The notes below the pieces were generated by a model, which had not been told where the DNA came from, ran no database searches, and saw only the letters and a program-made list of their open reading frames with translations. A program made the translations under genes and the position numbers. 64,000 nt of DNA from the NCBI RefSeq assembly GCF_950295315.1, contig NC_080175.1, forward strand, positions 87,568,161 to 87,632,160. Direction: 5' to 3'. The DNA is from Erinaceus europaeus. Lineage: Eukaryota; Chordata; Mammalia; Eulipotyphla; Erinaceidae. Positions 1 to 64,000 of this stretch are shown piece by piece; positions within the stretch are counted from its first letter, which is position 1, and each line of letters starts with the position of its first letter.

Positions 1-63
1 AGCATTAGAAGAAATAATTATCAATAAATCTTTGCATCTCTGCTATTCCACTACTTCCAAAGG

Positions 64-160
64 TCTTCCTTTCTCCCTTCCTTCCTTCCTTCCTTCCTTC
101 CTTCCTTCCTTAACTTCCTTCCTTCTTTCCTTCCTTCCTCTTCCTCTTTCTTTTTCTCTC
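64..160. repeat. (TTCC)n pyrimidine microsatellite
   Basis: Tandem TTCC units with minor interruptions, grading into CTTTCT-rich sequence. It abuts an antisense SINE whose pyrimidine-rich or A-rich part may have seeded it. Confidence 0.9.
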
Positions 161-162
161 TC

Positions 163-336
163 ATCCATCTCTCACTTTTGTTCTTGGATAGAGATAGACA
201 GAGAGATACTGATTAAGATGGGGGAGGTAGAGAGGGAGAAAGAAAGTGAGACACCGATATCACTGCTGGTGAAACTTTCTCCCTATAGGTAAGATCAAAA
301 GCACTTGAATTCAGGTTCTTGTACATTGTAACATGT
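163..336 (-). mobile_element. Old tRNA-derived SINE, antisense
   Basis: The sequence reads as a diverged reverse complement of the window's main SINE. It has a purine tract of GAGAGAGA type, then a remnant of the 'CTGCTGGTGAAACTTTCTCCC' region, then a B-box-like stretch and 'CATTGTAACATG'. Divergence and loss of clear ends suggest an old copy. Confidence 0.6.
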
Positions 337-452
337 TTGTTGAGAAAGAAGGGAGAGAGACAGAGAGAGAAAAAGATACCACAACACCACTTCATTCAAG
401 ACACTATCCCTAGAGCCATGTCTGGGAACTACCATGTAGTGCTGTGGGTTCA

Positions 453-464
453 AACCCAGACTCT
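453..464. repeat. Left target-site duplication of LINE copy 1
   Basis: AACCCAGACTCT, repeated exactly at 1966-1977. The two copies meet the element directly on both sides, so this marks the insertion boundaries. Confidence 0.9.
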
Positions 465-1965
465 GGCCGCCAGCTATAGACCAATTTCTCTCCTCTCCGT
501 GTGTTACAAACTCCTTGAGAGGCTGCTTCTGTCACGTATTTCTCCTCTTACAGAGAAATTCCTATCACCCGCCCAAGCTGGTTTCCGCCCAGGAAGATCT
601 ACCTGCGAACAAGCCCTGGCCCTCTCAACTTACATTGAAAATGGATTCCAGAAGAATTTAAAGACGGATGCTGTCTTTGTTGATCTCACAGCAGCCTATG
701 ACACGGTCTGGCACCGTGGTCTCCTAGTCAAGATCTCAAGATGCCTGCCTCCATGGGTGGCCAACACTATATCGTTTCTTCTCCAAAACAGAAGATTCCG
801 GGTACATCTGGGTGACAAGTCTAGCAGATGGAGACTTGTCTCAAGTGGCCTCCCCCAGGGCTCTGTTCTGGCTCCTATGCTATTTAATATTTACATCAAT
901 GACCTCCCAGAAACTTCTTCAAGGAAGTTCATCTACGCCGATGACATCTGCTGTGCAACTCAGGCATCCAAGTTCGACATCCTTGAGGAAACACTCACGA
1001 AAGACATGTCTCTGATATCTGATTACTGTAAAAAATGGCAACTAATCCCTAGCACTGCAAAAACGGTATCATCTGTTTTCCATCTACACCATGCCTTGGC
1101 CTCACGTGAGCTTAATGTGCAGCTTGGCGGTACGAGAATCTGGCATGAAGCCCAGCCAGTCTATCTTGGCGTTACTCTCGATCGCACCCTGTCATTTCAC
1201 GAACATTTCATAAAAACTGAAGCAAAGGTGGGCGCGAGGAATCACATCATTGCAAGACTGGCCAGCTCCTCATGGGGCGCGAGCGCTTCCACACTACGAT
1301 CATCATCTCTGGCATTATGCTATTCCACTGCAGAATACTGTGCCCCAGGATGGTTCTGTAGCCCCCATGTCCACGTGGTCGATTCCAAATTATATTCCTC
1401 CATGAGGATCATTTCTGGAACCATCCGTTCCACCCTGGTCCCATGGCTGCCAGTTCTTAGCAACATCACCCCGCCAGATGTTCATCGGGATGCGGCATCA
1501 TCTAAGTTCATTTCCCACGTCTACGCTCGACCGGACCTGCCAATATACGTGGATATCTTCGCCCACCCTGTCCAATGCTTGACGTCTCATCACCCAATCT
1601 GGTCCCCTATGCCTACACTGAACTTCTCTGTTCCAGACTCTTGGAAACAGAGTTGGCAGTCAGCTGAGGTAAAGAACAAACACCTCATCACAGACCCCTG
1701 CAAGCGTCCACCCGGCTTTGACCTAGCACGTTATGATCGGGCCCTCCTCAATCACTATCGAACAGGCCATGGCCGGTGCGCCGCTATGTTCCATCGCTGG
1801 GGAGCCAGAGACGACCCGAACTGCCCCTGCGGCTCCAGACAGACTATGACCCACATAGTCAGCGACTGCCACCTCTCCAGATTCAAAGGAGGTCTCGAAA
1901 CTTTACATCAGGCTCAACCTGACGCTGTTGACTGGCTACGGAAGAAGGGCAAACGCTAGAAGAAG
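465..1965 (+). mobile_element. 5'-truncated non-L1 LINE (jockey/CR1-like), copy 1
   Basis: A 1.5-kb insertion bounded by a perfect 12-bp direct repeat, AACCCAGACTCT, at 453-464 and 1966-1977. It is clearly more GC- and CpG-rich than its AT-rich surroundings, which suggests youth. It begins abruptly inside the reverse transcriptase domain, as expected for 5' truncation in target-primed reverse transcription. The last bases are the stop codon followed by AGAAGA. A second copy at 52654-52917 ends identically, which fixes the true 3' end. It resembles jockey/CR1-superfamily elements rather than L1; the exact clade needs a phylogeny. Confidence 0.92.
466..1959 (+). CDS. Partial LINE reverse transcriptase with C-terminal CCHC-like motif
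   Basis: An open frame of 497 codons to TAG at 1957-1959, encoding most of a LINE polyprotein. It would copy element RNA into DNA at a nicked target. Visible motifs in order: SYRPISLLS at the start (RT finger), AGFRPGRST (about residues 40-50), motif A VDLTAAYD with its Asp at 682-684, motif B GLPQGSVLAP at 847-876, motif C YADD at 934-945 with both catalytic Asp present, and a YLGVTLD block. The C-terminal CxC-x7-H-x4-C motif has Cys at 1822 and 1828, His at 1852 and Cys at 1867. The apurinic-type endonuclease expected upstream is missing, so the copy cannot be autonomous. The frame continues upstream to an ATG at 319, but that stretch is host SINE sequence, not element. There is no stop or frameshift anywhere. 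Motif spacing and the 'AAYDTVWH' form are jockey/CR1-like, unlike L1. Confidence 0.9.
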   Translation, partial: AASYRPISLLSVCYKLLERLLLSRISPLTEKFLSPAQAGFRPGRSTCEQALALSTYIENGFQKNLKTDAVFVDLTAAYDTVWHRGLLVKISRCLPPWVANTISFLLQNRRFRVHLGDKSSRWRLVSSGLPQGSVLAPMLFNIYINDLPETSSRKFIYADDICCATQASKFDILEETLTKDMSLISDYCKKWQLIPSTAKTVSSVFHLHHALASRELNVQLGGTRIWHEAQPVYLGVTLDRTLSFHEHFIKTEAKVGARNHIIARLASSSWGASASTLRSSSLALCYSTAEYCAPGWFCSPHVHVVDSKLYSSMRIISGTIRSTLVPWLPVLSNITPPDVHRDAASSKFISHVYARPDLPIYVDIFAHPVQCLTSHHPIWSPMPTLNFSVPDSWKQSWQSAEVKNKHLITDPCKRPPGFDLARYDRALLNHYRTGHGRCAAMFHRWGARDDPNCPCGSRQTMTHIVSDCHLSRFKGGLETLHQAQPDAVDWLRKKGKR

Positions 1966-1977
1966 AACCCAGACTCT
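1966..1977. repeat. Right target-site duplication of LINE copy 1
   Basis: Exact second copy of AACCCAGACTCT found at 453-464. Its first two A residues could also belong to the GAA-type tail of the element. Confidence 0.9.
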
Positions 1978-2489
1978 CACTCATGGTAAAGTATGCACTG
2001 AGCTCACCCCTCTAAGAAAAACGGTTAATATATTATTAAATTTAATGTTATACTAAAATTTTCTAGTACATAATACCATTTCATTTTTAAAATATAAGAG
2101 TGTTGAAGTATTCCTATCTTAGACATGAAGAGTATTTAGAAGAGAGATAATTTCCTCAGAGCTTATACATCATCAAAGTGACAGATTCAATCTGTGGATT
2201 TGTACTATAGTGGATCTGCCCTGTTGTGAATATTATCCACTTCACCAGAAGAAGCTGCAGAGCTGTGGTGTCTTTGTCTTTCTCTCCTTCTGTCTAGTTC
2301 TATCTTAAAACATATTAAAATTATATAAAAAATCATTCAGGAGCCCTGAAATCCTGGAAATAACAATAAAATTAAAAACCTGTATATGTATTTTCAGTGT
2401 AGACATACAATTGTTATCATGCAATGTATACATTTTTCATCTAGGTTTTAAAAATAATTACTACTACTACTAGTACTACTACTACCACC

Positions 2490-2622
2490 ACCACCACCAC
2501 CAGAGCACTACTCAGCTCTGGCTTATGGTGGTGTGGAGGATTGAACCTGGGACTTGACAGAGCCTCAGGCATGAGATCTGTTTGCATAACCATCTTGCTA
2601 TCTACCCCTGCTCAATTATTTT
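2490..2622 (-). mobile_element. SINE-2, antisense
   Basis: Contains CAGAGCACTACTCAGCTCTGG, GGATTGAACCTGGGAC and GCCTCAGGCATGAGA, the antisense hallmarks of the second SINE family in this window (compare 7655-7830, 42505-42670 and the sense copy at 48071-48206). A short (ACC/ACT)n tract lies at its 3' side, 2460-2500. Confidence 0.8.
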
Positions 2623-2895
2623 TTTTTTCCTCCAGGGTTATTGGTGGGCTAGGTATCTGCACCATGAATCCACCGCTCCTGGAGGCCATGTTTTCCCCCT
2701 TTTGTTGCCCTTGCTGTTGTAGCCTCATTGTGGTCACCATTATTACCATTGTTGATGTTGTTCGTTGTTGGATAGGACAGAGAGAAATGGAGAGAGGAGG
2801 GGAAGACAGAGAGGGGGAAAGAAAGATAGACACCTGCAGACCTGCTTTACCGGCTGTGAAGTGACTCCTCTGCAGGTGGGGAGCCGGGGGCTGCC
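2623..2895 (-). mobile_element. Main SINE, antisense, long 3' variant
   Basis: Shows the 'CTCCAGGGTTATTGG...ATGAATCCAC..CTCCTGGAGG' 3' extension seen in some copies, then 'CTTTTGTTGCCCTTG', 'GGATAGGACAGAGAGAAATGG' and 'CACCTGCAGACCTGCTT'. It is truncated before the tRNA-like head. The flanks CAATTATTTTT at 2612 and 2895 look like target-site duplications. Confidence 0.85.
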
Positions 2896-3098
2896 CAATT
2901 ATTTTTATTTGATGGAGATAGCCAAAAATCAAGAGGAAGGGGATATTAAAAAGGTGGAGTGACAGAGAGACACCTGCAGCCCTATTTCACCACTCGTGGA
3001 CCTTTCCTTCTGCACGTGAGAACTGGGGGCTTGAACTTGGGTCCTTGTGCACTGTAACGTGTGCAGATCAACCAGATGTGCCACCACTGCTCCTCCCT
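2896..3098 (-). mobile_element. Older SINE, antisense
   Basis: Diverged antisense copy with 'GGAGTGACAGAGAGACACCTGCAGCCC', 'GGGGGCTTGAACTTGGGTCCTTGTGCA' (inverted B box region) and 'CAACCAGATGTGCCACC' (inverted A box region). The SINE at 2623-2895 inserted into its tail. Confidence 0.75.
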
Positions 3099-3784
3099 TA
3101 ATCTAGGATTTCAAGGTATAGAAATTAGATGTCCCAAGTTTATTTAAAAAATAAACAGCTCTGTGTCCTAAAATGGCTTCATTTGGTTCCTTAGTAATTA
3201 GCATGCTTTGTATGTCTTAGAGGTACCAGGAAGATAGAGCATTCCTCCATCTGACACTATTTGCAAATGTCACATTGTGGTTCTCGTCATATATAAACAG
3301 AAGCCTTGGGAGACAAAATGAAACTTATTAGATGAAAGATTATGCACTCTAAATGTCAGTCTCTTAAAATACTCTAAACCTTTCTTAAAGATAGTTAATG
3401 CAAATCACCTAAAATGTGTTTCAAATTATGTGTGGAAGTATTTTTTTCTTCAAGACAAACAGGTTGGCAGATACACATACGTATTATAAAGCCAAACAAT
3501 TCTATGTGAAATTATGAACAGTGCTATTCAATGAACATAAACAGAAGAACTCTATGAGGTATGCATAAATTGGCATGATACCATCTGCAATTAACAACAC
3601 CATAACCCAGCTAATTGTTTTTGTTTATAATGGCTATTGAGTCTCTGTCCAGCTCCCAAATTACCAGATGTACCCCAACTGGCATAAAGCAGATCTATGC
3701 ATATGTGAAACTTTGTGCTATTCATCTTGAGTCCTTGAAGAATGCTTCAGCATTCACTTTACATCTCTGTATTCCTCGGTGGGG
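3099..3784. other. Unassigned AT-rich DNA
   Basis: I see no coding frame with recognisable composition, no clear repeat end and no RNA gene here. The reading frames are short and have no family signature. Confidence 0.5.
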
Positions 3785-3918
3785 TAATATCTTACATGGT
3801 GTTAAAAAAATCCCAGAGTCCTCCTGCATCATGGTGGAGGGAACCAAACTTAAACTGGGGGTGAGAGTGTCTTATAGACTGTATTTTATTGAACCATTAG
3901 CCCCTCCAGACATTTAAA
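3785..3918 (+). mobile_element. L1 3'-end fragment (alpha type)
   Basis: 'GTCCTCCTGCATCATGGTGG' followed by an 'ACTGGGGGTGAGAGTGT' stretch and a tail ending near 'TTGAACCATTAGCCCC' parallels the 3' UTR of the L1 at 8218-8830. Short and diverged. Confidence 0.55.
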
Positions 3919-3928
3919 ATAATTTTTA

Positions 3929-4224
3929 GGGAGTCGGGCGGTAGCACAGCAAGTTAAGCACACGTGGCGCAAAGTGCAAGGTCTGGCGTAAGGATCCTGG
4001 TTCGAGCCCCAGCTCCCACAGGCAGGGGAGTTGCTTCACAAACGATGAAGCAGGTCTGCAGGTGTCTGTCTTTCTCTCCCCCTCTGTCTTCCCCTCCTCT
4101 CTCCATTTCTCTTTGTCCAATCTAACAACAATGACATCAATAACAACAACAATAATAACTACAACAACAATAAAAAAACAGCAAGAGCAATAAAAAGGAA
4201 AATAAAATAAAATAAATTTTAAAA
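3929..4224 (+). mobile_element. Main SINE, full-length, sense
   Basis: Starts GGGAGTCGGGCGGTAGC with A-box-like and B-box-like (GGTTCGAGCCCC) tRNA promoter sequence. The pyrimidine-rich body and 'CTGTCTTCCCCTCCTCTC' follow, then a tail of AAC/AAT triplets and AAATAAAAT. This is one of the better-preserved copies and a convenient reference. Confidence 0.93.
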
Positions 4225-4326
4225 ACTCCAAAGTGCATATTTAGGAGATAGTTATATCTTACATGAGTTATTTCATAAAACCTTAGGTGTCTTTTATTTT
4301 ACAGTCATAAACTCAAAGTGTAATTA

Positions 4327-4395
4327 GAGAGAGAGAGAAATAGGGAAAGAAAGAGAAATAGAGAAGGAGAAGGAGAGAGAAAGAGAGAGAGTTTC
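4327..4395. repeat. (GA)n purine tract
   Basis: Imperfect GAGAGA/GAAA run, probably the remnant of an antisense SINE pyrimidine region. No clear SINE head follows it. Confidence 0.7.
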
Positions 4396-4775
4396 TGTGA
4401 TGACATCAGGATTGTGAAAAGAATTAGAATTCATTAGAATTTTTCTCCAAACTACCTTGAGCTTCTAGGACCCTTCAGTCCTTCTACGTGACATAAATTC
4501 TCAGGATAATCAGAGAAGGAACCATTTGTAACTGCCATGATCATTTCCAAGAGACTTTGTCAGGCAGCCCTCCTGCTCTGCTCCATCGCTGATGCTGTGG
4601 TCTATTTACATAATTATTGTTTTGCCTGAGACCCGCCCTGCCTGCAGAGTATTGGTTAATCCCACTGGTTAGAACCTTCCCAACAGCTCCTATGGAAGCT
4701 TTCTACGTTTGTGCTCTTTTTTCCATCCCCTCTCCTAGCCATTTCCATCCCTATTTGACACTTCCAGAATTCTCC

Positions 4776-4782
4776 TATAAAA
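4776..4782 (+). promoter_or_regulatory. TATA box of solo LTR 1
   Basis: TATAAAA in the context CTCCTATAAAAGTCAC, at the expected place in an LTR U3 region. About 160 bp downstream is the AATAAA at 4938, so R would lie between them. Confidence 0.7.
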
Positions 4783-4937
4783 GTCACTTCTGTTTCCACT
4801 CTTTCTTCTTCCCTCTCTTTCTCTTCTGCGTCCCAACCTGGAGAAGGGCTGGCAAGCATAGTGGGAGGCGGCCATTTTGCTAACTCCACATAGCATAAAC
4901 CTGCTATGCTCACATAACATTCTGGGGTGTCCGCATG

Positions 4938-4943
4938 AATAAA
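4938..4943 (+). terminator. LTR 1 polyadenylation signal
   Basis: AATAAAG followed by a GC-rich R/U5-like stretch with a CTGGTCTCTTCTCTCTCC downstream element, typical of a retroviral poly(A) site. Confidence 0.65.
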
Positions 4944-5204
4944 GATTTGCGTTCCCGCTCTGCCACAAGTTCCTGGTCTCTTCTCTCTCCAGTGACACTA
5001 ACCCGGCAAGACTGTGGCTTAGGTGTTCATAAAAAATAAATGTTTTGTTTGAAAATTAATCAAAGGCAACAACATATGATGAATAAACTTACTGTGGGAA
5101 TAGAGATATGTCTTTGAAAATGATGCTGTAAGTGTAGATTTGACAGTACACCACTGAAACACTGATCTACTTTTAATAAATGTAGCATACTAGGGTTGAA
5201 AAGT

Positions 5205-5400
5205 AGCTCTCACAATGGAGCACATGTATTACCACACAGGAGGATCCAGGTTCACGGCCCTGGATATCGCACAGGAGCACTTACAGAAGAGAAGTTTCAG
5301 GGATTCTGAAACAGTATCTCCCTTCCCTTTGACATTTTATTCCTTCTTCATCTCTCTGTTTATCAAACTTTACAAAATACATTTAAAAAGAAACACAGAA
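5205..5400 (+). mobile_element. Old SINE, sense
   Basis: Diverged tRNA-like head (GGAGCACATGTATTACC, GGATCCAGGTTCACGGCCC), then a pyrimidine-rich body ending in A-rich sequence. It has decayed relative to the main SINE. Confidence 0.55.
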
Positions 5401-5516
5401 GCATTAAATTATGAAGCTACAGAAACCTAGTTATAACCCTGGTGGCAAAAATAAATACGTAGAGAAAGAAAAAGAGAAAGAGAAATAAGAAATTTATTAT
5501 GACTGGAAAATTGTTT

Positions 5517-5742
5517 CTTTTTTTAATATTTATTTATTCCCTTTTGTTACCCTTGTTGTTTTATTGCAGTTATTATTATTGTTATTGATGTTGTCATTGT
5601 TGGATAGGACAGAGAGAAATGGAGAGCGGAGGGGAAGACAGAGAGAGGGAGAGAAAGAGAGACACCTGCAGACCTGCTTCACCGCCTGCGAAGCGACCCC
5701 CCTTCAGGTGGGGAGCCAGGCTCCAAACGGGATCCTTATGCT
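5517..5742 (-). mobile_element. Main SINE, antisense, head-truncated
   Basis: A T-rich tail complement, 'CCTTGTTGTTTTATTG', 'GGATAGGACAGAGAGAAATGG' and the 'CACCTGCAGACCTGCTTCACC' block are present. It ends at 'GGGATCCTTATGCTG', lacking most of the tRNA-like head. Confidence 0.88.
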
Positions 5743-6257
5743 GTTTCTTTATGGTTCAATAGGAAAACATGTAATATTGCAAATGTACACATTTAAAATA
5801 GATAAATGGCTAGTTTTATGTCATGACATACTATGTATCTATTTTAAAATAAAATGTGTATTTTAGTAATTTGATTCATTTTTCAGTTCCTAGTTAACTG
5901 TGTGCAAATCTGGAACATTCACTGCATCTCTTTATAGGTACATTGTTTTAGTTACAGCCTCTGTCTTCTGTGGGTCCATATACAAATACTTATCTTAACT
6001 AAAAATTTACAAATCTGTTTCCTTACTTTTAAGTTTCTAGGACACTGATAATTATTTTTAGAACTTTTTTTGAATACTAGTTTTCCCACATGGCTGTGGA
6101 GTTTTATTCAAGCTGTCATGTTGACCTGTACAAAGAAGGAAAAGTAACTGAAAGGATCAGTTTCTATACTACAGTCCTCTTTAAGTAACTAATTTGCTTG
6201 CACTTTCAAGGAGAAACAAAACTAGTGGTTTCACCTTATCTTAAAACTAAAACTAAA

Positions 6258-6470
6258 GGGACCAGGTGATGGAGTTCTTGGTTAAAAGCACATGTTACAA
6301 TATGCAGGTACCCGGGCTCAAGGCCCTGGTCCCCAACTGTAGAGTGGGAGTTTCACAAGCGGTGAAACAGTGTTGGCAGGTGTCTCTCTGTCTCACTCCT
6401 TATCTGCTCTTCCCCTCTCAATTTCTCCCTATCACTATCTAGTAAATAATAAATACAATATTTTTTTAAA
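6258..6470 (+). mobile_element. SINE, sense, older subfamily
   Basis: Head 'GGGACCAGGTGATGG...GGTTAAAAGCACATGTTACAATATGCA', then 'TTCACAAGCGGTGAAACAG' and a pyrimidine body ending in AATAAATA. This 'ATGTTACAATG' head marks a subfamily different from the CGTGGCGCAAAG type. Confidence 0.75.
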
Positions 6471-6656
6471 AAAGAAAGTCCAATTGTTAAAAAAAAATGA
6501 ATAGTAAAATACTGCCATTCACAGACCATGTCATATAAACATTACACAATGTTACTACCATTAAATTTTGTCACTGTTCGTTCTTACTATTTTACATGAA
6601 AGGTTTATATTTTCCAGGTTTTTCTTAAAGCACTTGGTTTTAAAAATCAAATTATA

Positions 6657-6940
6657 AGGGCGTCAGGTGGTAGCACAGCGGGTTAAGCGCACGAGGTGCG
6701 AAGCACAGGGATCAGCATAAGGATCCTAGATCGAGCCCCTGCTTCCCACCTGCAGGGGAGTTGCTTCATAGGCGGTGAAGCAGGTCTGCAGATGTCTATC
6801 TTTATCTCCCCATCTCTGTCTTCCCCTCTTCTCTCCATTTCTCTCTGTCCTATCTAACAATGAGGACAACAATAATAACTACAACAACAATAAAAACAAC
6901 AAAGGCAACAAAAAGGAAAATAAATAAAATTTAAAAAAAT
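6657..6940 (+). mobile_element. Main SINE, sense, first of a tandem pair
   Basis: Full-length copy starting GGGCGTCAGGTGGTAGC with A and B box-like elements. AAATTAT precedes it, follows its tail (where the next SINE starts) and occurs again after the second SINE. Confidence 0.92.
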
Positions 6941-6948
6941 TAAATTAT

Positions 6949-7243
6949 AGGGAGTCCAGTGGTAGTGCAGCAGGTTAAGCACACATGGCGCAAAGCACAA
7001 GGACCAGCGTAAAGACCCTAGTTTGAGCCCTGGCTCCCCACCTGCGGGGGGGGGGGGGGGTCGCTTCACAAGTGGTGAAGCAGGTCTGCAGGTGTTTATC
7101 TTTCTCTCTCCCTCTCTGTCTTCTCCTCCTCTCTCCATTTCTCTCTGTCCTATCCAACAACGATGACAACAATAATAACTACAACAATAAAACAACAAGG
7201 GCAACAAAAGGGAATAAATAAATGAACAAATATATTTAAAAAA
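6949..7243 (+). mobile_element. Main SINE, sense, second of a tandem pair
   Basis: Starts GGGAGTCCAGTGGTAG and ends in AAATAAATGAAC sequence. It carries a homopolymer of about 14 G at 7047-7060. The AAATTAT repeat on both sides shows it used the duplicated target of the preceding SINE. Confidence 0.92.
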
Positions 7244-7654
7244 ATCAAATTATTGCAACATGTAGATTTTTAAAACACAATTCTAAATTATATGTAATTT
7301 CATAACCTATAGATTATACAACTTCATGTCCTTGGGATTTTTCAATCTTTCTTTTCACCTGATTTATTTTATTTTGTTCCCTTATTACTGATAACATCTT
7401 TGGTTAGCTTATTTTGGGCCTCATATTTTAAAGGCATTATTTCTCTCCCCCCTGCCCTGCCCCTACCACAAACAAAATGGAAGTTTCTCTATTCTTGAAT
7501 TATGTGGAAATAGTTTCTAAGTCATAGAAACTACAAAATGGTGGTGTGGGTAGGTAGGTATTTAATTTTCCATCAATATACTCAATGAATTCTGAAAATC
7601 AGTATTACTATAAGCAAATGTTGCTGTAGTTATTCTGCCAGACATGGTATTATT

Positions 7655-7830
7655 TTTAAATAACTTTTATGTATTTTAATGAAAGAAAGAGAAACAGAGA
7701 AAGATGCAGAAAGACTAGATCATTGTTCCACTCTGAGTTTATGGTGTGTTGGACATTGAACCTGGGACTGCAGAGCCTCAGGCACAAGAGTCTTTTGCAT
7801 AATCATTATGCTGTTTCCCCAGCCCCCAGA
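7655..7830 (-). mobile_element. SINE-2, antisense
   Basis: A/T-rich tail complement, GAAAGAGAAACAGAGA purine tract, 'GACATTGAACCTGGGACT', 'GAGCCTCAGGCACAAGAG' and 'TTGCATAATCATTATGCTGT', the antisense SINE-2 order. Confidence 0.8.
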
Positions 7831-8217
7831 TATGTTGTTATTTTAGTGAACTTAATGTGACTATGTCTTTCTTCTAGCCTCGCCAGAATTCCATGTTTTT
7901 AATAATGTATTAATTTCATAGGTTAGGTAACTTTTGCATTCTGGCACAGTTGCGTTGTTTAATAATTTTCTTACAAATAAAATCTTATTTTCCCCTGTGA
8001 TATTGTAGCATCAGTTTCAATTTATAAAATGTGCAAGATAAATTAACCAAATATTGCAGCATGGCACTGTGTTCATGGTTCAAAGAAGATGTATACAATG
8101 TAAGTGCATTATTACCTATATTGTACAATAAATATTTTGGAGTAAATTTTATGAAGTCACTTATCAAATATTTTTTCACACCAAATAACATCAAAGTGAA
8201 GAATAAAATGGAGACTT

Positions 8218-8830
8218 TCAATTGGTCCAACCCTTGTGGAGAGCAGTCTGGAGAACTCTCAGAAGGCTAGAAATGACCTACATCATGACCCTGTAACTCT
8301 TCTCCTTTGGATATACCTAAGGAACCAAACAAACTTATCCTAAAAGACCTTTGTATAACTATGGATTGTATGTATGTACGTATTTAATAGCAACACAATT
8401 TGCAATAGTCAAAACCCAGAAGCAACCCAGGTATGTGGGTGAGTTATGGTATATATACATAATGGAATATTATCAGCTATTAAACATAATGAATTCACCT
8501 TCTTCATCTCATCATGGATGAAACGTGAAGGAATCATGTTAAATGTGATAAGCCTGAAGGGTAAGGAATGCATGTGGGATGATTCCACTGATAGAAATAA
8601 GTTGAGAAAGAAGAACAGAAAGGGAACCATAAAGCAGAACGTGGACTGGGTTTGGCATATTGCACCAAAATAAAGGAGTGCTGCAGGGAGGGTCTTTCAG
8701 TTCCTGGTGCACGATGGTGGAGAAGGACCTGGTCTGGGGGTGATTGTGTTTTGCAGGAAACTGAGAAATTTTACACATGTACTCATAATTGTATTTGCTG
8801 TAAACCATTAATTCCCACAATATAATCTTA
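8218..8830 (+). mobile_element. 5'-truncated L1, ORF2 end plus alpha 3' UTR
   Basis: Flanked by AAAATGGAGACTT at 8205-8217 and 8831-8843. The 5' part corresponds to the last ~140 codons of L1 ORF2, recognisable from 'GTCCAACC..TGTGGAGAGCAGTCTGGAGA' and 'ATGGAATATTATCAGCTATT', with indels and stops. A short 3' UTR ends at 'GTAAACCATTAATTCCC'. The same 3' end recurs at 3785, 10540 (minus), 36270 (minus) and 54440. Confidence 0.9.
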
Positions 8831-9428
8831 AAAATGGAGACTTCAGAATATTTACATGTGAATAAGTCTCTAAAAATGCATCTAACGAGCAGACTTTGCC
8901 AAAGGACACATAGTGTAATAGAAATAAAGTATCATTTTTTAATGACTCTCTTAAACATCATTCCCCTGTTTTAGTCCCAGATTATAAAAGAAGTGAATAG
9001 AAGAAAAAAGATGGATGGGTATTTTAAAAACAGTGATGAATAGCCTTTGGATAGGCTGCAAAATGTAGAGAGAAGTATACTTTCCTACAAAATTAGCAAA
9101 AGATACATTTCAGCTGTTAAGATGCTACATGTGTTAGGAATTATTTTGTATGCCCTATGCTTGTCTTCTGATACAAATACCTTATTATTCTTTTCTTTTC
9201 TTTTACATTAACAGTCATGAGGCAATTCCTAAAAGCTTAGTAATTACACTGAAGTTCAGGTATTTTGATATCATGTTCCGTCACAAACCACCTGTCTACA
9301 ATCTTTAAGTCATAAACTCACCGCAAGACATAGGTATTATGACTGACACAAATGTTGATATATTTTCTCTTAGAATCTGAGGTGCTATTAAAGAACGTTG
9401 CAAATTTTCACCAGGATTAAAATAATAT

Positions 9429-9474
9429 AATAAGGCAGGATAATTAAAATGCCTTTTAATTATCCTGCCTTATT
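9429..9474. repeat. Perfect 21-bp inverted repeat with 4-nt loop
   Basis: Left arm 9429-9449 is the exact reverse complement of right arm 9454-9474, with loop TGCC at 9450-9453. The arm begins AATAAGGCAGGATAA. RNA from either strand would fold into a perfect 21-bp hairpin. It does not look like a SINE or microsatellite. Confidence 0.95.
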
Positions 9475-9605
9475 TACAGATTTTGGTCAATAATAACTGC
9501 CATTTCTCTTCTTGTTCTTGAGCAAGTCAACAGAAGCAGTATTTAATACATTTGATATATTAGATAAACTTCTGTGTAGCATTTGCATTTAAAAGTTTTA
9601 AACTC

Positions 9606-9888
9606 GGGAGTCGGGCTGTAGTGCAGCGGGTTAAGCGCAGGTGGCGCAAAACACAAGGACCGGCATAAGGATCCTGGTTTGAACCCCGGCTACCCACCTG
9701 CAGGGGAGTCGCTTCACAGGCGGTGAAGCAGGTCTGCAGGTGTCTGTCTTTCTCTCCCCCTCTCTGTCTTCCCCCCCCTCTCCGTTTCTCTCTGTCCTAT
9801 CCAACAATGACGACAATAATAACTACAACAATAAAACAACAAGGGCAACAAAAGGGAATAAATAAATAAAATAAAATATTTAAAAAAA
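9606..9888 (+). mobile_element. Main SINE, sense, young copy
   Basis: Full-length, flanked by the perfect 15-bp duplication AAAAGTTTTAAACTC (9591-9605 and 9889-9903). Head GGGAGTCGGGCTGTAGTGC marks a subfamily shared with the antisense copies at 28643 and 61010. The long exact duplication suggests a recent insertion. Confidence 0.95.
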
Positions 9889-10155
9889 AAAAGTTTTAAA
9901 CTCAATACAATGCTTTTCCAGCATAAATGGTCAGGGATAAAATATAGTACACATTTATTGAATGAAAGAATTAGTAAACACATGATTTTGTCCATAGCCA
10001 GTAAATAAATAAAAGGAAGGTAAAAATGTCCAACCTATTTTAGACTTAAACACCTCTGTGTAAGACAAAGTCTAATTATCATGTAGGATCAAATTAGCAG
10101 AAACAGATTATTTTAGGAGACTATAAGGAGAGAACTCTGAGTCCTCCGAATTTAA

Positions 10156-10305
10156 TTTTTGAAGATTTTATTTATTTCCAAATGAGGAGAGAGAGAGAGA
10201 GAGAGAGAGAGCGCGCTAAACATCACTCTGGAATATGTGCTGCTGGGAATTGAACTTGGGACCTCATGCTTGACAGCTTTATCAACTGCTCCACCTCCCA
10301 GACCA
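10156..10305 (-). mobile_element. SINE-2-like, antisense, with (GA)n
   Basis: 'GAAGATTTTATTTATTT' tail complement, a (GA)n run, 'CATCACTCTGGAATATGTGCTGCTGGGAATTGAAC', then 'TGCTCCACCTCCCAGACCACC'. Its closest relative in the window is 42505-42670. Confidence 0.8.
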
Positions 10306-10539
10306 CCCAAATTTAAATGTTAAGAAGCAGAGCTCCCCGAACTATGAAATCTGTTTAAATGCTTACCTGATGATATTTTTTGGTGATAATGATAATAATA
10401 ATAATAATCAAATGATATTTATTATTCCAGGAAATTTAATTTAACTTGAATTCATGCTACTGGATCAAGGAGAAACTTAAAATTTATAATATAACATTAT
10501 GTTTATATGTCCATAAAATTTTGGGATCCATCTTTTAAA

Positions 10540-10815
10540 AACTTTTTTTTTTATTATCGGGGAGTGGTAATGGTTCACATTAAAGTGGACATTTTCTCAT
10601 CTCCATGAATGGTGACACGGCCTAGGTCTATTTCCACCATTATGCACCATGACCCCAAAGCCTCCCCAACTCTTTCTACTTTCCCTCCCCAGAGGTATTT
10701 GTTTTGATGCAATACATCAGCCTAGTCCATTTTTTTTACAGTGTTTCCCCTTTCTATTCTTGCTTATTAAGTTCTACCCCTGAGTGAGGTCATCTATGGG
10801 ATTTATTGGGAAGTC
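10540..10815 (-). mobile_element. L1 3' end, antisense (alpha type)
   Basis: The reverse complement reads 'GATGACCTCACTC..', 'AGCAAGAATAGAAAGGGGAAA' and 'TCATGGTGCATAATGGTGG', and ends 'GTGAACCATTACC' before a poly(A) (poly(T) at 10541-10552 on the plus strand). It parallels the end of the L1 at 8218-8830. Confidence 0.75.
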
Positions 10816-10849
10816 ATTTCTTGGATCAGATTTTTTGTTTAGCCATATT

Positions 10850-11045
10850 AATTTATTTTATCTTATTTGATAAAACAGAAATTGGAAGGAATGAGACAGA
10901 GGAGAGAAATAGAGAATTTGCAACACTGCTTCACAACTTGCAAAGTTTTTCTCCTGCAGGTGGAAACCAAGGACTTGAACCTAGGTCCTTGAGCATTGTA
11001 ACAAAAGTGCTAATCCAGGTATGCCACTGTCCAATCCCTCTCATT
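10850..11045 (-). mobile_element. Older SINE, antisense
   Basis: 'GAGACAGAGGAGAGAAATAG', 'CACTGCTTCACAACTTGCAAAG', 'TCCTGCAGGTGG', 'GGACTTGAACCTAGGTCCTTGAGCATTGTAAC' and 'TATGCCACTGTCCAATCCC' follow the antisense main-SINE order. It abuts the antisense L1 end. Confidence 0.75.
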
Positions 11046-11064
11046 TCCTCCCTATAAATTTAAT

Positions 11065-11203
11065 TTTGGGAGGAGGGGCCAAAGAGATGCCAGCATATGC
11101 TTAGTTCTTGTCTGTGGTGATATCATGGGATGAACCTGGGATCTGAATGACTTTAAGCATGAAAACACTGTGCTCTAGCATACTGAACTGTCTTCCTAGC
11201 ACC
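11065..11203. mobile_element. Diverged SINE-2 remnant
   Basis: 'GGGGCCAAAGAGATGCCAGC', 'GGGATGAACCTGGGATCTGA' and 'CATACTGAACTGTCTTCCTAGCACC' resemble SINE-2 internal blocks, but orientation and ends are unclear. Confidence 0.45.
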
Positions 11204-11329
11204 TTTTTGCTATTGTTGTCGTTGTTATTGTTGTTCTGTAAAAAGATGGTAAAATGCTTACATTTGTCATGTGTGCATGGGTTTGTGAGTGACTCCCATC
11301 TTATCTTCTGTTTGCTTTAAAATAAAGAA

Positions 11330-11460
11330 GAGGAAAGCTATCAGGGGAGGAGATGGGATATGGAGTTCTGGTGGCGGGAATTGTGTGGAATTGTATCCCT
11401 CTTATCTTACGGTCTTGTCAGTGGTTCCATCTTATAAATACAAATTTTAAAGAAATATTT
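11330..11460 (+). mobile_element. L1 beta 3'-end fragment
   Basis: 'GAAAGCTATCAGGGGAGG', 'GGGATATGGAGTTCTGGTGG', 'ATTGTGTGGAATTGTA' and 'TCTTATCTTACGGTCTTGTCAG', ending in ATAAATACAAATTTTAAA. The same end recurs at 14580, 17140, 19940, 20780 and 62560, and inverted at 56735. Confidence 0.8.
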
Positions 11461-11824
11461 ATAAGTAGGGCTATTTTAATAACTATCCACTCATAACTAT
11501 TATGTCAAACATTAACGGAACTAGAGACATCTGGTGGTGGAGAACTGAGGAAATTAGTCTTTGATCAACACAGGAGAAAAAGAAATGCCTCCCTGTAAAA
11601 AAACAAAAACAAACAAAAGAAGGAAAAGCATACGTGTTGTGCTTGCACAATACAGAATATGAATCGGCACTCTTTCTTTCCGTTTCAGCACTGGCTTTCC
11701 AGTCCTTCCAACTTCCTCCATGGTGTGGTGTCTCTGCCTTTCGAGGGAGTGACAGCAGCTCCCATGGCTTTGCCTTGCCTTTATTTGGCAGTAGTAAATA
11801 AGCCAAAGACTTGAATCTGACTGT

Positions 11825-12078
11825 TTTTTTTTTTTTTTTATTTTCATTCATTCTTTCCTCTATGTTTTTTTTTTTTTTTAAAGCAACATCTAGTACTTCA
11901 GCTCATCCTTGGCAACTTCAGTCTTGCTTGGACTACCATCAATAATGGTGTTAACACAAAGTGACTGGTGCCAGGAACTCAGGTTCTGTGGTACCAGTGG
12001 CCTTTCTGGCCATCGTTCCTGTGCACCTGCGGCTGCCGCTGCAGAATCAGGCCATCCATAAACCTTTAATCCCCTCAT
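11825..12078 (-). pseudogene. Possible retrocopy fragment with poly(A), source unknown
   Basis: On the minus strand a 62-codon frame (12078 to 11890) with a CpG-bearing, Ala-rich segment ends at TAG. It is followed by two A15-type runs at 11866-11879 and 11824-11838. Local GC richness and the poly(A) suggest a processed-transcript remnant. I do not recognise the protein, and no target-site duplication was identified. It could equally be chance. Confidence 0.25.
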
Positions 12079-12430
12079 GGTTCACTAGCTTGGATTTGAA
12101 AGCCACTGCAAGCATGTAGAGATATTTCATGGAAAGAGTAAAGGCACCTGAGAGAATATTCTTATCAGTTTTTCTTCTACATTTCCTACTTCATAAACAG
12201 TCTTTTCTTATTTTTTTTTTACTTGATTCAGAACTATTAGAATAGGTGAGTAAAATTTCCAAATTGGAACTATGAATCAAAGAACATCTTCTACTCCAAG
12301 ACATTCCATCTGTCAACATGAAGGCATTTTTATATTCTTTTCCTTAAGGATGTTTACTAGGTGGTGACTAGAGAAAATTTTCACTGGGAAAATTTCAATA
12401 GGAAATGCTCATGTTATGAATTCTTCATTC

Positions 12431-12433
<3 letters not shown>

Positions 12434-12468
<35 letters not shown>

Positions 12469-12471
12469 TCA

Positions 12472-12520
<49 letters not shown>
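12434..12520. repeat. (TG)n microsatellite, two blocks
   Basis: Two TG runs separated by 'TATTCATTAG', about 85 bp in all. Confidence 0.95.
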
Positions 12521-12521
<1 letters not shown>

Positions 12522-12974
12522 CAGTATCATTCAAAATGTATAATCACTAGTTGGTTTTCCTCTACCTATAGCCCAACAAAGTTTGGCTCATTTTCAACTA
12601 CTAGAGATGTGAAGCCTGAATTATTGAAGAAAGGTATGTTCCTAAAATTTTTTTTTATGTGTGAACTGAATGTGTCAGGATTTTCTTGACATAAAGTAAA
12701 CTAAATAAAAAAAACAGTATAATCTCTCATGAAATCTTAACATAATGGAATCAAGCTGTGGGTTGTGAGTTTGTTACTATATAGTCATTTGAGAGCCTAA
12801 TAAAACATTAATAGTCCATGTCTCCATAAAATATAAATTAAATTCTAATAAGATGAAGAGCTAAAAAGAAAGACCACTTCAATCAAAATCTTAATAGGAC
12901 ACTACATGAAAAATTTTGTTATAAAGGAAGATATCTTTTTTACACCTAAAAATGAAATCTTAAAAAATAAATTA

Positions 12975-13160
12975 GAAGGAGTCCAGTGGGGGCTCACCCC
13001 ATAGAACACACATATTACCCTGCATGAAGAACTGAATTCAAGTCCCTAGTCCCCACCTGCAGGGGATTCTTCACAAATGGTAAAGCAGTGCTTAGTGAAA
13101 GTGTCTCTCCTTCTCTCTGCCTTGATTTACCTCTGACTCTCACCCTTTATCAAAAAAAAA
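12975..13160 (+). mobile_element. SINE, sense, diverged
   Basis: Head 'AAGGAGTCCAGTGGGGGCTCACC', 'CACACATATTACCCTGCATGAAGAACTG', 'CCCCACCTGCAGGGGATTCTTCACAAATGG', then a pyrimidine-rich body. Confidence 0.7.
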
Positions 13161-13213
13161 AGTAGAAAAAGAGAAGTGAAGTGACATGAAGAAAAGAGAA
13201 GAGAAGAAGATGG

Positions 13214-13215
<2 letters not shown>

Positions 13216-13255
<40 letters not shown>
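13216..13255. repeat. (AG)n microsatellite
   Basis: About 20 AG units. It borders the inverted L1 beta segment. A CT-rich tract also lies beyond the matching segment near 41700, so it may derive from the element. Confidence 0.9.
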
Positions 13256-13258
<3 letters not shown>

Positions 13259-13798
13259 GCCTGCCACAAACAGTGTACCATGGAGATACTGAGTCCAAGC
13301 AATAATGATGGTGGTAAAAAATAATCAATTAGGTTGTGATTGGCAGATGCAATAGTATTTGATATGAACTGAGAGAAGCATGCAGGAAAGTGGGACCCCA
13401 CCCTGAGGTTCCAGGACTGGGGGAAATATAGGCTCTATAGTGGAAATGTGAGGTTCCAGCTGTCTTAGGGCTCAAGAAGACAATGGATAGTTATTGTTAT
13501 CATCACATTATTTGATGATTGGGTTAACTTTGTGTTGGGTAGTATGCCACCTCCCCCTGGCTTCTGCTTAACCATATGTCTATATAGGGATTTACTGATC
13601 CAAAGCTTTGGTCTATTTACATAAATCACTTTTACATAAAGCACTCCAGGGCATTGGTGGTTCAGTGATAGGATTTTCGCCTGCTCCACCCCCTCCTTGT
13701 CACACCCTGATCTCTTCTTTGTCACACCCTGATTTTCACCAGTCACTTTTCTCTCCACCCTCTCTATATCACATCCTGTTTCCACCCTACTTGGAGAG

Positions 13799-13806
13799 TA
13801 TAAAAA
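13799..13806 (+). promoter_or_regulatory. TATA box of solo LTR 2
   Basis: TATAAAAA in the context GGAGAGTATAAAAACAGCTGC. An ATTAAA lies only 22 bp downstream (13821), so the poly(A) hexamer would sit at or before the start of transcription. Confidence 0.6.
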
Positions 13807-13820
13807 CAGCTGCTCTTCTG

Positions 13821-13826
13821 ATTAAA
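13821..13826 (+). terminator. Candidate LTR 2 poly(A) signal
   Basis: ATTAAA followed by about 180 bp of GC-richer R/U5-like sequence. The close spacing to the TATA box is unusual but known in some retroviruses where the hexamer lies in U3. Confidence 0.45.
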
Positions 13827-14304
13827 GACACTTGGAAATTGCTTTCCGGCTCCAAGAGTTCCAGAGTGTATCTCCTGCAGAAGTTGGTGCAGCACGAGTT
13901 CCTGACCCCTCTCCCACACAGCAGCCTAGATCAGCTCCAGTTGAGTTCTCTCCAACCCAGAGAGCACTAGCTCGGGAAGAAGTACCCTCAGGCTATCCCG
14001 GCAACTTTGAAAAGTCCCTTTGCTAGGATTTGCTGTATAATACCCAGCATCTTGTATATAGCTGTGCCACCGGTTGCTTCTGTTCTCCCTGGTCTAGGCT
14101 TTTGAGAGAGTCAACATATCAAAGACTCAGCCTATGTATTAAAAAGACTCAGTCTTTGCTTTAAAAAGTTAGAGACATACAATCAATTTTTCCCCTCCTC
14201 TCACATTAATTAAATAGTGATTTATATGACTACAATTTAATATGAGTGTACATAAACACCATTCCCACCACCAAAAGACTGTGTCCCATCCTACCTACCC
14301 ACCC

Positions 14305-14605
14305 CCGTGACCCCACCCGCAGAGCTTCATTTCCCCAGAGCCCCACCCTACTAGGGAAAGAGAGAGGCAGTCTGGGAGTATGGATCGACCAGTCAATGCC
14401 CATGTTCAGCGGGGAAGCAATTACAGAAGCCAGACCTTCCATCTTCTGTATCCCACAATGGCCTTGGGTCCATACTCCCAGAGGGATAAAGAATAGGAAA
14501 GTTATCAGGGGAGGGGAAGGGATATAGAGATCTGGTGGTGGGAATTATGTGAAGTTGTACCCCTCCTATCTTATGGTTTTGTTAATGTCTCCTTTTTAAA
14601 ATAAA
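14305..14605 (+). mobile_element. L1 beta 3' end, sense
   Basis: 'CCCCAGAGCCCCACCCTACTAGGG', 'GGCAGTCTGGGAGTATGG', 'GGAAGCAATTACAGAAGCCAGACC' and the conserved terminal block ending 'TTATGGTTTTGTTAATGTCTCC', then an A-rich tail. It directly follows an inverted piece of the same element family. Confidence 0.85.
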
Positions 14606-14621
14606 TTAAAAAATAATTAAT

Positions 14622-14790
14622 TAGAGCCAGCAAAGTAGTTCACTTGGGTAAATCATGCCTGTACCATGTGCTTGACCCAGGTTTGAGCCAGGCCTCCCCC
14701 ACACTGAAGAAAGCTTCAGATCTGTGGTTTCTTCCCCTTCTTTATCTCTTTTTCTCTTTGCCTCTTTCTTAAAAGCTATGTTACTTTTAC
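14622..14790 (+). mobile_element. Old SINE, sense
   Basis: 'TAGAGCCAGCAAAGTAGTTCACTTGGGTAAATCATG', 'GACCCAGGTTTGAGCCAGGCC' (B-box-like) and a pyrimidine body. The relative at 34374 has a similar head. Confidence 0.65.
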
Positions 14791-14990
14791 TGATCAATAA
14801 TAAAACTGTTAACAATTAAAATTGAGATAATACTTACATATGTATATACATATACATTCATCAGATATTAGATGAGTTCATGAACTCTAACAGGTTATAA
14901 TGAGACAGAGAGTAAAATCCAAAATGTCTTCAAAAACAGAGTTAAGCTATTTTAAAGGCATTTAGAAATACTATAGAAAGTGTATTCATG

Positions 14991-15199
14991 AGGGGGGGCA
15001 GGTGGTGGCATACCTGGTTGAGCACACATGTTATAATGTCTAAGGACCCCAGTCCCCTGCAGGGGGAAAGCTTCACGAGTGGTGAAGCAGGGCTACAGGC
15101 GTTTCTCTCTCTCTCTCCCTCTCTATCTTCCCCTTCCCTCTTGATTTATGGCTTTCTTTATCCAATAAATAAACAAAATATAATAAAAATACAAAAAAT
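14991..15199 (+). mobile_element. SINE, sense, ATGTTATAATG subfamily
   Basis: Head 'GGTGGTGGCATACCTGGTTGAGCACACATGTTATAATG', 'GGAAAGCTTCACGAGTGGTGAAGCAGGGC', tail CCAATAAATAAAC. Flanks AGAAAGTGTATTCATG at 14975-14990 and AGAAAGTATATTCATG at 15200-15215. This SINE reused the duplicated target of the L1 beta copy that follows. Confidence 0.92.
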
Positions 15200-15720
15200 A
15201 GAAAGTATATTCATGGCAGACCGCATAAGCCTAATACTGGTTTGGATACAACAAATACATATGACACTCAGCGCTTTAACAACTGGGAAAAAGTCTAAGC
15301 TCATTGAATAAAGAAAGGACTACAAAAGATGGATAAGAGCAAGAGACTCGTTCACTTAATAACAGACTTTTGGGTCAGTACAGGGCAAACTCCATCATCT
15401 GGGGCCCTCATTAGGAAATCCCTAGATTCTCACACAGAATGATATGATGGGTCTAGACTTCTGCTTGATCCCTTGGTCCACCATCACTGGTCATTTCCAT
15501 CAGGAAACTCAGCAAAAGCCTTCATATGGGCCACTCCAGGAACTTGACCTCCCTTTAAAGTAGCAACAGTAAGGACTGCACCACTCTCTGAAGGGAGGGT
15601 TGAGTCATCCTACCCTGCCACTTGAGGAAGACTGGTTATGAACAAAGTGCAGCCTAGAATATTCCAAGGTGTAACCATGAACTGTGAGCTCAGACCAACA
15701 GGGACAAGAGGTTACTCAGG

Positions 15721-15980
15721 GAGTCGGTGGTAGCGCAGTGGGTAAAGCGCACTCACATAGCACAAAGGGCAAGGAAAGGACCCCCACCCACAGGGGGTCG
15801 CTTCACAAGCTGTGAAGCAGGTCTGCAGGTGTCTGACTTACTCTCCCCTCTCTGTCTTCCCTTCCTCTCTCCATTTCTCTCTGTCCTATCCAACAATGAT
15901 GACACCAATAACAACAATAATAACTACACCAATAAAACAACAAGGGCAACAAAGGGGAATAAATAAATAAATATTTTAAA
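15721..15980 (+). mobile_element. Main SINE, sense, nested in L1 beta
   Basis: Perfect 15-bp duplication AAGAGGTTACTCAGG at 15706-15720 and 15981-15995. Head GAGTCGGTGGTAGCGCAGTGGG. The region between the A and B boxes is partly deleted. Confidence 0.95.
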
Positions 15981-16004
15981 AAGAGGTTACTCAGGCTCCT
16001 GTAT

Positions 16005-16022
16005 ATATATATATATATATAA
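16005..16022. repeat. (AT)n microsatellite
   Basis: Short AT run just after the SINE duplication. Confidence 0.8.
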
Positions 16023-16429
16023 TTCTTGGGTCAGGTGGATGGAGTTGACGGTTTTATTCATAGTTTGCTAGCTAGTCTCTGCCCTAATACAACTGTCTAG
16101 CCCTTTTCTCAACTCTGACAGCAATATTGTCCAACTCCATGTTAGCTATCAAACTCAAGCAAAAACTACAAAAGTCATAATCCTCTAAGAACAACTTAAA
16201 AAATAATTTCTCTTTTATTTCCACCCTGAAATTCCTGTTCTCATCTGATCTATTCAAACTTTTTGGTTCTTGTTCATTAATAATTTTAGCCTTTTTTTAT
16301 TTTACAGCCTTTCAGCAACCAAGTGCAGATGCTATCATAATTCCATCCTAATTTCCCTGGACAGATGACCTCACTAATGTGCCCTGGAATCTCACCTTTC
16401 CAGAGCCGTGATGGGGGTATGAATCATCC

Positions 16430-16520
16430 TACTTTATTTTTATTTTTTATTTTTAATTATTTTATTTATTGGATAGAAACAGAGAGAAATCCAGAGAAGA
16501 GGGGAGACAGAGAGTAAGAA

Positions 16521-16581
<61 letters not shown>

Positions 16582-16702
16582 GGCAGCCCTGCTTCAGCAC
16601 TCCTGAAGTTTTCCCCCTGCAGGTGAGGACCGGGGGTTTTAACCTGGGTCCTTATGCATTGTAACATGGGTGCTTAACCAGATGCGCCACCACCTGGTCC
16701 CC
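16430..16702 (-). mobile_element. SINE, antisense, with (GATA)n, nested in L1 beta
   Basis: T-rich tail complement, 'GGATAGAAACAGAGAGAAATCC', a (GATA)n run of about 60 bp at 16520-16580, 'CCCTGCTTCAGCACTCCTGAAG', 'CCCCCTGCAGGTGAGGACCGGGGG' and 'ACCAGATGCGCCACCACCTGGTCCCC'. This is the ATGTTACAATG subfamily in reverse. Confidence 0.92.
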
Positions 16703-17604
16703 TAGTGATCAACCTTCCAAAGCCCATGTCAAACAGAAAAGCAATTAAAGAAGCCAGAATTCCCACCTTCTGGACCCCAAAAGGAATTCTGATAAATATT
16801 CCCAGAGAGAGAGAAATAGTAGGAGAAGATGACTAGAGGCTTCTAAACCTCAACTCCATCAGGACCTAGAGAGAGAAGAAAAAAAGGAAAGACAATTCAG
16901 AAGTAATAATAGGTGTAGGTGTGACTTAGAAAGAAAGAGAAGACAGGACCATAGAAAAAGTGGGCAAATATATACAAATATAGACAGATAGTTATAGAAA
17001 AAAACCCATATCTGCAACCTTGGGAGAACTATTGTAGCTTTCAATAGAGGGGATGGAGATATAGAATTCTGGTGGTGTGAAAGCTGCAGAATTATATCCC
17101 TGTTATCTTATAGCTTTGTATATCAATATGTCAGTAATAAAATTTTAAAAATATTAAAAAAAAGAAAGTGTATTCATAAATAGAAATAGCATAGCCAAGA
17201 CAAAGATAATTCAATCTAATGTTCATATAATCAAATGCATAAGTATATCAGTCTTTTCTGTGGCCTTTACAAATGGGTTTGGCTTGCTGTCTGCTGAAGA
17301 AAATCCATTATTGGCAAAGGTTTTATACACAAGAGATCTGGTTTATTTTGATAAAATTAAAATTTAAAGACCACTTCTCTCCATGATTGTTTTGTTGTCT
17401 GTAAGAATTCCAAATTAAAGAGTGGCTTTAAGCATATGGATGGGGTTAAGATACCATCTGTAGTCTGTGTGGGACTTCATACATGCTAAATATTGGAAAC
17501 ATTTCTCAATCAACACTGCTCTAAGTAATAAGTGGAAAAAACAGATACTCAAACTTTGCTGGTAAGAAACCAAGTAACTACCAAGCAATTCTAAGAACAT
17601 AATG

Positions 17605-17730
17605 TATAGGGCTAGGGATATAGCACTGTGGTTATGCAAAAAGACTGAGCCACTAAAATTTTCAGGTTCAGTCTTCAGCACCATCATCAGCCAGAGCTCA
17701 GCAGTACTCTGATTAAAAAAATAAACAAAC
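17605..17730 (+). mobile_element. SINE-2, sense
   Basis: 'GGGCTAGGGATATAGCACTGTGGTTATGCAAAAAGACTGAG', 'TTCAGGTTCAGTCTTCAGCACC' and 'CAGAGCTCAGCAGTACTCTG', followed by A-rich sequence. Confidence 0.8.
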
Positions 17731-17866
17731 ACAATGTACAGATACTCATACAGTTTCATACAAAATATTCTAGGATATTCCTTATTGAAATTGGTGGAAC
17801 TGGCAAACTATAAATTTAGATCTGAGGAATTCTGAATAAATCCAGCATATATATATATACTTAGTA

Positions 17867-17867
<1 letters not shown>

Positions 17868-17900
<33 letters not shown>
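17868..17900. repeat. (CA)n microsatellite
   Basis: About 16 AC units flanked by TATATA. Confidence 0.95.
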
Positions 17901-17904
<4 letters not shown>

Positions 17905-17905
<1 letters not shown>

Positions 17906-18039
17906 AACTTGACTCTTATAAGGCAAAGCATATCTTCATATCTACAATATAGGCATGCTATGGTGTAAGTGATTTAAAAGAAAATTCACTCTAGATTCTA
18001 AAGGAAAGAATTGACATCATTACATTTTTCATGTTCCTA
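17905..18039. repeat. Short local duplication, unit 1
   Basis: 135 bases that recur at 19123-19260 in the same orientation with about a dozen differences, from 'AAACTTGACTCT' to 'CATGTTCCTA'. This unit is in unique-looking DNA and may be the donor. Confidence 0.92.
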
Positions 18040-18232
18040 GAGATCCCTCCCTTATTCTTTTTTACTTTAGATATAACATATAGAATCTTCACAATTGGCC
18101 TTTTCCTCTAGATATCACACTTTTATTTATCTTGTGATAATTGGATTCTCTCTAAAGTGTAGCATAAGTTTATATGAATTACTGGAGAAAATGCTATGGA
18201 ACGGGAAACAAAGAGAACATAATTTCATCTTT

Positions 18233-18416
18233 TTTAAAATTTATTAATGGATAGAGACAGTATTTGAGAGGGGAGAGGAGATACGGAGAGAGACATATAT
18301 CTGCAGCCCTGCTTCAGCACTCATGAAGATTTCCCCCTGCAGGTGGGGACCAGAGGTTTGAACCTGGGTCTGTAATGTGTGCACTTAACCAGGTATGCCA
18401 CCAACTGGCCCCTCAC
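18233..18416 (-). mobile_element. SINE, antisense
   Basis: Flanked by AATTTCATCTTT at 18221-18232 and 18417-18428. Contains 'CCCTGCTTCAGCACTCATGAAG', 'TGCAGGTGGGGACCAGAGGTTTGAACCTGGGTC' and 'ACCAGGTATGCCACC'. Confidence 0.92.
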
Positions 18417-18474
18417 AATTTCATCTTTAACATGCAAACACAAACATGCACACTCCATTGTTGTTCTGCATTTT

Positions 18475-18775
18475 CATTTTTTTTATCTTTTTTAAATTTG
18501 CTTTTTTTCCCTTTCGTTGCCCTTTTTAAAAAAAAATTGTGTTGTAGTTAGTATTGTTATTGATGTCATCGTTGTTGGATAGAACAGAGAGAAAAGGAGA
18601 GAGGTGGCGAAGCCAGAGGGGGGGAGAGAAAGATAGACACCTGCAGACCTGCTTCACTGCCTGTGAAGGGACCCCTTGCAGGTGGGGAGCCAGGGCCTGG
18701 AACTGGAATCCTTACACAGGTCCTTGCACTTTGGGCCACGTGTGTTTAACCTGCTATGCTACTGCATGACCCCCT
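18475..18775 (-). mobile_element. Main SINE, antisense, full-length
   Basis: Flanked by GTTCTGCATTTT at 18463-18474 and 18776-18787. Contains 'GGATAGAACAGAGAGAAAAGG', 'CACCTGCAGACCTGCTTCACTGCC' and an inverted head 'CTGCTATGCTACTGCATGACCCCC'. Confidence 0.93.
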
Positions 18776-18806
18776 GTTCTGCATTTTTTAAGAGCCATGG
18801 AGATAG

Positions 18807-19101
18807 AGGAATCTGGCAGTAGCACAGCGGGTTAAGCGCTGGTGGCGCAAAGCACAAAGACCGGCATGAGGATCAAGGTTCAAGCCCCTGGCTCCCCACC
18901 TGCAGGGGAGTCACTTCAGAGATGGTGAAGTAGGTCTGCAGGTGTCTGTCTTTCTCTCCCCCTCTCTGTCCTCCCCTTCTCTCTCCATTTTCTCTCTGTC
19001 CTATCCAACAACGATGACATCAACAACAATAACTACAACAATAAAAAAAACAAGGGCAACAAAAGGGAATGAATAAATAGAATTAAAAAATTAAAAAAAA
19101 A
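18807..19101 (+). mobile_element. Main SINE, sense, inserted in SINE-2
   Basis: Full-length with A and B box-like sequences and an AAC-triplet tail, flanked by the 16-bp near-perfect duplication AGAGCCATGGAGATAG / AGAGCCATAGAGATAG. Confidence 0.95.
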
Positions 19102-19122
19102 AGAGCCATAGAGATAGCTTTA

Positions 19123-19260
19123 AAACTTGACTCTCATAAGGCAAAGCACATCTTCATATCTACACTATAGGCATGCTATGGTGTAAGCGATTTAAAGGAA
19201 AATGCATTCTAGATTCTAAAGGAAAGAATTGACACCATCATTACACTTTTCATGTTCCTA
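19123..19260. repeat. Short local duplication, unit 2
   Basis: Second copy of 17905-18039, here embedded inside a SINE-2 element. It ends exactly where SINE-2 sequence resumes. Confidence 0.92.
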
Positions 19261-19804
19261 CGCAAGACTTTGATGCCTGAGGCTCTGAGGCCCCAGGTGT
19301 AATCGCAGACATCACGATTAAACAGAGCTGAATAGTGCTCTGGTGAAAATAATAATAGTAATCATTAGCACTGTTTTTATAAACAGGCAGGTAAATATGA
19401 GAAGTACCTTAACTACATGTCTTATTTCGTAGTCTTTAAATGTTTTGTCTCAAGACTAGTTCTGTAACATACATTTATGTCTAGGATTATGAAACTAAAC
19501 CTTGAGTAACAAATACTGTTATAATAATAACAGTAAAACAATTTCAAACATGAGGATACTGAATAAGAGGGAACATGAGATACAGAATGAAAAATAGATG
19601 TAGTAAATATTAAAGATTCTAAAAATGCCTACAAATGGAAGAATGAACATACAATTGCTTTTAACTCTTTTTTAAAGTAAAGAGATCCACTTTCCTACGC
19701 AGAATCATTTTGTAGGTCAATATACTCATCCCAGAAGTATGAAACTATTGTCACAACAAACTACGTCAGTTGTATGCTTGGTCTCACTCTCCTTACAAAA
19801 ATCT

Positions 19805-19945
19805 CAGTGGGCTAAAAAATAGGAAAGCTATTGCGGGGGTGAGGGGAGTGGGGTGGGATATGGAGTTCTGGTGGTGGGAATTCTGTGGAATTGTACCCCT
19901 CTTATCCTATGGTCTTGTCAGTGTTTCCATTTTATAAATAAAAAT
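19805..19945 (+). mobile_element. L1 beta 3'-end fragment
   Basis: 'GGAAAGCTATTGCGGGGG', 'GGGATATGGAGTTCTGGTGG', 'CCCCTCTTATCCTATGGTC' and 'GTGTTTCCATTTTATAAATAAAAATTT', a strongly 5'-truncated copy. Confidence 0.85.
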
Positions 19946-19999
19946 TTAAAAAAGAAGAAGAGGAAGAAGAAGGCAGGAGGAGGAGGAGAGAAGGGGCCA

Positions 20000-20260
20000 G
20001 GCAGGTTAAACACATGTAATATGAAGTGCAAGAACCCATGTAAGGATCCCCAGGTCCAAGCAGGGAAACAAGTCTGCAGGTGTCTGTTTTTCTCTTTCCC
20101 TATCTTCCTCTACCTGCTCAATTTCTCTCTGTCCTGTCCAATTAAAACAGAAAAAAAAAAAAAAAGGAAAAAAGAAAGGCAACTAGGAGCAGTGGATTTG
20201 AAAGTGCAGGCAAAGAACCCCAGTGATAACCCTGAGGGAAAAACAAAAAATAGAGGTGGA
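20000..20260 (+). mobile_element. SINE, sense, long 3' variant, degraded head
   Basis: 'GGGCCAGGCAGGTTAAACACATGTAATATGAAGTGCAAG', a deleted middle, 'AACAAGTCTGCAGGTGTCTG', a pyrimidine body, and the 3' extension 'CAACTAGGAGCAGTGGATTTG...CAGTGATAACCCTGAGGG'. Confidence 0.8.
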
Positions 20261-20409
20261 TATATTTCTACTTAATTCATGACCAGTACTATAAATTGGG
20301 CTTTAGATCACTAATTATGTTCATTTATATTTGTCTTTACAAAGAAACTCCTGCTCATATGTTAAAGAAAAAAAAAAAGACATCTAAAGAAATAAAAATG
20401 TTCAACAAT

Positions 20410-20795
20410 TTGTTTGGCTCTGTATATTAACTGTCTTTTCAGCCACCAGGTTGCCATGATGCTGACCAGACTTCTCTGGGCAGATGACCTGACCCCACAA
20501 ATGTGTCCTGGAGCTCAGCTTCCCCAGAGCCCCACCTTACTAGGGAAAGAGAGAGGCAGGCTGGGAGTATGGATAGACCAGCCAACGCCCATGTTCATCG
20601 GGGAAGCAATTACAGAAGCCAGACCTTCCACCTTCTGTATCCCACAATGACCTTGGGTCCATACTCCCAGTGGGATAAAGAATAGGTAAGCTATCAGGGG
20701 AGGGGATGGGATAAGGAAATCTGGTAGTGGGAATTGTGTGGAGTTGTACCCCTCTTATCCTATGGTTTATTAATGTCTTCTTTTTTAAATAAATA
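20410..20795 (+). mobile_element. L1 beta 3' end, longer copy
   Basis: 'TTCAGCCACCAGGTTGCCATGATG', 'CTGGGCAGATGACCTGACC', 'CCCCAGAGCCCCACCTTACTAGGG' and the full terminal block, with an AATAAATAAAAAA tail. It extends 5' far enough to align with 16300-16400 of the longer copy. Confidence 0.87.
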
Positions 20796-20879
20796 AAAAA
20801 ATAAGAAGAAAAAAAAGAAATAAAATATCTTGGTAAATTCCTTGGTAGAAAAACAAACAAACAAAAAAACCAACAAAAA

Positions 20880-22790
20880 TTCCCTGTTTGAAAATTGAAA
20901 AGTCTACTGTTTCAATGATTTTCAAGCGTCCATTAATATTCTTTCCAATTTTTGGTGTTTTACACAGAATTTTAATTTGTATCCTGACTCATTCACAAAG
21001 GAAGTATGAAACATTGAAGTAAATTATATTTAACATAATATCCCCTATCTTAATAAAAGTGACATCATAATACATTTACTGCTTTAGAATCCTCCATTCT
21101 CTTCTTCTTTACTCTCCTTTTCTAGTTTTTGTTATGTAGTCACAAAGTTATCATAAAGTGACATGAAGATGGTATTAAAAAAATAAAGACAAGAATTCAG
21201 AGTAAATGGTGTAGGAATCCTGCTTGAATACCTTTGAAACTTGTTCACAAATAAGGAGACTTTATTTTTATTGAGCTAAATATATTGTCAAAATCTAAAA
21301 GTTTATTCATATTGACAGTGTGAATTATTTTCTAAGTTCAGTAATTTTGATGCCTGTCTTGATTTGTAAATCATCATATAGCTGCTTAACCATGCACAGG
21401 ATATTATGTGCATTGTAAAATGATCTGTAAATGATTTCTTGTACTGCTATTCTTAATGAGAGAATACAAAGTTACTCAGAGAGCCACTATTGTGAAACAA
21501 ATCATTTCTCTGCTGACCTCCAGCAATCTGTGCTCTCATCTGAGGTGATAAAACATAAACTCATGCTTTGAGAAGTTTCATGACTTAAACAGTTACCACT
21601 CCCATTGTAGTTGTACAGAATTTTACAATCTATTTATACTGTGTGAGATCAGTCTGCACAATAGTGTCAGTTAGGATTTTCTTAATAGGCTCCAAATAGA
21701 GCTTTTCCAATACAAATCAACTTAGTGTAGAAAACTAAGGTCAACTTAAGCCCTGGAAACCTTTAGAAGACACTGTTACTACTGCTTAAATAATGAGGAT
21801 TATTTTGACTTGAGGATTACAAAGTCATGGAAGTTGAGAAAACAAACAAAGTAACAACAACAACAACAAACAAAACCACATCCTCTTTTGTCTTTTTCTG
21901 AATTAAAGAAGCAATCACTGCTGCTCTTTTGGTCACTTAAAATACTCTAGTTTGAAAGTTATCTTTCAGTTTTTGGTTTATCCTTAAACAAGTTCCTTAC
22001 AATTTAAGAAGCTCACTTTTCCACTCTGAGTAAAGATGATGTCATCCTCTCCTAATGTGAAATCCTTTCTTCTTTATTCCCTTTAAATCTACATATTTCC
22101 TGTCTTTGTAACATCTGTCTTAGAATTCACAACCCTGCAAATTCTATGTGTGCTATTAAATTTTAGATGATCTCCTATGTATCTGTCCAATATTAGTTTA
22201 TCCAGCTTCAGAAAAACTAAGGTATTGTAAAAAGAATTTTTCAATGTGATTTGAAAATTGTATGAGCCTTTAAGCTTATCTTAAAATTTATGAAGAGTAT
22301 TCATATTATGGTAGCTGTTTAACATTAGCTTTAAAGTATGTGAATAAATTCAATATATATAAATATATGATGTGCAATTCTGTACATACTAGGCAGATTT
22401 TAGGGCTTATCCTGGGCTTTAAGCTTTATTAAATATGAAAAATAAAAATATTTAAATATATTATCTGAATACATTTAAATATAAAATGTTTTAAATATTT
22501 AAATCTCACATACTTGGCTATTAATATAAATTTAAGTACCAAGTTTTTAAATATGAAATTATTCTTTTAAATAAAAATTAATGAAAGGACAAAATGAAAT
22601 ATGTATTCATAGTGTAGATACCAAGCCTCAGTGATAACCCTGGTCGCAATTAAAAAAAATGTTGAAATCATCAAGCACACTGACAATTATATATGTCTAT
22701 GTATGTGCACATGCGCTTAGTCATATATATGAGTTTTCATAGGTAAAACATTGGTATAGTTTGTCCAATTAAGGACTGTTATAATTATTG
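20880..22790. other. Repeat-poor unassigned stretch
   Basis: Almost 2 kb without a recognisable SINE or LINE in a window where these normally occur every few hundred bases. 22430-22570 is very AT-rich (ATTTAAATA repeats). No reading frame looks coding. Confidence 0.6.
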
Positions 22791-22810
22791 GAATGGCTTG
22801 CTCTTTTTTT

Positions 22811-23083
22811 TATTATTATTTATTTTCCCTTTTGTTGCCCTTGTTGTTTTATTGTTGTTGTAGTTATTATTGTTGTTGTCATTGTTGGATAGGACAGAGA
22901 GAAATGGAGAGAGGAGGGGAAGACAGAGGGGAAGAGAAAGACAGACACCTGCAGACCTGCTTCACCACTTGTGAAGCGACTCCCCTGCAGGTGGGGAGCC
23001 AGGGGCTGGAACCGGGATCCTTAAGCTGGTCCTTACGCTTTGCGCCATGTGCGCTTAACCCGCTGTGCTACCGCCCAAGCTTC
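22811..23083 (-). mobile_element. Main SINE, antisense, young copy
   Basis: Flanked by GGCTTGCTCTTTTTTT at 22795-22810 and 23084-23099. Complete, from tail 'TATTTTCCCTTTTGTTGCCC' to inverted head 'CCCGCTGTGCTACCGCCC'. Confidence 0.95.
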
Positions 23084-23314
23084 GGCTTGCTCTTTTTTTA
23101 CTTTACATGTAAAAACATAGCAAAACCAGTGGTAGTTTGGATTAAAAAAGTAAGATCATCAGAATTCATCAAACATACTGAGTGTAAGTCACCACTTCCT
23201 CTACCAAAAATCAAGAACACAGTTGTAGAATTCCCTTTAAATGAGATAGCCTTGTCTGACTTTCCTCATGAAGTCCTCAGGTCCAAATAAAGAAAGGAAG
23301 AGAGCAAGTGCTTT

Positions 23315-23440
23315 TCAGAAGAGTGAGACAGCATAGTGATTATGCAAATGGCTTTCATATCTGAGCTGCGGAGCTCCCAAGTTCAATCCCTAGCACAACG
23401 TTAAATCAGAGCTGAGAAATGTTCTGGCAAAAAAAAAAAA
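23315..23440 (+). mobile_element. SINE-2, sense
   Basis: 'AGAGTGAGACAGCATAGTGATTATGCAAATGG', 'CCCAAGTTCAATCCCTAGCAC' and 'TCAGAGCTGAGAAATGTTCTGG', then poly(A). Confidence 0.8.
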
Positions 23441-23621
23441 AAAGTAAATAAATAGTAAATATTTATTTAAAAAAAATATTTTCAGAGTGAATTATAAGTC
23501 ATGTGTATTTCTGATATTTGATAAAGTCTACTTGTCACCAATTTACTTTTAATGTCAAGTCAAATGACATAGTACTGGGATTCAATTTACTTCTGTTTCC
23601 TAATCATTTTTCATGTATCTA

Positions 23622-23624
23622 TAC

Positions 23625-23671
<47 letters not shown>

Positions 23672-23721
23672 CCAGCAGTGTGACTTTACTTATCCAGGTT
23701 GAATTTCAGACAGAAAGAGGC

Positions 23722-23759
<38 letters not shown>

Positions 23760-23760
23760 G
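23622..23760. repeat. (TATC)n and (GACA)n microsatellites
   Basis: TATC units at about 23622-23672 and GACA units at about 23728-23758, separated by 55 bp. The purine block precedes 'GAGGGAGAGAAAAACACTGCAC', possibly an old antisense SINE-2. Confidence 0.92.
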
Positions 23761-23899
23761 TCTAGACAGAGGGAGAGAAAAACACTGCACTAGAACTTTC
23801 TCCAGTACTATAGGAACTTTGCTCAAACCTTGTCTTTTACATGGCCAAACAGACGCCTTCTCACATAAGCTATCTTGCCAGACCTTATAACTGTTTTAT

Positions 23900-25818
23900 C
23901 ATTAATGAGTCAGTTATACATTTACACTACCATCCCATCACCTGTAAATAAGATGTTTGGATAATTAATAGTCAAAGTCCTTTGTATTTTTAATGGTGTT
24001 AAGCATTCTATAACTGATAAGTATTTAATATATTCTTTTTGGACTTCTTGTCCCACTGATCCTGCTAAATTGAAAAAAAAAATGATACGAAAAACTGTAA
24101 GCTATCCATTAACATACATCTACAGTTTAAAAGTAAACTTGTATTTATATCAACTCTTCACCACAAGAACAAGTCCATATATCATGAGCTGCAAAAGAGA
24201 GGTTCTTTGATTTGCTCAAATAAAAAAAGACCACAGGGTTTAGAAAAGAAGTTCCAAAATGATAGTTAAATAAAAATGTAAGACTGATTTAGTAGGTAAG
24301 AATGTATAGACATAGCACTGAACATTTTGGGGAAGGCTCATATTAAACTCCCATGGAGTGAAATAACATGACCAAAAGGACTCAAACGGTCTGTTAACAC
24401 CAGCGTGAGTCATATAAATGTTTCCAGTTTCAAGTCTCCAATCTGGGTTCTCTTGCTATGTCTTTCGTGTGTGATCTATCTAAATAGTAGTTTATATTCC
24501 TGATGACTCTCATCTTACTGATGTTAACTGTAAGTTGTTTTGTCCTTCTGTGTGTTTCTTAGTTAACTAGATTCCGGTGTCAGGAAATGTATTCTACAGA
24601 TGCGAGCATGTCATTAACAAAATACTTAACATGTGCTAATACTGACCCCTTGAGACACTTCCTGTAGCTCTCCACTTAGAGGCCTTGCATTTATTGAATA
24701 TGCTTATTCTTTTTTTTTTTTTTTTTTATAAAACCAGGTTTTCTTCCAAGCCTTTATCAAATTAATTTAAAGGGACCTAATATATAGAGCTGCCAAATGC
24801 CTTTCTCAGACCAAAGTAGACAGTCTCCCTTCATGACTTTTATCTCCTATGTTTGGAGATATGACAAAGAAAGCTATTACAATGTGTGACGTGACCTACT
24901 TTCAATAATTTAACATTAGCCACTTATTTTATTAGACACCTTTCTCCCCCACATGTTCACATTTGGACTCTTAATTATATGCTCAGCCAAAGACTTCTAA
25001 AATATGAAGACTATTTAGGAAGCAAGAAAATAAAGCTCTTCAGACGTTTCAAGATGCAAAAAATAAAGACAAAAGGAGGCAAAATACTATTGCAATTCTA
25101 AAAAGAATTTGCCTCCTTATAACCTTCAGCCCTAAAATTGTCTGTAAGATCCTAGGTTATTTCTAATTTTAGCCTCCCAATTATATTCTACAGATTCCCG
25201 ACAACCAGGACAGCATCTCTCTGCTTTCTCTTATTATTATTCTGATTGTTTAATGCTTCACAAATGGGAACTCTGGGAGTCAAGACTTCCTTTTTTTTTT
25301 TTTCTTCCCTTGAAACCTCTAAATAATTAATTACACTGCCGAGCTCTCACTGCCGCAAACTTTTCCTTCATCTTGGCCAGGGTAGCACACATTTATCCTT
25401 AGGCAAAGCCAAGGGCTAAAACACTTTCATAGTAGCTAAACATCTTAGACTATAGCATGCTATCTCTTAGGTCATAACATGAAATCACTCAAACTCAGTC
25501 AAAGAAGGTGAAATCAGTAGAGCTTTCGGATAAATGTAGGGATTAAATGGGAGTTCCAAGAAAGCTGTCAGCAACTTGAAATCCAAATCACTTGTGATTT
25601 ATGAAGGCAGCACACATTTATTTTAATAGTGCCACAGAGATTGAGGCCTTCAGGCCCACGGAACACATCATTTCAAGTGTTCTATGACAGCAGAGATAGA
25701 TGGTGGTTTCTTTGTTGCCCCCTCCCCATCTGAGAAATGTTTATGATCCTTTCCAGTATATATATATATGTTGTAAGATTCTGATAGTCTCCAAATCTTT
25801 ACTCTCTCTCCCCTCCTC

Positions 25819-25820
<2 letters not shown>
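23900..25820. other. Repeat-poor unassigned stretch
   Basis: Apart from poly(T) runs near 24711 and 25291 I see no SINE, LINE or RNA gene. 25330-25660 has mixed composition with few low-complexity runs and could be conserved non-coding DNA, but no frame looks coding. Confidence 0.55.

Positions 25821-25821
<1 letters not shown>

Positions 25822-25888
<67 letters not shown>
25822..25888. repeat. (TG)n(CA)n self-complementary microsatellite
   Basis: About 19 TG units directly followed by about 14 CA units. One strand can pair with itself over the CA length, so this is both a microsatellite and a long hairpin. Confidence 0.95.
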
Positions 25889-25889
<1 letters not shown>

Positions 25890-26744
25890 TGGTTGAAGGT
25901 AAATACTTAAGGGCCTCTTTTGCTAGGATTTCCCACAAGACAGTCACAAAGCTCCTGTGGAATAGTCTACTTCCTTTCTCAATGGTAGAGAATTATCAGT
26001 AACACTGCAGGACTACTTGCTAAACCAGAAGAGATATGTGAGGCATTTGAGTGGCAATGCCCTTTGGGCAGGCCATAGAGCCACAGCAAAGACACCAGGG
26101 AGAAGGTAGTTTTTGAGCCTATGTTCTCTCTAGCCTGTGGTTAGACAAAAGGGTTTGTTTTTCAGCAGCGTCTTAATCTTCCCAAGCAGAATTAAATGTG
26201 TTTTTTTTTTCATAACAGTCAATACTTTATGTACTGTATGCTGTTCTGCAGAACAAAGATAAGCTGTTTGGTCTAACTTTAAAAGAATGCACAAAGCTCT
26301 AGTAAGCACACACCTACCAGACTCTAAGAGTTTACTCTTGAATATTTGTAAAAGCACAAAAACCAAACAAATGGAAATAAGCCAATTCACTAGGTGAAAA
26401 CACAGAAGCTCCAGGGATTCGGTCTTTCAGTAAAGCAATCACTTAGAGAATATGTTGGGAGAGGGTGTGAATTAATTTATCAATGTCATCCACTCTCTTG
26501 TATGCACTTTTTTTCCTTCCAATCAGGACACAGTGAATTCTCTTATTCCATCTCTAATTGTCCGTTGAGCACCACATAGTGGTAAGTCACCATAAAGTAT
26601 GTCATTCCTTCAGCCACACATGTGTACTATGAAGTAGGAACCATTTTACCAATAAAGGAACAAACTCTTAAATAAGCAACAAAACAAAAAACCAAACTAA
26701 CCAGCCAAACTAACAAAAAAAACAAACAAACAAACAAACAAAAA

Positions 26745-26850
26745 AACACAATGAGATACTGATCTCTGAGAATATCAGATGTTAGAAGATGGACACACCA
26801 ACCAGTGTTGGAGAGGCTGTGGGGGAGAAAGAGTCTCTCTTCTCTTGCTA
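26745..26850 (+). mobile_element. Diverged L1 ORF2 fragment
   Basis: 'CACAATGAGATACTGAT', 'CACCAACCAGTGTTGGAGAGGCTGTGGGGGAGAAAGAG' resembles the late ORF2 stretch at 40470-40570 (GAGATACCACC... GGAGAGGCTATGGGGACGG). Short and old. Confidence 0.5.
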
Positions 26851-26869
26851 TTCCTTTTTATTTCTATCA

Positions 26870-27125
26870 TTTTATATCTGAAAAAATCAGCTTGGAGCAG
26901 TGAAACCTCGACAAAAAAGAGTGAAGGAAGCTGAGCAATATTGCTCCCAGTTGAGCAAACATGTCACCAGGCTCAGTAACTAGGATTTGAATTCCCACAT
27001 CCCACTTAATAGGGGGAAAGACAGATGATAGGCAAAGCAGATCTATAGGTTTCTTTCCCTCTCCCTCTTTAACTACCCTCTCCTCTCAATATCTGTCTGT
27101 CCTACCTAATGATGAAAGAAAATAG
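26870..27125 (+). mobile_element. Old SINE, sense
   Basis: 'GTTGAGCAAACATGTCACC', 'GGATTTGAATTCCCACATCCCAC', 'GGGGGAAAGACAG' and 'CTCAATATCTGTCTGTCCTACC' follow main-SINE order, diverged. The 'AATCAGCTTGGAGCAGTGAAACC' at its start is probably the 3' end of another old SINE, as at 34500. Confidence 0.55.
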
Positions 27126-27129
27126 TGTA

Positions 27130-28625
27130 ACATTTTAAACTTAAATAAATGGCAGAGGATAGACTATAAATCAGAAGTGCTAACAGAAATCAAACTCATA
27201 AACAAAGCATGGCAATGTATTCTCTTGTCCACATAAGATCCAGCTGTCATTATTCCTGACACTGAATTATATTGGGCAGCTATTAGCTTATTTCTGATGG
27301 ATGGCTTATTCTAAAAGTCAACCTAAGAGTGTGGAGATGACTGTAACATTCACACTAACAGTGTAAGTGAAGTTTGTAATGTTTATCCAAAGACCATTTT
27401 AGTCATGATCATTATGATCTCTACAGAAGTCCAAATAGTACATAATACGTTGGATAAAGTACAACTTCAACTTTATGGTTGATCGTTGCTGTAGATTTTT
27501 ACAAAGACTTGAAACATTACTTCTTATCTTAAAGTCAGAGAACTTTTGAAGAAATCAGACACAAAATAAGCCAGTGTTGGGTTTGACAAGTACAACTGAG
27601 GGATCCTGATTACTAGGTCACTCTTCTTTCCACAGTATCAGACAGCTTTCAGACCAAAAAAATAGAACAAGTCTTGATGAATTATTAAATGTTGCAAGTG
27701 GATTTTCAATATGTAATTACAGCTTAAGCTCTGATTTAATTATTTGGATAATTCACTTCATATTTTCTTGGTTAATTGCTGTCATCCATCGCACTGTATA
27801 ATTCAAACAATCATAAATAGCAGTTTGAATTTTATGAAATCACCATGCTAAAATTTCCAAGTGCTTAGCACTGAACAAATATTTGTGAGGAACTATCCAT
27901 TTGCTGGAAATTTTATTATAGATCTACCATCACTAGTTGAAAAAGAATGCTTTTAAATAAAATTTTATATTTATAACTTAGCTCATTTAACTTAATTTTG
28001 TAAATTATGTACTTGATATAAATCTAAATAACATATATATTACAAAATATACTTAGATGTTTTTGAATTTCTATCTCCAGACTTTTTTAAACATCAGAAA
28101 AATAAAATACCTTAATTTTATCAAATAAAATGCTTACAAAATATAAGATTACAAATATAAGCTTACAAAAGCTTAAATACATAAAGAGCAAATACTTGAT
28201 ATACATAATATAAAATGTAGAAAAATAAGATGTTAGCTGTATTTCCTTTCATAAATAGGCATCGAGTTTTGGTCTATACACCTCAGGGTTTTTTTTTAAT
28301 TAATTACTTTTTAAGTTATATAATACTCCATTTTTTTCTTTGACCTCATTTGACTTCCTCCATTTAACGATATGACCCATGCTTCACCATTACAAAATGA
28401 CAGCTATCACAGGTTAATGACCTAGTGAAAATAGCTGTCCTTTTAGTATTCTGTATTCTATGAATGAAGTGCAATTTATATAAACTCAAATTCAGTTTAA
28501 TATCACTTTCATTCCCTTTTTGATCTTTTTATTTCATTTATCTTCTTTCTGTATAATTTGTTACGAGTGTTCTTTTTTTACCCTGTGACCACAGACTATG
28601 CATTTGGTATGTTCTAGCTATTTTA
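27130..28625. other. Repeat-poor unassigned stretch
   Basis: No recognised repeat across about 1.5 kb. 27640-27960 is rich in ATTA/TAATTA-type homeodomain-like words. No coding frame seen. Confidence 0.5.
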
Positions 28626-28642
28626 CTCCCAGTTAATTTTTT

Positions 28643-28847
28643 TTTTTTTTTTTAGGACAGAGAGAAATGGAGAGAGGAGGGGAAGACAGAGAGGAGGAGA
28701 GAAAGATAGACACCTGCAGACCTGCTTCACCGCCTGTGAAGCGACTCCCCTGCAGGTGGGGAGCCGGGGTTCGAACCGGGATCCTTATGCCGGTCCTTGT
28801 GCTTTGCACCACCTGCGCTTAACCCGCTGCGCTACAGCCCGACTCCC
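28643..28847 (-). mobile_element. Main SINE, antisense, young copy
   Basis: Flanked by CCCAGTTAATTTT at 28628 and 28848. The body is short because the 3' AAC region is missing: 'GGACAGAGAGAAATGG' follows the T-run directly. The inverted head 'GCGCTACAGCCCGACTCC' places it in the 9606/61010 subfamily. Confidence 0.95.
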
Positions 28848-29417
28848 CCCAGTTAATTTTTAAAAGCAAAAGAAGAGCAAGATGGAGAAGAGTAAAAGAG
28901 ACAGAGACACAGAGAGACAGAGAGAGAAGGATGAAAACTTTCCTGCATCCGTTATCAAAAAGAAAGGAAGAGAGGAAAGTGACATGATTATTTGTTTTCA
29001 TTGTCTGAGTTCCATTTAAATAAAATTTGGATGATGCTATCAAAGAAGCAACTCAAAATGTAAAAAAAAAAAAAAAAAAAAAAAACTCAGCAAATTGTAG
29101 TATCTCCACAGGTGATTAATTGCCTTGAAAAATAAGAGATGTCAAGACTGACAAACAACAGGCCTACCCATGATTTGCTCAGCATGATGCTAGAATTTTG
29201 AAGAACATCCTTATCCAACCACTTTTTTGTCATGAAAAAAAAAAAAAAACACAGCAAAACACCAAGTTATAATGATATAAGCTCAAGCACAGGGGTACTT
29301 TAATGTGGGACACTCTTAAGTACTATCCCCATGCTTTGAGGTGATAAGGTTACATATTTTTTAAATAACCATGCCCATACCATTATTATATGTGCTATTC
29401 AATTAAAAGAAAGTAAA

Positions 29418-29565
29418 AGCTTTTTTTTTCTTTTTTTCTTGTGTGGTTAGCTGTTCTTATAGGAGAAAAAAACTTCTTCATTGTAGATGGCAAGTAAGGA
29501 CATAAACCCAGGTCCTTAAGCATGGTAATGTGTGCTTTCAACCAAGTGGTTCCTGGATTAACTGA
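29418..29565 (-). mobile_element. Old SINE, antisense
   Basis: T-run, 'GGCAAGTAAGGACATAAACCCAGGTCCTTAAGCATGGTAATGTG' and 'AACCAAGTGGTTCCTGG' match an eroded inverted head region. Confidence 0.55.
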
Positions 29566-30092
29566 AACTAGCTGACATATATCTATATAGTGCTTATATC
29601 TATAACTATAACTATATCTATATTATATCTACTCTATATCTATATCATCTATCTATCTAGTGCTCTCACCCCAAGATACAGATATCTGATATGTCAAGAC
29701 AAAGGTCCTGAAAAGTTCTGTGTCATCATCTCTATCTAATAAGACGAACATTTTGAATTTCTCTTCTTTTCTAAAAGGGTAGAGGTGAAAGGAAATTTGC
29801 TTTTAAGCATCTGGCTCTTACAATTCTGACCATTAAGCAACAAGTTCAACTCATATTTGAGATGTACATTGGGTGATCTGCTCAAGACTACTGCAAATAT
29901 TGGATGTGCCTACATAGGTGAAGCAAAAGACCTCACGAGTTGCAAAACATACATAACAACGGAATTAAATGATTGACAGAGGTTTCTTTCTCTATACCAG
30001 AAAAGAACATTCCTGTTTAGTATGACTTGGTAGGTTATTCTGCGGGTAAAGGTGTGCGAAAAAGTGGCCAGATGAAAAAGAACTTATCAGGG

Positions 30093-30444
30093 GGCTGGGC
30101 AGTAGTGCACTGGGTTAAGCTCACATAGTCCTACATGCAAAGGATCCGGTTTGAGTCCCTGGCTCCCCACCTGCAAGGGGTCTGCTTCAGGAATGGTGAA
30201 GTAGATCTGCAGGTGTCTTTCTGTCCTCCTCTCTCTCTACCCTCCTCTCAATTTCTCTCTGTTCTATCAAATGAAAAGGAAAAGGAAAGAAAAGAAAGAG
30301 AAAGAAAAGGAAATAGAAAACAAATTAAACCCCCCAAAAGAAATTTAAGTTAAAAAAATAGAAAGAAAAAGACAAATGAAAGGCCACCAGAAGCAATGAA
30401 TTCTAGTGCTAGCCAGCACTGGCACGGAGCCCCAGAGACTGGTC

Positions 30445-30482
<38 letters not shown>

Positions 30483-30484
30483 CT
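30093..30484 (+). mobile_element. Main SINE, sense, long 3' variant with (CAA)n
   Basis: 'GGGGGCTGGGCAGTAGTGCACTGGGTTAAGC', 'GGATCCGGTTTGAGTCCC', 'CCCCACCTGCAAGGGG', pyrimidine body, a purine-rich expansion, then 'GCCACCAGAAGCAATGAATTC'. A (CAA)n run occupies 30443-30483. Confidence 0.88.
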
Positions 30485-32189
30485 TAGCATGCCAAATGGA
30501 ATTTTCTAAGTTCAGATAATGAAGAAAATTATATAACAGATTATCCTTCTTTCCTCCCTTTCTCTCTCTCCTTTCCATCCTTCCTCGTCTTTCTGCTCTC
30601 CTTCATTTTACCTAGTCTACACACATATATAATCAACAACTTTGACTTTAGTCACAGTATAAAAAAAAAAAGTAGTTCAAGTGTCTGTTATGTCTAATGT
30701 AGGAGTTCCACTAAGGTAGTAAACATTAGATTTTCTTTATCAAAATTCTCTGACATTTTCTCTTGCATATACCTTTGAACTTCTGTTTCTGTGTTTTTCT
30801 CACATAAGTCTCTGTGGCAAGAATTTTTTTTTTGTATACTCATAATTATATTTTATCAGTTCAATGGAATTCTCTAAGAACTTCCTGCCTTTTGGATTTT
30901 TCACATTGACCTCACTCTGAATTTGTCTCCTTAATATTCAGCTTGAAAACCCATATCTGTTGTGGGGGGAGAGGGGAGCCAAAATGTAGACTTGGAGAAA
31001 ATAGCTGCTGTGAGCTCCAATAAAGAAGCAATTTTCAACCTGGGATTTTCAGGAGAAGATACGATTTCTGATTTCTGGGCCATCAGTAGTAAGGGAGAGC
31101 AAGGGGTGGTCAGGGTGACACCAAAAAAATGTCCTATAACCCAATCTTGGGCTGACCAACAGAGGCCATAAAGAACAAAGGAAAGGGAATCTTGGTCTTG
31201 ATTATTTCGGAAGCCCCTGGGCTGACCAGCTGTTCCTAGCAGGCTACCTGTGGAGCTATTTTCTTTACCAAGATTCCAGGCTCAGCAGGAGTGTCATGCC
31301 AAGCTTTTTTTTTTTTTGAAGGGGGCCAGAGCTCTATTTGAGTGACAGACACCTGACAAATCAGGGCTGCAACCCTGCCTGGGAAAGACTAGCTGGATCT
31401 TTTTTTTTTTGTTTTTTTGATACTTATATAAATTGGTTTTCTTTGTTTGGTTTAGGAAAAGAACCAGGCTGCTTGGAGCCAATCTGGCACAGTCCAAGCT
31501 GCAGACTGACTGTTAGGGTTTTTTACTCTATTTTATTTTATTATTACTAGTATTACATATGTGTGGCCCTTTTCCCTCCTCTTCAGGTTGACCAAAATTA
31601 ACTGTTGTTGCCTTTTCCATTGATAGGTGACTGAATGTGATATCCATTGTGGGGAGAGCTTTTTTCTCTATCTCTCTTCCCTCCACCCTCCTTTTTCTCT
31701 CCTCCTAGTTAATTAAAAAAAAACCTCTTTCCTTTCACTGCTCTTTTTTTCCCCTTCTTCCTTCTTTTGCTTTCTGAATTCACTGATACCCTTTTGTGAA
31801 TTATTTTGTGGAAGAAATCTGACTTGGAGTGGACTCTCTCTGTGTGTGTGTGTGTGTGTCTTTTCTCCTTTCCTTTCTTCTTTTGCTGTCCCTAGAATTT
31901 ATAGTGGACAATAGATTTGCATAATTCTTTATTCTTGCCCTGTCTGTTTTCCTTTCTCTTCTTTTCCTTTTTTTTTTTTTTTTTTTTTCTTGGACTGGAG
32001 GTGTTTTTTGGCTAACTGGTATTGGTTGAACTACATCAGTCATTGCTTCCATTGCTATTTTTGCTTTCTGAAGTTTGTGACTGCATTTATGAAAAGACTT
32101 TAGTTTAGTGTGGCTTGTACTCAAAACACAACAACTAAAGAATGACAGATAAGAAAAATATAAACCACATCAATAAAAAAAATAAAGGT

Positions 32190-32460
32190 GAAGTTGGGTG
32201 GTAGCACACGGCGCAAAGTGCAAGGACCAGTGTAAGGATCCCAGTTCAAGCCCCTGGCCTCCCACCTGCAGGGGAGTAGCTTCACAGGTGGTGAAGCAGG
32301 TCTGCAGGTGTCTATCTTTCTCTCTCCCTCTCTGTCTTCCCCTCCTCTCTCCATTTCTCTGTCCTATCCAACAATGACGACATCAATAACTACAATAACA
32401 ATGAAAAACAACAAGGGTGACAAAAGGGAAAATTAATAAATAAACATAAAAAACTCTTTC
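32190..32460 (+). mobile_element. Main SINE, sense, nested in L1 5' region
   Basis: 'GTGAAGTTGGGTGGTAGCACACGGCGCAAAGTGC' (A-box region shortened), 'GGATCCCAGTTCAAGCCCC', then body and AAC/AATAAATAA tail. AAATAAAGGT occurs on both sides (about 32180 and 32465). Confidence 0.92.
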
Positions 32461-32505
32461 TTTTAAATAAAGGTTAAGTCAAGAGCAAATAAAACTGCTA
32501 GCACA

Positions 32506-33424
32506 ATGAATAAGGACAGGAGCCCAGAAGAAACTCCAAATCAGTCAGAAGTAACCATAGATAAGTATGCAAGCAATAGTAAACCTAATAATAACAGGAA
32601 TGAAGACAACTATGGAGGAAAGTGCTATCAGAAATAGGGAAAAAACAGATGAGACCCTCAAGAAAAATACTAGCTACCTTGAGGTAATTAGAGAACTAAA
32701 AGCTGAAATAGCTGAGCTAAAAGGACAACTATCAGAACAAGCTAATACTATAACTGAACTGAAGAAAGAAGCTGAGGGAAAGGAAAGCAAATTAACAAAA
32801 GCAGAAAGTAGAATTAGCCAGACAAAGGATGAGCTAGAGAAAACTAAGAAAGAGTAAAAGAGGTCAAACAGAGATTGGAAGACACTGAAAACAACAACAG
32901 AGACATTTGGGTTGATGTCAAAAGAAGTAACATTCATATAATTGGCCGACCAGAGGAAGAAAGAGAAAAAGGGGCAGTAAATATCCTACAGGAACTAATA
33001 GAAGAAAACTTCCCAGACCTAAACAACAGAAAGGGCATTAAGATTCAGAAGGCCCATAGAGTTTCAAACAGAATCAAGCCAGACCTGAAGACACCAACAC
33101 AAATCATAGTTACAATGAAATCAAGTTTAGGATAAAGAGAGGATTCTTAAGGCTGAAAGAGGAAAATAAAAAGTCACATACAGGGGAATATCCATAAGAC
33201 TAGCAGCAGACTTCCCCACTCAAACTCTAAAAGCCAGAAGAAAATGGCATGGTATTTATCGAGCCCTCAATAATAAAAAAAAGTTTTGACCAAGGATACA
33301 ATATACAACTAGACTTTCATTCAAACTAGATGGAGGGATCAAAACATTCTCAGACAGGCAACAGTTAAAGGAGGCAACCATCACTAAGTCTGCCCTGAAA
33401 GAGGTTCTAAAAGACCTCTTATAA
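32506..33424 (+). pseudogene. L1 ORF1 remnant (RNA-binding chaperone)
   Basis: Starts ATG AAT AAG GAC at 32506. Frame breaks occur within the first ~40 codons, near 32857 and after 33125. The 32640-32855 piece is a heptad-rich coiled coil with Glu/Lys/Leu content. 32930-33130 matches the ORF1 RNA-recognition region (SNIHIIGRPE, ENFPDL). 33180-33424 corresponds to the C-terminal domain (RLAADFPTQTLKARR-like) and ends TAA at 33422. In an intact L1 this protein binds element RNA; the frameshifts disable it here. Confidence 0.85.
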
Positions 33425-33482
33425 ACACAAACATCACCATAATACTTGCCATATATCAGAGAAAATAAAAAAATGTTGAATA

Positions 33483-33770
33483 ATGGCATTGCACTACCTA
33501 TCAATAAATGTCAATGGCTTAAACTCACCCATCAAAAGGCACAAAGTGGGAGGATGGATCAGAAAACATGACACAACCATATGCTGCTTGCAAAAATCCC
33601 ACCTGACCCAACAAGACAACACAGACTTAAAGTGAAAGGATGGAAAACTATCCTATAGGCTAATGGACAAAAAAAAAAAAAGACAGGAACAGCCATTCTC
33701 ATCTCTGACACAATAGACTTCAAATTAAATAAAGTAATAAAAGAAAAAAACTTATCTTAAAACAAGTATA
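33483..33770 (+). pseudogene. L1 ORF2 N-terminal endonuclease remnant
   Basis: ATG at 33483 opens a frame with SINVNGLNSPIKRHK, the start of the L1 apurinic-like endonuclease that nicks target DNA. The usual QETH motif reads QKSH, so the catalytic Glu is gone, and a TGA and frameshifts follow. Only about 95 codons remain. Confidence 0.85.
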
Positions 33771-33775
33771 TGACT

Positions 33776-34373
33776 GCTTCTCTATCACTCAAAGTGAATT
33801 TTCTTACAAGATATATATATATATATATCTTGATTTTAATCATTTTGTACTTCAGTTCACCTCATTTACATCCCATACATTGAAATACATTTAATTTGAA
33901 GAGAAAAACTCATTAACTAAGAAGAGAAGAACATTAATTTGGAGCATAGTAATGTGGTACTAGGAGGGATTTTAGTGATTATAAAATGTTTTGATATTAC
34001 ATGCTCTTGATCAAAAAAGTTCTATAACTTTCAATAAAGGTTTAGGAGGCAGTATACGTATAAATAGCTGAAGTCTAGAATCTGCAGTATTTTTGTAATA
34101 GGTCCCTGAAGGGACATTTGCTAGCATTTAAACAAATAAATTTCTTCAGAAACTGACAATCTATGTGTAAAGTTTTGTATAATTATTTTATTTCTGTCAT
34201 TTCACCCACAGAAATCAAGAACTTTTCCCTGGTCAAAGTCATTACCAGTTTAATCACTTTAGACAACGTGACTTTGAGAACTATGTTTTAACTGTCCCTG
34301 TAGTGTGAGTTAGCTTCAAAGCACACCCATAAGTAGTTGGGATATTTGTATTCTTAGATTAAATCATAAAGTA
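33776..34373. other. Unassigned AT-rich DNA
   Basis: Contains a short (AT)n near 33813-33830 and otherwise no recognised feature. Confidence 0.5.
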
Positions 34374-34545
34374 GAGCCGGCACAATAGTGTTCATGCTTT
34401 GTTGTGGGCACGACCCAGGTTTGAGCCCAGCTACTACCACACCAAATGAAGCTTCAGTACTATCTCCCCTGTCTCTCTATTTTTGTCTATTTCTATTTGA
34501 AGAAGTCAGCCTGGAGAGGTGAAGCTTCAGTGATAACATAAAACA
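34374..34545 (+). mobile_element. Old SINE, sense
   Basis: 'GAGCCGGCACAATAGTGTTCATGC', 'GACCCAGGTTTGAGCCCAGC', 'AATGAAGCTTCAGTACT', a pyrimidine stretch, then 'AGTCAGCCTGGAGAGGTGAAGC'. Parallels 14622-14790 and 26870. Confidence 0.65.
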
Positions 34546-35680
34546 AACAAAAAATTACATACATATATATAATTACATATATATACACACACATATGTGT
34601 GTGTTTATTAGTCACAAAAATGTAGAATATCTATCACATTGATGCTAGATTTAAAATACCCGTGCTAGACTTTTTCCCCCTAAAAAACTAGTTAACAGTT
34701 ACAAATGTTTCCATATTTATTTGTTCTTAGAAATAATAAACATATCAGTAAGGATGAATATTTCTCTGCAGTAAGTAGAGGACATGCCGCCAATTCTAAC
34801 AGCTATGTTAACATAGGTAAATATAAACTTAATGAGAGAGCTTGGGAATAGATAATTTAATATAACATTTTAAATGAGGGATTTATTCTGGCATAAGAAT
34901 GTTCATAAGTTGGTCTCAACAGCTCTGTGGTTAGATAGATTTTGACACATTAGAAGACTGATACATATAATCTACAAGTTATCCTGTGAGGTGAAAATGT
35001 GAGAGGTTAATGCAACTATAATGCTTTCCAGTCTTTCATTTCACTCTGATTGGCCAGGAATAGCAACAAGTGTGGTGCCTGGATCTAATCAATAAAGTTT
35101 ATTTCTGTTAAAAAATAAATTGCATTAACGTTAAGGTAAATTCCTTGATGGAGAATGGGTTAACTTCTCAAGACAGAAAACAGACAGCTCTGAAGAGATG
35201 TCACAGGCCATGTAGAGGTATTTTAAAAATATGAAATTTCTGGGTTGCCATAATGCAATAAGTTTATGGGCAAGTTCAGGCAATCGATCATTCTGGGAGA
35301 TAATAGATTATGTCTTAGTAAAAAGCCATTGAGTGACAGCTACTACTACAGTTTCCTGGAAGATAATATTAAGAAGCTGGCTTTTATATTATCGAGAAAA
35401 AATTTAAAGGATTATCTCTTTACTATTCTACTTGCTCATTTTGTATTTCCATTGCAATCTACACATGAGAGGTATTTATATTTATTGTTATAAAATCAAT
35501 GTAACCAGGCTATAACCTAAAACATAATGACTATAGTTAATAAATATGTTAGTGTTTATCTTACATTAAAGAGGATAGACATTGCAAATTCTCATCCTGA
35601 GAAAATACGTAACTAGGTATATGGGTGATACCAACTAAATTTATTGTGGTCAGTATTTTGCAATATCCACAAATATTGAA
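34546..35680. other. Unassigned DNA with TA/CA simple repeats
   Basis: 34555-34605 has alternating TA and CA/TG sequence able to form hairpins. The rest shows no recognised repeat and no coding frame. Confidence 0.5.
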
Positions 35681-35682
35681 TT

Positions 35683-35953
35683 TTTAAAATATTTATTCAT
35701 TTCCTTTTGTTGCCCTTGTTGTTTTATTGTTGTAGTTACTGATGTGGTTGTTGTTGAATAGGACAGAGAGAAATGGAGAGAGGAGGGAAAGACAGAGATG
35801 GGGAGAGAAAGACAGACACCTGCAGACCTGCTTCACCGCCTGTGAAGCGACTCCCCTGCAGGTGGGGAACAGGGGTCTCCAACTGGGATCCTTATGCTGG
35901 TCCTTGAGCTTTGCGCCATGTGTGCTTAACCCACTGCTCTACCGCCTGACTAC
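35683..35953 (-). mobile_element. Main SINE, antisense
   Basis: 'TATTCATTTCCTTTTGTTGCCC', 'GAATAGGACAGAGAGAAATGG', 'CACCTGCAGACCTGCTTCACC' and inverted head 'CTACCGCCTGACTAC'. AAATATTGAATTT and AAATATTTAATT flank it. Confidence 0.93.
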
Positions 35954-36269
35954 CAAATATTTAATTGTTATGCCATACAGTGGAAATGTATAGAATGCTA
36001 CTTGTGAGTTTTTCTCAGAATAACAGTAATAAGGATTATTTGGGAACCTATTATTATGTGAATTACTGTATATCATATCCCATTATGTATATAAGTTATC
36101 CATCAGCAACTCAAGTTGTATAGTAAGTATCCTTGTTCTAATTTTATAATGGCTAAAATTAATTTATACTTGATGATGAAACATGTGGAGTAATACTTTG
36201 AGTCATTTAGTCTCCTAGAACCTGAAGCCTACCATTCTACATTTGAAAATTAATGTTTGACTATGTATT

Positions 36270-36350
36270 TTCATTGGGGGGGGGTTGTTAATGGTTTACA
36301 GCATAGTATTTAACACATAGGTACAACCTCTCATCTCTCCTATTAGTATC
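36270..36350 (-). mobile_element. L1 alpha 3'-end fragment, antisense
   Basis: A poly(G) run then 'GTTAATGGTTTACAGCATAG' and 'TAGGTACAACCTCTCATCT', the reverse of the 'GCTGTAAACCATTAA' L1 terminus. Confidence 0.6.
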
Positions 36351-36385
36351 TTTCTTTTCTAACTGGTCTCTGACTCTTGGCTTTC

Positions 36386-36387
<2 letters not shown>

Positions 36388-36424
<37 letters not shown>
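36388..36424. repeat. (TTTC)n microsatellite
   Basis: About nine TTTC units. Confidence 0.95.
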
Positions 36425-36477
36425 TGCCACTACTGCTATCACTGAGACTTGCTGCCTGCATTATTCCACAATTTCAA

Positions 36478-36672
36478 ATAATTGTTTACTGGACAGAGGG
36501 TGGGAGACCAAGATAAAGAGGGAGAGAGAGAGAGATGAAGAAGAGAGACACCAGAAGCATCACTCTACTGTTCATGAAACCTCCTCCCAGCAGGTGAAGG
36601 CCAGGTGTAAGACCCTGGACCACTGCTATGGAAATGTGTGAGTTCTACTGAATGAGCTACCACCCAGAGGCT
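36478..36672 (-). mobile_element. Old SINE, antisense
   Basis: 'GGACAGAGGGTGGGAGACC', (GA)n, 'CACTCTACTGTTCATGAAACC', 'CAGCAGGTGAAGGCCAGG' and 'GAATGAGCTACCACCCAGAGG'. Confidence 0.65.
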
Positions 36673-37369
36673 TCTGTTTTTTAATGATATGTATTTAAAC
36701 TATGATGATACTTTATACTTAGGAAAGTACTATCACAGACTTTAAATTTTGTGAAAAGCATATATATGCCTACATAAATATGTTATATATATGTATATAT
36801 GTATAGTTGTAGACTTTCTAGAAATAGAGACATGCATTATATCATGCATATGTGCTCATATATATGTAATGTATATAATAAAGCTATAAAGATGTACATC
36901 TGGTTGGTGATTACTTGAGATCAAGGTTATGTATTAATAGTCATTTACTGAATCTAATGTCTGGTATGTTCTAAATTATACCCTCCCCAGCTCATAGAAT
37001 TTCAGTAGGCATTCATGATAACATGAATAATATGAATAATATTTCCCAAGCTGAACTTCTGATTTTATTTAATATCACACATGCTCATTCATTACACTTC
37101 AATTTGCCTATTTTTCCCTCTGGAAAATAACATATAAGTCTGTCCAGTTGATCAAGCTATTGATCAGCTTTAACTGATGATGAAATCTCTCTTGCACCAA
37201 TCCATGTTACTTTCTTTTCTTGTATTTTCTTTTCACTGATGAAGATGACCCATCATTTCCTCAACTCATTTCATCTTTTCTCCCTTTGGCCACAAAGATG
37301 GAGCTAGGTGTCTACATAATGTCTCCACCCCTCCCATGACTTATATTGTTTCATTTTTCTTGTTTTTCT

Positions 37370-37545
37370 GATACAAATTGCAGGAAATAAAGAGGGAGTA
37401 TGTGGATAAGAGAGAAAAAGATAGTTTGCTGATCTACTCTACTGCTAGTGATATTTCTCCCCAGCAGGTGAGGATCAGGGAGTAAAGCACAGTTTCTCAA
37501 ACATGGTAATGTTTTCACACTACTGAATGTATACTGGTCCAACTC
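37370..37545 (-). mobile_element. Old SINE, antisense
   Basis: 'CTACTCTACTGCTAGTGATATTTCTCCCCAGCAGGTGAGGATCAGGG' followed by 'CAAACATGGTAATG' matches the 36478 copy, more eroded. Confidence 0.55.
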
Positions 37546-38570
37546 ATATCTTTCATTTCTACTCCTTAAAATAAAATGAATGAACGGGAGAATATTACTA
37601 TGAAAAAAAGTATCAGCTCTTAACAGGAGCATAGCACAGGTGTGTTTGACCAAATTACTTAGTAGACTTACAAAAGAATAAGACTAAAGATAAAAGCATT
37701 TCAGTGAAAGGTTCTAAAGGATGATGAAGCATTTAATAACAGCAATGGGGAAATTGAAAGGAAAACTGAGAGAATGGAAAATTTTCAGGGCTTGTCAAGT
37801 GCTGGAAATATTTCATCTAAAATAATTTATAATGGGATGTTTTTGAAAAATGAGTTTTAACTTGAAATATGTGATTGCATTACTAGAATTAGGTTGCTCT
37901 GTATTATAAGTTACATTGATTAATAGATTAATATAATTCTTTTTGGTCACATTGGTCTATACTAAATGACAGCATATTTAACAAAGGTGAGCAATCACAA
38001 ATCAAACTTTAGACTGATCTCTTAAACTTGTCTTTATGTACTCTTAATATTTTTTATTGAAACAATTTTTGTTTTGAAAGTTCTTTAGGAATCACAGAGA
38101 CCAAAGACATTATCCCTGTGAATTCATCATAGAAATATTAAATTCATATTTCCTTACATAAAAAAGACAAGAGAATCCATAATCTAAGTATAGTTCCTAG
38201 TTGCAAGTCTATTCATTCTTAAAAAGCATACATTTCAAATTCTTCTGCCTCCCTCACACCATGTTCTATATAGCCCTGCAATATAATGTATTCAACTCAC
38301 TACATTATAGTCCTTAAAGGTCAGTGAAGCTGATTAGGAACTCACTCCTGTATCCTAGCCATCACCTCTCTTTCACTTCCTACATCAGACTGATATGGCA
38401 GAAACCCAAGAACATCCAGCAAAATCTAATCTTTGACAGAAGAACTGAATGTGGAGTGATTTTAACACTGTAATTTTATTATTAGCAGACTAGAAATAGC
38501 ATCAACAATTTCTTGACAGTTTCATTGATAATAAATATAAATATTATTGACATAAATATAAATATTGTTG
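37546..38570. other. Unassigned DNA
   Basis: No recognised repeat, RNA gene or coding frame. 38520-38575 has tandem ATAAATATTATTGAC-like units. Confidence 0.5.
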
Positions 38571-38574
38571 ACTG

Positions 38575-39336
38575 TAAACCCCATCGATTTGATGTGATCT
38601 GGGGCACATAACTAGCTTAGATGCCTGTGTGACCTCTGTATCCATCTAGATCTGAGCTCACATTCTGTGGTCATGAGTAGGAACATTCCATCCTGCCCCA
38701 ATATCGACCCATCTTCCTCAGGTGTAGCATAGAGTATGTTGTCCAGCCTCCCTTTGGAGGATGGAACATGCTCTACCATTATTGATCTAAGTTGAGGGCA
38801 AGGTCCTATGGGGAGCCCACAAATGGGTCTATTTTGTTCCTGATAGAGATGACTGGTAATGATGGAGAGAAGGATTTATTCGAGGTCTAGGCCCATCATG
38901 TCTTTGGGAATCTCAGGACTCCTCGATTAGGGCCCAGCTGATGGAATGGCCTGATAGTGACTAAAGAGTCATCGTTAAAGTATGCCAGTCTCTTTCCCTT
39001 ATTCAGCTTTTTCAGTCCTTCCTAAGGTTAGCTTTGGAGAAAGAGAACTATAATAGGAGGAGGGTATCTAAGTCTAAGTAGACACTATTTCATTATGAAT
39101 TTGATACTGACCCACTACAGACTACTGTGTATTTTTGCTTTCAGGTATATATTTTGCCCTAATTTATGGATACATGTGAACATATGCTCTATCTTATGGG
39201 ACCTGGTCTATATCTAGGTTTTGGGACTTTGTTATGAAGTGAACCTCCTGGAATGGAATTAGAGAATACCATGAAAGGAAAGGTCTGACCTGAGTAATGA
39301 GGGTAAAGGGCTGGCATTCCATGCCTGATGTCTCTA
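38575..39336 (-). mobile_element. L1 beta 3' UTR segment, antisense
   Basis: The reverse complement of 38640-38945 aligns with 15370-15700 of the sense L1 beta copy (shared: 'GTGAGCTCAGA', 'CTGAGGAAGA', 'ATGATGGG.CTAGAC', 'GGGCCCT.AT.AGGA'). It joins at about 39337 to L1 ORF2 running in the opposite direction, so the two parts form one rearranged L1. Confidence 0.75.
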
Positions 39337-40975
39337 GACACAGCACAAAACAATGTACAAAAATCAGTGACATTTCTTTATGCAAACAATAAATATGAAG
39401 AAGACATCCAGAAATCATTCCCATTCACTGTTGCAGCAAAATCAATAAAATACCTAGGAATAAAGCTGACCAAAGAAGTGAAAGACTTGTATACTGAAAA
39501 CTATGAGTCACTATTCAAGGAAATAGAAACTGATACCAAGAAATGGAAAGACATCCCATGCTCATGGATTGGAAGAATAAATATAATCAAAATGAATATA
39601 CTCCCCACAGCCATATACAAATTTAATGTCATACCCGTCTAAGTTCCACCAAGCTTCTTTAAGAGAATAGAACAAAATCTAGTCATTTATCTGGAACCAG
39701 AAAACACCTAGAATTGCTGAAACTATCTTGAGGAAAAGAAACAGACATGGAGGCATCACACTCCCAGATCTCAGACTATATTATAAGGCCATCATCATCA
39801 AAACAGTCTGGTACTGGAACAAAAATAGGCACACAGATAAGTGGAACATAACTGAAAGCCCAGAACTAAACCCCCACACCTATGGACATCTAATATTTGA
39901 TAAGGAGGCCCAAAGTATTAAATGGAGGAAGGAGGCTCTCTTCAATAAATGGTGCTGGGAAAACTGGGCCAAAATATGCAGAAGAATGAAATTGAAACAC
40001 CTTCTCTCACCAAAACCAAAAATCAACTCCAAATGGATCAAGGATATGGATGCTAGACCAGAAGCTATCAAATATTTAGAGGAAAACACTGGTGAAACAC
40101 TTTCCCACCTAAACCTCAAGGACATCTTTGATGATATAAACCCAATTGCAAGTAAGACTAAAGCAGAAACAAACCAATGAGACTACACCAAACTGAAAAG
40201 CTTCTGCAGAGCCAAAGAAACTATCACACAAACAAAGTGACCCCTCACAGAATGGGAGAAGGTCTTCACATGCCATACATCAGACAAGAGACTAATCAAC
40301 AAAATATACAAAGAACTCAGCAAACTTAGCACCAAAAAAACAAATCACCCCATCCAAAAATGGGCAGAGGATATGAACAAAACCTTCACTTCAGAGGAGA
40401 TCCAAATGACTAACAAACATATGAAAAATTGCTCCAGGTCGCTGATTGTCAGAGAAATGATAATAAAGACAACATTGAGATACCACCTTGCTCCTGTGAG
40501 AATGGCATACATCAAAAAGGACAGCAGCAACAAATGCAGGAGAGGCTATGGGGACGGAGGAAGCCTTCTGCACTGCTGGTGGGAATGTAAATTGGTCCAG
40601 CCTCTGTGGAGGGCAGTCTGGAGAACTCTCACAAGGCTAGACATAGACCTTCCATATGACCCAGTAATTCCTCTCCTGGGGATATTCCTCAGGACTCCCT
40701 AACACCCAACTGAAAAGATATGTGTACACCTATGTTCATAGCAGCACAATTTGTAATAGCTAAAACCTGGAAGCAACTCAGGTTCCCAACAACAGATGAG
40801 TGGCTGAGAAAGCTGTAGTATATATACACAATGGAATACTATATACAGCTATTAAGAACAATGAACCCACCTTCTCTGACCCATCTTGGATGGAGCTAGA
40901 AGGAATTATTTTAAGTGAGCTAAGTCAGAAAGATAAAGATGAGTATGGGATGACCCCACTCATAAACAGAAGCTG
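39337..40975 (+). pseudogene. L1 ORF2 C-terminal remnant
   Basis: Three open pieces (39337-39642, 39728-40180, 40373-40702) in different frames cover the end of the reverse transcriptase ([27 protein letters not shown]), the region with GGITLPDLRLYYKA and FNKWCWENW, and the C-terminal segment with [17 protein letters not shown], where Cys-rich motifs lie. Stops and frameshifts at about 39643 and 40180 and later mean no function. The catalytic FADD motif lies upstream and is absent. Confidence 0.9.
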
Positions 40976-41640
40976 AGAAAGAAGAACAGAAAGGGAAACT
41001 CAAAGCAGGATCTGACTAAATCTGGAGTAGGGCACCAAAGTATAAAGCCTGGGCTGAGGGTGAGGGTGGATGTTTGGCTTCATGGGGTTGGTGGGGGTGG
41101 GTGGGTGGGTGGGATGGGACACAGTCTTTTGGTGGTGGGAATGGTGTTTATGTACACTCCAATTAATTTGTAGTCATATAAATCACTGCTTAAGTAATAT
41201 GAGAGGAGAAAAACTGATTGAATGTCTCAAACTTTTTAAAGCACAGACTGAGTCTTTTTAATACATAGTCTGAGTTCAGGGAGAACAGAAGCAACTGGTG
41301 GCAGAGCTATATACAAATAATGTCAAAGGACATAAAATATGGTGATGCTGTGTATGATACAGCAAATCCTAACAAAGGGATTTTTCAAAGTTAACCCAAT
41401 TGCCAAACAATGTGATTATAGCAATAACTATCTATTGTCTTCGTAAATCCTATGACAGCAGGAACCTCCTGCTTCCTCTAAAGAGCCTATATTTCCTCCA
41501 GTCTTGGAACCTCTGGGGTGGGGTTCACTTTCCTGCATGCTTCTCTCAAGTCATACCAAATGATACTGCATCCACCGATCCCAACCTAATCGATGCAAGG
41601 AGTACCACTTCAGCATGCTTCACTTCATTGATAAGTTTGT
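39337..41640 (+). mobile_element. L1 ORF2 3' half plus proximal beta 3' UTR
   Basis: 5'-truncated inside ORF2, runs through the ORF2 end near 40975, then into a 3' UTR segment with a G-rich tract (41085-41115) and 'GGGACACAGTCTTTTGGTGGTGGG'. 41060-41640 matches the inverted 13260-14300 segment. A CT-rich tract follows. Confidence 0.88.
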
Positions 41641-41706
41641 TTTTTTTCTACAACAGTATCTGTTATATGACCTTAACCTCTAGATCCATGGCTTTAAACT
41701 TTGAAA

Positions 41707-41767
41707 TCTTTCTCTCTCCTCTCCTCTCCTCTCCTCTCCTCTCCTCTCCTCTCCTCTCCTCTCCTCT

Positions 41768-41815
<48 letters not shown>
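41707..41815. repeat. (CTCTC)n, (CT)n and (TG)n compound microsatellite
   Basis: About 12 CTCCT pentamers, then (CT)n of about 36 bp, then (GT)5. It sits just downstream of the L1 beta 3' UTR segment. Confidence 0.95.
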
Positions 41816-41817
<2 letters not shown>

Positions 41818-42500
41818 CCCCTCAAGCATTAAAACAAGCATGAGCAAAGACAGCTTTTTCCTCTTTCATTCATGAAAGTATCTGTGGTAAAGTGGAAAGG
41901 GCACTGCTACTTTCAAGACCTGGACCTGAGTTTCATCACAGTCTCTTCAAAACTATGTGCTTTATATGAGGAGCCTCAGTGTTTCCACTTGTATCACAAA
42001 TCTAATGAGATTGTCACTTCAGAGAGTGGTAGGCAAGCTGTGGAGATCAAAAAGGAAGAGTGAGCATCAAAGTGGCTTAGACACTAGAAGTGAAATGGTG
42101 TGCTATTAAAGGGCTAGAACTGTGCCTCACAATAACTGAAGGAACAACTTCCTATACCTTCTCTTCTATATGTCTAATAGTTCCCTCATAATATACCACA
42201 CTCAAGGAATGTAGACTGCAGGGAAGACTAAAAATTGCAATTGCCAAACAAATCCTGTGCATCTTGCCTTTTTTCTAATAAATGGATAAATGTTACAAAG
42301 TGATTTAAATCCGACCTTTTAATAGATAGCTGAGGGAAATTCTGTTATTATCATCTGCTATCTGTGATCAGCCACTGACATATTAATCACATCCACACAT
42401 GTAAATGTATACCAGTTATAAAATCAAAGTTTATTTATAATTAAAGGTTATGATAAAGCTATAACAAGATGATTTTAGATTTCTTTCTTTCTTTCTTTTT
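41816..42500. other. Unassigned DNA
   Basis: No recognised element. A 63-codon frame at 41872-42063 has no family signature and is probably chance. Confidence 0.45.
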
Positions 42501-42504
42501 CTTT

Positions 42505-42672
42505 TTTACTTTAAAGAATTTATTTTGAGAAATATAGGAGGAGAGAGAGAAAGAACCAGACATCACTCTGGTACATGTGCTGCTGGAAATTGAACTCAGG
42601 ACTTCATGCTGGAGAATCCAATGGAGAATTGGATGAGAATCCAATTCATTGCACCACCTCCCGGACCACATA
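42505..42672 (-). mobile_element. SINE-2-like, antisense
   Basis: 'GAATTTATTTTGAGAAAT' tail complement, 'AGACATCACTCTGGTACATGTGCTGCTGGAAATTGAAC', 'GGACTTCATGC' and 'CATTGCACCACCTCCCGGACCAC'. Internally 'GAGAATCCAAT.GA' is duplicated at about 42613-42645. Confidence 0.85.
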
Positions 42673-42891
42673 TTAGATTTCTTACATAATTTTTTTTCCT
42701 TCATAACAGCTAACATTATTTCACATAGAATCAGGCTTTGAATTTATTAAAGGTAGATTGCATTCTGTTTTACCTAAATTAGAACATTGCTAAATTTAAT
42801 TTGTTATAATTCTAACGTGTTAGTATATGAATGAACTATACTTATCAAACAGTGTGAGATTATATTTGTGGAAAGAAAATCATTTTTTCAG

Positions 42892-43150
42892 GAGTCAGGT
42901 GGTAGCCTAGCAGGTTAAGCGAACCTGCTTAGGCGCAAAGTGCAAGGACTGGCGTAAGGATCCCAGTTTGAGCCCCAGGCTCCCCACCTGCAGAGGGAGT
43001 CACTTCACAGGCGGTAAAGCAGGTCTTCAGGTGTCTGTCTTTCTCTCCCTCTCTCTGTCTTCCCCTCCTTTCTCCATTGCTCTCTGGCTTATCTAACAAC
43101 GATGGCATTAATAACAACAACAATAATAACTATAACAGTAATAAAAAAGA
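42892..43150 (+). mobile_element. Main SINE, sense
   Basis: 'GGAGTCAGGTGGTAGCCTAGCAGGTTAAGC', a 10-bp insertion in the head, 'GGATCCCAGTTTGAGCCCC', body, and tail with AACAACAACAATAATAAC. Flanks GAAAATCATTTTTTC and GAAAATAATTTTTC. Confidence 0.93.
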
Positions 43151-43281
43151 AAATAATTTTTCTTTCTATTACCATTGTCCTATTTAATATTCAGTCTCAC
43201 ACATACACATATGGATATCTAATTTCACTAGCCTCATTGCACTTTTACAACCATGTAATATTACAAAATATTTTAATCTGA

Positions 43282-43830
43282 AGGACTGGGCAGTGGTGTA
43301 CCTGGCTAATAGCATATGTTACTGTGTGCAAGGACCCAGGTTCCAGCTCCCAGTCTCCACCTGCAGAGGGGACGCTTCACAAGTGGGGAGGCAATGCTAC
43401 AGGTATCACTCTCTCTCATCTCTCTCTCTTCCTCTCTTTTTTTTTTTTTTTTTTCTTTTTCTTTTTGCCTTCAGGGTTATTGCTGGGGCTCCATGCCTGC
43501 ACTATGAATCCACTGCTCCTGGAGGTTATTTTTTTCCCTTTTGTTACCCTTGTTGTTTATCATTGTTGTTATTATCATTGTCATTGTTGCTGAATAGGAC
43601 AGAGATAAATGGAAAGAGGAGGGGGGAGAGAAAGATAGACACCTGCAGACTTGCTTCACCACCTGTGAAGCGACCCTCCTGCAAATGGGGAGCCAGGGGT
43701 TCAACCAGGTTCCTTATGCCAGTCCCTGTGCTTTGAGCCACGTGAACTTAACCCACTGCATTACCGCCTGGGTCCCTCTCTCTCCCTTTCTATGCCTCTT
43801 CCCTCCCCCCAAAATATTCTACTCTGTGTA
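43282..43830 (+). mobile_element. SINE, sense, split by an antisense SINE
   Basis: Head 'GGACTGGGCAGTGGTGTACCTGGCTAATAGCATATGTTACTGTGTGCAAGG' and 'CTTCACAAGTGGGGAGGCAATGC' at 43282-43439; the pyrimidine body resumes at 43775 ('CTCTCTCTCCCTTTCTATGCC'). Confidence 0.82.
43440..43774 (-). mobile_element. Main SINE, antisense, long 3' variant, nested
   Basis: 'CTTCAGGGTTATTGCTGGGGC', 'ATGAATCCACTGCTCCTGGAGG', 'CCTTTTGTTACCCTTGTTG', 'CACCTGCAGACTTGCTTCACC' and inverted head 'TGCATTACCGCCTGGGTCC'. CCTCTCT flanks it on both sides. Confidence 0.92.
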
Positions 43831-44990
43831 TCATGGTGATTCAAGATAGAATTCAGAATGTTACTTGCTACTAGAATAGCAAATTCAAGTGTTAACATTC
43901 TAATTTGTAGCAATATTCCAGAAATCCTAATATATACCATGCTGGAAAATTCCATATACACTGAATATATCAAAAACTTACAAAGACTTGTTAAAAACAT
44001 AATATTGGTGATTTCAACATTCTACTATGCTTTAAATTAAGTAGAATTACAATATCCCGCTATAACTCTTGGGAAAACATTTCAGGTTATCATAACCAAG
44101 CATAACTATTATCTCATCATACAATTATTTTATTAAGTAAAGATTCAGAAAAAATTGCAAGAAATGTAAAAAACTTATTTACATACTATTTTACATAGCA
44201 AACTCTTTATGACAGTGAGAATATTAAAATTTCAAAAGTACAGTCACAGCAAGTGGTAAGCAAGGCATGAAGATAAATCAAATCCTATTTTTTGCCATGC
44301 TGTGAAAAGACTGCTGGATTTTAATCATTCTGATGTGCCAGATGTAAATTCCATCAAAAAAGAAGTTTAGTAAATGTTATATTGCAAAACTACAGGGAGC
44401 AAAATTATTTATAAACATCAATTAAAATGTATACCACAGTCTAAATTCATTAATAACATTTTTACTAATCTGACTGTACACATAAACATATATATGTAAT
44501 ATTCACTCAGTTATTCCCCTAATTTTATGTTCAAACAACACATCTCTAAATAACCTTATGCCTATGCATACCTATATTTACTCAAGGTCACTACAAAGGT
44601 TCTCAGTGAAAAAAAACTTCAAAGGCACCATATTAAGCTAACTAATGAAAAGACAAAGAAGGTCAATACAGCATGAAATAAATGTGTTATAAAACTTTAT
44701 ATCAATAAACTATAAGACTAATTCTTACAAACTCTAGTAAGAGTAAATAACCCTCAATCTAAAATTAAGAAATACAGCAATTAAAAGCAGCACCCACCTA
44801 CTAAAGGCCAGTCTTGAATAAAAACACCAATTAAAAAAAAATTAAAATAAGTTTAACTTCTGCTGCTAAGACCTTCCCGAGTCAGTTACCAAGATGTATT
44901 ATATTTCCTTTTTTATTGAGATGTTTTGTGTTTCTTTTTAGTTTCTTTTCCTGATGATACTAGGTATGTCTTATCCTTTCTCAGATTTTA
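43831..44990. other. Unassigned AT-rich DNA
   Basis: No recognisable repeat or coding frame in about 1.1 kb. Confidence 0.5.
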
Positions 44991-44994
44991 GTTT

Positions 44995-45165
44995 TTAAAG
45001 ATGTATGTATTACATATGAAAGACAGTTTCATGTCAGAGAGAGGGAAAGAGACAGACCACAGCAACAGAATACATATGCTAAGTGTTGGCAACTGATCTG
45101 TTTGTCTCAGGCATCCAGGTACAATATTCTTCCAGTTGAGCTATTTCCCCAGCTGTGAATCTCAG
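44995..45165 (-). mobile_element. SINE-2, antisense, diverged
   Basis: 'TTAAAGATGTATGTATTAC', 'GAGAGAGGGAAAGAGACAGACC', 'GCAACTGATC', 'CTCAGGCATCCAGGTACAATATTC', 'GAGCTATTTCCCCAGC'. Confidence 0.65.
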
Positions 45166-46488
45166 GCATTAAAAAAAAAAAATCCTTAACTAATTCTCGC
45201 GTCTCAACTTTGTCCATGTTTTAATAATTTTTCTTCAAGTTAGTGTTCTCCTTCTATCAGTTCATCTTTTAAACATGAAATGTTTAAGCTTCCTTTCAGG
45301 ATTTTGCTGTCTAAATACATCTAGGCTTCCTCCCTGTCTGAGGCTCCGCAACCTTGTATTATTTGATCTGTGCTGTTGCTGAGACAGAGTTCCTGAGTTT
45401 TATCATATTTATTTATCCATGCTATATTGCAGAAAGGGCCACAATAGGATACAAGTACACAATCCTTAAGGCATCATTCTTCCATACAGTTTATGTGTCT
45501 AGCCAACTGACCCTATAGGGTTACTCATCTCCAGGGGTGTTTTTCCACCTAACCATGCTAATTTCCCTTATGTGACTTCCAGGAATGAATTTTTAGCCTG
45601 CAGTTTCATGCTGTACATTTCCCCTCTTCCTAAAGCTGAGAGACAGTGGACAGAAGGGACAAAAGCTGCTCTGAAAAGAGGAAATGTGGCATCCTACCAG
45701 GGAAACACACAGCTCCAAGAATTACAGGGGTAGATGACATAATTATCCTTATCATTCCCCATGACCAGAGGCAGTGACAAGAGGAAACAGATTCCTTCAA
45801 AGGAGATGGCATCCTGTTAGATGTAAGGAGTTGCCACAAAAGATACTTGCAAAGCAATGTTTTATTTATTTTGTAACTCGGGCTTGCAAAGAGAAATTGA
45901 CTAATTCACAAGTTACAGAAAACCACAAAGAATAGAATCAACATCATCAGGTAACAATTTTAGATGGGCAACTTTATTATAGAGAGTTAGTTATTTATGG
46001 ACCATTGAGAAGTTGGTAGCAGAGTTCCAAATCTCCAACATATTCTATCTTCAAATGTGCATAAAGCGAATCCTGTCATATCTGTCTTCTGTTTAGGAAA
46101 AATGTAATGCTTCAGCTCGTTATAATAGTTGTTGTTTTGTTATAACTGGTGTGTAGATTGAATGGCAGGTGACATTTCATATGATTTAAATAAGGTAAAA
46201 AAATTAATCAAATTAACATACTGCTTTTCTAAAATATAATGAGTCATTTACATATAAAGTGCGATCGAGTCTGTAAATACAAAATGAGCCTCAAATTACA
46301 GAGGAATATCATAAATTGCAGTTGCTACTTACTATAAAACAGACAGGAAGAAAGGGGCTGTAAATAGTCCTAGTTCCAAACTTCATTTCTGATATATTTT
46401 GCAACTGTAATGGTCGGCTTAGTCATTGTAATACTCAGTATTCCCTGTGTCTAGGAAATTTATGACTTCAGTTTGGTATCAACAACTT
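45166..46488. other. Unassigned DNA
   Basis: Includes a 75-codon minus-strand frame (45857-45630) with no recognised family. No repeats identified. Confidence 0.45.
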
Positions 46489-46504
46489 AAGTAGACACTT
46501 TTTA

Positions 46505-46749
46505 AAAAAAAAAAAACTTTATTTTTTCCCTTTTGTTGCCCTAGTTGTTTATCATCATTGTTGTTATTATTGTTGTTATTATTGGGTAGGTCAGCGAGAA
46601 ATGGAGAGAGGAGGGGAAGACAGAGAGGGCGAGAGAAAGACAGACACCTGCAGACCTGCTTTACCACCTATAAAGCGACTCCCCTGCAGGTGTGGAGCCC
46701 GGGGCTCCAAACGGGATCCTGATGCAGGTCTGCACCACCGCCTGGCTCC
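46505..46749 (-). mobile_element. Main SINE, antisense
   Basis: Flanked by AAGTAGACACTTTTTAA and AAGTAGCCACTTCTTAA. Body complete; the inverted head is shortened between 'GATGCAGGTC' and 'GCACCACCGCCTGGCTCC', deleting part of the A/B region. Confidence 0.94.
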
Positions 46750-46767
46750 AAGTAGCCACTTCTTAAA

Positions 46768-48058
46768 AGCAGTGTCTTATCTGGATCTGAAAAAAGTACA
46801 TAAGGCTACCCTTTTATAAGGAGAGAACAGATAGAGAAAGATGGGGCCTCTGAAATGTATTTACAAGAACATAAACTATAGAAGAATTAAAAGAATAAAA
46901 AGCAAAAGTCAAGAACAACTCATCATTATAGCTCTTAAAAAATGTATCTTAGACAACGGTCTTGATCAGAGTTCAGTAGACATCATTTGCAAAGAGCCAT
47001 GTAGTAAATATTTGAGGCTGTGTGGGACACACTTATGTGTCCCAACTATACAATGCTGTCATTGTAGAGTGAAGAAGTAATACATATAACCACTGGGCAA
47101 ACAGGCATGACGGTTTTCCCCTTAAACTTATTAATAGTCAAATCACTTGATTGGTCTATACATAATTTACTAACACCTAGTCTTGAATAATACTATCCAA
47201 TAGTACTCTCATATCATGAAAACTATAATATCTATGGCTATTGAGGGGTTGAAATCTCACTAGATTGACTGAAGAAGTGAATCGTTAGTATAAACAATTC
47301 AGTAAATGGAAACAGCTATATTTATCCAGTGGCTACCTGATTGAGCAGTGTGGATATAGCTTGTTGTATGTGAAAGCAATAGTTTAATGACAAGAACTGA
47401 AGAAGCACCAGCAATTCTATTAGATAGAATGCTCTAAGACAGCAGACATCACAAACGCAACATATGCTGTTTAAACAGAAATGAACTCAGTCTTTTCCTA
47501 AGTAAACAATGAACTTTTCCCTGAAGAATAAAAACAACAAGGAAAATACCAACATATGGCTCACATCTAAGTAAATATGGAGATTTCAGATTTGCCAGAG
47601 CTAGACTGTAATCTATCATTTTGCACTGTAGCTCCCTTGTTAATGGCATTTCTAAACAGATAGCCTTAGATTATTTGACCATAACCCCCACCAAGAGACT
47701 TGAAGAAAAAGAGATCCGCAGTTTATTTTATAGAAAAGTTTGCATTTGTCCTAGATTTTAAGGACTTAGTCCAAATTAAATGAAAATCAGTGATCAGAAT
47801 TTAAACCAACTTCGGCATCCAGATGGTCTCCATGGTGCATGGCTTCTGATCTGGCTAAAGATCAAACTCACCTTCTGCTTCTTGTTCTGTTTCTAAGCTG
47901 GTCTTTCATTATAGCTAATGACCCTCAGCTTTGATAATTCCTTAAATACTCTTCATCTTGACCTGTCTAGATTCAATGGATACACTTCTTTCAGAAGAAA
48001 TGCACTTGTAACAAACACCATAGCTGTGAAAATAAGTTGCTTGTTTTTGTTTCTTTTT
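46768..48058. other. Unassigned DNA
   Basis: No recognised repeat or coding frame. A 79-codon frame at 46841 is Lys-rich, consistent with AT-rich chance sequence. Confidence 0.5.
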
Positions 48059-48070
48059 AAGACTTGGTCA

Positions 48071-48206
48071 AGGGCGGAGGATAGACAGCATAAAGGTTAT
48101 GCAAACAGACTCTCATGCCTGAGACTCCAAATTCCCAGGTTTAATTCTCCACACCACCATAAACCAGAGCTAAATGGTACTCTGGTTAAAAAATTAAAAA
48201 AAAAAA
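48071..48206 (+). mobile_element. SINE-2, sense, reference copy
   Basis: Flanked by AAGACTTGGTCA at 48059-48070 and 48207-48218. 'GGAGGATAGACAGCATAAAGGTTATGCAAACAGACTCTCATGCCTGAGAC', 'CCCAGGTTTAATTCTCCAC' and 'CCAGAGCTAAATGGTACTCTGG', then A-rich tail. The clear ends define this family as about 120 bp. Confidence 0.92.
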
Positions 48207-48349
48207 AAGACTTGGTCATAAAGTGTTGGCTTCTGCCTTTGCCATCTGAATACACACAAGTCAAACTTTTGTTTATCTTTAAATATAATAAAACCTATGA
48301 AACTTGATGCGACCAGAATTGTAATTTTCTTCCTAAAAATATTTCAGTG

Positions 48350-48645
48350 GTGAGGGCAGGGTGGCTCACTGGGGTTAAGTGCACATGGCGCGAAGAGTAA
48401 GGAGGCATCAAGATCTGGGTTCAAGCAGTGGAGCAGGTCTGCAGGTGTCTATCTCTCCCCCTCTCTGTCTTCCCCTCCTCTTTCAATTTCACTCTGTCCT
48501 ACCCAACCACAACGACAACAATAACAACAACTATGACGACAGCAACAACAAAAGGAAAAAAAAAAATGGCCTCCAGGAGCAGTGGATTCATAGCAAAGGC
48601 ACTGACTGAGTCCCAGCAATAACCCTGGAGGCAAAAAAAAAAAAA
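48350..48645 (+). mobile_element. Main SINE, sense, long 3' variant
   Basis: 'GAGGGCAGGGTGGCTCACTGGGGTTAAGTGC', B-box region deleted to 'GGTTCAAGCAGTGGAGCAGG', AACAACAACAATAAC region, then the 3' extension 'GGCCTCCAGGAGCAGTGGATTC...CCCAGCAATAACCCTGGAGG'. The extension is why antisense copies begin with CTCCAGGGTTATTG. Confidence 0.9.
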
Positions 48646-48749
48646 GAAAGAAATGTTTAAAATATAAGTTTAAAATAATCATTAATTTTTTATTAAATAC
48701 ATTTTAATACTGTATTATGGATTTTACATCAGAAAAAAAATGACCTATG

Positions 48750-49000
48750 AGGTCTGGGCAGTGGTGCTCCTAGTTTAGGCACATTACCATGCTCAGGGAC
48801 CTGGGCTCATACCCTGCACTCCACCTGCAGGTAGAGAGCCGCACACGGGATTCAGGTGTCTTTCTCTCCTCCTCTCTCTCCCCTGCCCACTCTCATTTTC
48901 CTTCTGGCTTATCAAAACAAAAAGACAAAAATATGGAAAAATTACCCGCCAGGTAATTACATTCCTCGGGCAGGCACTAAGTCCCTGGTAAGAATAAAGA
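48750..49000 (+). mobile_element. SINE, sense, older subfamily
   Basis: 'GGTCTGGGCAGTGGTGCTCCTAGTTTAGGCACATTACCATGC', 'GGACCTGGGCTCATACCC', 'CACCTGCAGG', pyrimidine body and a partial 3' extension. Confidence 0.75.
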
Positions 49001-49029
49001 AATAAATGATAATAAAAAATGAAAAAAGG

Positions 49030-49222
49030 GGGTCAGGCGGTAGCGCAGTGGGTTAAGCGCATGTGGCACAAAGCGTAAGGACCAGCATGAGGATCCCTGT
49101 TGGAGCCCCTGGCTCCTTACCTGTAGGGGAGTCTCTATCTCTCCCTCCCTCCCTCCCTCTGTCCCTCTTTCCCTCCCTCCTCTCCTTCTTTCTCCCAGTC
49201 TTACTCTTTATCAACAAAGAAG

Positions 49223-49280
<58 letters not shown>

Positions 49281-49281
49281 A

Positions 49282-49363
<82 letters not shown>

Positions 49364-49430
49364 GAAATAAAAAGCTGCTGGTATGAAACCCTAAACTCCA
49401 GTGATAACCCTGGTGGCAGAAAAGAAAGAA
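49030..49430 (+). mobile_element. Main SINE, sense, with (CATATA)n in its 3' half
   Basis: Full head 'GGGGGTCAGGCGGTAGCGCAGTGGGTTAAGC', shortened middle, (TCCC)n body, then 140 bp of hexamer repeat, and finally the 3' extension 'AACTCCAGTGATAACCCTGGTGGC'. Confidence 0.9.
49222..49364. repeat. (CATATA)n hexanucleotide array
   Basis: About 23 units of CATATA with one variant (CATAAA near 49277), a near-perfect array inside a SINE. Confidence 0.97.
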
Positions 49431-50395
49431 AGAAAGAGACCTGTATTCTCTATTGACTTTACAAAATATAGCCTATATTTATTTCAATTATACAAGAAAA
49501 CATACAGACCAAGTTACCTAATGACCTAATCCAATAGAGTCAACATACACAATTCCATTTGCTCAGAGTTTGTGTTGAAACGAGAGCAGAGTGGGGTTAG
49601 CTAGTGGAGGGTTGTAGCTCACAGAGTAATTTATTCTTCTGGAGTATTTAAGTACATTTAAAATGCAAATAGTCTGTGAAATGTACTTACCAATTTAATG
49701 GAAAAACAAAAGATGAAAATCTTGCTGGAGGGGACATGGGTAGCACACATATGCTTATGAAGATAGTGCTATCCTCGGTTTCATAAATTTTATGCCAACA
49801 ATAACAAGTTCTTTGAATTATTATACTTTGAGCAGAGAAATACTGCCTGGAGTTTCTTCAACACTAGTGTCAAGACACTGCCTACATTGTCACCTACTCT
49901 TAGATTTATAATTTGTAAAAAAAAAAATTAAAACATAATCACATATTATTTATAGACCAAAGAAATAATAACCACACAAAGAGGAAAAATAAACTTGTAG
50001 AAAATGCCTGCTATTTCATTTCATATGCACTTTTCTTAACTCTCTATTCTAGTGTCTTTGAAGAATCTTCGGATGTGGACCAAAAACAAAACCACACTTT
50101 TTCCATCAATAAATACTCCTCCTCTAACTACTTTCAATGAATATAATGTTTTTAGAAGAAGGGACAGAAAACCCTATTTGGAAACCCAGAGTTCCAATTA
50201 AATACTGGAGGATAAGTGGGGAATATACTCCTGTAATGGATAACTACATTACCTATTATTTTTTCTATTTCAAAATTGAAATTTCAAAATATATCCTGAA
50301 TATACTTTGGCAGTAATGTTCATTGTGTTACAATCTCTGTTTTTGGTTCATGCCTTTTAAGCTCATTCTTCAACTGGCAAATCACCCTCAAAATA
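49431..50395. other. Unassigned DNA
   Basis: Begins with short (GAAA)n; no other feature recognised. Confidence 0.5.
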
Positions 50396-50397
50396 GA

Positions 50398-50518
50398 ACA
50401 ACTAATTTCACTTGTGAAAAGTTCCCCACTGCCAGTAGGGGCCAGGGGTTTGAATCCAGGTCCTTGTGCACGGTAGGACCATGCATGCTTTCCAAGGGGT
50501 GTCACACCTGGTCTCCTC
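50398..50518 (-). mobile_element. Old SINE, antisense, partial
   Basis: 'GGGGCCAGGGGTTTGAATCCAGGTCCTTGTGCACGG' and 'GGGTGTCACACCTGGTCTCC' are an inverted SINE head; the body is lost. Confidence 0.7.
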
Positions 50519-51475
50519 TGTTCTGTTATTCTAGAACACAGGATTTTGTTCTGGGATTTTCTTCACCAATTTGTGTAGTGAGACACGTTAACGACTTTAT
50601 GTGTGCATATGTATTTTCTGTAGTATTATACATGGAAGACAATAAGAGATATTTTTAGGTATGAAAGGAACAAACACACACACACACACGAGAACTCGCA
50701 GGCGAGGAAGATTCTACAAATATGACTCATCAGAAAATAGATTATCCTGAAAGAAGACACAAAGTTGAATTTCTGTATTTGTGAAAGTGCAAGAGGGGAA
50801 TGTGACTCTAAGTACAGCTGGAAGATACAAAATCAGACTAAGAAATTCAGTATCAAAGATCTTATATGAGAAATAGACTGTAAAAACATTTTTACCAAGG
50901 GATCTTTGACAGAAATCGATCAACTCAAAGTAGACTAAATGAAAATGGCACACTAAAAGAGCATAAAATACTACCAGTAAAGGGTGGTATATGTGTGTAA
51001 TATGATCTTCACTATAGAGATTCAGAATGCTGCTTGTACTAAATATTTAACATACCACCATCAGAAGTAGTTTGTAATTTTAACAGTGGTTATGACATTG
51101 CTAGACTACTGAACTAATCCCTTTTGACACTGTAATTTTGTTGCATGTATGCCAGATATTTGTGTTATATAATAAATAACCAAAGCAGGCTGGATCACAG
51201 ACTATACAAAAAAAAAATTTAAGTTCACTTATTGAGAAAATAGAGGTGGAAAATTCATTGTCATGTAGAATTTCTGGAAGAAGTCTTTTAAAACTCTGTA
51301 CCTCATAGAATCATTGTTGTTCAAGTGTCAGAACATATTCTTCGAATATACTGATTTTAGTTTCACATCTGTAAATCTTTAATATTCATAGAAATTATCC
51401 ATGAGAATAAGTCTTAAGGAAGAAATGTGTCAAAATTGAACTGAAGAGCTTGGCCTTGGTGTGAATGGCAGAGCC
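50519..51475. other. Unassigned DNA with (CA)n
   Basis: Short (CA)n at 50674-50688; otherwise nothing recognised. Confidence 0.5.
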
Positions 51476-51479
51476 TATA

Positions 51480-51554
51480 CTTAGTGAGAGAAGACCTTGA
51501 AGGTCCTAACCCTTTCCTGCAGGGAAAAGGAATGAAGCATTGCTTCAGAACTAA

Positions 51555-51587
<33 letters not shown>

Positions 51588-51725
51588 CCGATCTCCCTCA
51601 CCCCTCTCAATTTCTCTATGCTTCTATCAAAAAGAAAAAATAAATAAAGGTCACCCAACAGGATTAGTTGTTTCATGGTAACCTAGTCTCAGCCCCAGAC
51701 ATAAACCTGTTAACAAAAAGGGAAA
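51480..51725 (+). mobile_element. Old SINE, sense, with (CT)n
   Basis: 'CCTGCAGGGAAAAGGAATGAAGCATTGCTTC', (CT)n at 51557-51583, 'CTCAATTTCTCTATGC', AATAAATAAA and a remnant 3' extension 'CAGCCCCAGACATAAACCTG'. An (AAAC)n run follows. Confidence 0.65.
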
Positions 51726-51759
51726 CAAACAAACAAACAAACAAACAAAATTGAGATGG

Positions 51760-52640
51760 CATCAAGCCCTGGAGAAAATGATTATTTATTTTGTACATTC
51801 AGCCGGGATTATTTCATGGAGATTCACTTTCCTTAGCTACAAAATAAGGTTGCTAGGATATTTTTCATATACTATATTATAATAATTGTTGAATATAATA
51901 TCATGGAATTTACATTTATGCAAATTAATCAACCCCATTGCACAAGAGAATAGAGCAAGAAGTTTTCACAGTGTCAAGGGCAGACCCTGAGTTTTATGCT
52001 TGTTTCCACTACTGAGCTACCCAGCATAGTTTTTTTTTAAAATTTCTATTGTATATCTTTATTTCTGAGTACTATAATGAATGATAAATTATCACTTATC
52101 TTACATGTTCTTTGTGGTAGGTACTATTTGTAGTATTTATACAAAAGTAAAGTAACTTGATCTAGCTATAACTTAAAAGAGTATTGATTACTACTAGGAA
52201 AAGAAAAATAGTTTAGGGCATTTTTAATTGTCAACTGTTTTTGTACATTTAATTGGGTAACATGTATGTCTTTGTGAGTGAATACAAAAAGAGAATAGGA
52301 GAGAAAATGAACAAGTAACAGAAGCATAAAATATCAATACATTTCTTGAAATATAACGAAATAGTAAAATCTAAATGAACAGAATGGTGATGTGAAAATA
52401 AATTAATAGGATAAAATAGGTAAGTGAAACTATGAGTTTATATGGGCTACTGGTCCAAAAGAAGTATAAAAGAGAGGAAATGAAATACTCTTTAATAGGA
52501 GAAGAGCATTTTTCTAAGTCCACTTGCAGTCACTCTGAGCCCTGTAAAGATCATTTACTAACTAACTTGCTGGAACAGTGGCTTCCACTATTTCTGAAAA
52601 GATAGTCCTGAGGGAGGGCTCACCTTCCTATCAATCTGAG
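51760..52640. other. Unassigned AT-rich DNA
   Basis: 51945-52030 ('GACCCTGAGTTTTATGC..ACTGAGCTACCC') may be an old antisense tRNA-SINE trace. No other feature seen before LINE copy 2. Confidence 0.4.
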
Positions 52641-52653
52641 TCTTTCACTACAG

Positions 52654-52917
52654 AACGTCAACCCGGCTTTGACCTGGCACGTTATGATCGGGCCCTCCTC
52701 AATGGCTATCGAACAGGCCATGGCCGGTGCGCCGCTATGTTCCATCGCTGGGGAGCCAGAGACGACCCGAAATGCCCCTGCGGCTCCAGACAGACTATGA
52801 CCCACATAGTCAACGACTGCCACCTCTCCAGATTCAAAGGAGGTCTCGAAACTTTCCATCAGGCTCAACCTGACGCTGTTGACTGGCTATGGAAGAAGGG
52901 CAAACGCTAGAAGAAGA
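52654..52917 (+). mobile_element. 5'-truncated non-L1 LINE, copy 2
   Basis: Flanked by ACTACAG at 52647-52653 and 52918-52924. The 264-bp insert matches the last 264 bp of copy 1 (about 1702-1965) with about eight substitutions and no indels, i.e. about 97% identity. Its end TAGAAGAAGA is the same as in copy 1. It is an independent insertion because the flanks, duplication and truncation point differ. Confidence 0.93.
52657..52910 (+). CDS. C-terminal fragment of the LINE polyprotein
   Basis: Frame preserved to TAG at 52908-52910, covering about 84 codons from PGFDLARYDRA to KKGKR. It contains the complete CxC-x7-H-x4-C motif. Differences from copy 1 include His to Gly in the ALLNHYRTG stretch, Asn to Lys before the first Cys, Ser to Asn before the last Cys, and Arg to Trp near the end. 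It has no catalytic domain. The frame extends upstream to 52578 by chance in host DNA. Not expected to be a gene; it is a record of the family. Confidence 0.85.
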
Positions 52918-52924
52918 ACTACAG

Positions 52925-53830
52925 TATTCTTTTCAACTACTGAGCTCTACCAGGAGAATATACAATAGTAAAAGACAGTACTCTGGGTCATTTCCTGCTT
53001 TCTCTGATTTTCTGGGTGACCTTCTACAAATCTTAGAAATTCTCTAAGGCAATTGCTTCACCTGTCAAATGAGGATGAATTGTATGAACTGAATATGTAA
53101 ATTAGTTACAGGGTTTTACATTTTCTTCAGGAGATGGGCTATCTTAAATACCCATTGTGCTTTAAGTAATAATTAAGGAGCTTTAAAAATCCATTTGCTT
53201 ACTTTTGTTAATCTTTAATTACTTTTAATTTTCAAAATTATCACTTACAGAAAGGAATTACTTTCAGTGAAAGTCACATACTCATAACCATCAAAGCAAA
53301 CAAATCCTATATAACACTTTGTTTCAGTAAGCAGAGATGCAAACATAAAAGAATGACTGAAATTACTGTGCTTGAATGAGTGTGACAATAAGCATATATA
53401 GTCTTAGGTAGCTGATATCACTGAATATGAAAAATGAACACAGTTACCTAAGATCTAGGAATTGTTCTGATGTGGACATGAATTTTTTTTTTATTCTTCT
53501 TTTAGGTTTTTGTTTGTTTGCTTGCTTTTAGTGGCTGTTAGTCAGTTACTCTAAAATAGATTATTTAACATAATATAGTTATTGTGGTATAGTTATTTTG
53601 GTGAAGTATGATAGATTTGTCTAAAATTTAGAAGAATAATAAGTATTTATTTTGATAATCCAAAGTTCAACAGCATGCGGTGCAGTGCTCTATAGTAGTC
53701 ATTCTTTGACTCTCTAAATAAATTGAAAAAAAGTGGCTTTGCTTAGATTTATTTTTTGCAACTCTCTTCATTTTCACTTTACTAATGGTGAGGTGATTAT
53801 AAAAAAAAGCTACAGTGAATAGTTCTACAA
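52925..53830. other. Unassigned AT-rich DNA
   Basis: No recognised repeat or coding frame. Confidence 0.5.
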
Positions 53831-53854
53831 GAAAGATGTCATGGGTGGGTGGGG

Positions 53855-54127
53855 AGGGGTGCAGGTGGATAGTGGCACATCTGGTTAAGTGCGCTCGTCA
53901 CTATGTACAGGGAGCTGGATTTGAAATCCCACTTCACTTTCAGTGGGAAGCTACAGGAGCTGTGAAACAAGTATGGGAAGTATTTCTGTCTCACTCCTTT
54001 TTCTCTTCCTCACTTCTCAATTTCTCTTTGTCCTATCAGACAAAGAAAAAAAGAAAAAAATTAAAATGGCATCTAGGAACAGTGGATTTGTGGTACAGGC
54101 ACAAGCCCCAGTTATAACCCTGGTGGA
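53855..54127 (+). mobile_element. SINE, sense, long 3' variant
   Basis: 'GGTGCAGGTGGATAGTGGCACATCTGGTTAAGTGCGC', 'GCTGTGAAACAAGTATGGGAAG', pyrimidine body and the 3' extension 'GGCATCTAGGAACAGTGGATTTG...CAGTTATAACCCTGGTGG'. An (AAGG)n tract follows to 54200. Confidence 0.82.
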
Positions 54128-54439
54128 AAGAGGGAGGGAAAGAAGTTAGGAAGAAGGGAAGCAAGGAAGGAAGGAAGGAAGGAAGGATGGAAGGAAGGGG
54201 GGAAATGTGTCATATCATGTGCCTTGGTGACTATAATCATTCCTTTTGAAGATAAGTTTATTGCACCACATATCTTAATAGGATAACAATCACTAAAACT
54301 AAGACTGTTTATTCTAACTTAACAATATTTGTGGCGATAAATAAACCATAAATACCTAGGAATAAGTCCTATCCAAAACTCTTTTTTATAGAGTGTAATG
54401 GTGTTTACCTATCAACCACAACTAGGCAGATGTAAAACA

Positions 54440-54540
54440 CCATTAGAATGTTTTGCAGCAAACTGAGAACTTTTAAATATATAATAATGAATGTATTTAC
54501 TATCAACTGTAAACTATTAATCCCAATAAATATTTAAATG
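54440..54540 (+). mobile_element. L1 alpha 3'-end fragment
   Basis: 'GTTTTGCAGCAAACTGAGAACTTTTA' and 'TATCAACTGTAAACTATTAATCCC' match the end of the L1 at 8750-8820. Confidence 0.7.
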
Positions 54541-54624
54541 GAAATACTTGTTGCTAGGCTCCCAATTTCTATAGTTCACTCATGTGTTTCTAAGTGAATG
54601 TGCTCATTTCAAGAAATTTCGTAG

Positions 54625-54812
54625 CCTGATGAAGTAATTCATTTGGATGAGTGCTGCTTTGCAACGTACACAGAAACATTCAAACTCAGAACTCACCTCA
54701 CCGGCGGGAGCTTTTACGCGGTGCTCTCTCTCTCTCTCTCTCTCTCCCCTCTTCTTTCTTCTCTCTTACTCTCTCCCTCTCTAGCCTTTCTGTCATTAAA
54801 AATAATTACAAT
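54625..54812 (+). mobile_element. Old SINE, sense, with (CT)n
   Basis: 'GATGAAGTAATTCATTTGGATGAGTGCTGCTTTGC', 'CACCGGCGGGAGCTTTTACGCGG', (CT)n and 'CTCTAGCCTTTCTGTCATTAAAAATAA'. Confidence 0.5.
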
Positions 54813-54839
54813 TTAAAAAGTTAATATGACAAACTAATA

Positions 54840-56390
54840 TATATTTTTCTATTTCTTTTTTTGTTTGTTTAATTTTTTATTATCATTTTTTTTACCAGAG
54901 TACTACTCAGCTCCCCCAAATATGTCACCATACCATGGTTATGATCCTCCAGACATATCTTGCACACATTACTACTAATTTGAAAATTCTGCCTGTCAAA
55001 ATTATAGGAGAGTACCATTTTATTGGTTTAAAGAAGCATTTTGTTGTTAATTTGCTGTAACAGTCACAGGGAAATAATGTATATTTTATTATTTGAAAGT
55101 GGGTTGTGCTGTAACAAGTATCTAAACTGAGGTATTTGATTTAAAAAGTCCAGATTAAAACAGAAGGGAGGTAGGAATATGAACGTTAAAGAAGCATTTG
55201 TTTAAGAATAAGGATAAAATAAACAATTTATCAGAAACTAAGTAAAGTTGATTCTTGTAATGGCAGGAAGTCTGACTGAATTGGGTCTATGAGTAACATA
55301 TTTATCTTTCAAAATAAGATAGTGTACTCACCATCACTGAGTCTTGTCAAATAAGAACAAAGATGAATACTATGTTCATTATACTTAATGCTATTCTTCC
55401 ACAGCCCAAAAATAAATAATGTGATTCAGTGGTAAAATGAATTTGCATAAGTGATTAATGATATATGGCTCAGTGACATCTCTCTATAACCTGAGATGCG
55501 GTGTTGAAATATATTAATGGTCCTTTAAATAATTTATATTTTATTATAGATTTTTAATTAAGTGAATGGAAAAGTGTTTGGTATACTTGTAGTTGAAATT
55601 TGTGGAATTTAAAAAGCCAACTTAAATATAAAAAGGGGAAAAATGAGATTTTAGTCTAGTATAACTAATTTTGTTACAGTGTTATTATAATCTTGGTCAG
55701 AAAATATAAAATCAATGCTTATATCATTCTAATAAAAACAGATGCCCAAGATTCTTCATCTAAAATTACTGAATAGTTTATGATGGGGGGGGGTGGTGTT
55801 TTCAGAAGTATGACTGTATGAACTGAAGATTATTCTCATAGATAATTGTGCTTGGACTGAAAATAATTCACACAAGATTTTGTTCAATAATTTTTGTTCT
55901 TATTGGAAAAGTGTATGTCTATAAATAATGTTCTCCATAGTTTCAGTATATGAATTCTAGAATGACGGACTAAGATATTTCTTCATGTTTGAATAGTCTG
56001 TTCTCTTAAGAGAACCAAGTAGGTTTAAATTTAAAGCCAAACACCAGTAGTATAGCATCAAGAATATTACAGGAATATTTTTTTTATTGTTTTATGTTGT
56101 AAAAAGGCATAAACATGGGATTAATGTGAGAATATAAAAAATACTAATACTAACACTATTTTTGTACTTATTTTAGAGTGTAGGTAATTATATCAATGTT
56201 GATGATGCAAAGAATAGTTTAAGAAATTTCTCTGGAGCACTCAGAGAGTGTTAGTTGTCTGAACTAAAATGTTATTAGCAATAATGGCAATGCCTGCAAA
56301 GAACTAAAAGAAAATAAGCATTCTGCAATATTAGAAACCTGCAAGCAAGCAAAGTATATATATTAATATCTATCTATATATATGTTCTAG
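54840..56390. other. Unassigned AT-rich DNA
   Basis: Near 54890 a short 'TTTACCAGAGTACTACTCAGCTCC' is the antisense end of a SINE-2. The rest has no recognised repeat and no coding frame. Confidence 0.5.
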
Positions 56391-56394
56391 TAAT

Positions 56395-56560
56395 CTTTTA
56401 ATAAGAGACTCAGGTTTGAATCCTGTTGCCAGCCCAAACAAAAAGGAAACTGCATTATCATGGTGTCTTGCCCAATCACTCTGTCTCTCTATCTCTATTT
56501 GGAAGAAGAAGAAAAAAGAAGTCTAGAGTGTTGAAAAGCTAATGAGCAAAAAAAGAAAAG
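56395..56560 (+). mobile_element. Old SINE fragment, sense
   Basis: 'GACTCAGGTTTGAATCCTGTTGCCAGCCC', 'TCTCTCTATCTCTATTTGG', 'GTCTAGAGTGTTGAAAAGC', parallel to 34374-34545. Confidence 0.5.
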
Positions 56561-56734
56561 TCATTCTTGTTTAATGTAAATAGTCTTCCCATGTTTTTAT
56601 CCAGTGTTCAATGTGAAAGTACAGTGCTGGAAGTTTTTTTTTTTTTTTCAGTAATGTAACAACGTTTTTTGTTTGTTTAGAAATTACTAGCCTCCAAGTG
56701 ATTATTTTACATCTTTTTTTTTTTATAAATGTAT

Positions 56735-56895
56735 CTCATTTAAAACATTTTATTATTGATTTAATAATGATCAACAAGATTGTGGGATAAGAGGGGTAAA
56801 ATTCGATACAATTCCTACCACCACAGTTCCACATTCCATCCCCTTCACTGGAAGCCTCCCTATTCTTTATCCCTCTGGGAGTAGGGACTAGAAAA
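56735..56895 (-). mobile_element. L1 beta 3' end, antisense
   Basis: Starts with a T-rich tail complement; 'GGGATAAGAGGGGTAAAATTCGATACAATTCC', 'CCACCACAGTTCCACATTCCATCCCCTTC' and 'CCCTATTCTTTATCCCTCTGGGAGTA' are the reverse of the beta terminal block. Confidence 0.85.
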
Positions 56896-57235
56896 AAAAT
56901 TGTCCCCAAATTTATAGTCACTTTAAGCCTGCATTTCTTGTTATATTTCTTCTATATCGCAATAGTTTGACATACAGAAGAACAGGAACATAAACACACA
57001 AATTTTGACTGGTAATTAAGAAAATGAATATATAATTAATTCTTTTATTATGTCATCTTTTGAGGAAAAGAAAAGAAAATGTAATGAGAATTAAACAAGT
57101 ATTTTAAAGTTTCAAATTGTCAGTGAATAAGAATTCATAGAAAAGTATTAGTACACATGACCATCTCAACTTCATTACCACAGTACTCAAATGTGAACTA
57201 GTGAATAAGCAACTATGGGTCAAACTTCAATCACG

Positions 57236-57676
57236 ATGTTAGATGTCCCATGTATGGACATCCTATGCCCCGTTAGCCTTTGTGATTCATCTTGGAAAGT
57301 TGTGCTCTTATCTGGGTGTGCCGCTGCCTAACCCCTATCTTTGTGATTCATCTTTACCTTGTATAGCGCTTAGAACAGTTTTAGGCATTCAGGAAAGTTT
57401 TGTTGTCCTTGCTGTGGTGTCGCCATGTTTGAACCTGGGCTACCCATATGACAAAGCAGCACATTTCGAAGTGACCTATGGCTCTCTCACATCTCACAAT
57501 TAATTTTCCAGAAACTCACATAGATATTTTTAAATGCGGCGGACCCGATTTCAAGCTCCCGGTTCCCACCTGCCGGTGAAAAAATTACTGAGTGGTCAAG
57601 TAGTGCCACAAGGGATTCTCTTTTCCCTATCTCCCTCCCTCTTCTTTCTCAAATTCTCTATATCTGTATTCAATAA

Positions 57677-57711
<35 letters not shown>

Positions 57712-57732
57712 CATACATGGGACATCTAACAT
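57236..57732. repeat. 21-bp perfect inverted repeat bounding a 497-bp segment
   Basis: 57236-57256 (begins ATGTTAGATGTCCCATG) is the exact reverse complement of 57712-57732. The segment holds 280 bp of unassigned, GC-richer DNA and a SINE at 57535-57707. No matching target duplication is visible outside. The 15-bp word TTTGTGATTCATCTT also repeats directly near 57279 and 57341. Confidence 0.9.
57535..57710 (+). mobile_element. SINE, sense, head-truncated, with (AT)n
   Basis: 'GATTTCAAGCTCCCGGTTCCCACCTGCCGG', 'CAAGTAGTGCCACAAGGG', pyrimidine body, 'ATTCAATAAATTAATATAT' and (AT)n followed by (CATA)n. Confidence 0.75.
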
Positions 57733-57867
57733 TAAAAAATTTTTAAAAAAGAAGAAAGTCACAGATCTGATTTCTTGATCAGTCTTTAAATACATGCCTA
57801 TTTTCTAGTCACTGAGAGACTAAAATCAAAAGGACGTAAGTGAGAGGGTGCAAACACTGTCCCTGAT

Positions 57868-58085
57868 GGTCAGAGGTGACTTGCCCAGTAGAATACACAT
57901 ACACATGTTCCACATGCAAGGGTCCCAGTTCTACTCCTGGGTCACACCACATAGGAGATCTTACCACAGAGAGGAAACTTCCCAACCTACTCAGCAGCAC
58001 TGTGATGTCTTTCTTCTCCCTGTCTTTCCCTCACTATTTCTCTCTGTTCCTCACAGAGAGAAAAAAGAAATGAAAACAAAAAAAA
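57868..58085 (+). mobile_element. Old SINE, sense
   Basis: 'GTGACTTGCCCAGTAGAATACACATACACATGTTCCACATGCAAGGGTCCC', 'TCTACTCCTGGGTCACACC', pyrimidine body with 'TTTCTCTCTGTTCC'. Confidence 0.6.
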
Positions 58086-58089
58086 GTCA

Positions 58090-59020
58090 CATTACTAACA
58101 CCTACTAAGTATACATTCTACTTTAAGTGCATTAGCTGTGCTTAACTAAGCAAAAGAGCAATGCTATTGTCTATGAAAAGAGAAGCAGTGTATGCGCTCA
58201 TATAGTCAATGTGGTTAATAAGCTAATGTAGCAAAGGCATGCTTCATCATACTAAATTAATCATATCTGCGCTGCACGGAAACTTCATGAATGTCCCGTC
58301 CGTGCCAAAGCAAAATTACTGCTTACCAAAATAAGGAAGGATAAAATGGTGATGGGAAGAAAAAAGTTAATTTCAAGCTTCAAAGAAGATATTCTAGGTA
58401 ATGGAGGTTAAAATAAAATTGAGACTATAAAAGCAGTTAAGAATATCCCTTTAAGGAGCAATGCATGCAAGATGTGATCGCTGCAAATTGTTCATATTTG
58501 CATAGAAAAGGTCACACGATATCATTGCATTGTTAACACTGAGGAAGAAATTTCCTTAGGATAAAAAGGGAAATCAGATGCATATTTTCATTATAGGTCA
58601 TTAGGCCTCTTTACACTTTTAATACATGTAATCACTATTATGGTTTATATTTTCTATATCTTTTTCCAGGAGGAACACATTTTTAATTAGTTTGCAAAGG
58701 TATATATCTGCTAAATGAAAAACAGAAAAAAAAAGAAAAGAAACCTAACAAACAACTACAACGAAACACCTTGATAAGAATTCAAATCCTTGATACAAAC
58801 ATTCTCATATATCCTAAATGACTGTGCTTCCTCAAATAAAAGCTGAAATAAAGTAATTTAGTTACAATTACGTTGGTTTTCATTGTTGTGGGGCATATTA
58901 CAAAATGCGACTAGAGAATCAAGTAAACAGTAGAGTCTGTCTCTGGGTATCTTTCTCCTTACAACTTTTTGTATAATATGACAAGTTTGAAACACAAGGA
59001 CAGACAGAAGAAAGCTCACA
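58090..59020. other. Unassigned stretch, possible conserved non-coding DNA
   Basis: No repeat recognised. 58180-58560 keeps several CpGs (TGCGCTGCACGG, GTCCCGTCCGTGCC) in AT-rich DNA and contains ATTTGCAT, AATGCATGCAAG and TTAATCATA, words typical of POU/homeodomain sites. Function is inference only. Confidence 0.35.
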
Positions 59021-59023
59021 TTG

Positions 59024-59262
59024 GGGGCCATAGATAGCGCAGCGGGTTAAGTACACGTGGCATGAAGCTCAAGGACCCTCATAAATAAAGATCTCAGTGG
59101 GAGCCCCTGGCTCCCCACCTGCAGATGAGTCACTTCACAGGCTGTGAAGCAGGTCTGCAGGTGTCTTTCTCACCCCCTCTCGATCTTCCTCTCCTCTCTC
59201 CATTTCTCTCTGTCCTATCCAACAACAACGACATCAATAACTACAACAATAAAAAAAAAAGA
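59024..59262 (+). mobile_element. Main SINE, sense, first of a tandem pair
   Basis: 'GGGGGCCATAGATAGCGCAGCGGGTTAAGTACACGTGGCATGAAGC', 'CAGTGGGAGCCCC', 'CACCTGCAGATGAGTCACTTCACAGGCTGTGAAGC', and tail ending in ACAATAAAAAAAAAA. Confidence 0.93.
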
Positions 59263-59448
59263 ATCCTGGTTCGAGCCCCCTGCTCCCCACCTGAGCTGGG
59301 GGTGTCCATCTTTCTCTCCCCCTCTCTGTCTTCCCCTCCTCTCTCCATTTCTCTCAGTCCTATCCAACAACAACAACAGCAATGACAATAATAACAACAA
59401 TGATAAAAAAAGAGCAACAAAAAGGGAAAACAATTTAAAGAAAAGAAA
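59263..59448 (+). mobile_element. SINE, sense, 5'-truncated and internally deleted, in tandem
   Basis: Starts at 'GAATCCTGGTTCGAGCCCCC' (B box), jumps from 'CCCCACCTGAG' to 'GGTGTCCATCTTTCTCTCCCC', then body and tail. It follows the A-rich tail of the previous copy without a spacer. Confidence 0.88.
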
Positions 59449-60655
59449 ACTCACACTGATAAAGTATACTGCTATGTTTTCTTTAATTCTCCATGTGAAT
59501 TGAAAGAATTACAAATTGGGAAAAAAAATGGCTTCAGATGCCCAGAAATGAACTCTGAGTTTATGGAGCAAGTGATTCACATAGTTTGTTCATTGTTGTT
59601 TTTATTTAAGTTAATGAAGTCTGACCTAGCCTATAGTTATGTGCTTGAAATACCTTTATATAAATAGTAATATTATTCCTTCACTAAGGTTATATGTCAT
59701 AGAAGTAAATTAAACTACATGTTTAATTTCAAAGAAGAGCATCTGCTTAGAGTACATCAAGCAACAGATGTTGCTAAACCAAATAACTATCAATCTTAGA
59801 CTTATAATGTCATTGTTGGGTGTTCACATTCAGCAGGCATCTTCAAATGGACAGTGACTATTTATCATGCAGTCTATAATGCATTAAGTTAAGCTAGTTG
59901 GAATCCAACCAGAAATAAGTGTTAAAAAGTTATCTATATTTTTTTCTCAAAAACACATTACAATAAAATAAGCTGAAATATGAGGTCCTTGAGAATATTT
60001 TATTCTATGTCTCATTTTTTATGAGAGGAACAGAAAATTAACTCTGTCAGAAGAGGTGCCAGGAATCAAAGCTGGGGTGTCAAAAACATAAGTCCTGTGC
60101 TTTCCTAGCTGAGTCACCTCTGTGGACAACTCCTGGTTTTCTAATTCTATTGCTTTTGTTTTGATAATGGATCAATGTCTATGTCTTTCATTTTCCGGAA
60201 CTTTTATTGGATTACTCACTGCAAAGGACCCTGATATGTAGCACAAATAACAATCAGCAGAATGATATTATATTGCATTTTTTAATTCTGCAGATAAAAC
60301 AAAAGTAATGTTATGCTAGTGGATTTTAAAGACATTTTATATCAACAAAAGGTCAAAGCCAAGATGTTTTCTGCTGAAGATATATTTAGCCAAGAATATA
60401 AATTCTTCCCATGGATTTCAAGTTTTTTGAATGCAAAAACTAAACCCAAATATATCACATTACGTAATAGGTGTTCGAATGTGTATTACTGTAAAATTAT
60501 GCTTCATTTTCACTATAAGCAGTAGCCACAATGAATATTTTGGAATTTTTTTCTAAGCAGGTACATGTTAATATCAAATAAAGCAAGTTTAGAGTTGCAT
60601 ATTTTACTTAAATATTCAGTAATATTCATTCAAATATGGTACTTAACCATTCTTG
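59449..60655. other. Unassigned AT-rich DNA
   Basis: 60010-60130 ('GAGGTGCCAGGAATCAAAGCTGGGGTGTC..CTAGCTGAGTCACCTC') resembles an old antisense SINE-2. Otherwise nothing recognised. Confidence 0.45.
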
Positions 60656-60659
60656 CCTT

Positions 60660-60830
60660 TCTTTTTTTTTTATTTTCCCCCCATCATCACTCTGGGTCAA
60701 CTTTTTTGGATAGACAGAGATAGAAAGAAAGACAACCCGGCACCAAAGTTTGCTTCAAGGTAACGAAGTCATACCTAGAACAAAGAAAAGGCACTATCCA
60801 AGTGAGCTCTCTTGCCAGCCCATTACTAAA
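60660..60830 (-). mobile_element. Old SINE, antisense
   Basis: T-run, 'GGATAGACAGAGATAGAAAG', 'GGCACCAAAGTTTGCTTC' and 'CCAAGTGAGCTCTCTTGCCAGCCC'. Confidence 0.6.
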
Positions 60831-61009
60831 ATTTTCTAGAGAAAAACACAACTGAAAAAAAAAAAGAAAAAGAAAGGAAAAGAAACCATGCATTCTTGCA
60901 TACATTAGGGAACTTTATGCTAACAGGAAGAGGACTTAAGTTAACCCATTAGCTATTATCATTATTATTATTAGGCTAACTATTTCTTTTTGTTTTTTAC
61001 ACTATTCTT

Positions 61010-61280
61010 TTTTTAAAAAAATATTTATTTTATTTATTTATTCCCTTTTGTTGCCCTTGTTGTTTTATTGTTGTAGTTATTATTGTTGTTGTTATTGTTG
61101 GATAGGACAGAGAGAAATGGAGAGAGGAGGGGGGAAAGATAGACACCTGCAGACCTGCTTCACCGCCTGTGAAGGGACTCCCCTGCAGGTGGGGAGCCGG
61201 GGTTTGAACTAGGATCCTTATGCCGGTCCTTGTGCTTTGCGCCACCTGCGCTTAACCCGCTGCGCTACAGCCCGACTCCC
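61010..61280 (-). mobile_element. Main SINE, antisense, youngest-looking copy
   Basis: Perfect 19-bp duplication TGTTTTTTACACTATTCTT at 60991-61009 and 61281-61299. All blocks present, head 'CGCTGCGCTACAGCCCGACTCCC' inverted, same subfamily as 9606 and 28643. The long exact duplication indicates a recent insertion. Confidence 0.97.
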
Positions 61281-61867
61281 TGTTTTTTACACTATTCTTA
61301 TGACTCAAAAGAAAGACAGAGTTTTAAGGTTTAAGAAAAGGAAAATAAAACAACAGCCAAACAGACTTTTTCTTCCCATTAATCCAGAGCTTAGCAGTAT
61401 CAGATTCCATTGCTATCACTGCTTATTTAAAGTCTGTATAAAATTATTACACCTACAAAAATAAAACCCTTTGGCATGATTATTAAAAAAAAAAAAAGAT
61501 GAAAACAAAACGTGGCCTCTTTGCTCTCCAAGCACAAGCCAAGTGTTCATTTGGAGGAGAAACACCCTATCTCTATCAATTACTTCCTCTAAAACCATTA
61601 TAATGAATGATGGTGGCTATTCTCTTTAAAAGCACTCTGTCCTGTCCTGAAATAAAGAGCCTTAGGTTTCCCTTATGTGCTGAAGAACTGGAAAGTACTA
61701 AATTCTGAAGCTATATATGTTTCTGAGGAATCAATTTGTTGTCTTTTTTCCTAAAGGAACTCGATTTAGATGTTAAGTCTCTGTAAGTAACTGCCTATAC
61801 TCTACTGGAAAAGTTATGCTTTCATAGCCTTCAATTCTCCTGACTTTGAATGTACCCTTAAAAAACT

Positions 61868-62275
61868 GAACTCGGGCCCAGGCCGTGGAGCACCTGATCC
61901 GAGCGCACCTTACAATGCTTACGTGCCCAGGTTCAAGTTTCTGGTTCCCACCCGCAGGGGAGAAGCTTCCTTAATTAGTGAACATTATGGTAATTATCTT
62001 TGTATCTCTTTTCCTTCTAACTAGCCTCTTTCTTTTCAGTTTATCTTTCTAAAAATAAGCAAGTAACTTTTTTCTTACTCTGTTTTGTTATACTTGCAAT
62101 GCTTAGAAGGTTTATCTTTCTATCTGTCTATCTTTCTCTACCCCTCTGTCTTCCCTTCCGCTCTCGATTTCTCTCTGTCCTATCCAACAACGATGGCATC
62201 AATAATAACTACAACAATAAAACAACAAGGACAACAAAATGGAATAAATAAATAAATATAAAAAAATAAAATAAA
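61868..62275 (+). mobile_element. SINE pair or mosaic, sense
   Basis: A first head 'GGGCCCAGGCCGTGGAGCACCTGATCCGAGCGCACCTTACAATGC' with 'TTCAAGTTTCTGGTTCCCACCCGCAGGGG' runs to about 61960. Unrelated sequence follows (61985-62105), then a second SINE body 'TCTTTCTCTACCCCTCTGTC...CCTATCCAACAACGATGGC' with AACAAC tail and AAATAAATAAATA. Confidence 0.78.
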
Positions 62276-62289
62276 AAGTTTTTCTGAAG

Positions 62290-62580
62290 ACCTGCCTTTT
62301 CAGAGCCCTGCCCTACTAGGGAAAAGTGAGAGACAGGCTGGGAGTATGGATTGACATGCTAACGCCCATGTTCAGCAGGGAAGCAATTACAGAAGCCAGA
62401 CCTTCCACCTTCTGCACCCCATAATGACCCTGGGTCCATACTCCCAGAAGGATAAAGAATAGTAAAGCTATCAGGGGAGGGAATGGGATATGGAATTCTA
62501 TTGGTGAGAACTGTGTGGAATTGTACCCCTCTTATTCTATGGTCTTGTCAATATTTCCATTTTATAAATAAAAAGTCTTT
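62290..62580 (+). mobile_element. L1 beta 3' end
   Basis: 'CAGAGCCCTGCCCTACTAGGG', 'GGGAGTATGGATTGACATGC', 'GGAAGCAATTACAGAAGCCAG', then the terminal block and 'TTTATAAATAAAAAG'. It follows directly on the tail of the SINE, a preferred A-rich target. Confidence 0.87.
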
Positions 62581-63640
62581 AATACAAAAAATGCTTACAA
62601 GTATCTTGCAATATTTAAAGATCAATCTTGCTACATTTCATTTTATTTTTAAATCTAGTATGTGTTTCAAATATATTTATTTCAAAATTAATAATAATTT
62701 TACATTCAAAATGTATATTAATATACTTCTCTGTAAAGTAAAGATGTCTTGTTAATGTTAGAAAGCAATAAATATTGTCAATACTCAGATACTTCAAGCT
62801 TACATCCTTGATATAAGAACAAACATAAAAACTAAATATTGGAAATTTCTACAGGTATTTCCACTTTTGTGTTTCAGAAATAATTTTGATTTTAACCACT
62901 TTCCCCCATCCATCTACATGCATTTACCTATAGATCGTATTGTTAGTAGGTATGTACCAGTTTCATGTTTTACCTTGATGATGTCTGGTTATAACAGGAA
63001 TGAGTAATATTCTTACCTAAAATAGAAACAAAATATGTTTTCAGTTTCAAGAGAATTTTAGGTGTGCAAACAGAGACATGAATACTAAACTACAATACTG
63101 ATTCCAACCTCTTGTTTTCCTTTGTAAAGATACATTGCATGTATCTTTCTGATTGCAATAAAATCTAATGGATTAAACTGTCTCCAAAACCTTAGCAAAA
63201 GAGTCAATGCAGATGAGTTGGTAGAAAATATATTTTTATTTAGTCAAAGCCACCTATTTTTGTCAATTCTTTCTGTCATCAGGATACAGTGAATAAAAAA
63301 AAATCAACAAAAGCTTCTGGAAACATATTTTCCAAAAGATCTCAGAAACCTCCTTCCTATAAATGCATTGTGTTTCTACTACAGTATCAACTATGCTCTA
63401 TATGCTTACCTATCTGGAAATGTTTTAAATATACATTTATACAAAAATAAAATACAATAGCAATGAAATAAAATATTTTTTCATGCCTATGAATTACATT
63501 TCATAGTATATATTACATGGTTATATGTTCATGATTGATAAACAAAGTGTGAGAGTAAAGAAAGGCTTGACAGGTTACATTTTTACTTTATATCACAAAT
63601 TAAGAGACATGACAAAGAAGCTAATGAAATTTTATAATTC
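62581..63640. other. Unassigned AT-rich DNA
   Basis: No repeat, RNA gene or coding frame recognised. Confidence 0.5.
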
Positions 63641-63644
63641 TTTT

Positions 63645-63845
63645 TTAAAAAGACTTATTTCTTGAATTATTACGAAAGAAAGAAAGAAAACTAAGAAAAA
63701 TGGAAGGAAGGAAGGAAGGAAGGGAGGGAGATAAGACACAAAACTAGTGACAAAACTATAGCCTCTAGGACATCAGACATGCACATCCAGTGCTCTAGCA
63801 GACTGAGCAGAATCTCCCTGATCCTCTTGACTCTTAAATGTTGAC
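63645..63845 (-). mobile_element. SINE-2-like, antisense, with (GGAA)n
   Basis: 'AAAGACTTATTTCTTGAATTATTACG', (GAAA)n and (GGAA)n, 'GAGATAAGACAC', 'GGACATCAGACATGCACATCCAGTGCTCTAGC' in the order of antisense SINE-2 copies; strongly diverged. Confidence 0.5.
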
Positions 63846-63849
63846 ATTT

Positions 63850-63990
63850 TCAGGACCAAAGAGGCGACTCGGGACTAGAGCACCCATATCCCATGCATGT
63901 AACTCTGGGGTGATCCCTGGTAATCCATGGGAGCAATAAGAAAATCTCCATGGACAGTAGAGCAGTGCTTTGCTTATACGCTTATTAAAA
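63850..63990 (+). mobile_element. Old SINE, sense, at window end
   Basis: 'GGACCAAAGAGGCGACTCGGGACTAGAGCACCCATATCCCATGCATG', 'CTCTGGGGTGATCCCTGG' and 'GACAGTAGAGCAGTGC'. Incomplete match to the SINE pattern. Confidence 0.4.
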
Positions 63991-64000
63991 AAAAATAGTA

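Follow-up and report, generated by a model that had tools for sequence, protein, structure and literature searches.

A 5'-truncated Vingi-like LINE in hedgehog DNA

The element at positions 465-1965 of the window, by which we mean the whole 64-kb stretch of hedgehog DNA analysed, is with a probability of about 0.9 a 5'-truncated LINE of the Vingi family already known from hedgehogs, left in place by target-primed reverse transcription. Its parts are listed below; this element is referred to as copy 1.

453..464, no strand: 5' copy of the 12-bp target-site duplication (AACCCAGACTCT), an exact repeat
465..1965, + strand: Vingi-like LINE copy (non-LTR retrotransposon), 5'-truncated; boundaries from the duplication, identity from homology
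466..1956, + strand: open frame of 497 codons, the C-terminal half of an endonuclease-reverse transcriptase protein
1957..1965, + strand: stop codon TAG and tail AAGAAG without poly(A); same end in copy 2
1966..1977, no strand: 3' copy of the 12-bp target-site duplication, an exact repeat

Because exact 12-bp repeats sit at 453-464 and 1966-1977, we place the copy 1 insertion at 465-1965, and the perfect target duplication of the original prediction is confirmed. The predicted 497 stop-free codons are likewise present and are followed by a TAG at 1957-1959. The element is also CpG-rich, as had been stated: its observed/expected CpG ratio is 0.63, against a mean of 0.18 and a maximum of 0.40 in 121 segments of 1.5 kb taken from base 2001 onward. 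Copy 1 is therefore likely to be a relatively young LINE insertion. The stop-free stretch of its frame reaches upstream to position 289, inside host DNA, and thus copy 1 itself supplies no start codon at its 5' end. A host promoter upstream could drive expression of its C-terminal half.

Copy 1 encodes a LINE-type reverse transcriptase

The Pfam RVT_1 profile matched residues 2-237 of the copy 1 protein (E = 1.2e-31), in agreement with the non-L1 LINE reverse transcriptase (RT) that had been predicted. The motifs reported earlier, VDLTAAYD and YADD in the RT and a C-terminal C-x-C...H...C (residues 453-468), are all present. A 42-row alignment shows no variation at either aspartate of VDLTAAYD, at Y157-A158-D159 or at C453, C455, H463 and C468, and at least 90% of its rows retain D160. 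Pfam profiles detected no RNase H in the copy 1 protein up to E 1, its C-terminal end being complete. The predicted fold resembles R2 and LINE-1 ORF2p and, together with the RVT_1 match, identifies the LINE-type RT expected of a Vingi element. R2, L1, group II, retron, DRT and telomerase RTs were among the matches listed in the fold searches; the 50 matches listed per search included no RNase H entry, which carries no proof. NCBIfam, applied to three proteins, matched nothing but RT models of the group II and Drt2 types, all far under their cut-offs. Scans of viral and prokaryote contigs with the protein gave 3 and 27 pattern matches, respectively, none of which was confirmed as a relative.

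Copy 1 lacks the front half of the protein of its relatives

A first protein search scored 7981 candidates, and the best 120 of 2122 matches (E up to 1e-5) were listed. The closest of those listed, P0001, is 94% identical to copy 1; behind it, identity peaks at 60% for listed matches spanning the whole frame and at 62% for partial ones. Query residue 485 was reached by 109 listed matches, and since none of the 109 runs more than 10 aa past its aligned end, the C-terminus of copy 1 is natural. A second search with P0022 as query (7997 candidates scored, best 120 of 503 matches listed) recovered proteins of ~1,000 aa carrying endonuclease and RT. Mapped onto the 92 of 103 new proteins that measure 950-1100 aa, the copy 1 frame starts at a median residue of 500, with a range of 451-592. 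Copy 1 is thus the back half of an element whose relatives encode an endonuclease-RT protein of ~1,000 aa.

Judged by sequence profiles only, eight of the nine long relatives scanned have endonuclease and RT and no RNase H. The remaining one, P0194, gave no endonuclease match and has an RNase H of the LTR type preceding its strongest RT segment; it may be a fused gene model. In ten other, shorter matches, scanned in the same way, an APE endonuclease was found in four and RNase H in none. The N-terminal APE endonuclease that a complete Vingi protein should have is therefore carried by most of the long relatives and belongs to the half that copy 1 lacks. The original prediction had called the copy coding-competent; with a start near residue 500 of ~1,000 and the endonuclease-containing front missing, this description does not hold. 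Because that front half is absent, copy 1 is likely dead, not a functioning element.

Assignment to Vingi is likely, and is based on endonuclease and RT without RNase H in a hedgehog setting. The same combination makes the earlier wording 'jockey/CR1-like' too strong, as it points to Vingi. Copy 1 is likely an ordinary member of an already known family.

Residues 1-20 of P0001 match the antisense translation of window positions 1538-1597, with 16 of 20 residues identical compared to 8 in the best of 500 shuffles. The contig from which P0001 derives therefore likely holds a 5'-inverted copy, or else an assembly chimera. Twin priming is known to produce 5' inversions in L1.

Decay and age of copy 1

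To count decay, 37 of the 42 matches P0002-P0043, those of at least 480 aa, served as judges. Copy 1 and P0001 differ at 29 positions, of which 20 are private to copy 1, 8 are private to P0001 and 1 is a tie. At the 166 columns conserved in at least 95% of the 37 relatives, copy 1 departs from the consensus residue at 13 and P0001 at 7, all 7 of them shared, leaving 6 private copy 1 changes at near-invariant sites, which likewise speaks against competence. Seven of the 20 private changes replace arginine by Cys, His, Gln or Trp, which we read, at the protein level, as consistent with CpG decay. Assuming that three-quarters of changes are missense, the 20 missense changes suggest, very roughly, 1.8% substitution. 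A passage of PMC12026660 quotes a substitution rate of 2.2e-9, at which copy 1 would be roughly 8 million years old, counted from its split from P0001; CpG decay would lower this figure.

In 400 runs of simulated neutral decay, the frame stayed open in 61% at 1% substitution, in 33% at 2% and in 0.75% at 10%. Because a third of frames survive 2% substitution, an open frame is weak evidence for competence. It points to a fairly young copy, in line with the youth stated in the original prediction, and does not demonstrate a competent one.

A second copy and the shared 3' end

The window holds two copies of the element, the second being a short 3' fragment.

52647..52653, no strand: 5' copy of the 7-bp target-site duplication ACTACAG of copy 2
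52654..52917, + strand: copy 2, a 3'-terminal piece of the copy 1 element, open frame, ending TAG-AAGAAGA
52918..52924, no strand: 3' copy of the 7-bp target-site duplication of copy 2

Copy 2 is 97% identical to copy 1 (8 differences in 264 bp). Its span of 52654-52917 is set by the 7-bp duplication; alignment alone gives 52656-52919. A tblastn search of the window with seven relatives, aimed at additional pieces or 5' ends, yielded nothing beyond copies 1 and 2 and a single antisense hit, that of the first 20 residues of P0001 inside copy 1.

Copy 1 ends in TAG-AAGAAG and copy 2 in TAG-AAGAAGA, each followed directly by its duplication and without poly(A). A GAA-repeat tail thus adjoins the stop codon in both (1957-1965; 52908-52917). 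Since the element ends right behind the stop codon, any RNA signal near the end that is recognised by the RT would have to be coding. The last 100 nt of the two copies fold no better than shuffled sequences (z of +1.46 and +0.73), and we therefore claim no structural 3' signal such as a hairpin.

Elsewhere in the window, two long open stretches at 39683-40702 presumably resemble the C-terminal part of L1 ORF2. Direct repeats of 123-291 nt are scattered over positions 1-30000; they form five families, with copies 61-87% identical to the reference copy, and are probably SINEs of the hedgehog tRNA type. Over the whole window, Rfam gave nothing at gathering score and ARAGORN no tRNA.

Proposed course of the insertion

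We suggest that a full-length element elsewhere produced a ~1,000-aa endonuclease-RT, whose endonuclease would nick the target and whose RT would prime on the nick. Reverse transcription of the RNA would then begin at its 3' end, immediately past the stop codon, at the GAA-repeat tail. Copying may have halted about halfway, giving only the final 1.5 kb, without endonuclease or start codon. Copy 1 would have drifted afterwards, with no autonomous movement. The locus itself is ordinary. The family is of wider interest as a recently active mammalian LINE beyond L1 and RTE, possibly acquired by horizontal transfer, and a 3' end right behind the stop codon, together with an apparently 5'-inverted relative, bears on template choice and copying by the RT.

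Origin of the element and alternative explanations

A tree was built from 110 rows, the window copy and 109 of the 120 listed matches, and is unlabelled by clade; the 11 listed matches aligned over less than 390 query residues, including the eel protein P0094, were left out. The window copy and P0001 form a pair (support 100) whose stem measures 0.53 and which falls within a clade of 52 rows; the four insect-named rows are in a different clade. Among the matches listed in both searches, P0094 (58% identity over 70%) is the sole vertebrate-named one, and all other organism names are those of arthropods.

That copy 1 itself is a competent, currently mobile LINE gained horizontally would fit its open frame, its conserved catalytic and zinc residues, its perfect duplication and its CpG content, and hedgehog Vingi is named among 'older likely horizontal transfers' in a passage of PMC3183009. 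However, the N-terminal half with the endonuclease is missing, six private changes strike near-invariant sites, and in the simulations of neutral decay 61% of frames survived 1% substitution and 33% survived 2%. Nor did the matches listed in the first search include a close donor, since, P0001 aside, none exceeds 62% identity. We regard this explanation as extremely unlikely. Vertical inheritance of a relic from an old mammalian CR1/L2/Vingi radiation, surviving by chance, is very unlikely as well. Ancient traces of Vingi are reported from the human genome, namely X12_LINE (PMC5753468) and one protein fossil of pre-amniote age listed in a table of PMC9004415, so the Vingi clade is old in vertebrates. 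A relic of that age, however, would hardly combine an exact 12-bp duplication with high CpG, two copies that are 97% identical and 497 codons without a stop, a frame that survived 10% simulated substitution in just 0.75% of runs. The family as such may have descended vertically and undergone a recent burst.

A host gene domesticated from a LINE RT would explain the long open frame through selection, but copy 1 has the duplication and 3' tail of an ordinary insertion, copy 2 ends in the same way, private changes hit conserved residues as under drift, and the 5' end of the element supplies no start codon. Domestication is almost certainly not the explanation. For the family as a whole, a bolder picture can be drawn, in which a LINE with invertebrate or fish ancestors reached hedgehogs horizontally and is still moving, has no 3' UTR, keeps its RT signal inside the coding end and makes L1-like 5' inversions by twin priming; we offer it tentatively and think it rather improbable.

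Comparison with known elements

Kojima, Kapitonov and Jurka (2011, Mol Biol Evol 28:17-20) reportedly defined Vingi by its sister relationship to Ingi and its lack of RNase H. Passages of PMC5753468 and PMC3183009 cite Kojima et al. 2011 on hedgehog Vingi, so the recently active hedgehog lineage suggested earlier is not new: Vingi is an already published non-L1 LINE, recently active in hedgehogs. Published work further gives 311 copies of Vingi-1N3_EE at <1% divergence in Erinaceus europaeus (PMC3183009), names Vingi elements in a locust transcriptome (PMC3391268) and in the Anolis lizard (PMC3747384, PMC7561263), and tabulates 4476 'I-Jockey' LINE copies in Atelerix albiventris (PMC12026660). 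Our guess is that these Atelerix copies are Vingi.

The closest known systems are the hedgehog elements Vingi-1_EE and Vingi-1_AAl, which resemble the present element in the endonuclease and RT of the ~1,000-aa relatives, in that no RNase H was found, in recent activity and in hedgehog setting; copy 1 differs in being cut down to the last half. Ingi, the sister group of Vingi, carries RNase H. Members of the Ingi clade (trypanosome ingi and relatives) share endonuclease and RT with the relatives of copy 1, but the copy 1 protein lacks the RNase H expected of Ingi, as judged by Pfam. BovB/RTE is a patchy, horizontally mobile mammalian LINE, from which the clade of copy 1 is presumably distinct. 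LINE-1 is the usual mammalian LINE, and the predicted fold of copy 1 aligns with ORF2p across the whole frame; however, the sequence match to ORF2p reaches only E ~2e-4, and the copies lack the poly(A) tail of LINE-1. R2 is the top sequence and fold match of copy 1 among solved structures, but R2 has a restriction-like endonuclease and a single rDNA target, in contrast to the APE-type endonuclease of the relatives of copy 1.
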